Shown here piece by piece: positions 1 through 32,403 of a stretch of DNA of 32,403 bases; position 1 is the stretch's first letter; every line of letters starts with the position of its first letter. The stretch covers positions 1-32,403 of the forward strand of contig JAIYDW010000204.1 of NCBI GenBank assembly GCA_027487315.1. Reading direction: 5' to 3'. Position numbers and translations under genes: made by a program. The notes beneath the pieces were generated by a model. The model made no database searches, was not told where the DNA came from, and worked only from the letters and a program-made list of their open reading frames with translations. The DNA is from Verrucomicrobiaceae bacterium (GTDB taxonomy: Bacteria > Verrucomicrobiota > Verrucomicrobiia > Verrucomicrobiales > Verrucomicrobiaceae).

Positions 1-56
1 CCCATCTCCCATCTCCCATCTCCCATCTCCCATCTCCCATCTCCCATCTCCCATCT
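1..56. repeat. Tandem heptamer repeat (CCCATCT)8
   Basis: Eight perfect head-to-tail copies of CCCATCT run from the window edge, so the true array may be longer. It is followed by a C-rich stretch in which TCCGCGCCTC occurs twice, 20 bp apart (56-65 and 76-85). The same heptamer returns at 834-840 and 887-914. It lies upstream of the toxin-antitoxin pair. Confidence 0.97.
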
Positions 57-98
57 CCGCGCCTCCGCTTCCTCCTCCGCGCCTCTGCGTGCCCACCC

Positions 99-136
99 AA
101 AATGCCATTGAAAATGCCATTTTTCCTGCCATTCTT
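99..136 (+). promoter_or_regulatory. Candidate operator: three TGCCATT iterons at 12-bp spacing
   Basis: TGCCATT occurs at 103-109, 115-121 and 127-133, exactly 12 bp apart, with the first two inside an 11-bp direct repeat AAAATGCCATT. The array ends about 10 bp before the preferred antitoxin start at 143. Antitoxins with AbrB-type DNA-binding domains commonly repress their own operon, so this is a plausible autorepressor site; that role is inferred. Confidence 0.35.
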
Positions 137-142
137 CCACCC

Positions 143-415
143 ATGACCGCCACCCTCACCCTCGACAAAGCCGGCCGCGTAGTCCTCCCCAAACGCCTCC
201 GCGACCACCTCCACCTCCACGCAGGCTCCATCCTCCGCGCCGAAATCGTCGGCGACAAAATCGAACTCGCCGAGGAAGCCTCCTCCGCCCAAGTCATTCG
301 CAAAAAAGACGGCCTCCCAGTCATCATCGGTTGGGAAGGCTTTGACGCCGCCAAAGCCGTCCGGGACATGCGCGAAGACCAAGTCGCCCGACTCACCCCT
401 CCCGCTCATCCATGA
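143..415 (+). CDS. AbrB/MazE-type antitoxin (SpoVT-AbrB domain)
   Basis: A 90-residue protein starting MTATLTLDKAGRVVLPKRLR, the typical SpoVT-AbrB swapped-hairpin DNA-binding domain (a beta strand, then GRVVLPKxLR, then a segment rich in H/L and acid residues). The C-terminal half would bind and neutralise the toxin. The frame opens earlier at a GTG (89), but the extra 18 residues do not resemble the family, so the ATG at 143 is preferred. A 14-codon ORF (102-146) ends in an ATGA overlap with this start. The stop overlaps the PIN toxin start by 4 nt (ATGA), indicating translational coupling. The family assignment is firm; the toxin-antitoxin role follows from the pairing. Confidence 0.85.
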   Translation: MTATLTLDKAGRVVLPKRLRDHLHLHAGSILRAEIVGDKIELAEEASSAQVIRKKDGLPVIIGWEGFDAAKAVRDMREDQVARLTPPAHP

Positions 416-831
416 CCGCCTCCATCGACACCTCGGTGCTGGTCGCCGCCATGGTCGATTCTGAGTTCGGCCACGCCTCCTCTCGCACCCTCATCACCTC
501 CCAAACCTGCGTCATGTACGCTCACGGGATCACCGAAACCTTCAGCACCCTGACCGGCGGCCGCAAAGCCTTCCGCATCAAACCCCAACTCGCCTCCGAA
601 CTCCTCGAAGACCACTTCATCCCCCGACTCTCCATCACCAGCCTCACCCCCACCGAAACCCTCCGCGCCATGCGCGATGCCGAAGCCCGCGGCGTTCGCG
701 GCGGCGCCATCTTCGACTACCTCCACCTCGTCGCCGCCCGCAAAGCCAAAGCCCGCACCCTCTACACCCTCAACGTCGCCCACTTCCGCGCCTTCCACCG
801 CCCCGGCGACCCCGAAATCAACCATCCCTAA
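412..831 (+). CDS. PIN-domain toxin (VapC-like ribonuclease)
   Basis: A 139-residue single-domain PIN protein. The opening SIDTSVLVAAM carries the first acidic residue (D6), GITETFS the second (E42) and IFDYLHLVAA the third (D102). The usual fourth Asp in the T-L-D-x-x-F type motif is Asn here (TLNVAHF, N121), a substitution seen in some PIN proteins. PIN toxins are Mg-dependent ribonucleases that cut tRNA or rRNA and are held inactive by the cognate antitoxin. The start codon overlaps the antitoxin stop by ATGA, so the two form one operon. The target RNA cannot be deduced from sequence. Confidence 0.88.
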   Translation: MTASIDTSVLVAAMVDSEFGHASSRTLITSQTCVMYAHGITETFSTLTGGRKAFRIKPQLASELLEDHFIPRLSITSLTPTETLRAMRDAEARGVRGGAIFDYLHLVAARKAKARTLYTLNVAHFRAFHRPGDPEINHP

Positions 832-833
832 CT

Positions 834-914
834 CCCATCTCATTCCCCTTTCGTCTGCCCCCTTACTTCCAGGCAGTGACTCACCCCCCATCTCCCATCT
901 TCTATCTCCCATCT
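834..914. repeat. CCCATCT heptamers between toxin gene and cyclase gene
   Basis: One CCCATCT at 834-840, then four consecutive heptamers at 887-914 of which the third is degenerate (TCTATCT). Same family as the array at 1-56. The tract fills most of the gap between the convergent PIN toxin and cyclase genes. Confidence 0.85.
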
Positions 915-932
915 CCGGCGGCAACGCCGCCC

Positions 933-2096
933 TCAAGACCTCACCGCCGCCCGCTCCCGCAACTCCTCCATCGCCTCCAAAATCAACACCCGCTCCATCT
1001 CATGCACCTCCAGCTTCGTCCCAATCTCCGGCACCAGCGTCACCGTCAACTCCCCGCCCAGGTGCTCCCGAAACTCCTCCAACCCCTCTAAAATCACCGA
1101 CTCCCCGCTCTTCCCTTCCTCCATCAAAAACGGCGAGAAAATCTCAAACCCGATCCGCTCAATCAGCGCCAACGCCCGCTCCGCCTCCGCCCGCCGCATC
1201 AGCCCCTTCTTCACCGAATAGGTGATGTCCAGCGCCATCCCGATCGCCACAGCCTCCCCGTGCGTCACCGCAAACCCGGAGATCTGCTCCAGCTTGTGCG
1301 CCGCCCAGTGCCCGAAATCCAACGGCCGCGCCGACCCCAGCTCAAACGGATCGCCCCCCGTCGCAATGTGCTCCACATGCAGCTCCGCACTCCGCTCCAC
1401 CACCTGCTCGATCGCCCCCTGCTCCAGCCGCGCCAGCGCCCCCGCCATCCCCTCCATCCGCTCAAAAAACGCCGCATCCCGGATCATCGCCACCTTGATC
1501 GCCTCGATCAACCCGTTGCGCCGCTCCCGCTCCGGCAGCGTCTCCAGAAAGGTAAAATCATTCACCACCGCAAACGGCACCGCAAAACTCCCCACCCAGT
1601 TCTTCTTGCCAAAGAAATTCACCCCATTCTTCACCCCCACACCCCCGTCCCCTTGGGACAAAGTCGTCGTCGGCAGCCGCACATGCCGGATCCCCCGGTG
1701 CGCCGTCGACGCCGCAAAACAAACCAAATCCAGCACCGCCCCACCCCCGATCACCAGTACATAAGAATGCCGATCCAGCATCGCCTCCTCGATCGCCCGC
1801 CAGCACTGTTCCACCCGCCCAAAGTCATTCTTGCACCCCTCCCCACCCGGCACCACCACCGGCTCCCCCGCCAGCTCCATCACCTCCGCATGCGCCCTCG
1901 CATACGCCGGAATCGACGCCAGCAGCCCCGCATTCGCCGCCACCACCCGATCATCCACAAACACCAGCACCCGCGGCACCTTCACCCCCGCATCCACCAG
2001 CAGCAGCTCCCGCAGCGTCACATTCCCAGGCGCAAACACACCCCGCGTAAACAAAATGCGGTGCGTGTGCGTGACCTGAATGGCGTGCTGAATCAT
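933..2096 (-). CDS. 3-dehydroquinate-synthase-fold sugar phosphate cyclase (EboD-like)
   Basis: A 387-residue member of the dehydroquinate synthase/sugar phosphate cyclase superfamily. Visible motifs are the NAD-binding LVIGGGAVLDLVCFAAS, the substrate loop LPTTTLSQGDGGVGVKNGVN, and metal ligands in GLIEAIKVA (Glu), DFGHWAAHKLE (His) and THGEAVAIGM (His). The extended FFGKKN segment after the substrate loop and the AHRGIRHVR segment resemble the cyclase of eboABCDEF clusters more than housekeeping AroB; no other ebo gene is visible here. The ATG at 2096 is chosen over the frame opening at 2174 because GAGGGG lies a few bases upstream and the upstream residues are low-complexity. It may convert a sugar phosphate by an NAD-dependent aldol-type cyclisation; the exact substrate is unknown. 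Confidence 0.85.
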   Translation of the reverse strand: MIQHAIQVTHTHRILFTRGVFAPGNVTLRELLLVDAGVKVPRVLVFVDDRVVAANAGLLASIPAYARAHAEVMELAGEPVVVPGGEGCKNDFGRVEQCWRAIEEAMLDRHSYVLVIGGGAVLDLVCFAASTAHRGIRHVRLPTTTLSQGDGGVGVKNGVNFFGKKNWVGSFAVPFAVVNDFTFLETLPERERRNGLIEAIKVAMIRDAAFFERMEGMAGALARLEQGAIEQVVERSAELHVEHIATGGDPFELGSARPLDFGHWAAHKLEQISGFAVTHGEAVAIGMALDITYSVKKGLMRRAEAERALALIERIGFEIFSPFLMEEGKSGESVILEGLEEFREHLGGELTVTLVPEIGTKLEVHEMERVLILEAMEELRERAAVRS

Positions 2097-2187
2097 AAAA
2101 ACAATACGTCCCCTCTTCGTGCCGCGATTTCCCGCAGTGATCAAAGGGAAAAAGCAAACGCCCCCCTCGACCAAGCTTTATCAATAA

Positions 2188-2487
2188 TCACCGCCGCCGC
2201 TTCGCCTCCTGCTTCAAAAACAACGGCTCCAACTCCCGCTCCACAAACGCAAACGCCGCCTCCAGCCCCTCCTCCCGGTAAATCACCCCAATCCGCGCCT
2301 CCACCTTCGTCGGCGCCCCAAAGCACGTCAAAAACCCATTGCACGTGAACCGCCGCTTCATCTCCGCATCCATCCTCCCCTCCCGCTTCAACACCCACGC
2401 CCGCACATACAACTCCAAAACAGCATCCCCCAACCAAGCCTCCTCACGCAATTTCTCTTCTTCAGCAGCTTTCTGGGGACTCGGCAT
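2188..2487 (-). CDS. Small RNase III-domain protein (mini-RNase III-like)
   Basis: A 99-residue protein consisting of little more than one RNase III catalytic domain. The signature AWLGDAVLELYVRAWVL matches the RNase III motif around the catalytic Asp, and KVEARIGVIYREEGLEAAFAFV matches the second conserved helix with its Glu. There is no double-stranded RNA-binding domain, as in mini-RNase III (MrnC), which matures 23S rRNA in Firmicutes. A strong GGGAGGAG ribosome site about 11 nt upstream fixes the start at 2487; the frame upstream is translated heptamer repeat and is not protein. It lies upstream of, and on the same strand as, the cyclase gene (91 bp gap). An rRNA-processing role is inferred. 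Confidence 0.75.
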   Translation of the reverse strand: MPSPQKAAEEEKLREEAWLGDAVLELYVRAWVLKREGRMDAEMKRRFTCNGFLTCFGAPTKVEARIGVIYREEGLEAAFAFVERELEPLFLKQEAKRRR

Positions 2488-2548
2488 AACGTAAGTATCT
2501 CCTCCCAAACTCCCCCAACCACCCAAAAAGTCCAAACCTTTCCCACCC

Positions 2549-2579
2549 CCCCAATCCCCAATCCCCAATCCCCCCATCT
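2549..2579. repeat. Tandem heptamer (CCCCAAT)3 joined to CCCATCT
   Basis: Three perfect CCCCAAT heptamers at 2549-2569 followed by a C-run and one CCCATCT (2573-2579). It sits between the divergent RNase III and formamidase genes. Confidence 0.8.
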
Positions 2580-2631
2580 CTACCTCAAAAAATCCCGTAA
2601 ATCCTGTCCAAACTCCCCCGTCCACTCTCCA

Positions 2632-2694
2632 CAATCCGCAATCCGCAATCCGCAATCCGCAATCCGCAATCCGCAATCCGCAATCCGCAATCCC
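2632..2694. repeat. Tandem heptamer (CAATCCG)8 plus one variant unit
   Basis: Eight perfect CAATCCG units (2632-2687) and a ninth variant CAATCCC (2688-2694). The array ends 8 bp before the ATG at 2703, so it occupies the position where a leader and ribosome site would be. Translated on the minus strand it gives the meaningless heptapeptide IADCGLR repeated. Confidence 0.97.
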
Positions 2695-2702
2695 AAATCC
2701 CC

Positions 2703-3335
2703 ATGCCCTGGATCGACATCACCACCCCCCTCCGCCACAACATGCCCACCTGGCCTGGCGATCCCGCCTGCCTCATCCACCAGTCCGTCCGCATGGACCA
2801 GGGCGCCGTCTGCAACCTCACCCACCTCAACCTCTCCGCCCACACCGCCACCCACATGGACGCCCCCCGCCACTTCATCGCGGACGGCAAAACCATGGAC
2901 CAACTCCCGCTCGATGCCGTCATCGGCCCCTGTCGGATCCTCGACCTCACCCACGTCACCGGCCAAATCACCCCCGCCGACCTCGCCCCTCACCACCTCC
3001 AGCCCGACGAACGCCTCCTCTTCAAAACCACCAACTCCACCCACAGCTGGTCCCTCAACCACTTCGACCCCGACTTCATCTCCATCCGCCAGGACGCCGC
3101 CCGCTACCTCGTCGACCACGGCATCCGCACCGTCGGCGTCGACTACCTCAGCATCGGCGGCTATGGCAAAGACGTCATCGAAACCCATCAAATCATGCTC
3201 GGCGCCGAAATCTGGGTCATCGAAGGCCTCAACCTCGCCCACGTCACCCCCGGCCCCTACCACCTCACCTGCCTCCCCCTCCTCATCCCCGGCGCCGACG
3301 GCGCCCCCTGCCGCGCCCTCCTCTCCCCACCCTAA
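2703..3335 (+). CDS. Cyclase family protein, kynurenine formamidase-like
   Basis: A 210-residue metal-dependent hydrolase of the cyclase (PF04199) family. The diagnostic motif HTATHMDAPRHF (residues 47-58) supplies the divalent metal ligands H47, H51 and D53 and the nearby catalytic H57. The N-terminal WIDITTPLRHNMPTWPGDP is the typical first strand and loop. Members hydrolyse N-formylkynurenine (KynB) or related amides and esters. No other tryptophan-degradation gene is near, so the kynurenine role is uncertain. The protein is cytoplasmic (no signal peptide). There is no Shine-Dalgarno motif: the ATG follows a heptamer array almost directly, with AAATCCCC between. Confidence 0.85.
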   Translation: MPWIDITTPLRHNMPTWPGDPACLIHQSVRMDQGAVCNLTHLNLSAHTATHMDAPRHFIADGKTMDQLPLDAVIGPCRILDLTHVTGQITPADLAPHHLQPDERLLFKTTNSTHSWSLNHFDPDFISIRQDAARYLVDHGIRTVGVDYLSIGGYGKDVIETHQIMLGAEIWVIEGLNLAHVTPGPYHLTCLPLLIPGADGAPCRALLSPP

Positions 3336-3353
3336 TCCACCCTTCGTCCTCGC

Positions 3354-3388
3354 ACCACTCACCACTCACTGATTACTGACCACTGATC
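3354..3388. repeat. Degenerate heptamer tract (ACCACTC/ACTGATT type)
   Basis: Five in-register heptamers: ACCACTC, ACCACTC, ACTGATT, ACTGACC, ACTGATC. The period is 7 although the unit differs from the other arrays. It lies just downstream of the formamidase-like gene. Confidence 0.65.
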
Positions 3389-3450
3389 CCACCCTCCTTC
3401 CCCGCAAGGTCCCCCCTTCCCCATCGTTATCCCCCTCACCACTCCGCCCG

Positions 3451-3550
3451 CAAATCCGCAAATCCGCAATCCGCAATCCGCAATCCGCAATCCGCAATCC
3501 GCAATCCGCAATCCGCAATCCGCAATCCGCAATCCGCAATCCGCAATCCC
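3451..3550. repeat. Tandem heptamer (CAATCCG)11 abutting a start codon
   Basis: Two octamers CAAATCCG (3451-3466), then eleven perfect CAATCCG heptamers (3467-3543) and a variant CAATCCC (3544-3550). One base separates the array from the ATG at 3552. This is the longest array in the window and has the same unit and the same terminal variant as the array before the formamidase-like gene. Confidence 0.97.
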
Positions 3551-3551
3551 C

Positions 3552-4910
3552 ATGCCCCCCCGCCGCCACTTCCTCAAAACCGCCGCCCTCGCCACCCTCA
3601 GCGCCCCCAACCTCCTCCGCGCCCAAAACACCCCGCAAAAAATCCGCGTCGCCTGTGTCGGCATCGGCCAAATGGGCAACGGCGCCGTCCAAGCCTCCCT
3701 CGATGAAGAAATCGTCGCCTTCTGTGACGTCGACTGGCGACCCCTCGGCAAGCGCAGCGCCCACGAAATCGCCCAAAAACACCCCAAAGTTCCCCAGTTC
3801 ACCGACTTCCGGGAAATGCTCGACAAACTCGGCTCCCAAATCGACGCCGTCCTCATCTCCACCCCCGACCACACCCACTTCCCCGCCGCCATGGCCGCCA
3901 TGCAGGCCGGCAAACACGTCTTCGTCCAAAAACCCCTCGCCCACAGCATCTGGCAGGTCCGCACCCTCCAAAAAGCCGCCCACAAATACGGCGTCCAAAC
4001 CGTCATGGGCAACCAGGGCCACTGCTGGGAAGGCATCCGCCTCGTCAAAGAATGGTTCGAAGCCGGCATCCTTGGCGATGTCAAAGAAGTCCACTGTTGG
4101 ACCGACCGCCCACTCGGCCATGTCGGATTCTTAAACCCACCCCCCTCCAGCGCCCCTACCCCGGAACCCATCCCCGAAGGCGTCTCCTGGGACCTCTGGC
4201 AGGGCCCCGTCGCCACCCGCGACTACAGCTCCAAATTCATGCCCCAAGCCTGGCGCGGCTGGTGGGACTACGGCTGCGGCGGCCTTGGCGACATCGGCTG
4301 CCACTGCCTCGACGCCCCCTTCTGGACCCTCCAACTCGGCATGCCCGAAAAAGTCGAAGTCGTCGAACAAAAACCCGGCCCCCTCAAAGCCTACACCGCC
4401 CCCCAGTCCCACATCATCTTCCACTTCCCCGCCCGCGGCCCCCTCCCCCCCGTCAAACTCCACTGGTACGAAGGCGGCCTCCTCCCCGCACCCCTCCCCG
4501 GCATGACCAAAGGCCTGCCCGACAACGGCATGATCATGGTCGGCAGCAAAGAAACCCTCTTCTCCGACGGCATGCGCGTCCAAAGCCCCCAACTCTGGCC
4601 CCGCGAACGCATGACCCCGCTCGTCGACCTCCTCAAAAAACGCCCCCTCCCCCGCTCCGTCGCTGGCGACCCCATCGGCGAGCTCTTCGCCGCCATCCGC
4701 GGCACCATCCCCCACGCCGGCTCCCACTTCGACTACGCCTGCCCCCTCACCGAACTCGTCAATGTCGGCGTCCTCGCCATCCGCTCCGGCAAAACCCTCG
4801 AATGGGACGCCCCCAACATGAAAGTCAAAGACGCCCCCGAATTCGACCCCTGGATCAAAGAACCCACCCGCGAAGGCTGGTCCTACGGCACCGACCTCTG
4901 GCCCGCCTGA
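3552..4910 (+). CDS. Tat-exported Gfo/Idh/MocA family oxidoreductase
   Basis: A 452-residue NAD(P)-dependent oxidoreductase-like protein. The N-terminus PRRHFLKTAALATLSAPNLL is a twin-arginine signal (RRxFLK) with a likely cut after LLRAQ, so the protein probably folds with its cofactor and is exported. The Rossmann motif is VGIGQMGNG (GxGxxG at 37-42). The family EKP motif appears as VFVQKPLAH (126-128), keeping Lys and Pro. The C-terminal part has the family's second-domain landmarks (WWDYGCGGLGDIGCHCLDAP). Such exported members are abundant in Verrucomicrobiota and Planctomycetes and are thought to act on sugars or glycosides; the substrate is unknown. Its leader is the heptamer array. Confidence 0.92.
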   Translation: MPPRRHFLKTAALATLSAPNLLRAQNTPQKIRVACVGIGQMGNGAVQASLDEEIVAFCDVDWRPLGKRSAHEIAQKHPKVPQFTDFREMLDKLGSQIDAVLISTPDHTHFPAAMAAMQAGKHVFVQKPLAHSIWQVRTLQKAAHKYGVQTVMGNQGHCWEGIRLVKEWFEAGILGDVKEVHCWTDRPLGHVGFLNPPPSSAPTPEPIPEGVSWDLWQGPVATRDYSSKFMPQAWRGWWDYGCGGLGDIGCHCLDAPFWTLQLGMPEKVEVVEQKPGPLKAYTAPQSHIIFHFPARGPLPPVKLHWYEGGLLPAPLPGMTKGLPDNGMIMVGSKETLFSDGMRVQSPQLWPRERMTPLVDLLKKRPLPRSVAGDPIGELFAAIRGTIPHAGSHFDYACPLTELVNVGVLAIRSGKTLEWDAPNMKVKDAPEFDPWIKEPTREGWSYGTDLWPA

Positions 4911-5163
4911 GCCTCCACAAGGAGAGGGACTTGCCAAGTCCACCCAAGGAATCACACCTTCCAGCCGTCACACCCTCCCCAGCCACTCTTCCGCGTCGGT
5001 CGCAACCCCGGCTCATCAAACGCCCGTTGCGCCAAGCTCGCCAATACCGTCCCTGCCCCCAATGTCGCCCTCCGAATCAGCTCCGGACTCGCCAACGCCC
5101 CTCACTTCGGCTTCATCTGGTCATTGCAAGTGTGGAAGGAAATGGCAGCCATGTAGAACAGGC
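4911..5163. other. Intergenic, no gene recognised
   Basis: 253 bp between the oxidoreductase and the AT-richer island. No convincing ORF, terminator or RNA gene is visible. It marks the boundary where base composition changes from C-rich to AT-richer. Confidence 0.5.
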
Positions 5164-6060
5164 TTAGTAGTCAATCGGCACCCCAAATTCATTCGACAAA
5201 TCTTGGGCTCGGAAGATGCTTGTTTGAATTCGCATGCCACCCAAAATAATCACATCTTCAAGGCTGGCTTTTTCGTCGGGAGTAATCTCATTGTCGATGA
5301 CGAACACAATCTCAATGGTAGCGTTATGGAGTTCAGAATTCTTCAACTCTACAATCAGTTCAGCATAAATCTGGCGTCTAATTGCGAGGATTTGAAGTCT
5401 ATTTCCTAAAGGAAGGTGGCGGACTTCAATTGCGCAGAGTTTGCCATCTAAAGAATAGGCACCGTCCATTTCGAAGCCTGACAAAAGCTTCACTTGGCGC
5501 ATAACCCTAGCATTTCGAATGGCCTGGAGTTTTCTCAAGGCGAGGTCCTCAAGCAACATCACCCGATGCGATGAAAAAATCGTTGGCGATGGCGTTGGCG
5601 ATGGCGTTGGCGATGGCGTTGGAGTATCCGAATTTAATTCCAATTGGATTCGTTCCTTTTGCTCCTCCACCGTTTGGCTCTGTAGAATGTCTTCGAGCCC
5701 AAACCCGCCAAGCTTGACGCTTTTCGCCTTTCTGGCGGCTCCAATGAAAACGTCAGCCATTTCAAGCAACTTTTCTCGTAAAAAGTACAGAAGGGCAGCA
5801 ATCAACAGAGGCCACAACGCCGGGACCAAAACTCCAATTAGTTCGATCCAGTTGAACGAATCCGATGACTGCCTTTTTTCCAAGGTGCTATTGACAACTA
5901 CAACCGGGATGCCCTCAATCGCCATCCGGTCTAAGTTGACGCCTTGTGACCTACTTTTCTGGTCGCCAAGCTCACTCAGCTCAGAAGAAGTAGTCGGCAC
6001 AACCTTTTCTTTCACCTGAAAGTCAGCCGCCTCTTTTGGAAGTTCTCTTGTTTCTTGCAT
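5164..6060 (-). CDS. Membrane-anchored hypothetical protein with possible PD-(D/E)XK-like domain
   Basis: A 298-residue protein not recognised as a named family. The N-terminal 70 residues are polar. One transmembrane helix spans about 71-93 (WIELIGVLVPALWPLLIAAL and on), followed by a basic stretch and SVKLGGFGLEDI, a pattern common in single-pass membrane proteins of defence loci. A flexible PTPSPTPSPTPSPT linker (146-160) leads to a C-terminal domain with helix LLEDLALRKLQAI, then FEMDGAYSLDGKLCAIEVRHL (E197, D199, E212, R214). That arrangement resembles the core of restriction-endonuclease-fold proteins, with Arg in place of the usual Lys. The positive-inside rule puts this domain in the cytoplasm. 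Base composition is AT-richer than the flanks, suggesting transfer. It is divergent from the NDT/TIR-like gene. Confidence 0.72.
   Translation of the reverse strand: MQETRELPKEAADFQVKEKVVPTTSSELSELGDQKSRSQGVNLDRMAIEGIPVVVVNSTLEKRQSSDSFNWIELIGVLVPALWPLLIAALLYFLREKLLEMADVFIGAARKAKSVKLGGFGLEDILQSQTVEEQKERIQLELNSDTPTPSPTPSPTPSPTIFSSHRVMLLEDLALRKLQAIRNARVMRQVKLLSGFEMDGAYSLDGKLCAIEVRHLPLGNRLQILAIRRQIYAELIVELKNSELHNATIEIVFVIDNEITPDEKASLEDVIILGGMRIQTSIFRAQDLSNEFGVPIDY
5582..5623. repeat. In-frame 12-bp tandem repeat (3.5 copies)
   Basis: GTTGGCGATGGC is repeated three and a half times inside the membrane-anchored gene; on the coding strand it encodes the PSPT linker units. Since 12 is a multiple of 3, copy-number change would alter linker length without a frameshift. 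Confidence 0.9.
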
Positions 6061-6310
6061 GGATTGCTGGGGATGGACCTAAAGCTATGGCAAATGGAGG
6101 TTACCGCCAAAGCTTATTCCCACCAAAATAGCCGTTCTAAGCCCGATTCTACCTTGCACTCAGAAACATCCTGTCACACTCTCGCCCCTTGTTCGAATCC
6201 TTTAAAGCCCTTGGCTGGATTCGCAGTCTAACGGCTTCCCGTAGACGTCCATCCACCTAGGTATCGAATTTTCTTCTCACCCTTCGCAAGCCCAAGATTA
6301 TAGTGCCCCC
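6061..6310. promoter_or_regulatory. Divergent intergenic region of the AT-richer island
   Basis: 250 bp separating the two divergent island genes. Both promoters must lie here if the genes are transcribed separately. No clear -35/-10 pair, operator or Shine-Dalgarno motif could be assigned by eye. Confidence 0.35.
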
Positions 6311-7132
6311 ATGAGTACTCCCGAGCCTTCCAAACGAACATGCTTCTTCATCTGCCCGATTGGCGAAAACTCATCACCCGAACGAGAGAGGTCAGACTTG
6401 ATCCTCGACTGCCTTCTGACGCCAGTGCTTGATCCCCTCGGATTTGCCCCCATTCTGCGTGCTGACCAAATGCCAGAACCTGGAATGATCACTAACCAGA
6501 TCATTCAGCAACTCCTGTCTTGTGACTTGGTCGTAGCAGATCTGGAAGGCTCCAACGCCAATGTATTCTACGAATTAGCGATTCGCCATGCTGCCCGAAA
6601 ACCTTCGATTCACCTCTTTTTGCCCGGACAAAAGATTCCATTCGACCTAGCAGGATCAAGAGCCATCCCTGTCGACTCCACTAACGTTCGGGCCTTTGAA
6701 GACTCGAAAAAAGTCCTTGCTGAGCAAGTAGCTCAGACGCTGAAAGACGGTGATAACGCTGTCGATTCGCCTTTCGCGACAGCTTTGGCAGTAATTTCAA
6801 TGTCAACAACGGGTTCCTCGGTGGAGAAGATGCTAGCCCATGTCGTCAACACTCAGGGTGAGATTCTGGGCCTACTCCAAAACCAGACATTAATTGAAAA
6901 AGATCTAGCTTCAAAGTGGTTGGCTAACGTCGACCGCCAGCGGAAGTCACGTGTTTTCCATTCACTTTTGGGTTCGGAAAACAAGTTTCAATCCTTGACG
7001 AAACAAGCCGAAATTGTCGTTCTAGTTCAAGATCTCGAATCTAAACTTAAGACCTTAGTTGTTGATAGTCCAGAGCACGAAGAAACAACCGCCGTTTTGA
7101 AAAGGCTCCGCGAAGCCTACGGCCTCTTTTAA
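6311..7132 (+). CDS. NDT/TIR-like domain protein, candidate effector
   Basis: A 273-residue protein whose first ~140 residues look like the nucleoside 2-deoxyribosyltransferase/TIR-like alpha-beta fold: strand CFFICPIGEN (11-20), then RADQMPEPGMITNQIIQQLL, then DLVVADLEGSNANVFYELAI. In NDT and TIR enzymes the Glu of such a segment (here E88) attacks a nucleotide glycosidic bond; D77 is also conserved-looking. The later KIPFDLAGSRAIPVD strand fits the same fold. The C-terminal half (about 145-273) is helical and unassigned and could sense or oligomerise. No signal peptide. The ATG at 6311 has no clear ribosome site. The composition is AT-richer than the genome flanks. Proteins of this type are often annotated as hypothetical; NAD or nucleotide cleavage here is inference. 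Confidence 0.75.
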   Translation: MSTPEPSKRTCFFICPIGENSSPERERSDLILDCLLTPVLDPLGFAPILRADQMPEPGMITNQIIQQLLSCDLVVADLEGSNANVFYELAIRHAARKPSIHLFLPGQKIPFDLAGSRAIPVDSTNVRAFEDSKKVLAEQVAQTLKDGDNAVDSPFATALAVISMSTTGSSVEKMLAHVVNTQGEILGLLQNQTLIEKDLASKWLANVDRQRKSRVFHSLLGSENKFQSLTKQAEIVVLVQDLESKLKTLVVDSPEHEETTAVLKRLREAYGLF

Positions 7133-7150
7133 GGAACGCATTCATGAGAA

Positions 7151-7291
7151 AGAAAAGTTGCCAGGCACTTAGCACGTCGTCAGATCCTATCGAAGGACCT
7201 TCGTCCAGTCCAATTCCCTGAACCTCAGGCGATTGAGCCAACAAAACGTGGCCTTCATTCCCTGGATTACGCCTGCATTCCGGCGGCGCGT
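7151..7291. repeat. Dispersed repeat family A, copy 1
   Basis: A 141-bp element that aligns by eye along its length with 12629-12768 (140 bp) and over its first 50 bp with 19626-19674. Shared landmarks are AGAAAA at the start, CCAGGCA, CAGATC, TTCCCTGA and, at the end, CATTC-GG-GGCGCGT. A further partial copy (CCAGGCATTCAGCAC) starts at about 7299. No ORF or transposase signature is present. Confidence 0.7.
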
Positions 7292-7469
7292 TCCACCGGA
7301 AATGCGAAAAGGCCAGGCATTCAGCACAGCTCATGTCACTCCCCCAAATCGTGTCCCCCGCCCCTGATTCTGGCCACCGTTTCCCCTTCAGAAGACCTCC
7401 AGACGCATGGAGTCAGATGGCCTTCGTTGCATTTCTCATCCCCAGTGTCCCCGCCTGTCTCGCTTTCGG

Positions 7470-7625
7470 TTACCCATTTAAAACGCCAAGCATTTTTACC
7501 CGCATCAATTCCCGTTTCATCGCCTCCACCACCCTAACGCCCTCATCATCAGCTTTTTGCATCAACCAATAATCCGTCCCCCCGTTCTCCAATCCACCAC
7601 ACCCTGTCGGCGCATTTGACTTCAC
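7470..7625 (-). pseudogene. Possible gene remnant or 51-aa small protein
   Basis: A minus-strand reading frame from a GTG (7623-7625) to TAA (7470-7472), 51 residues, ending DYWLMQKADDEGVRVVEAMK followed by a basic-hydrophobic tail. The composition (acidic/basic helix, Trp, Met) looks more protein-like than the other frames in this gap. An in-frame TGA lies just upstream of the GTG, so it could be the decayed end of a larger gene or a genuine small protein. No family was recognised. Confidence 0.22.
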
Positions 7626-7754
7626 AGTCCCTCAAAAACCCTTCGCTATCCCCACCCCCACGACCTCATTCTCCACCCCATAAGCACCTCACATCACACG
7701 CCTCCCAATCCTTCATAAGGCACTCGCTTTGAAGTTTGCGTCTCCCGCAAAACC

Positions 7755-8213
7755 ATGCACCCTATTTCTTGTATGAAGATTCGCCAATTCCTAGTCGCTG
7801 TTCTCATCGCCGCCCCTTCGCTCGCATTCTCAGGAATCGACCTTCCCTCCAAAGTCTACACTCAGGCCGATCTCGAAAAGGCAAAAGCTGAGGCCGTCAC
7901 CAAAGGCAAACCCCTCTCCATCCTCTACACCGACAAAGACTCCACCTGCCCCCTCTGCAACAATGCCGCCAACACCATGATCAAGGAACTGGGCAGCAAG
8001 ACCATCATGGTCTACGTGAGATCCACAGGTGAGCTGCCCGCCACCGTCAAAGACGCCTTGCGCCCCGGCAAATTCATCCCAAAAATCGCCGTCTTCGACC
8101 CAACCTTGACCAACACTCTCGGCACCGTGACCTACGAATCAGTCAAAGACGACGCCCGTAAGGCCTTCCGCGAAGTCGAGCGCGCCATCCGCGACTACAA
8201 AGCAGAAAGCTAG
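7755..8213 (+). CDS. Secreted thioredoxin-like protein
   Basis: A 152-residue exported protein. The second Met (M7, base 7773) begins a clean signal peptide MKIRQFLVAVLIAAPSLAFS, so 7773 is an equally good start; neither has a clear ribosome site. The mature part begins with a helix that often precedes thioredoxin folds (YTQADLEKAKAEAVTKGKPL), followed by strand LSILYTD and STCPLCNNA with a CxxC pair (C65, C68) at the position of the thioredoxin active site. The later KFIPKIAVFDP contains a Pro near the place of the cis-Pro loop. A periplasmic redox or chaperone role is plausible. CPLC is not a standard CGPC or CPHC active site, so activity is unproven. Confidence 0.65.
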   Translation: MHPISCMKIRQFLVAVLIAAPSLAFSGIDLPSKVYTQADLEKAKAEAVTKGKPLSILYTDKDSTCPLCNNAANTMIKELGSKTIMVYVRSTGELPATVKDALRPGKFIPKIAVFDPTLTNTLGTVTYESVKDDARKAFREVERAIRDYKAES

Positions 8214-8245
8214 AGCTCGAGTAAATCAAACACGGCGAAGTTTAC

Positions 8246-8343
8246 GCTGGCAGGGCATAACGATGAAATGGTCGGGCCTATTACCCTCCATAACTTCACC
8301 CCAAAAGGCCGAAATCCACGCCGTTTCATCCTAACGCGCCAGC
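8246..8343. other. Imperfect inverted repeat between convergent genes
   Basis: GCTGGC (8246-8251) and GATGAAA (8262-8268) on the left pair with TTTCATC (8324-8330) and GCCAGC (8338-8343) on the right, with a further partial GGGCCT/AGGCC pairing inside. It lies between the ends of the thioredoxin-like and SDR genes, so it may act as a two-way terminator. It lacks a clear U-tract. Confidence 0.4.
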
Positions 8344-8370
8344 CGCCCGCTAGACCTGGGCACTCAAGAC

Positions 8371-9105
8371 TCAAAAGATGCCCCCATTCACCTGGAGGTT
8401 CTGTCCGTTGATCCATCGGCCTTCCTCACTCGCAAGAAACAACACGGCATCGGCGATGTCGGCAGCCTCCCCAAGCCGACCAAGCGGCGTCTGAGCAATG
8501 AGTTGCTGGATGGCCGGCTCCGGCATGATGAGTCCATCAGTCCGCGTCACTCCCGGAGACACCAGATTCACCGTAACACCTCGGCTGCCGAGCTCTTTCG
8601 ACAGACAAAGGGCGAACTGCTCACCCGCAGCCTTGCTAGCCGCGTAAAGCCCCGCACCAGGCATGGCCATCTTCGTGGCCCCCGTGGAAAATTGGATGAT
8701 CCGGCCGCCATCCGCCACCCGTTTCGCCGCCTGCTGAAGCACATACATGACGCCAAGGGTGTTCAGGCCAAAGACGCGCTCACAGTCCTCCGTCGTCAGC
8801 TCCGCATGCAGCTTAAAGATCGAAGTCGCCGCCGCACTGACGATAACGTGCGGTTGCCCAAAAGCTTTTTCCGCAGTGTCAAAAAGCCGGACAATGTCAT
8901 CCACCTTGGACATGTCGCCTTGCACCGCCACCGCCATGCCTCCCGCATCAGCGATCTCTTTCACCACTTCAGCAGCTTTGTCGGGATTGCCCGCATAATT
9001 GACCACAACGGATGCCCCCTCAATTCCGAGGCGTGTGGCAATGGCCCGACCAATGCCTCGAGAAGCACCAGTCACGATGGCAGTTTTGTTGGAGAATCGT
9101 TTCAT
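8371..9105 (-). CDS. SDR family oxidoreductase (FabG-like)
   Basis: A 244-residue classical short-chain dehydrogenase/reductase of usual length. The NAD(P)-binding motif is TGASRGIG (12-19). The catalytic tetrad is N115, S140 (QFSTGAT), Y154 and K158 (YAASK). The usual NNAG structural motif is replaced by VSAAAT. The C-terminus WINGQNLQVNGGIF is the standard family ending. Similar enzymes reduce ketones or quinone-like substrates; the substrate here is unknown. The gene is divergent from an HxlR-type regulator 150 bp away, a very common pairing in which the regulator controls the SDR in response to an electrophile or oxidant. No strong ribosome site is seen before the ATG. Confidence 0.92.
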   Translation of the reverse strand: MKRFSNKTAIVTGASRGIGRAIATRLGIEGASVVVNYAGNPDKAAEVVKEIADAGGMAVAVQGDMSKVDDIVRLFDTAEKAFGQPHVIVSAAATSIFKLHAELTTEDCERVFGLNTLGVMYVLQQAAKRVADGGRIIQFSTGATKMAMPGAGLYAASKAAGEQFALCLSKELGSRGVTVNLVSPGVTRTDGLIMPEPAIQQLIAQTPLGRLGEAADIADAVLFLASEEGRWINGQNLQVNGGIF

Positions 9106-9198
9106 TTTGTATTGTCATGTTAAGAGTTCACTCAGAATCAAGGCCCGAATTGAGCGGCTTCATTTGAAAATGAATCCAGTTCCCAAGGATCGCAATGA

Positions 9199-9219
9199 GG
9201 CACAAAAAAGTGCCCACTT
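9199..9219. promoter_or_regulatory. Candidate operator between SDR and HxlR genes
   Basis: Two overlapping palindromes: GGCAC-A6-GTGCC (9199-9214) and AAGTG-CC-CACTT (9208-9219). They lie in the shared promoter region of the divergent SDR and HxlR-family genes. HxlR-family winged-helix dimers bind palindromic sites, so this is a plausible target; the assignment is inferred. Confidence 0.4.
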
Positions 9220-9243
9220 GCCTTGACGCCACTTTAGGGATTG

Positions 9244-9591
9244 ATGTTCGTCCTCATGAAGCCCAAACAGATTCACTGCGAAGTCGAAGACCTTCTGATT
9301 CTGCTCGGAGGCCGCTGGAAGGTACTCATCATCTGGCGAATCTCTGAAGGCATTTGCCGCCATGGCCAGCTCCTGCGTTCCCTGGAAGGCATCAGCAAAA
9401 AGATTCTAACCCAACGATTAAGGGAGTTGGAGTCCGCGGGGATTGTTCATCGCAGTAGCTTTCTGGAGGGCAAAGTCAAAGTGGTGGAATACGCCCTCAC
9501 CGACTGGGGCCGGGAAGTCATGGAACTGGTCAACCATCTGCACGAATGGGCAGTGACAAAACACGATCGAATTCGTCCCAAAACACGCTAG
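9244..9591 (+). CDS. HxlR-family winged-helix transcriptional regulator
   Basis: A 115-residue protein of the HxlR/YodB/MarR-like family. Diagnostic features are the EVEDLLILLGGRWKVLIIWR opening helix, HGQLLRSLEGISKKILTQRL (the recognition helix region) and the wing with VEYALTDWG. Start choice: the frame also has a TTG at 9241 and an ATG at 9256; the ATG at 9244 is used, though 9256 (MKPKQIHCEVEDL) is as plausible. C10 (by the 9244 start) near the N-terminus is the position where several family members carry a redox-sensing Cys. It probably controls the divergent SDR gene and itself. Confidence 0.9.
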   Translation: MFVLMKPKQIHCEVEDLLILLGGRWKVLIIWRISEGICRHGQLLRSLEGISKKILTQRLRELESAGIVHRSSFLEGKVKVVEYALTDWGREVMELVNHLHEWAVTKHDRIRPKTR

Positions 9592-9596
9592 CCGCT

Positions 9597-9719
9597 GGAC
9601 CAGTTCTCGAATAGACGGTCAATTTGATCCGGTGAACGTAACGGCTTTAGAGACAGGGAAATCGCGCCGCCCACTTTTAACCCAATTGCAGTCAAACGGC
9701 TGACCCAGCCAAAAATCAG
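9597..9719. repeat. Dispersed repeat family B, copy 1
   Basis: About 120 bp starting 6 bp after the HxlR-family stop. It aligns by eye with 16561-16680 across its length. Shared landmarks are GTTCTCGAA, TTTGATCCGG, a GCG-C-GCCC block and CGGCTGAC. No ORF is supported; the rest of the gap to the next stop (9799) shows nothing recognisable. Confidence 0.7.
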
Positions 9720-9798
9720 CGATACATAACACCAACAACCTGCTGCTCGTTTCGCGAAGCTTCGCGTCCCAATTCTCCCCAGCTTCAATCTGTCAAAC

Positions 9799-12441
9799 TC
9801 ACCACGAAAGCTTCCAAAGCTCCTGCGTCTTGTTGCTGAAGTCGATCCTTACCGCGGCGTTGTAGTCGAATGTCGAACAGCCGACTCCCGGATTGCCGAC
9901 GCCATCGGAACGCACCGCACTGTAAAGACTGATGCTGGAGACTCTCACCGGCGTCCCTTGAGCAGTCGTGTAAAGTCCACCCTTGCGCAACAGCACTCGG
10001 GGCTCCCTCAACACACTTGAACTATCATTGCCCCCTAAACTCAGCCTGCCGGCCAACAAAACCTGGTTACTGCTTGATGGCGAACCCTTGAGGCCTACGA
10101 GTACATTGTATCCACCGCTCCGGGGGTTCATGTCCACCCTCTGCAGGCTCGCGATGGTCGCCCCATGAAGTCCAGCCACCGGAAAACCGGTGCGAAGCAA
10201 ACGGCGGAAGGTGCCATTTGCCTCCCGAATATACAGACCGATATTGTCGCCGCCAGTGACACCGGAACCGCTTAGCTGGGCCTGAAACATCAGAGTCGAA
10301 TCCGGAACTTGCCAGAAGGCGAGGATCTTCGCTACGCTCACTCGAGGCTCGATCAACTCCCCCTTGCGCAACATCAAACCGGTCGGCGAAGCCCAAATTC
10401 CTTCATTGTTGCTGGTGGTACTTCCTCCACCTGTGATGACCCCGCGGTAGTAAGGGGCATGAACCCCGACAAGTTGCGTAAAGCTCGCCCCTGGCACTCC
10501 AGGAACAGTGGAGGAATTCGCAAATCGCACAGGCGCCACACTGGGGTCTTTGTAAAACGCACCCAGGGTGATGGAACCATCCGATGCAATCACCTTCGAC
10601 GAGAAAGTCCGTCGGTTAAGGTCGCCGCTGATCAATGGGTCAAACTGTCCGAACCTTTCACCGCCACCAGCAGGTGTCGGACTGCCCTCCCGACTGAAGT
10701 TCGGTCCGGATGGGCTGTAATAACCTGTGTCGCTGTCGCTGGTGGCGTCTCCTGTCCCTGTTTTGAGCGTGAAACGAAGTCCTGTGCTTCCCTCCATCCC
10801 CACCACCGACGCAATGGCTGCGAGCCTGCTGCCGCCCAAAGACCCGATCGCATCCCCGGTTCGCAAAATGGCTGTCACACTTGGCGTGCTCGAGGCAGAG
10901 ATCAGCACCGAATTGTTGGCCGAGGTGACACCTGTCCCCTTCAGAGTGGCAAGAAACTGCGTGCCGAAATCATTGGTCATCAATGGCTGCCCCAACGTGG
11001 CGATGCGTGTGCCGGAAAAGCTCACCCCTAACTTGCCAGTTAGATCGACATTGTTAAGCACTGCAGCCCGCATCGGGCCTAAATCAAAGCTGCCCAGATC
11101 GTGAAAGCACCCCAATGTCGGCCCACCACTGATGCTGCTCTTCAAACTGGACGTGAAAGCAGCCCGATTGACTTGATTCACTGTGGGCAAGCCCAGCGAA
11201 TCATACACGGTAGCCAGAGTCTCAGCCGCCGCACTGCCACGGTTAGCCAGAAAATCACCATTCAGGGGTGCCGCTAGGCCTTCAAAAACATAGACCGCCC
11301 CAGCTCCCGCTTCACCACGTGCATTGGTTCTTCCTGGAGCGCTCACGACGGCTCGGGAACCGTCCAAAGCGACATCGTAGCCGTAAAAATCTTGAGTGAC
11401 GGTGTCTACGATATCAAGTCGGAGCAACTGCTGGCCCCGAGCCGAAAAGAGCACGGCTTGCCCCTCGTCAGAAAACCTCCCTGGCCCTCCCGCTAGCACC
11501 AGTTGGCCGGAAACGGCTACCGAACGCCCAATCTCATCGAAATTGATTGGATTGGTGATTTGGTATCGATTGTACGAACCCCGCAGTGTATCTCCGATAT
11601 GAACGGCCCCACGGTCGGTACCTCCTATGCTATTAAGATTGTCTCCAACCACCACTTTTAGCCCATCCACCGCCAGATCACTGCCGAAGCGATGACCTGC
11701 GTTCGGGTTTGTAGGAGTGTTCTCAATGATAAACTCCCCCGTTTGAACATTGTAAACACGCACAGTCCCACCTGTCGTGAATGAAGCAGAGACAAAGGCC
11801 AAGCTACCAGAAAGCGCTACTGCGTGTCCCATTTGGTCGCTGTTAGCCTGCGTCGTATCTGTAAGCGTCCAGCTCTGAAATCCAGACACAATGTTAAACA
11901 AATAGGCCGCGCCGCGTTCATTGGTCCGGCCAGGCGCACCGACCAAGGCAGTGGTACCCTCCAAGGCAACGCTCGTGCCAAAGTAGTCGCCTGCGGCTCC
12001 CCCGGTAGCCTGCAGTTTCACGGCTGCGGCGTTTGGAGAGGCGGCCATGTCATAAACAAAAACCGCACCCGCACCATTGCCATACCCAGGAGCACCCACG
12101 ATCACCCGGGTGCCACTAACAGCCACCGCATAGCCAAAATACATGCCGAGAACCGGAGCGGAACCTGTCACCACATCTGGCTTCAGCGTTCGCAAAAGCT
12201 TACGGCTGGCAGCATCATACACAAAGACTGAACCCACCCCCACACCTGCATCAATGCCAAAAAGGGAATCTCTGTTTGCACCGACGACTAGGTATCGCTC
12301 ATTCAACGCCAAAGCAGTACCAAAGTTGGCACCTTGAACGCTCGTAGAGCGTACGATCTCGAGTTTGTGAACCACAGGTGAAAGAGCTGAGCTCACACTG
12401 GCAAGTCCCATGACGGCGGCGGCTAGGAGAAAGATCTTCAT
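9799..12441 (-). CDS. Secreted seven-bladed FG-GAP propeller protein with C-terminal repeats
   Basis: An 880-residue exported protein (signal peptide MKIFLLAAAVMGLASVSSA). Residues ~38-395 contain seven FG-GAP-like blade motifs, each of the form F/G-x-A-V-A-L-x-G-x-x-x-V-V-G-A: GTALALNERYLVVGAN, GYAVAVSGTRVIVGAP, GTSVALEGTTALVGAP, GHAVALSGSLAFVSAS, GSDLAVDGLKVVVGDN, GRSVAVSGQLVLAGGP and GYDVALDGSRAVVSAP. This fits an integrin-alpha-type beta-propeller. The C-terminal half has at least four looser repeats ending in LLRxG or LRKG (around GTGVTSANN, GGGSTTSNNEG, GSGVTGGDN and SPSSSNQ). It has no transmembrane anchor or sorting signal visible. A surface adhesion or binding role is inferred. Codon use is more mixed than in the C-rich neighbours. 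Confidence 0.85.
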   Translation of the reverse strand: MKIFLLAAAVMGLASVSSALSPVVHKLEIVRSTSVQGANFGTALALNERYLVVGANRDSLFGIDAGVGVGSVFVYDAASRKLLRTLKPDVVTGSAPVLGMYFGYAVAVSGTRVIVGAPGYGNGAGAVFVYDMAASPNAAAVKLQATGGAAGDYFGTSVALEGTTALVGAPGRTNERGAAYLFNIVSGFQSWTLTDTTQANSDQMGHAVALSGSLAFVSASFTTGGTVRVYNVQTGEFIIENTPTNPNAGHRFGSDLAVDGLKVVVGDNLNSIGGTDRGAVHIGDTLRGSYNRYQITNPINFDEIGRSVAVSGQLVLAGGPGRFSDEGQAVLFSARGQQLLRLDIVDTVTQDFYGYDVALDGSRAVVSAPGRTNARGEAGAGAVYVFEGLAAPLNGDFLANRGSAAAETLATVYDSLGLPTVNQVNRAAFTSSLKSSISGGPTLGCFHDLGSFDLGPMRAAVLNNVDLTGKLGVSFSGTRIATLGQPLMTNDFGTQFLATLKGTGVTSANNSVLISASSTPSVTAILRTGDAIGSLGGSRLAAIASVVGMEGSTGLRFTLKTGTGDATSDSDTGYYSPSGPNFSREGSPTPAGGGERFGQFDPLISGDLNRRTFSSKVIASDGSITLGAFYKDPSVAPVRFANSSTVPGVPGASFTQLVGVHAPYYRGVITGGGSTTSNNEGIWASPTGLMLRKGELIEPRVSVAKILAFWQVPDSTLMFQAQLSGSGVTGGDNIGLYIREANGTFRRLLRTGFPVAGLHGATIASLQRVDMNPRSGGYNVLVGLKGSPSSSNQVLLAGRLSLGGNDSSSVLREPRVLLRKGGLYTTAQGTPVRVSSISLYSAVRSDGVGNPGVGCSTFDYNAAVRIDFSNKTQELWKLSW

Positions 12442-12628
12442 TCGGTTCTAGAGTTTAGGGAATAACTTGAAGAGGTCCCATGCTTTGGGCTGTCCATCAC
12501 CCACATTAAGTGACTTTTCCCATCGCGCGATCCTCTCATCTCAACTTGGAGCACACGCAGCACGAGTAACCAAAATCCACAGGTTGTCTACTGCTCTCAA
12601 TCACAGCTTCGGCCTAAAGAGACCCAAA

Positions 12629-12768
12629 AGAAAAACACCAGGCATCTTTCAAGTCATCAGATCTCATCATAGGGCTCTCGACCATTCCACTTCCCTGATC
12701 CTACAGTGATTGCATCACGAAAAGCCAGCCTCCGCTCAACTCCCAAACCCTCCATTCTGGTGGCGCGT
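12629..12768. repeat. Dispersed repeat family A, copy 2
   Basis: 140 bp in the same orientation as copy 1 at 7151-7291, alignable from AGAAAA through TTCCCTGATCCT to CATTCTGGTGGCGCGT. It is diverged, so the copies are old. No coding potential. Confidence 0.7.
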
Positions 12769-12783
12769 AAGCTTGGTATTTTT

Positions 12784-12797
12784 ATGAACAGGTTCAT
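12784..12797. promoter_or_regulatory. 14-bp palindrome upstream of the histidine kinase
   Basis: ATGAAC-AG-GTTCAT, a perfect inverted repeat with a 2-bp centre, lies about 180 bp before the kinase ATG in an AT-richer promoter-like stretch. It could be a site for a dimeric regulator such as the neighbouring response regulator; this is inferred. Confidence 0.25.
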
Positions 12798-12975
12798 TTA
12801 CGGCCTGTCACAATAAATTCAGGTCGGGTCAGCAGAGCATCGCATTAACACCGATTGCGTATGTACCCTACCAATCCGAATGCCGCCAACCGTTCGTTAA
12901 ACTAAATGTGCGCCAGTCATTGCGCGACAAGCCACCCTTCGATTGGTTCCCCATTCCAGCCGCTAACCCGCCCCC

Positions 12976-14505
12976 ATGCCCCCCCCGCGCAAAACACGTC
13001 GCCCCTCAGACCCGCTCTTCCGCCTCTTGGTTGAAAACATCGGCGATGTCCTCTGGTTCAAACAACTCTCCCCTCCCGCTTTCACCTATCTCAGCCCAGC
13101 CTTCGAATCCCTCTGGCTCCATCCTGTCGAGGACGCCTACGCCGACCCCGACCTCTGGGAAAACGCCATCCACCCTGACGACCGCCCCGCCGTCGTTCAC
13201 GCCCTCCACCTTTGGTTCACTGGCCACACCCCGGAATACCAGGCCGAATACCGCATTCTCAACCGCCTTGGCCAAACCCGCTGGCTCGCGGATCGCGGCA
13301 TCATCCTCAGCCTCCGCGACGGACGCCCCTTTCAAATCGCCGGTATCGCCCGTGACATCACCGACCACCAGCAAGACCACCTGACCCGCAGCCGCCTCGC
13401 CGCAGTCGTCGAATCCTCAGAGGACGCCATCATGACCCTGGACCTCAACGGCCTCATCCAAACCTGGAACGCAGGCGCTGAAGCCACCTTTGGCTACTCC
13501 GCTGCCGAAGCCATCGGCCAGCCCGTCGCACTCCTCCGGCCTCCAGAAGCCGCTGATGACGAGGCCATCTTCAAAGAACGCATCCGCCAGGGCCTCCGCA
13601 TCCACCACTACGAAACCCGTCGCCTCCGCAAAGACGGCTCCATCATCGACATTTCCCTCTCCATCTCCCCCCTTCGCGACCATTCAGGCCGCCTCATCGG
13701 CTTCTCCAAAATCTCCCGTGACATCACCCGCCGCCTCCGCGCCGAACGCATGCTCCACCGCCTCAATGCCGAGCTCGAATCCAGAGTCCAGGAACGGACC
13801 GCCGCCCTCAGCCGCGCCTACGACGAACTTCAAAGCCTCGTCGAGACTCGCCGCCAACTCGAAAGGGAAGTCCTCAACATCAGCGAACTCGAACAACGCC
13901 GCATCGGACAGGATCTCCATGACGACCTCGGTCAGCAAATCGCAGGTGCCTGGATGATGAGCAGCGTACTCCAGCGCACCCTCTCCCGCCGCAACGACCC
14001 CGAGTCGGACTCCGCCGCTCGCATCTCCTCCCTCCTCGAACAAGCCCTCAACCGCACCCGCTCCCTCGCACGCGGACTCCACCCCGTCGCCCCCGAAGAA
14101 GGCGGTCTCCAAGCCGCCCTCCGCCAGCTCGCCGAACATGGCCAAACCCTCTTCGGCATCTCCTGCCACTTCTCCTCCCGCGGCTCCACCTCCCTCGATG
14201 ACCCCGCCATAACCACCCACCTCTACCGCATCGCCCAGGAGGCCCTCAGCAATGCCGTCAAACACGGCCACGCCTCTCGCATCCGCATCTCCCTCCACAC
14301 CACCCGCCGCTCCCTCCGCCTCCTCATCGACGACAACGGCTCCGGCTTCTCCCCTCCCCCACCCTCTCACCCAGGCATCGGCCTCCGCATCATGCGCTAC
14401 CGCGCCGACCTCATTCACGCTGCCCTCGAGATCCTCCCCCGCTCACCCCACGGCACCCGCCTCTCCTGCTCGCTCCCCCTCATCGACCCCAAACCCCATG
14501 CCTAA
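12976..14505 (+). CDS. PAS-PAS sensor histidine kinase (NarL-partner, HisKA_3 type)
   Basis: A 509-residue cytoplasmic kinase with no transmembrane segment. PAS 1 spans ~15-130 (with the IHPDDRPAV and YRILNRLGQ landmarks) and PAS 2 ~140-252 (VESSEDAIMTLDLNGLIQTW to GFSKISRDIT). A coiled-coil follows (~255-300, rich in ERML, LNAELESR and LEREV). The HisKA_3 dimerisation box is EQRRIGQDLHDDLGQQIAGA with phospho-acceptor H315. The ATPase domain shows the N box EALSNAVKH (N426), G1 DDNGSGF (452-458) and G2 GIGLRIMRYRA. The stop overlaps the response-regulator start by 8 nt, so the pair is co-translated. It probably senses an internal signal through the PAS domains; no cofactor-binding residues could be assigned. 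Confidence 0.93.
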   Translation: MPPPRKTRRPSDPLFRLLVENIGDVLWFKQLSPPAFTYLSPAFESLWLHPVEDAYADPDLWENAIHPDDRPAVVHALHLWFTGHTPEYQAEYRILNRLGQTRWLADRGIILSLRDGRPFQIAGIARDITDHQQDHLTRSRLAAVVESSEDAIMTLDLNGLIQTWNAGAEATFGYSAAEAIGQPVALLRPPEAADDEAIFKERIRQGLRIHHYETRRLRKDGSIIDISLSISPLRDHSGRLIGFSKISRDITRRLRAERMLHRLNAELESRVQERTAALSRAYDELQSLVETRRQLEREVLNISELEQRRIGQDLHDDLGQQIAGAWMMSSVLQRTLSRRNDPESDSAARISSLLEQALNRTRSLARGLHPVAPEEGGLQAALRQLAEHGQTLFGISCHFSSRGSTSLDDPAITTHLYRIAQEALSNAVKHGHASRIRISLHTTRRSLRLLIDDNGSGFSPPPPSHPGIGLRIMRYRADLIHAALEILPRSPHGTRLSCSLPLIDPKPHA

Positions 14506-15178
14506 ATCCCCATCTTCCACCAAAAAATCCCCCTCCCCTGCCCGCCACCGTCTCCTCATCGTCGACGATCACCCGGTCTTCCGCGCCGGCCTCGCCAGCC
14601 TCATCCGCCTTGAAGAAGATCTCGAAGTGTGCGCCGAAGCCGGCGACGCCGCCCACGCCCTCACCCTCATCGAACACCACTCCCCGGACCTCCTCCTCAT
14701 CGACATGAGCCTCCCCGGCCGCAGTGGCCTCGAACTCCTCAAAGACGCGCGCTCCCTCCTCCCCTCCCTCCCCATTCTCGTCATCTCCATGCACGACGAA
14801 ACCGTTTACGCCGAACGCGTCATCCGCGCAGGCGGTCGCGGTTACATCATGAAACAAGCCGGCCCGGACAACATCATCGCCGCCATCCGCCGCGTCCTCT
14901 CGGGCTCCGTTTTCGTCAGCGATGCCATGTCCGCTCGCATCCTTGACAGCCTCTCACGCTCTCCCTCCGCCACCTCCATCTCTTCCCTCTCAGATCGCGA
15001 GTTCGAAGTCTTCCACCTCATCGGCCAGGGCCACGACGCCCAGCAAATCGCCGCCTCCCTCCACCTCAGCATCAAAACCGTCGACACCCATCGCGCCACC
15101 ATCCGCCGCAAGCTCGGTCTCAAATCCAACACCGAACTCATCCACCGCGCCATTCAATGGATCGGCACCCAGGCCTGA
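14498..15178 (+). CDS. NarL/FixJ-type response regulator
   Basis: A 226-residue two-domain regulator. The receiver has the acidic pair in LLIVDDHPVF (D23, D24), phospho-acceptor D69 (LLLIDMSLPG), switch residue S97 (VISMHD) and the conserved Lys K119 (GYIMK). The C-terminal LuxR-type helix-turn-helix begins LSDREFEVFHLIGQGHDAQQ and contains SIKTVDTHRATIRRKLGL. The ATG at 14498 lies inside the kinase's last codons (overlap ATGCCTAA), so the first ~15 residues, rich in Ser, Lys and Pro, are a linker-like N-terminus. It is the obvious partner of the upstream kinase. A terminator-like hairpin follows about 70 nt downstream. Confidence 0.94.
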   Translation: MPKSPSSTKKSPSPARHRLLIVDDHPVFRAGLASLIRLEEDLEVCAEAGDAAHALTLIEHHSPDLLLIDMSLPGRSGLELLKDARSLLPSLPILVISMHDETVYAERVIRAGGRGYIMKQAGPDNIIAAIRRVLSGSVFVSDAMSARILDSLSRSPSATSISSLSDREFEVFHLIGQGHDAQQIAASLHLSIKTVDTHRATIRRKLGLKSNTELIHRAIQWIGTQA

Positions 15179-15247
15179 TTCTCATCCCTTCCGCCGCCTG
15201 AGACCCTCTCAGCCATTTCCTGAGATTCATCGCGGAACTTGCCTCAC

Positions 15248-15277
15248 GAACGCCTGCGCCCTCCCGGCGTTCTTATT
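15248..15277 (+). terminator. Candidate intrinsic terminator after the two-component operon
   Basis: Stem GAACGCC (15248-15254) and GGCGTTC (15266-15272) with an 11-nt loop, followed by TTATT. The U-tract is short, so confidence is moderate. It lies 70 nt after the response-regulator stop. Confidence 0.45.
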
Positions 15278-15347
15278 CATGTGCGCTCTTCGCCGCCACC
15301 AGCGGCCACAGCGCCAACTCAGATCAACCCTCTAACCAAAACATACC

Positions 15348-15482
15348 ATGATCCTACGCCTCGCCCTCCTCGGCCTCCTCGCAGCGGCCCTTTCCTCGTG
15401 CAGCACCTACCAAATCGCCTCCAACCAAGGCGCCGAACACCCCTGCTACAGCACCTGGAACCCCCTACCTCACAACAGCTAA
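15348..15482 (+). CDS. Small lipoprotein (44 aa)
   Basis: A 44-residue ORF reading MILRLALLGLLAAALSSC, a clear lipoprotein signal peptide with lipobox LSSC (Cys 18), followed by a 26-residue mature peptide beginning STYQIASNQ and containing a second Cys (HPCYST). It would be lipidated and held in a membrane, like entericidin-size lipoproteins, but no family was recognised. It sits between the response-regulator gene and the HPF-like gene and is bracketed by a candidate terminator upstream and a perfect inverted repeat downstream. Codon use matches the neighbouring genes. Confidence 0.6.
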   Translation: MILRLALLGLLAAALSSCSTYQIASNQGAEHPCYSTWNPLPHNS

Positions 15483-15491
15483 TCACTCCAC

Positions 15492-15526
15492 CCGCGGAGT
15501 CGGTATAAAACAAACCCTCTCCGCGG
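15492..15526 (+). other. Perfect 8-bp inverted repeat between small lipoprotein and HPF-like gene
   Basis: CCGCGGAG (15492-15499) and CTCCGCGG (15519-15526) flank a 19-nt AT-containing loop that includes TATAAAAC. It could be a terminator without U-tract, an mRNA processing site or an operator over the HPF-like promoter. Confidence 0.4.
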
Positions 15527-15550
15527 CCACCCCTTTCCCATCCCTTCTCT

Positions 15551-15883
15551 ATGATCATCAAACTCGACTGGTTCCGCTGCTCCCCTCGCAAAAAATGGGA
15601 GACTCAAATCCACCAATCCCTCGAACACTTCGCCGCTCTCAAACCCGTCTCCCATGCCGGTATCCGCGTCGAAGAAAACATCGAGTCAGGACACCGCTTC
15701 CACATCAGCATGCTCCTCAGCATCCCCGGACCAGACCTCGCTGCCCAAGCCAAGGGTCAAACCTTCGACGAGGCCCTCTCCAAACTGAACGCCTCCATCT
15801 GCCGCTCCCTCACCCAGCGCGCCAAAAACAACCGCCGCAACACCGACGCCCCCAAAGGCGTCAAACCTCAGTTCCGAGGTTGA
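15551..15883 (+). CDS. HPF/RaiA-like ribosome-associated protein
   Basis: A 110-residue protein with the beta-alpha-beta-beta-beta-alpha pattern of the S30AE (hibernation-promoting factor/RaiA) family: strand MIIKLDWF, helix KKWETQIHQSLEHFAALK, strands SHAGIRVEENIE and FHISMLLSIPG, and a final helix after the strand LAAQAKGQ (TFDEALSKLNASICRSLTQRA). The basic tail (RAKNNRRN) suits rRNA binding. Short HPFs stall ribosomes as dimers or monomers in stationary phase. Sequence identity to classical HPF appears low, so this is a fold-level call. The gene may be read with the small lipoprotein and lies behind an inverted repeat. Confidence 0.6.
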   Translation: MIIKLDWFRCSPRKKWETQIHQSLEHFAALKPVSHAGIRVEENIESGHRFHISMLLSIPGPDLAAQAKGQTFDEALSKLNASICRSLTQRAKNNRRNTDAPKGVKPQFRG

Positions 15884-15920
15884 TCCCTCAGCCTCCCCTC
15901 CCCACCACACCCAACCAACC

Positions 15921-16562
15921 ATGCCCCCCTTGCGCCACCTCGCAGGCATCACGTTAATCCTGCTCTCCTTCTCCACGGACGGCTCCCTCCACGCCGACCC
16001 CTCCCCACCCCCTCCCCTCGTTTCTCACCCTCCAAACCACCACCACTACGAGGTCGTCCCCCACTCCGAGCTCGAAGCCCTCAGTCAAGCCTCCCGGCGC
16101 ATCGCCTCAATGATGGACGCCATCCTCCCCTTCGAATCCACCGTCTGGCCCCACGCCATCCGTGACGAACTCGGCCGCACCGGCATCTTCCTCGCCCCTT
16201 CCATCCCCTTCAACACCCTCGCCACCAACCCCGACGAAGATCCCCTCAAAGGCTGGATCGTCTGCGCCATCCTCGCCACCGGCAAATACATCGAGACCAT
16301 CCCCTTCCCTGTCCATCACGTCTGCCTCACCGACCAAACCGGCATGCGCGGCGAACTCTGGTGCTACGACATCGACATCGCCACCGTCCGCTACCTCCAC
16401 CGTCACCTCGCCTCCGGCACCCTCACCGCCGAACAAGCCTACCAAACCCTCATCGCCCGCTGGAAAAAAATCACCCGCCCCACAACGCTTCCCAAAAAAT
16501 CCCCCAACCCCGTTCCCATTCGCAGCAGCCCCTCCAGCTCCTCGAAACGCCTCCATTCCTAA
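15921..16562 (+). CDS. Secreted hypothetical protein
   Basis: A 213-residue protein of no recognised family. The N-terminus (RHLAGITLILLSFSTDGSLHA) is a plausible signal peptide. A His/Pro-rich segment (PPNHHHYEVV) follows, then a helical region (ALSQASRRIASMMDAILPF). The middle has hydrophobic strands (GWIVCAILATGKYIETIPF, VHHVCLTDQTG, GELWCYDIDIATVRYLHRHL) with Cys residues at 107, 132 and 146. The C-terminal 35 residues are Pro/Ser-rich and disordered. It follows the HPF-like gene by 37 bp and may share its transcript. Confidence 0.6.
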   Translation: MPPLRHLAGITLILLSFSTDGSLHADPSPPPPLVSHPPNHHHYEVVPHSELEALSQASRRIASMMDAILPFESTVWPHAIRDELGRTGIFLAPSIPFNTLATNPDEDPLKGWIVCAILATGKYIETIPFPVHHVCLTDQTGMRGELWCYDIDIATVRYLHRHLASGTLTAEQAYQTLIARWKKITRPTTLPKKSPNPVPIRSSPSSSSKRLHS

Positions 16563-16680
16563 ACCGGTTCTCGAAAAGATTGTCATTTTGATCCGGCAAG
16601 CGCAGCGACCTCAGTGGCAAGGAAGTTGCGCAGCCCGCTATTAGATCAATAGCGGGCAAGCGGCTGACGCCGCCAATGAG
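16561..16680. repeat. Dispersed repeat family B, copy 2, with internal hairpin
   Basis: About 120 bp starting at the stop codon of the secreted hypothetical gene and aligning with 9597-9719. Unlike copy 1, it holds a perfect 10-bp stem GCCCGCTATT (16633-16642)/AATAGCGGGC (16648-16657) with loop AGATC. Copy 1 begins 6 bp after the HxlR-family stop, so both sit directly behind a gene. Confidence 0.7.
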
Positions 16681-16768
16681 GCCACTCCGCCGACCAGCAA
16701 GGTGACAAGCATTTCGAGAGTCGGTCTAACCCGATGCGCCACGTGAAGGATGCATCTCACGTTCCAAA

Positions 16769-19408
16769 TCATCGCAAGTTCACCCGCTCAGACTGCTTGG
16801 ATTCACCACTCGCCGAGATGGCTTCAAACGAGAGGCTCACTCCTTTCTCTCCAGCCTTCAGCGGCAGGCTGAACTCGAAAGGAAAAGAATCGTCGGCCAG
16901 CGTTTCATCGCGACCCGGAAGCGTGACGCCAAGCCGGGCAGTCTCCACCGTCTGTTCGTCGGCAGTCAGATAAGCATAGAGCCAGCTGAGCTCGGGACCA
17001 AAGGAGAGGATCATGGCCTGGGCTTCACCAAACGGAGTCTCGATGCGCTGATGCGAGATCGACTCGGCATCAACAAGTCCTGCAGTGAACTTGGGCTGGA
17101 AACGGGCCTGGATCCGAACGCCTTCGATGACCAGCGCGGTGATGCCTTTCGGGCTGAGTGAGATTCTGGCGGCACCATCGATCACGCTGAGCTTCGCAGC
17201 CTCGCGTTGGTTGTCACGCCACACGCTCGCGTTGTAGGTGCCTGCAGGGATGGCAAGCTTCACGCCAACATCGCGCAATTCACGGTCACATTCGTTCATG
17301 AAGGCGATGCAAAGCGTGTCTTCGCCACGGGCAGCGATGTGATTGACCTGCACATTGTCAGTGGTGACGAGGCCTTTGGGCATCCAGGGAGTCACGTCGC
17401 TTTGATCATAGAACTTCCCCGGTGCTCCATGCACGCCGCTTTGCAGGAAGGCATAACACTCAGCATACTCATGCGGGAAATCGATGGCACACTGCGAACG
17501 GTCGCGCACCTCCGCCATGAGGTAGTCCAGCACAAGGTTCGCCATCGGCAGGACGTGGTTGTAGTGGAAAGACGTGGTCGGCTTCAGCTCATCATGCGGA
17601 TGCAGCGGAAAATCCGCTTTCTCCTGCGCCGTCGAGTAGAGCGTGTTGAAGTGATAACCAGGAAAGTTGGCAAAGCGGCCAATCATCGCGCTGCGGGCGA
17701 TGTCGCGGAGGAAGGCGTCACCTGTGTCTTCGGCAATGCGGAGGAAGACCGGCGCATGCGTGGCAAAATAGAGGGCGATGCGCTGCACGGTACCGTTGCC
17801 TTCGCAGGTGAGTCCCTGCTCAGAGACGCGCCACGCGGGCACCGTTTCCTTGGCGGCACGAATCAGGCCGGGTTTGTCGAGCGAACCGCGACTTGGCGCA
17901 AACCCGCTCTCATTCACTGTGATATCAGCGTCAGGCACCGCGGGATAAAAGAAGATGAGCTGCGCATACAGCCGCGCTCCGCGATGCGCGGCAGCAAGAT
18001 GACGCGGCTCATGCGTGTCGCGATACAACTCATAAAAATCTTTCCATGCAGGCAGCATGTATTCGAAGAAGGTGCCATCAGCAGCCTCAGTAAAGTCGGT
18101 GGGCACTTTCGTAAGTTCCGGTTCAGCTTTGGCGATAGCGGTATCAAGCCACTTCCGCTCACCGGTCGCACGGTAGCGCCAAAGGTCATTTTGCCAGGCA
18201 TCGCCGCGGCTGACCCAAGTCATGTTCAAGGTGCGGTCCGTCGTTTGCAGACGCTGCATGGCCTGAAGGAAAACCGGGGCTACTCCGCCGCTCAGGCGAT
18301 GCAGCGCCGCCAGTTCAGAAAGTGGCATCGCCGGTCCAGCCATCCGTCGTGAGGGAGTCTGGCTACCCTTCAAACCTTCTTCATTCAGCGCAAAGAGGAA
18401 CTTCTCGCGGGAAAGCAGATACTCAAGAATCGGCACACCCTGCTCGCGGAACAGTCGCTCATTGTCCATGACAAAGGCCAGGCCAAGCGGATGCAGCGCA
18501 CTGACGTTTTTCACCGAACCATGGGAATCGGGATAAAAAAAAGCTTTGTTCGGCGGATCGAAGTTGCCCCAGGGGCCAAGCACCAAATCAAGCATGTTCT
18601 CCAGCGCAGTATTGAGCGATGTGAGCGTATTCTCACGCCTGTCCCGGAAGCCACAGACGTCCCCTGCGACCTGCTCAAAGGTCTCACTCAGCGGTTTCGA
18701 TTCTGCGACGAGCGCCAGCTCAAAACGGTGCTTCATCCCTGCCTCAAACCGCGATTCCTTCGAGCCAAGAAAGGGCGCGAAGACCATCGGCTGCGCATCG
18801 CCCTGCGCATTGCGCAAGGTGACACCGAAGCGCCGCGTTTGCGCAGTGGGCATCGCGTACGGAAATTGCTGCGGCTGAGCGAACACACCGAGCGTGCCAC
18901 CTCGGGTCTGCACGAGACATCCCGGAATCGAACAGATGTCATCGGGAATAAGAAAACTCTCCTCAGGCAAGCGCCGCCCATTCCACACCATCGGTTGAAA
19001 CAACTCGATTACGTCCACCATCGACGCAGCGGGTGCCCCGGCAAAGGCGACCGACCACATGCCCGGCTTCTTCGCCGTGAACGTGTAGCGCAATTTCCCT
19101 TTGGTGCGCTCTGCCTCAAGTTCGATCGCCTCATGCATGAATTTCCAGCGCGTCACCTCCCCGTGTTGTTCGATGCTCGGCTGCGTCAACCTGATGACCT
19201 CGCCCACTTTGAAAATGTCCCGTTCCATCGTCCCATTGCCGCGCTTCCAGCCAACAAGATTGTAAATCGGCTCCTTCCACTTCACCGGAGCGATGGCAAC
19301 CGGCTCCTGCGAGTGGATGGCGATGAACTCGGGGCGGAAGACATCGTCTGCGCTCAATGAGGCGAGCGGAACGAGGAAGAAGGTTGCGAGTGTGATGAGA
19401 TGTTTCAA
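16769..19408 (-). CDS. Large secreted protein of unknown function, TTG start
   Basis: An 879-residue exported protein (signal peptide [19 protein letters not shown]). No named family was recognised. The first ~250 residues look beta-rich (substrate-binding-like: [19 protein letters not shown]). The central ~260-660 is helical with paired aromatic and acidic residues ([39 protein letters not shown]), reminiscent of an (alpha/alpha) toroid of glycan-active enzymes. The C-terminal part is beta-rich again. The start is TTG: an in-frame TAG lies 5 codons upstream, no ATG precedes the signal peptide, and AGGGA lies about 9 nt before the TTG. Codon use has more G and T than the C-rich neighbours. 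A polysaccharide-processing role is inference. Confidence 0.7.
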
Positions 19409-19420
19409 AGTCTTGTTTCC

Positions 19421-19603
19421 CTAGCCTGACCTATTCATGAAAGTCGTGGCGAGACGCGGCGAAAGCCCGCAGTGGCTAGGCGGGCGCAGTTTTGAAAGGC
19501 TGAGTGCATTTGTAAATGCTCGATGCCTTTCAAAGCAAGCCCAACGCCGCCAATGCGGGCTTGCAGCCAGTCGTAGTAGAGTTTCATGAAAAGGTCAGGC
19601 TAG
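19421..19603. repeat. 183-bp near-palindromic element with 22-bp terminal inverted repeats
   Basis: The left end, 19421-19442 (starting CTAGCCTGACC, ending CATGAAA), matches the reverse complement of 19582-19603 at 21 of 22 positions. Inside, AAGCCCGCAGTGGC pairs with GCCAATGCGGGCTT, TTTGAAAGGC with GCCTTTCAAA, and GAGTGCATTT with AAATGCTC around the centre. The whole can fold as one long hairpin. It has no ORF, which fits a MITE-like or REP-like element or a structured transcript. It lies just upstream of the TTG-start gene and overlaps that gene's promoter region. Confidence 0.75.
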
Positions 19604-19625
19604 CTCAGACAGATGGCCCACCGGA

Positions 19626-19674
19626 AGAAAAATGACAGGGATTTAGCGCATTATCAGATCGTCTCGAAGAACCT
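19626..19674. repeat. Dispersed repeat family A, partial copy 3
   Basis: 49 bp alignable with the first 50 bp of copy 1 (7151-7200): AGAAAA, then ACAGGGATTTAGCGCA, CAGATC, TCTCGAAGAACCT. It diverges afterwards. Confidence 0.6.
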
Positions 19675-19804
19675 GGGGTGAAGATTTGGGAGCACCGATG
19701 ACTCTTCAACCACCCCACCCAAAAACACCCTCCGCCCGCTTTCAGCCCTCCGCCCCAATCTTCCCTGCAAACCCGCCCCCGTTTCCCACGTTATCCCCCA
19801 CGTC

Positions 19805-21109
19805 ATGAATACCCGCATCGAACGCCGCACCTTCCTCCGTGGAGTCGGAGCCACCCTCGCTCTCCCCTGGCTCGAAATCATGACCCCCGCCGCCCGCGCC
19901 GCGCAAAGGCAACTACCCCCGCGCCGCTTCGTCACCTTCTTCCAGCCCAACGGCGTCTTCCCCAAAGCCTGGGATGTCACCGGCGTCGGCAAAGACTTCT
20001 CCCTCTCTCCCATCCTTGAGCCCCTCGCCGCCTTCAAAAGCGACATGCTCGTCCTCAGTGGCCTCGACAGTTGCGGCAAAGGCCACGTCAAACTCACCGG
20101 CGCCTTCCTGACCGGCACCGCCATCGAAAACAACGTCAACGGCATCTCCGTCGATCAAATCATCGCCCGTCAAATCGGCCAAACCACCCGCTTCGCCAGC
20201 ATCGAACTCGGCACCGAACCTCCCCGCCAAGGCATGGCCGGCGACGACCCCATCGCCCTCGCCAACACCGTCTCCTGGAGCAGTCCCACCCAGCGCATCT
20301 CCCCCGAAATCAGCCCCCGCGCCGCTTTCGACCGCCTCTTCCGCGACCCCTCCTCCCCCGAAGCCCGCCGCGCCGCCGAAAACCGCCGCAGCGTCGTCGA
20401 CCTCGTCCTCGAAGACGCCAAAAACCTCCAACGCATCGCCAGCGGCCGCGACAAACAAAAAATCGACGAATACCTCGCCGGCGTCCGCGGCGTCGAACAG
20501 CAGATCGAGCGCACCCTCAATCCCCCCACCCCCGAGTGGACCCCGTTGTCTCCCCCGGACATGCGCCGCCCCCCCGCAGGCCTCCCCCTCAGCAAAGACG
20601 AGCACATGCGCCTCATGCTCGACCTCATCGTCCTCGCCCTCCAAACCGACACCACCCGCGTCGCCACCTTCATGAGCGCCCACGGCTTCAGCCGCCAAAA
20701 CTTCACCTTCCTCGACGGCGTCAAAAACGACCACCATGGCATGAGCCATCACAAAAATCAGGAAGCCCTAGTCAAAGAATACACCACCGTCAGCCGCTGG
20801 TATGCCCAGCAGGTCGAATATCTCCTCACCCAAATGCGCCGCATCGAAGAAGGCAACGGCTCCCTCCTCGACAACAGCCTCGTCCTCTACGGCAGCGAAA
20901 TGAAAGACGGCAACGGCCACATCAAAGAAGACCTCCCCCTCGTCCTCATCGGCAAATCCCAGGGCCACGCCAAAACCGGTCAACACCTCGCCTTCGCTCC
21001 CGGCACCCCCCTGGCCAACCTCCACCTCACCCTCGCCCAGCAATTCGGCGCCGAAATCGAGTCCTTCAACAACGTCAGCACCGGCACCCTCAACGGCCTC
21101 TTCGCGTAA
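19805..21109 (+). CDS. DUF1552 domain protein, Tat-exported
   Basis: A 434-residue DUF1552 protein. The N-terminus IERRTFLRGVGATLALPWLE is a twin-arginine signal and a hallmark opening of this family. Other family landmarks are VTFFQPNGVFPKAWDVTG, LSGLDSCGKGHVKLTGAFLTG, NGISVDQIIARQIG and the C-terminal NSLVLYGSEMKDGNGHIKED. The DUF1501 and DUF1552 families are related to alkaline-phosphatase/sulfatase-type folds, but no activity is known. DUF1552 genes usually accompany a DUF1592/DUF1587-type cytochrome protein; here the neighbour 93 bp downstream is instead of the DUF1549/DUF1553 class. No ribosome site is visible before the ATG. Confidence 0.93.
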   Translation: MNTRIERRTFLRGVGATLALPWLEIMTPAARAAQRQLPPRRFVTFFQPNGVFPKAWDVTGVGKDFSLSPILEPLAAFKSDMLVLSGLDSCGKGHVKLTGAFLTGTAIENNVNGISVDQIIARQIGQTTRFASIELGTEPPRQGMAGDDPIALANTVSWSSPTQRISPEISPRAAFDRLFRDPSSPEARRAAENRRSVVDLVLEDAKNLQRIASGRDKQKIDEYLAGVRGVEQQIERTLNPPTPEWTPLSPPDMRRPPAGLPLSKDEHMRLMLDLIVLALQTDTTRVATFMSAHGFSRQNFTFLDGVKNDHHGMSHHKNQEALVKEYTTVSRWYAQQVEYLLTQMRRIEEGNGSLLDNSLVLYGSEMKDGNGHIKEDLPLVLIGKSQGHAKTGQHLAFAPGTPLANLHLTLAQQFGAEIESFNNVSTGTLNGLFA

Positions 21110-21202
21110 GATCGAAGCCCCGTTCCCCAGCTCTCAGAAACACACCGCTTTCCGACCGCTCTTTCCTTGTCCAAGAGCCCTCCCATTCCGCCTTCTGTTA
21201 CC

Positions 21203-24001
21203 GTGCGCCGCACTTTCACCATCTCACTCATCGCCCTCTCATCAGCGGCTTCTCCAGCCGCCGACGATCTGGCGTTTTTTGAGACCAAGGTGCGCCCCCT
21301 GCTGGTCAAACACTGCTACGAATGCCACTCCCAGGAATCCGGCAAACAAAAAGGTGGCCTCCTCCTGGACCGCAAAGAAGGCTGGACCAAAGGCGGTGAC
21401 GCAGGCCCCGCCCTGGTTCCAGGTCAGCCCGCAAAAAGCCTGCTCATCCACAGCATCCGCTACGAGGACGAGGACCTGCAAATGCCCCCCAAGTCCAAGC
21501 TCCCCCCCGAAGCCATCCAAATCCTCGAACAATGGATCGCCATGGGCGCCCCAGACCCCCGCATCGAGTCCCTCGCCTCCGCCATCTCAAAGAAGACCAT
21601 CGATTTCACCGCTGCCCGCCAAAGCTGGGCCTTCCGCCCCCTGCAAAAAGCCACTCCGCCCGCCATCAAACAGTCAGACTGGCCGCGCAACGATCTCGAC
21701 GCCTTCATCCTCGCCGAACTCGAAGCGGAGAACCTCAAACCCGCGCCCGACGCCGACCGCATCACCCTCCTGCGCCGCCTCAGCTACGATCTCACCGGCC
21801 TGCCACCCTCGCCTGACCTGTCCGAAACCTCCGACCCGTCCGCCTATGTGGACCATCTCCTCAGCAGCCCCCAGTTCGGCGAAAAATGGGGCCGCTACTG
21901 GCTCGACCTCGCCCGCTACGCCGACTCCAACGGCGGCGACCGCAACTACACCTTCTACCAAGCCTGGCGTTACCGGAATTACGTCATCGACGCCTTCAAC
22001 CGCGACAAACCCTACTACGACTTCATTCGCGAGCAGCTCGCCGGCGACCTCCTACCCGCCTCCACTCCCCACCAGCGGCGCGACCAAATGATCGCCTCCA
22101 CCTTCCTCGCCCTCGGCCCCAAAATGCTCACCGAGCGTGACAAAGAAAAACTCCATCTCGACACCGTCGACGAGCAGATTGACACCATCGGCCGCGCCTT
22201 CCTCGGCCTCACCATCGGCTGCGCCCGCTGCCACGATCACAAATTCGATCCCTTCAGCCAACAGGACTACTACGCCATGGCCGGCTTCTTCCGCTCCACC
22301 GAAGTCGTCATGGGCACCCGCAACGGCTGCGTCAACGTCGCCAGTTGGGTCGAGCAGGCTCTGCCTCAGCCAGAGCCTGCCATGAGCGAACTCACCAGCA
22401 AAGTCCAGCGCCTCGAACTCGCCATGCGCCTCAAAGTCGAACGCGACTTCATGAAAAAAGTCGGCGGCAAAATGTCCCTCGAAAAGCTGCCCCTCGCCGG
22501 CGTCATCTACGACGAAGCCGACGCCGAGCTCATCGGCGACTGGAAACAATCCAACCTCTCCAAAAACCGCTTCGGCGATCACTACATCCACGACGACAGA
22601 CGCCAAAAGGGCGAGAAACAAGCCATCTTCCGCGGCAGCCTCCCCGAAACCGGCATCTACGAAGTACGCCTCGCCTATCCCGCCAAAGCCAATTGCGACA
22701 AACAAGTTCCCATCACCGTCGAAGCCTTCGATGGCACCCACGAAGTCCTCTTTGACCAGACCCGGAAGCCCGCCATCGGCGGCTTGTTCGAACCCATCGG
22801 CCGCTTCCACTTCGAAAAAGGCGGCCGCGCCAACATCATCATCCGCACCGCCGGCACCAGCGACTACATCATTGTCGACGCCGTCCAGTTCATCTCAGAA
22901 CGCGACATCGAACGCGAAGCCACCGCCCTCGCCATGGCCAACGGCACTCGCAGTGGCGACCCGCTGCTCACCATGCAAAGCGAGGACCTCGAAAAGGAAC
23001 TCAACAAACAAATCAACGCCCTCAAAGACGCCGAACTCGCCATGGCCCCCCGCGATGCCCGCGACGCCGGCGACATCCACCTCCGCGTCCGTGGCGAGGT
23101 GAACCAACTCGGCCCCAAAGTCCCGCGCAGCTTCCCCAGCGTCCTCCACACCGGCCCCGCGCCCGCCATCCCCGCCGGCTCCAGCGGCCGCCTCCAACTC
23201 GCCGACTGGATCACCAGCCCAAACAACGCCCTACTCGACCGCGTCATCGTCAACCGCCTCTGGGCCCAACTCTTCGGCCGCGGCCTCGTCAGCACCGTCG
23301 ACAACTTCGGCGCTCAGGGTGAGAAACCCACCCATCCCGCTCTGCTCGACCACCTCGCCGCAAAATTCCGCGCCAGCGGTGGCTCGATCAAAGCCCTCAT
23401 CCGCGAGATCGTCCTCAGCCGCACCTACCAACTCGCCGCCGAAGCCACCTCCCCCCGAACCCTCGCCGACCCCGAAAACCGCCTCTTCAGCCGCCGCTCC
23501 TATCGCCGCCTCACCGCCGAGGAAATCCGCGATAGCCTCCTGTTCCTCACCGGCGACCTCAAACTCGAACAAGCCTCCGCCACCGCGCTCACCTACGGCG
23601 AAGACCTCGACAAACCCATGTCCTTCGACACCGAATCGCGCCGCAGCATCTACCTCCCCGTCGCCCGCAACAACCTCGCCCCCGAACTCGAAATCTTCGA
23701 CGCCGCCAACCCCGAGATGGTCTCCGGCGACCGCCCCCTCACCACCGTCCCCACCCAGGCCCTCTACCTGCTCAACAGCACCTCCCTGCAAAAACACGCC
23801 GCCACCCTCGCCCAGCAAGCCTACGCCCGACCTGACGCCGTCACTTGGCTGCACCAAACCATCCTCGGCCAGTCCCCCAGTCCCACCGCCGCCCAACGCG
23901 CCAACGCCTTCATCACCTCCTCCCCCGACGATCGCGAAAAAGCCCTCGCCGACCTCGCCCACGTCCTCCTCGCCTCCACCGAGTTCCTCTTCTTGGAGTA
24001 A
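21203..24001 (+). CDS. Planctomycete-cytochrome C / DUF1549 / DUF1553 protein
   Basis: A 932-residue exported protein (944 if read from an upstream TTG at 21167; the GTG at 21203 gives the clean signal peptide RRTFTISLIALSSAASPAA). The N-terminal PSCyt1 domain has the haem motif CYECH (~38-42) and the later MPPKSKLP segment supplying the likely Met ligand. DUF1549 follows (~140-375) with GRYWLDLARYADSNGGDRNY and the second CxxCH in IGCARCHDHKFDPFSQQDYY. An insert at ~440-570 (GDWKQSNLSKNRFGDHYIHD to DYIIVDAVQFI) resembles a golvesin-type carbohydrate-binding beta-sandwich. DUF1553 closes the protein (~650-930: RLQLADWITSPNNALLDRV, FGRGLVSTVDNFG). The domain order is standard for Verrucomicrobiota and Planctomycetes. 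It likely attaches electron transfer to extracellular glycan handling; this is inferred. Confidence 0.93.
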   Translation: MRRTFTISLIALSSAASPAADDLAFFETKVRPLLVKHCYECHSQESGKQKGGLLLDRKEGWTKGGDAGPALVPGQPAKSLLIHSIRYEDEDLQMPPKSKLPPEAIQILEQWIAMGAPDPRIESLASAISKKTIDFTAARQSWAFRPLQKATPPAIKQSDWPRNDLDAFILAELEAENLKPAPDADRITLLRRLSYDLTGLPPSPDLSETSDPSAYVDHLLSSPQFGEKWGRYWLDLARYADSNGGDRNYTFYQAWRYRNYVIDAFNRDKPYYDFIREQLAGDLLPASTPHQRRDQMIASTFLALGPKMLTERDKEKLHLDTVDEQIDTIGRAFLGLTIGCARCHDHKFDPFSQQDYYAMAGFFRSTEVVMGTRNGCVNVASWVEQALPQPEPAMSELTSKVQRLELAMRLKVERDFMKKVGGKMSLEKLPLAGVIYDEADAELIGDWKQSNLSKNRFGDHYIHDDRRQKGEKQAIFRGSLPETGIYEVRLAYPAKANCDKQVPITVEAFDGTHEVLFDQTRKPAIGGLFEPIGRFHFEKGGRANIIIRTAGTSDYIIVDAVQFISERDIEREATALAMANGTRSGDPLLTMQSEDLEKELNKQINALKDAELAMAPRDARDAGDIHLRVRGEVNQLGPKVPRSFPSVLHTGPAPAIPAGSSGRLQLADWITSPNNALLDRVIVNRLWAQLFGRGLVSTVDNFGAQGEKPTHPALLDHLAAKFRASGGSIKALIREIVLSRTYQLAAEATSPRTLADPENRLFSRRSYRRLTAEEIRDSLLFLTGDLKLEQASATALTYGEDLDKPMSFDTESRRSIYLPVARNNLAPELEIFDAANPEMVSGDRPLTTVPTQALYLLNSTSLQKHAATLAQQAYARPDAVTWLHQTILGQSPSPTAAQRANAFITSSPDDREKALADLAHVLLASTEFLFLE

Positions 24002-24176
24002 TAATCCTAGAAACGGAAATGGAAAGGGATGAAGATGGCGTCGTGCTTGGTTCCGCAAGGCTTCCCGGTTCGCAGCGGTTGCATCGATAAAGTGATGCCA
24101 CCCGAGAAGCGGGAAGCCTTGTGGGGCCAATGACGACGGCAGATTCGCCCTCGGCCATTTCCGTTTTTAGGATAAT
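24001..24176. repeat. 176-bp near-palindromic element between DUF1553 and HEPN genes
   Basis: The left arm, 24001-24022, pairs with 24155-24176 at 20 of 22 positions (core AAACGGAAATGG/CCATTTCCGTTT). Inside, CAAGGCTTCCCG (24056-24067) pairs with GGGAAGCCTTG, and GCATC with GATGC around a short loop. It begins on the last base of the DUF1553 stop codon and ends 4 bp from the HEPN stop, filling the convergent gap exactly. It may act as a two-way terminator or be a mobile palindrome of the same architecture as 19421-19603. Confidence 0.75.
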
Positions 24177-24179
24177 GCC

Positions 24180-24566
24180 TCAAACTCGAAGCCCGAGGCT
24201 TGCCCGCGCTTCCTTACGGACCATCTGGGCGGCTTTGAGTGCCTTCTTAAAATCATGCGCGGTGGCTTCGTGGCCTGGATATCGGAACTCGACCGCGTGA
24301 TCACTAAGCAGCGTGACCGTCGGCAGCATGGCAGTCCACAATGGCTCCACGGGCAGCAGTAACTTCAGCAGTTTTGCCAGATCGTGCGTTTTGGGAGGCA
24401 AGATGCCGACCTCCTCCAATTTGGCTTTCAAATATTTTTCCGCTGATTGCTGACACGCAAAGCAACCATGATCGTGGAAGGTCACTTTGCGACGGCGAGA
24501 AAGGACAACCGCCAATTGGTAATCTGTCTCGGCCTTTTTGACCCACTCACGCGTGGACGGCTTCAT
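24180..24566 (-). CDS. HEPN-domain protein (toxin-side of a HEPN/MNT pair)
   Basis: A 128-residue HEPN (PF05168-type) protein. The typical first helix is [16 protein letters not shown], the second FACQQSAEKYLKAKLEEVG, followed by KTHDLAKLLKLL and LLSDHAVEFRYPG. The RYP element is typical for this subgroup; the RxxxxH ribonuclease motif of other HEPN toxins is not clear (R95 and H99 are the nearest pair), so catalytic activity is uncertain. Its start overlaps the end of the nucleotidyltransferase gene by 20 nt, as in HepT/MntA toxin-antitoxin systems, where the MNT partner adenylylates the HEPN protein. The pair lies antisense between DUF1553 and DUF1501 genes. Confidence 0.88.
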   Translation of the reverse strand: MKPSTREWVKKAETDYQLAVVLSRRRKVTFHDHGCFACQQSAEKYLKAKLEEVGILPPKTHDLAKLLKLLLPVEPLWTAMLPTVTLLSDHAVEFRYPGHEATAHDFKKALKAAQMVRKEARASLGLRV

Positions 24567-24870
24567 ACATAACTTTTCCGTTCTGGGTGATGTGCGTCAT
24601 AAACAGGTCCTTCTGCCGAACTCGCCGCTCCACCTCAGACTCGCCACGCACAAGAATATCGACTGGAAAATCAGCATCAACTGCGAGGCGCATTTTGGTG
24701 CCAATGCCACGATATGCACGTTTTGACCTCGGCATCACCACAAGCACGTCCACATCTGAATCCTCATTGGGTTTGCCATAAGCGTAAGATCCGAAAAGGA
24801 TGATCTTCAGCGGCTTGAAAGTGGCAGCGATGGCGTCGCAGTAGCGATTGATGTCGGTCATGGATACCAT
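24547..24870 (-). CDS. MNT-type minimal nucleotidyltransferase (antitoxin)
   Basis: A 107-residue polymerase-beta-fold nucleotidyltransferase. The signature [20 protein letters not shown] has GSYAYG (27-32) and the metal-binding D39 and D41, with the third Asp at FPVDILV (D71), so all catalytic residues are present. In MntA/HepT modules such proteins transfer AMP groups to a Tyr of the HEPN toxin. An ATG four codons in (24861, MTDINRY) is an alternative start. It is the first gene of the pair, overlapping the HEPN gene by 20 nt. Codon use is less C-biased than the flanking DUF genes, in line with horizontal transfer. Confidence 0.9.
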
Positions 24871-25044
24871 AAGGCACAGTTAGCCGTTCCGAGACGCCTT
24901 GTTCAAGGTGATTTTGAGCGTGAAGAAAACCTGCGAAAAACATCCTCACTGGACGTTTTATGTCCAAATCCTTACCTGGGGTCGCCTTTCCTTTGCAATA
25001 GTATCCATCTCGCTCCGCGAGAAGAGCCGCACCGCTACCAAACC

Positions 25045-26484
25045 ATGAAATCGCCCTCTTCCTCTCGCCGATCGTCCGCTTCGACCAAGCTGCAGGCTCG
25101 CTTCGTAGAGCAGGTCGGATGCTACACCCGCAGACACGCCCTGCAAACCGCCGCCTGCGGCTTCGGCTCCCTGGCGCTCAATAGCATCGCCACCGCAGCG
25201 AGCTTGCCGCGCGGACTGCATCACGCACCCCGGGCGAAGCGCGTCATCTTCCTCTTCATGCACGGCGGCCCCTCCCAGGTGGACACCTTCGACTTCAAAC
25301 CGAAGCTCCAGCAGATGGACGGCCAAAAGCTGCCCTTCGCCCCCGCCAAAAACCTCGATCCCTCCTCCACCAGCCAGGCCAAACTCTTTGGCTCCCCCTG
25401 GAAGTTCCACCAATACGGCCAGTCCGGCCTCTGGGGCAGCGACCTCTTCCCCGAAGTCTCCAAACACCTCGACGACCTCTGCGTCATCCGCTCCATGCAA
25501 AGCAAAGGCCAGTCCCATGGCCAAGCCGTCTGCATGATCCACACCGGCGCCGACAACTTCGTCCGACCCTCTATCGGCTCCTGGATCAGCTACGGCCTCG
25601 GCACCGAAAACGCCGACCTGCCCGCCTTCGTCAGCATCAGCCCGCCCGCCACCCACGGCGGCCCCCGCAACTACGGCTCCGCCTTCCTCCCCGCCGCCCA
25701 CCAGGGCACCACCGTCGGCCGCGCCGGCAAACTCGGCAAGGACGCCACCTTCCGCTTCCTCGACGCCAGCGGCGACTCCCAAAGCCAGCTCCGCAAACTC
25801 GATCTCCTCCAGGCGATGAACCGCGAGCACTTCGACCGCACCCGCCACGCCCCCATCGAAGGCATGATCCAAAGCATGGAACTCGCCTTCCGCATGCAGC
25901 GCGAGGCCCCCGGCGTCATGGACATCGAAAACGAGCCCGCCCACATCAAGGCCCTCTACGGCATCGGTGATTCCGTCACCGACAACTACGGCCGCCAGTG
26001 CCTGCTCGCCCGTCGCTTCGCCGAATCCGGCGTCCGCTTCATCCAGGTCAGCACACCCAACGTCTGGGACCAGCACTCCAATCTCGTCAAAGCCCACACC
26101 GCCAATGCCGCCGCCGTCGACCGCCCCATCGCCGGCCTGCTCGCCGACCTGAAACAACGCGGCCTGCTCGAGGACACCCTCGTCGTCTGGGGCGGCGAGT
26201 TCGGCCGCACTCCCATCGTTCAAGGCGCCAACGGTCGCGACCACAACCCTCAGGGCTTCACCATGTGGCTCGCCGGTGGCGGCGTGAAGCCAGGCTTCGC
26301 CTACGGCGAAACTGACGAATTCGGCTACTACGCCGTCAAGGATAAGGTCCACATGCACGACCTCCACGCCACCATCCTCCACCTCCTCGGCATCGACCAC
26401 CTCCGCCTCACATACCGCTACGCCGGTCGCGATTTCCGCCTCACCGATGTCTATGGCGAAGTAGTGAACGGAATCATGGCGTAG
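25045..26484 (+). CDS. DUF1501 domain protein, Tat-like signal
   Basis: A 479-residue DUF1501 protein. A Tat-like leader is set about 28 residues in: [20 protein letters not shown]. The family core opens with [20 protein letters not shown] (residues 66-85), and later landmarks are [49 protein letters not shown] and [19 protein letters not shown]. The fold belongs to the alkaline-phosphatase/sulfatase superfamily but the family has no proven reaction. DUF1501 and DUF1553 proteins are normally adjacent; here the HEPN/MNT pair and a 176-bp palindrome lie between them. The region upstream (24871-25044) should carry the promoters of this gene and of the MNT gene. Confidence 0.94.
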
Positions 26485-26566
26485 CTTCGACTACCAACTA
26501 AGGCACCGGAATCAAAAGCCTGCCGAATCCATCGCAACATGCCGAGGCAAACCTCGTTCAAGGCAA

Positions 26567-28024
26567 ATGCTTCGCCTCCTTTGCTGCCTTCTTCTCGCCG
26601 TGACGTGCCACGCCGCGCCGCCAAACATCGTCTGGATCATCGCCGATGACATGTCGCCAGACACCGCCGCCTACGGCCTCGCTCAAGTCAAAACCCCGCA
26701 CCTCGACCGCCTCGCCGCCGAGGGCCGCCGCTACACCCGCGCCTACTCCACCGCCCCCGTTTGCAGTTCCTCCCGCTCGGCCTTCATCCTCGGCTGCTAC
26801 CAAACCACCACCGGCCTGCATCCGCACGACACCGAAAACCCACAGCCCCTGCCCGCCCCCTACAAACCCCTTCCCACCCTCCTCCGCGAAGCCGGCTGGT
26901 TCGTCACCAACGCCGCCGCTCCGGGCACCATTCGCAGCGGCAAAAAAATCACCAAGGGCAAAACCCACTACAACTTCATCCACGACCCCAAGCAACTCTT
27001 CGACGGCGACGACTGGCGCAAGCGCAACCCAAACCAACCCTTCTTCGCGCAGTTCCAAATCACCGAACCCCATCGCCCCTTCCCCATCCCCGACTCCTTC
27101 GACGAATCCGCACTCGCCGCCATCCAGCTGCCCGCAAACTACCCCGATCACCCCCTCATCCGCCGCGACTGGTACGCCTATCAGCGCAGCGTCGAAGTCG
27201 TCGACCAACGTGTCGGTGCCATCCTCGATCAACTCCAAGCCGAAGGCGTACTCGACAACACCCTCGTCATCTTCTTCGCCGATCACGGCCGACCCATGCC
27301 CTGGGGCAAGCAATGGCTCAGCGTCGAAGGCCTCCAAGTCCCCCTGATCATCCGCGGACCCAAAATCGACCCCAATCACGTCGAAGACCGCCTCGTCAGC
27401 CTCATCGACCTCGCCCCCTCCGCTCTCCAACTCGCCGGACTCCCCATCCCCGACTGGATGCAGGGCAAACCCATCCTCTCCGGCGACTTCCCCACCCGCA
27501 ATGAACTCTTCGCCGCACGCGATCGCTGCGGCGATGCCATGGACCGCATCCGCGCCGTCATAACCCCGGACCACTGGTTCGTCCGCCATTTTCATCCCGG
27601 GCAGTCGCGCCTCAACTGGTCCAGCTACAAAGAAGATCAATACCCAGGCATGCCCCTGCTGCGCGAACTCCAACGCGAAGGCAAACTCGCCGCCTTCCCC
27701 GCCCAGTGGCTCGCCCCCACCCGGCCCGCCACCGAACTCTTCAACCTCAAAACCGATCCCCAAGGCCTCCACGCCATCACCGATCTCCAAGCCACCGCCG
27801 ACTTCACCGCCCGTCTCAACACCTGGATCATCGAAACCCAGGACCAAGGCACCTCAGGCGATCCCGCCACCGAACCACCCATCACCGAAATCCAAAAAGC
27901 CAAACGCGCCGACTACCAACGCAACTGGAAAAAACGCCTCAACAACCCCGAACCCACCAACCCCGAAAAACTCGCCTGGTGGCTCAAAAGTTACCACCTC
28001 GACCAAAACACGGCGGTCCCGTGA
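26567..28024 (+). CDS. Secreted sulfatase (N-sulfoglucosamine sulfohydrolase-like)
   Basis: A 485-residue S1-type sulfatase with signal peptide MLRLLCCLLLAVTCHA. Metal ligands start in NIVWIIADDMSPD (D27, D28). The active-site motif is VCSSSRSAFILG: C66 is the residue converted to formylglycine and R70 follows at the right distance, but the usual Pro of CxPxR is Ser. ITEPHRPFPIPD and FFADHGRPMPWGK carry the remaining His/Asp metal and substrate ligands. The layout resembles heparan N-sulfatase-like (SGSH, S1_8) enzymes. It would remove sulfate groups from a polysaccharide outside the cytoplasm. A small CGAGG/CCTCG hairpin (26543-26556) lies just before the start. It probably belongs with the acetylesterase downstream (54 bp gap). 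Confidence 0.92.
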   Translation: MLRLLCCLLLAVTCHAAPPNIVWIIADDMSPDTAAYGLAQVKTPHLDRLAAEGRRYTRAYSTAPVCSSSRSAFILGCYQTTTGLHPHDTENPQPLPAPYKPLPTLLREAGWFVTNAAAPGTIRSGKKITKGKTHYNFIHDPKQLFDGDDWRKRNPNQPFFAQFQITEPHRPFPIPDSFDESALAAIQLPANYPDHPLIRRDWYAYQRSVEVVDQRVGAILDQLQAEGVLDNTLVIFFADHGRPMPWGKQWLSVEGLQVPLIIRGPKIDPNHVEDRLVSLIDLAPSALQLAGLPIPDWMQGKPILSGDFPTRNELFAARDRCGDAMDRIRAVITPDHWFVRHFHPGQSRLNWSSYKEDQYPGMPLLRELQREGKLAAFPAQWLAPTRPATELFNLKTDPQGLHAITDLQATADFTARLNTWIIETQDQGTSGDPATEPPITEIQKAKRADYQRNWKKRLNNPEPTNPEKLAWWLKSYHLDQNTAVP

Positions 28025-28078
28025 AGTGAACTGAAAAGCAACATCCCCCACCTTCCCATCGTTTCGAACCCTCTCCCC

Positions 28079-29815
28079 ATGAAAGCCTTCCTCAGCCTCC
28101 TCCTTCTCACTCCCAGCCTGCTCCTCGCCGAATTGAGCGTGCCGCACTTCTTCAGCGACCACATGGTCCTCCAACGCGAACGCCCCGCCGCCATCTGGGG
28201 CAAAGCAACCCCGGGAACCGAAATCAAAATCACTTTCAAAGACCAGTCAGCCACCACCCAAACCGGAGCCGATGGGAAATGGCGCACCCAAATTCAAACC
28301 GGCCCCGCCGATGCCACCGGCGCCACACTCACCATCACCACCGGCCCCGACAAAATCCAAATCGCCGATGTCCTCGTCGGTGAAGTCTGGTTCGCCTCCG
28401 GCCAGTCCAACATGTTCTACACCATGAATCGCTCGCCCGAGTACGCCGGCCTCATCGCCGAGTCGAAGCACCCCGCGCTCCGCATGTTCAACGCCCCTCT
28501 CGTCACCGCCGCCGAGAATCAGGACGACATCGAAGGCACCTGGCAAACCACCAACCCTGAAACCACCCCCGGCTTCTCCGCCGTCGCCTTCTTCTTCGCC
28601 CGCAAACTGCACCTCGAACTCGGCATCCCCGTCGGCGTCATCAAGTCCGCCTGGGGTGGCAAGCCCGTCGAAACCTTCACCAGCCGCGAGGCCCTCAACA
28701 CCCTGCCCGCCACCAAAGCCCTCGTCGACGCCACCCTGAAAGACGCCGCTAGCTATGACCAAGCCAAAGCAGACACCGCTTACGCCACGAAGCTGGAGCA
28801 GTGGAAGACCACCATGGCTGCCGTCAAAGGCAAATCCCCCGAGGAACGCAAACGCCTCCCCAAAAAGCCCGACGCCCCCAAGCCCCCCTTGCTCACTGAA
28901 GGCAAACCCGGCGTGCTCTTCGCCTCCATGATCCATCCCTTCACCGGTTACACCATGCGCGGCGCGATCTGGTATCAAGGCGAAGGCAACGCCAAAGCCG
29001 GCGCCGTACCCTACGATCAAACCCTGCCTCTCATGATCAACGACTGGCGCAAACGCTGGAACGATGAATTCTCCTTTTACTACGTCCAGCTCGCCAGCTA
29101 CCACGCCCCTTCCACCGCCCCCGGAACACCCGACTCCTGGGCCCTGACCCAAGACCGCATGCGTCTCGTGCTCAACACCACACCCAAGACCGGCATGGCG
29201 ATCACCAACGACGTCGGTGAAGCCAACGACATCCATCCCAAGAACAAGAAAGACCCCGGCGAACGCCTCGCCCGCTGGGCGCTCGCCAAAGACTACGGCC
29301 AAAACCTCACCTACTCCGGTCCACTTTTCAAAACCAGCCAGACCCGGGACAAAGCCATCCGCGTGACCTTCGATCAATGCGGCACCGGCCTCAAATCCCG
29401 CGATGGTGGCCCCCTCAAACGCTTCGAAATCGCCGGCCCCGACAAAACCTGGCACTGGGCCGACGCCAAAATCGACGGCACCGACAGCGTCCTCGTCAGC
29501 AGCCCCCAAGTCCCACAACCCGCCGCCGTTCGCTACGCCTGGGCCGCCAATCCCGAAGGCGCCAACCTCGTCAACAGCGAAGACCTCCCCACCTCCGTCT
29601 TCCGCACCGATGATTGGGACGATGTTGAAATCAAAGTCGACACCACCGCCACCAAGGCCGCCGAAGAACGTCGCGCTCTTGGAGTCGAAATCCGCGCCCT
29701 CGCTGCCGAACGCGCCAAACACGATAAAAAGAGTCCCGAATACCAGGCCCTCAACAAGCAGTTTCAGGAGCTTATGACGAAGTTCAAACAAGGTGCGCTG
29801 CCAAAAAAGCCGTGA
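28079..29815 (+). CDS. Sialate O-acetylesterase family protein
   Basis: A 578-residue SASA-type (SGNH-fold) esterase with signal peptide MKAFLSLLLLTPSLLLA. The block-I catalytic Ser is in VWFASGQSNMFYTM (S110). GAIWYQGEGNAKAG is the conserved block near the oxyanion hole, and the late DIHPKNK segment supplies the catalytic Asp/His region. An N-terminal beta domain (SVPHFFSDHMVLQRERPAAI) is usual. The last 70 residues add a charged coiled-coil (RRALGVEIRALAAERAKHDK onward), not typical of the family, which may help association. Its action is removal of O-acetyl groups from sugars such as sialic acids or other acetylated glycans. Together with the sulfatase it suggests trimming of a decorated polysaccharide. 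Confidence 0.93.
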   Translation: MKAFLSLLLLTPSLLLAELSVPHFFSDHMVLQRERPAAIWGKATPGTEIKITFKDQSATTQTGADGKWRTQIQTGPADATGATLTITTGPDKIQIADVLVGEVWFASGQSNMFYTMNRSPEYAGLIAESKHPALRMFNAPLVTAAENQDDIEGTWQTTNPETTPGFSAVAFFFARKLHLELGIPVGVIKSAWGGKPVETFTSREALNTLPATKALVDATLKDAASYDQAKADTAYATKLEQWKTTMAAVKGKSPEERKRLPKKPDAPKPPLLTEGKPGVLFASMIHPFTGYTMRGAIWYQGEGNAKAGAVPYDQTLPLMINDWRKRWNDEFSFYYVQLASYHAPSTAPGTPDSWALTQDRMRLVLNTTPKTGMAITNDVGEANDIHPKNKKDPGERLARWALAKDYGQNLTYSGPLFKTSQTRDKAIRVTFDQCGTGLKSRDGGPLKRFEIAGPDKTWHWADAKIDGTDSVLVSSPQVPQPAAVRYAWAANPEGANLVNSEDLPTSVFRTDDWDDVEIKVDTTATKAAEERRALGVEIRALAAERAKHDKKSPEYQALNKQFQELMTKFKQGALPKKP

Positions 29816-29837
29816 TACAGGGACGTACACGTTCGTG

Positions 29838-30452
29838 ATGCCTGCCTGGATCGAATACTTCGCCGTCGCTGTTTGCGCCATCTCAGCAGTTCTCGCCGCT
29901 GAGGGCAAAGGCATGGACCTCTTTGGCGTCATGGTCCTCGCCCTCGTCACCGCCGTCGGAGGCGGCACCATCCGCGACCTTTGCCTCGGCGTGCACCCTC
30001 TGTTCTGGATCGCCGAACCCATGCACGTCTGGACCGCCCTCATCGCCGCCGTCGTCACCTTTGCACTCGTTCGCTTCGCTCACCTGCCCCACCGCCTCCT
30101 CGCCCTGGCCGATGCCTTCGGCCTCGCGTTGTTTGGCATCGTCGGCACCGAAAAAGCCCTCGCCCTCGGCACTCCAGGCATCGTCGCCATCCTGCTCGGC
30201 ATCGTCACCGGTGTCGCCGGAAGCATCCTGCGGGACGTCCTGCGCGGTGAAATCCCCTGGGTCTTCAAAGCCGAAGTCAACTTCTACGCCACCGCCGTTT
30301 TCGCTGGATCCCTCGTCTTCGTCCTCCTTCGCCAGTCGTTGCCTCCTTCCGAAAGCCATCGCTACATTGGCATGACCGTCATCCTGCTCATGCGCCTCGC
30401 CGCCATGCGCTGGCACTGGCGCCTCCCCACCTTTCAAAGCCGCGCGTCGTAA
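29838..30452 (+). CDS. TRIC-type cation channel/UPF0126 membrane protein
   Basis: A 204-residue integral membrane protein of the TRIC (trimeric intracellular cation channel; formerly UPF0126, YicG/YadS-like) family. Two similar halves are visible: VTAVGGGTIRDLCLGVHPLF in the first and VTGVAGSILRDVLRGEIPWV in the second, the duplicated glycine-rich motif that lines the pore. About seven hydrophobic helices are present, starting with WIEYFAVAVCAISAVLAA. The ATG at 29838 is preferred to an earlier in-frame ATG (29793) that overlaps the acetylesterase gene. Bacterial homologues conduct K+ or Na+. Link to the polysaccharide genes is only by position. Confidence 0.9.
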   Translation: MPAWIEYFAVAVCAISAVLAAEGKGMDLFGVMVLALVTAVGGGTIRDLCLGVHPLFWIAEPMHVWTALIAAVVTFALVRFAHLPHRLLALADAFGLALFGIVGTEKALALGTPGIVAILLGIVTGVAGSILRDVLRGEIPWVFKAEVNFYATAVFAGSLVFVLLRQSLPPSESHRYIGMTVILLMRLAAMRWHWRLPTFQSRAS

Positions 30453-30482
30453 CCCACACGCCGCTCCCACCTCCCTCAATCT

Positions 30483-31754
30483 ATGGCTCGCCTCCTCCTC
30501 TTCCTGTTCGTCTTGGGCACGCTCTCAGCCCCGTCCGCCGACCTTGCAGTCACAGACCACGACTCCATCCAAGCCGCATTGGATGCCCATCCCAACCACA
30601 TGCTGTACGTCCCAGCGGGCGATTACCTGATTCAGGAAAAAATCCGCATTCGTGGTGAACGCAGCGGCCTCTTCGGCCCGGGCCGCATCATCCAACAAAA
30701 GGCAGACCAACCCATCATCGAAATCGAAAACGCCATCGCAGCCGAGCTTCGTGACCTCACCCTCACCCGCCCCGAAGGCCATTACGAAACCAACAACGAA
30801 GGCATCCTCGCCATCCAATGCCGTGACCTCGTCATCGATAACGTCCGCGTGATCGACAACCACACCCGCTCCGGCGCCATCACCCTTCGCGAGTGCCAAA
30901 ACAGCCGCATCAGCCGCTGCCTTGTGCGAAACTACATGCGCGTCACCATTGATGACCGCACCAAAAGTCTCGAATGGGGCTACGCCTTCAATTGCACCGA
31001 CGGCACAGGCATCAACATCAGCTACAGCACCGGCACCCTCATCGAAGGCAATCGCATCATCGAAGAGCGCCTCATCCCCACTCCCGAAATCAAAGCCCAA
31101 CACAAGCTCGGCGACTGGGTCAAAAAGAATCCCGTCAAAGGCACCTTCCTCAATCAACAAACCTGGGACGCGGGCTACACCGACAACTGGCAACAAGGCA
31201 GCGGCCTCATCGTCACCGCGCCCGCCGTCAGCAACCTCACCCGCATCCTCGGCAACCACATCGAAAACGCCGCTCAAGGCATCGACATCCACTGCGACCA
31301 CGTCATCGTCAGCAACAACCTCATCACCAACGCCTTCATGGGCATGAAAGCCATGCACGGCAGCCGCAACGTGCTCATCACCGGCAATCAATTCCACCGC
31401 AACAGCCTCTGGGCCATCGGCCTCATGCCCGGCGCCGGAGCCAACGCCGACAACGCCGACGGCGGTTCCATCATCGCCAACAACATCATCTCCGACTTCG
31501 GCCATGGCGACGCCCATTGGATCTGGGGCACCGAACGCTCACCTTTCAAATTCGACAACGGCCAGCAAGACGACGACCCACCGCTCACAGATGTCATCGT
31601 CACCGGCAACCTCCTCCAAAGCATCGGCCAGCCGCGCTACAAACTCGCCGTCATCATTGCCGGCGGTCCCAAAGGCCCGCAAGGCATGCACTTCTCCAAC
31701 AACCTCCTCCACCCCGGCACCGCCGGCATCAGCAATACCCCCCTCCCACCCTGA
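30483..31754 (+). CDS. Secreted right-handed parallel beta-helix protein
   Basis: A 423-residue exported protein (signal peptide RLLLFLFVLGTLSAPSA). The body is a series of short strands with NxI/V-x-x-N-x-I/V rungs: DLVIDNVRVIDNHT, NSRISRCLVRNY, GTLIEGNRIIEE, LTRILGNHIENA, HVIVSNNLITNA, NVLITGNQFHRN, SIIANNIISDFG and DVIVTGNLLQ. This is the pectate-lyase-like (PbH1) fold of polysaccharide lyases, esterases and tailspike-like proteins. The start DHDSIQAALDAHPNHMLYVP is the common cap of such folds. No catalytic triad could be assigned. It follows the TRIC gene by 30 bp and likely shares its transcript; its context suggests action on the same extracellular glycan as the sulfatase and esterase. 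Confidence 0.85.
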   Translation: MARLLLFLFVLGTLSAPSADLAVTDHDSIQAALDAHPNHMLYVPAGDYLIQEKIRIRGERSGLFGPGRIIQQKADQPIIEIENAIAAELRDLTLTRPEGHYETNNEGILAIQCRDLVIDNVRVIDNHTRSGAITLRECQNSRISRCLVRNYMRVTIDDRTKSLEWGYAFNCTDGTGINISYSTGTLIEGNRIIEERLIPTPEIKAQHKLGDWVKKNPVKGTFLNQQTWDAGYTDNWQQGSGLIVTAPAVSNLTRILGNHIENAAQGIDIHCDHVIVSNNLITNAFMGMKAMHGSRNVLITGNQFHRNSLWAIGLMPGAGANADNADGGSIIANNIISDFGHGDAHWIWGTERSPFKFDNGQQDDDPPLTDVIVTGNLLQSIGQPRYKLAVIIAGGPKGPQGMHFSNNLLHPGTAGISNTPLPP

Positions 31755-31829
31755 CCTGCCCGTGGGACGTCAAAATGAGCCCACCGATACGAAAAGGTGT
31801 TAAACGCGGCGGATTCGTGGAGATAACTC

Positions 31830-32378
31830 GTGTTGTCACTCTTCATGTCTCCATCCGAAATCGAACGTCACCGTCGTTTCCTGCGTCTCTTCACGGCGCA
31901 TGAAGCAGCGGTGCGTTCGTTTGTGCGGCGACTGCTGCCGACGAGAGCGGATGCGGATGATGTGATGCAGGACGTGAGCGTGGTGCTTTGGGAAAAATTT
32001 GATTCGTTTCGCGAGGGCGCAGATTTCCGGGCATGGGCCTTCGGCGTGGCGCGGTTCGAGGCTCTGGGATGGCTCCGCGACAAAGGACGTGACCGACTCG
32101 TGTTGAACGAGGACGTGGTGCTGAAAATCGCGGAAGAGTCGGAGCAAGATGAGCCAAAGCTCCAGCGTCAGCGGGAGGCGCTCGAACTTTGTATGGCGAG
32201 AGTGCCTGCCGACCAGCGCGAACTGCTGATGCAGGCGTATCAACCAGAAGCGCGCATTCAGGAAGTGGCTCAGGGCAGTGGCCGCTCGGTGCCGGGATTT
32301 TATCAATGGCTGCATCGGATGAGGCGGATGCTGCTGGATTGCATTCGCCGCGCACTCGCACAGGAGGCATCATCATGA
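31830..32378 (+). CDS. ECF sigma factor (Rhodopirellula/Verrucomicrobium type)
   Basis: A 182-residue sigma-70 factor with region 2 ([40 protein letters not shown], then [20 protein letters not shown]) and region 4 ([20 protein letters not shown] to [20 protein letters not shown]). The ending with [15 protein letters not shown] is typical of the Rhodopirellula/Verrucomicrobium sigma family. The GTG at 31830 is preferred to the ATG at 31845 because GGAG lies 7 nt before it. The next gene begins inside the stop codon (ATGA), the usual layout for such sigma factors with a FecR- or concanavalin-like membrane partner. The signal is unknown. Confidence 0.93.
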
Positions 32379-32403
32379 GCCCGGAACTCGAATCGCTCAC
32401 TCA
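32375..32403 (+). CDS. Start of gene coupled to ECF sigma factor (partial)
   Basis: Only the first nine codons are in the window (MSPELESLT). The ATG overlaps the sigma-factor stop (ATGA) and is preceded by a strong GGAGG at 32363-32367. By comparison with the usual layout of these sigma factors it is likely an anti-sigma-like or FecR/LamG-domain protein; the sequence seen cannot show this. Confidence 0.6.

Follow-up and report, generated by a model that had tools for sequence, protein, structure and literature searches.

The 183-bp hairpin element at positions 19421 to 19603 of the window (the whole stretch of 32,403 nucleotides analysed here, from a Verrucomicrobiaceae bacterium) is a MITE of the IS1380 kind, an assignment that is well supported. 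We consider it very probable that the element was mobilised by an IS1380-family transposase and that its core folds as single-stranded RNA or single-stranded DNA (ssDNA); the partner and the function of this core are what we infer. MITEs are usually seen as remnants of insertion sequences (ISs) with idle interiors. Here, the interior is conserved and the ends appear exchangeable, so that one can ask directly how the core acts, and whether the ERIC elements of enterobacteria are of the same descent.

A hairpin element and its copies

The near-perfect hairpin described in an earlier note on this DNA was confirmed. The terminal repeats match at 21 of 22 bases, inverted-repeat detection gives arms of 25 nt that are 92% complementary, and the segment 19400-19620 has a predicted fold of -112.6 kcal/mol. 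Dinucleotide shuffles average -70.85 (sd 4.94; z -8.45), and none of 200 is as stable. The element, its parts and its two neighbours are arranged as follows:

16769 to 19408, minus strand: neighbouring gene of 879 aa with a TTG start, 12 bp from the element; no Pfam match
19421 to 19603, plus strand: whole 183-bp element, including both 4-bp target copies (end match, copies, arms)
19421 to 19424, no strand: left copy of the presumed 4-bp target duplication, CTAG (copy comparison; YTAR duplications at IS1380 copies)
19425 to 19442, plus strand: left terminal inverted repeat (TIR), starting CCTGACCTATTCATGAAA (end match; same end on an IS1380-family element)
19457 to 19572, plus strand: conserved structured core (limits from the Bacteroidota-only model, other ends; 65 bits, E 2.6e-12)
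19478 to 19489, plus strand: 5' core motif AGGCGGGCGCAG (sequence and copy alignment)
19490 to 19535, plus strand: apical hairpin with a symmetric UGA/GAU internal loop (fold, covariation)
19536 to 19550, plus strand: 3' core motif CAAGCCCAACGCCGC with a bulged AAC (copy alignment, Bacteroidota model)
19582 to 19599, minus strand: right TIR (end match, arms)
19600 to 19603, no strand: right copy of the presumed 4-bp target duplication, CTAG (copy comparison; IS1380 YTAR duplications)
19805 to 21109, plus strand: neighbouring DUF1552 (HXXSHH) gene, on the other side (gene list, Pfam)

The element thus lies between divergent genes, just upstream of the minus-strand gene. The TTG-start gene before which it had been placed is on the minus strand, 12 bp away; on the plus side, the gene that follows is the DUF1552 gene at 19805. 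As to an influence of the element on its minus-strand neighbour, we claim adjacency and nothing beyond it. Between 19805 and 29815, the window holds a cluster of DUF1552, PSCyt1/PSCyt2/PSD1, DUF1501, sulfatase and SASA-type genes. Such clusters are typical of Planctomycetes and Verrucomicrobia.

Further copies were searched for, as the earlier note had proposed. They are dispersed, as seen both by BLAST and with a covariance model that was built from them; at E <= 0.01 this model gives 23 places in the host genome (40 model rows, some places being matched on both strands). From five genomes, 54 full-length copies of 180-185 bp were collected. The possibility that the element is unique and not conserved in relatives is contradicted by these numbers. 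At E <= 0.001, 6 of the 57 genomes searched match the element, host included, and the same-genus genome G002 gave no match in this search. No match was found in plasmid and phage collections either.

The family is variable in length and arrangement. At one place (L061:1320-1681, G001:C55) two copies stand in tandem, with one 4-bp target copy common between them, where the orthologous place of the host genome G000 is occupied by one copy only. A 56-bp version (L027:1501-1556, G000:C76) retains little beyond the two ends and lies at the end of a short frame, which from its appearance may be RelE-like. Variants of 311-312 bp (L123:1853-2163, L122:2002-2313, L100:1464-1774) contain two additional modules, of ~62 and 66 bp, whose positions are fixed (near 57 and 149); these form small stable hairpins, one or both are missing elsewhere, and a similar first module is present in a second host subfamily (L395). 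Nesting of a second palindrome in the apical hairpin gives a 353-bp hairpin in L125:2076-2428. A 1024-bp variant (L145), which was considered and discarded, contains no long ORF.

Target sites and the probable mobilising transposase

Target-site duplications, which remained to be looked for, were found as 4-bp YTAR sequences: identical outer 4-mers flank 23 of the 54 full-length copies and 12 of the 17 Bacteroidota copies with the same ends, 8 of them non-palindromic. Several copies have CTAG..CTAA instead of an exact 4-bp duplication. In L007:1501-1684 and other copies, targets expected to be CTAA..CTAA are often CTAG..CTAA, a change that looks like a correction of the inner base towards pairing with the other end; among the empty sites of the family, one reads CTAA. 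Empty sites could be compared with occupied ones. The host copy G000:C2:10400 reads GCCCG-CTAG[element]CTAA and two sister genomes read GCCCG-CTAA at this site. The copy G003:C151 is absent from G000 and G001, the empty site differing by a substitution and one base. For the window copy, no orthologous empty site was seen: the sister genomes align only rightwards of ~19760 or 19803, close to the ends of their contigs, and a search for the left gene gave nothing.

The same ends also enclose a transposase. In a Kiritimatiellae bin (L207:2765-4392) they lie 1628 bp apart, on either side of a 458-aa protein matching PF13701 with an E value of 2.6e-148; this Pfam domain, DDE_Tnp_1_4, is that of the IS1380 family. 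G014, a single-contig genome of the host's own family, contains five IS1380 copies with ends CCCGCATTTCTCATA (one with a single change). Their flanks are CTAG/CTAG, CTAA/CTAA, CTAG/CTAG, TTAG/TTAG and TTAG/CTAG, identical in four of the five, two of these four being non-palindromic. Scanning the named genomes with one end yielded at least 107 stretches in Verrucomicrobia, Bacteroidales, Lentisphaerae, Kiritimatiellaeota, Aminicenantes and others, and among the matches listed (these 107 and a viral one), 59 of 108 loci have a second end less than 4 kb from the first, the distance being 74-378 bp in nearly all of them.

We found no PF13701 match in the host genome, whose assembly is 98.67% complete in 256 contigs, and the mobiliser is therefore one that we infer. 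A missing partner is not a strict criterion, because the assembly may lack repeated IS copies, and because mobilisation in trans needs no present-day partner. On the likeness of ends and targets, the assignment of the mobiliser to the IS1380 class is well supported. Judging from the ends, duplications and empty sites, such a transposase recognises ends that begin with CC(T/C)G, inserts into YTAR with a preference for CTAG, and duplicates 4 bp; it would have moved the element in trans. Among the options that the earlier note had listed, the MITE is borne out by the copies, the TIRs, the duplicated target, the empty sites and the autonomous relative.

Other carriers of these ends, and other candidate partners, were encountered. 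The end pairs L245 and L282 were tried as transposase carriers and enclose no known transposase; two ORFs that we named IS4-like (L088, L089) were rejected as partners, being without these ends. In Bacteroidales KR5_bin-778, three loci (L203, L209, L223) have the same IS1380-type ends around interiors of CTCTGTG/CACAGAG repeats, unrelated to the core described below, and L192:821-1014 has the same ends around CCACGAAG-like repeats.

Could a transposase of another class have moved the element? An IS630/Tc1-type MITE, duplicating TA only, would account without mutation for the CTAG..CTAA copies and for the empty site of G000:C2:10400. However, non-palindromic 4-bp duplications (TTAG..TTAG, CTAA..CTAA) are seen at MITE and IS1380 copies alike, and PF13358, looked for as the IS630 partner, was absent from G000 and present in 3 of 12 genomes searched; we hold this origin to be improbable. 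A REP-like origin, also listed in the earlier note, seems to us hardly credible; the element would then be of the REP/BIME or TIRYT kind and moved by a tyrosine transposase (RAYT). The element is indeed palindromic and dispersed, and REP families are reported in Verrucomicrobia in passages of PMC3733652, but its long matching TIRs, its YTAR duplication and the presence of the same ends around a DDE transposase speak against such an origin.

The positions of the copies were also examined. Leaving out 12 of the 54 copies, which are orthologous repeats of a G000 copy, 42 non-orthologous loci were considered. Counting open frames of at least 150 codons, which are not gene calls, 16 of 84 ends fall exactly on the stop of such a frame (15 of 42 loci by longest frame), compared with 6 and 6 of 84 for the other two frames, and with 6.6% of control YTAR sites in the stop frame (n = 2094). 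Since YTAR contains TAA or TAG, the duplicated target restores the stop. Insertion at a stop codon would be tolerated in this way, the terminal TAR restoring the stop and the hairpin being left at the 3' end of the message. The window copy, between its divergent genes, is a different case.

A structured core in different carriers

Folding and covariance analysis, the checks proposed at the outset, gave a fold far beyond chance and, in the alignment of the 54 copies, 24 of 52 pairs with two-sided changes, which amount to 246 cells where shuffles give 88 +/- 8. Pairing holds in 95.5% of the cells of this alignment, against 30-43% when it is slid.

Homology of the interior across phyla emerged only with covariance models; with nhmmer, essentially only the ends match outside Verrucomicrobiaceae. 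Three models were used: R1, the Verrucomicrobia model built from the copies, R2, built from 25 Bacteroidota core elements, and R3, the joint model. At E <= 1e-4, R1 matches 8 of the 15 named genomes, with 31 and 40 rows in two Marinilabilia salmonicolor genomes, 12 in another Marinilabilia, 8 in Anaerophaga, 49 in Draconibacterium, 4 in a Bacteroidia bin, and one match each in a Lentisphaerae bin and an Aminicenantes bin; at this threshold there is no match in the other 7 genomes, which also carry this end. Some of the Bacteroidota matches cover the core only and have other ends, Bacteroidota elements with other ends scoring 34-46 bits. R2 recognises the held-out window element with 65 bits (E 2.6e-12), and gives 61-72 bits to two further copies of the host (71.7 for L007); in the 259 kb tested, which contained hairpins with these same ends as well, its best match outside the core family and ERIC has 22.8 bits. 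It missed the host copies with other ends (L393, L394, L395, L397), to which R1 gives 51-118 bits. In the Bacteroidota family of R2 itself, 17 of 33 pairs covary. Local alignment of the window element with this family scores 37, where the shuffle maximum is 28 and 0 of 400 hairpin-preserving shuffles reach 37. With R3, there are matches to Kiritimatiellaeota elements (27 bits) and to one site of an Acidobacteriota bin (33 bits) as well, on weaker evidence.

Within the host genome, the core of ~115 nt is found inside hairpins with at least four different terminal repeats: besides the end of the window element, the other IS1380 end type (C129), a third end (C192, C151) and a fourth (C157). Judging from R1 and R2, which were built separately and recognise each other's elements, it is supported that the structured core changes carriers, and, as far as seen, the interior is not leftover transposase DNA. 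A folded centre common to mobile elements of distant bacteria suggests that the fold itself matters.

Two-sided changes may nevertheless arise otherwise, by templated correction of quasi-palindromes, one arm being copied from the other in replication or repair, in an ordinary MITE with no functional core. This process would explain the CTAA targets turned CTAG..CTAA, whose inner base now pairs, and it agrees with the orthologous copies, among which all paired differences are one-sided, with no compensatory change. On the other hand, divergence between orthologous copies is generally lower than in the flanking DNA (46/2024 versus about 613/13032 sites; lower in 8 of 11 comparisons), and correction leaves unexplained the conservation of the core sequence across ends and phyla, the persistent unpaired loops and the consistent strand preference. 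We regard it as a possible but doubtful account.

The strand preference is seen in the predicted stability of the two strands when folded as RNA. With the core as the guide to orientation, the plus strand is favoured in 101 of 108 copies, and in 13 of 15 groups, which are of common ancestry and so not independent (53 of the 54 copies of A1 were used, one 180-bp copy being left out). In control hairpins with the same ends (n = 21), the strands are 3.3 kcal per 100 nt apart, with either one the more stable, versus mostly 5-15 for the core groups. Against the preference, strand-neutral Watson-Crick columns contain nearly even numbers of G-U and A-C cells (110 versus 95). In Verrucomicrobia, the difference does not come from more G-U pairs, and loop identity must therefore carry the gain. 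That the core may act as RNA or ssDNA receives moderate support from these computed folds. The module would be kept because one strand folds, either as RNA or as ssDNA during transposition or replication. One may go further, tentatively, and imagine that conservation and selection act on the module and not on the transposon. It would then be a mobile structured RNA or ssDNA, changing from one transposase to another and riding in MITEs with unrelated ends; its age or its mobility would be such that it reached Verrucomicrobiota, Bacteroidota, Lentisphaerae, Kiritimatiellaeota and Aminicenantes, and ERIC would form one more branch.

Other readings were also weighed. The structured regulatory RNA suggested by the earlier note is conceivable, the core being conserved, covarying and strand-biased in those 13 of 15 groups, but no Rfam family is reached: there are 0 matches at gathering score in the window, and the three weak ones at E <= 5 are far below that score, at chance level. 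A cis-regulatory RNA of the host, riboswitch- or leader-like, would be well placed 12 bp from the start codon of the neighbouring gene, and the fold is strong; yet the copies are dispersed at unrelated loci with target duplications and empty sites, and 19300-19830 contains no promoter or terminator consensus that we could find, all of which leaves this reading very improbable. As for coding capacity, the element was said to have no ORF, which is true of long ORFs. Its longest frames have 50 codons and are open from the ATG in each terminal repeat, on both strands; in the window element and its copies, the frames from the end ATGs have 50-55 codons and are open on both strands in most. Counting only ATG-bearing copies among the 54, frames of at least 45 codons are open in 34 of 48 (plus) and 39 of 44 (minus). 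These proportions would be in favour of a peptide of ~50 aa as the reason for the element's retention, and 42-codon frames of ERIC are discussed in a passage of PMC2759123. But such openness is reached by chance in 20% (plus) and 34% (minus) of hairpin-preserving shuffles of the window copy, both strands are open, variability by codon position is not coding-like, and in the 185-bp copies the plus frame is shifted by one inserted base. Frame openness and codon-position statistics thus do not support the peptide, which we believe to be a very unlikely cause of retention.

Relation to ERIC and other known elements

ERIC (RU-1) of enterobacteria is a 127-bp palindromic MITE, for which a consensus is published (PMC2759123, Table 1a). 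In reverse complement, this consensus resembles the element in that its two arms contain CAAGGCGGCAAG and GAGCGAACGCAGC, one each; it resembles the Bacteroidota core by CAGGAGCTTAC..GTAAGTGACTG. Seven of ten ERIC loci were retained, L400, L401 and L407 being omitted since they have the same neighbour genes as L399, L398 and L404; L405 and L406 have identical scores and may be one site. The Bacteroidota model R2 finds 5 of the 7 loci with 28-33 bits, at the right place and strand, and the joint model R3 finds 4 of 7, weakly (15-21 bits); R1, from Verrucomicrobia, finds 0 of 3. When six ERIC copies are aligned to the Bacteroidota family, 3-8 of 400 shuffles are as good for four of them, and 30 and 142 of 400 for the two others. 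The ends are unlike, TATACCC in ERIC and CTAG-CCTGACC in the window element. Taken as sequence comparisons, these results suggest that ERIC may be a distant relative of the core family, as a lead and not a demonstration.

We know of no target duplication made by REPs. The transposase of REP/BIME and TIRYT elements is of a different class, and their likeness to the element is that of palindromic dispersed repeats, often found downstream of genes (passages of PMC3733652). Among bacterial MITEs, Correia/NEMIS, RUP, Nezha, TIMEs and MITECca01 share with it a size of 70-300 bp, TIRs, dispersed copies, a hairpin and the lack of a transposase (parts of PMC3733652, PMC4133298 and PMC9769881); in those passages, none is derived from IS1380 and none has an interior common to different ends. 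In the literature searched, seen in part and with subscription papers outside it, we found neither an IS1380 MITE nor a core common to different ends described. The insertion sequences of the IS1380 family resemble the element by their ends, CC(T/C)G...TCAT, their YTAR target and the 4-bp duplication, the ends of L207 being practically identical. Unlike them, the window element has no transposase, and what it has in common with L207 is the ends only.
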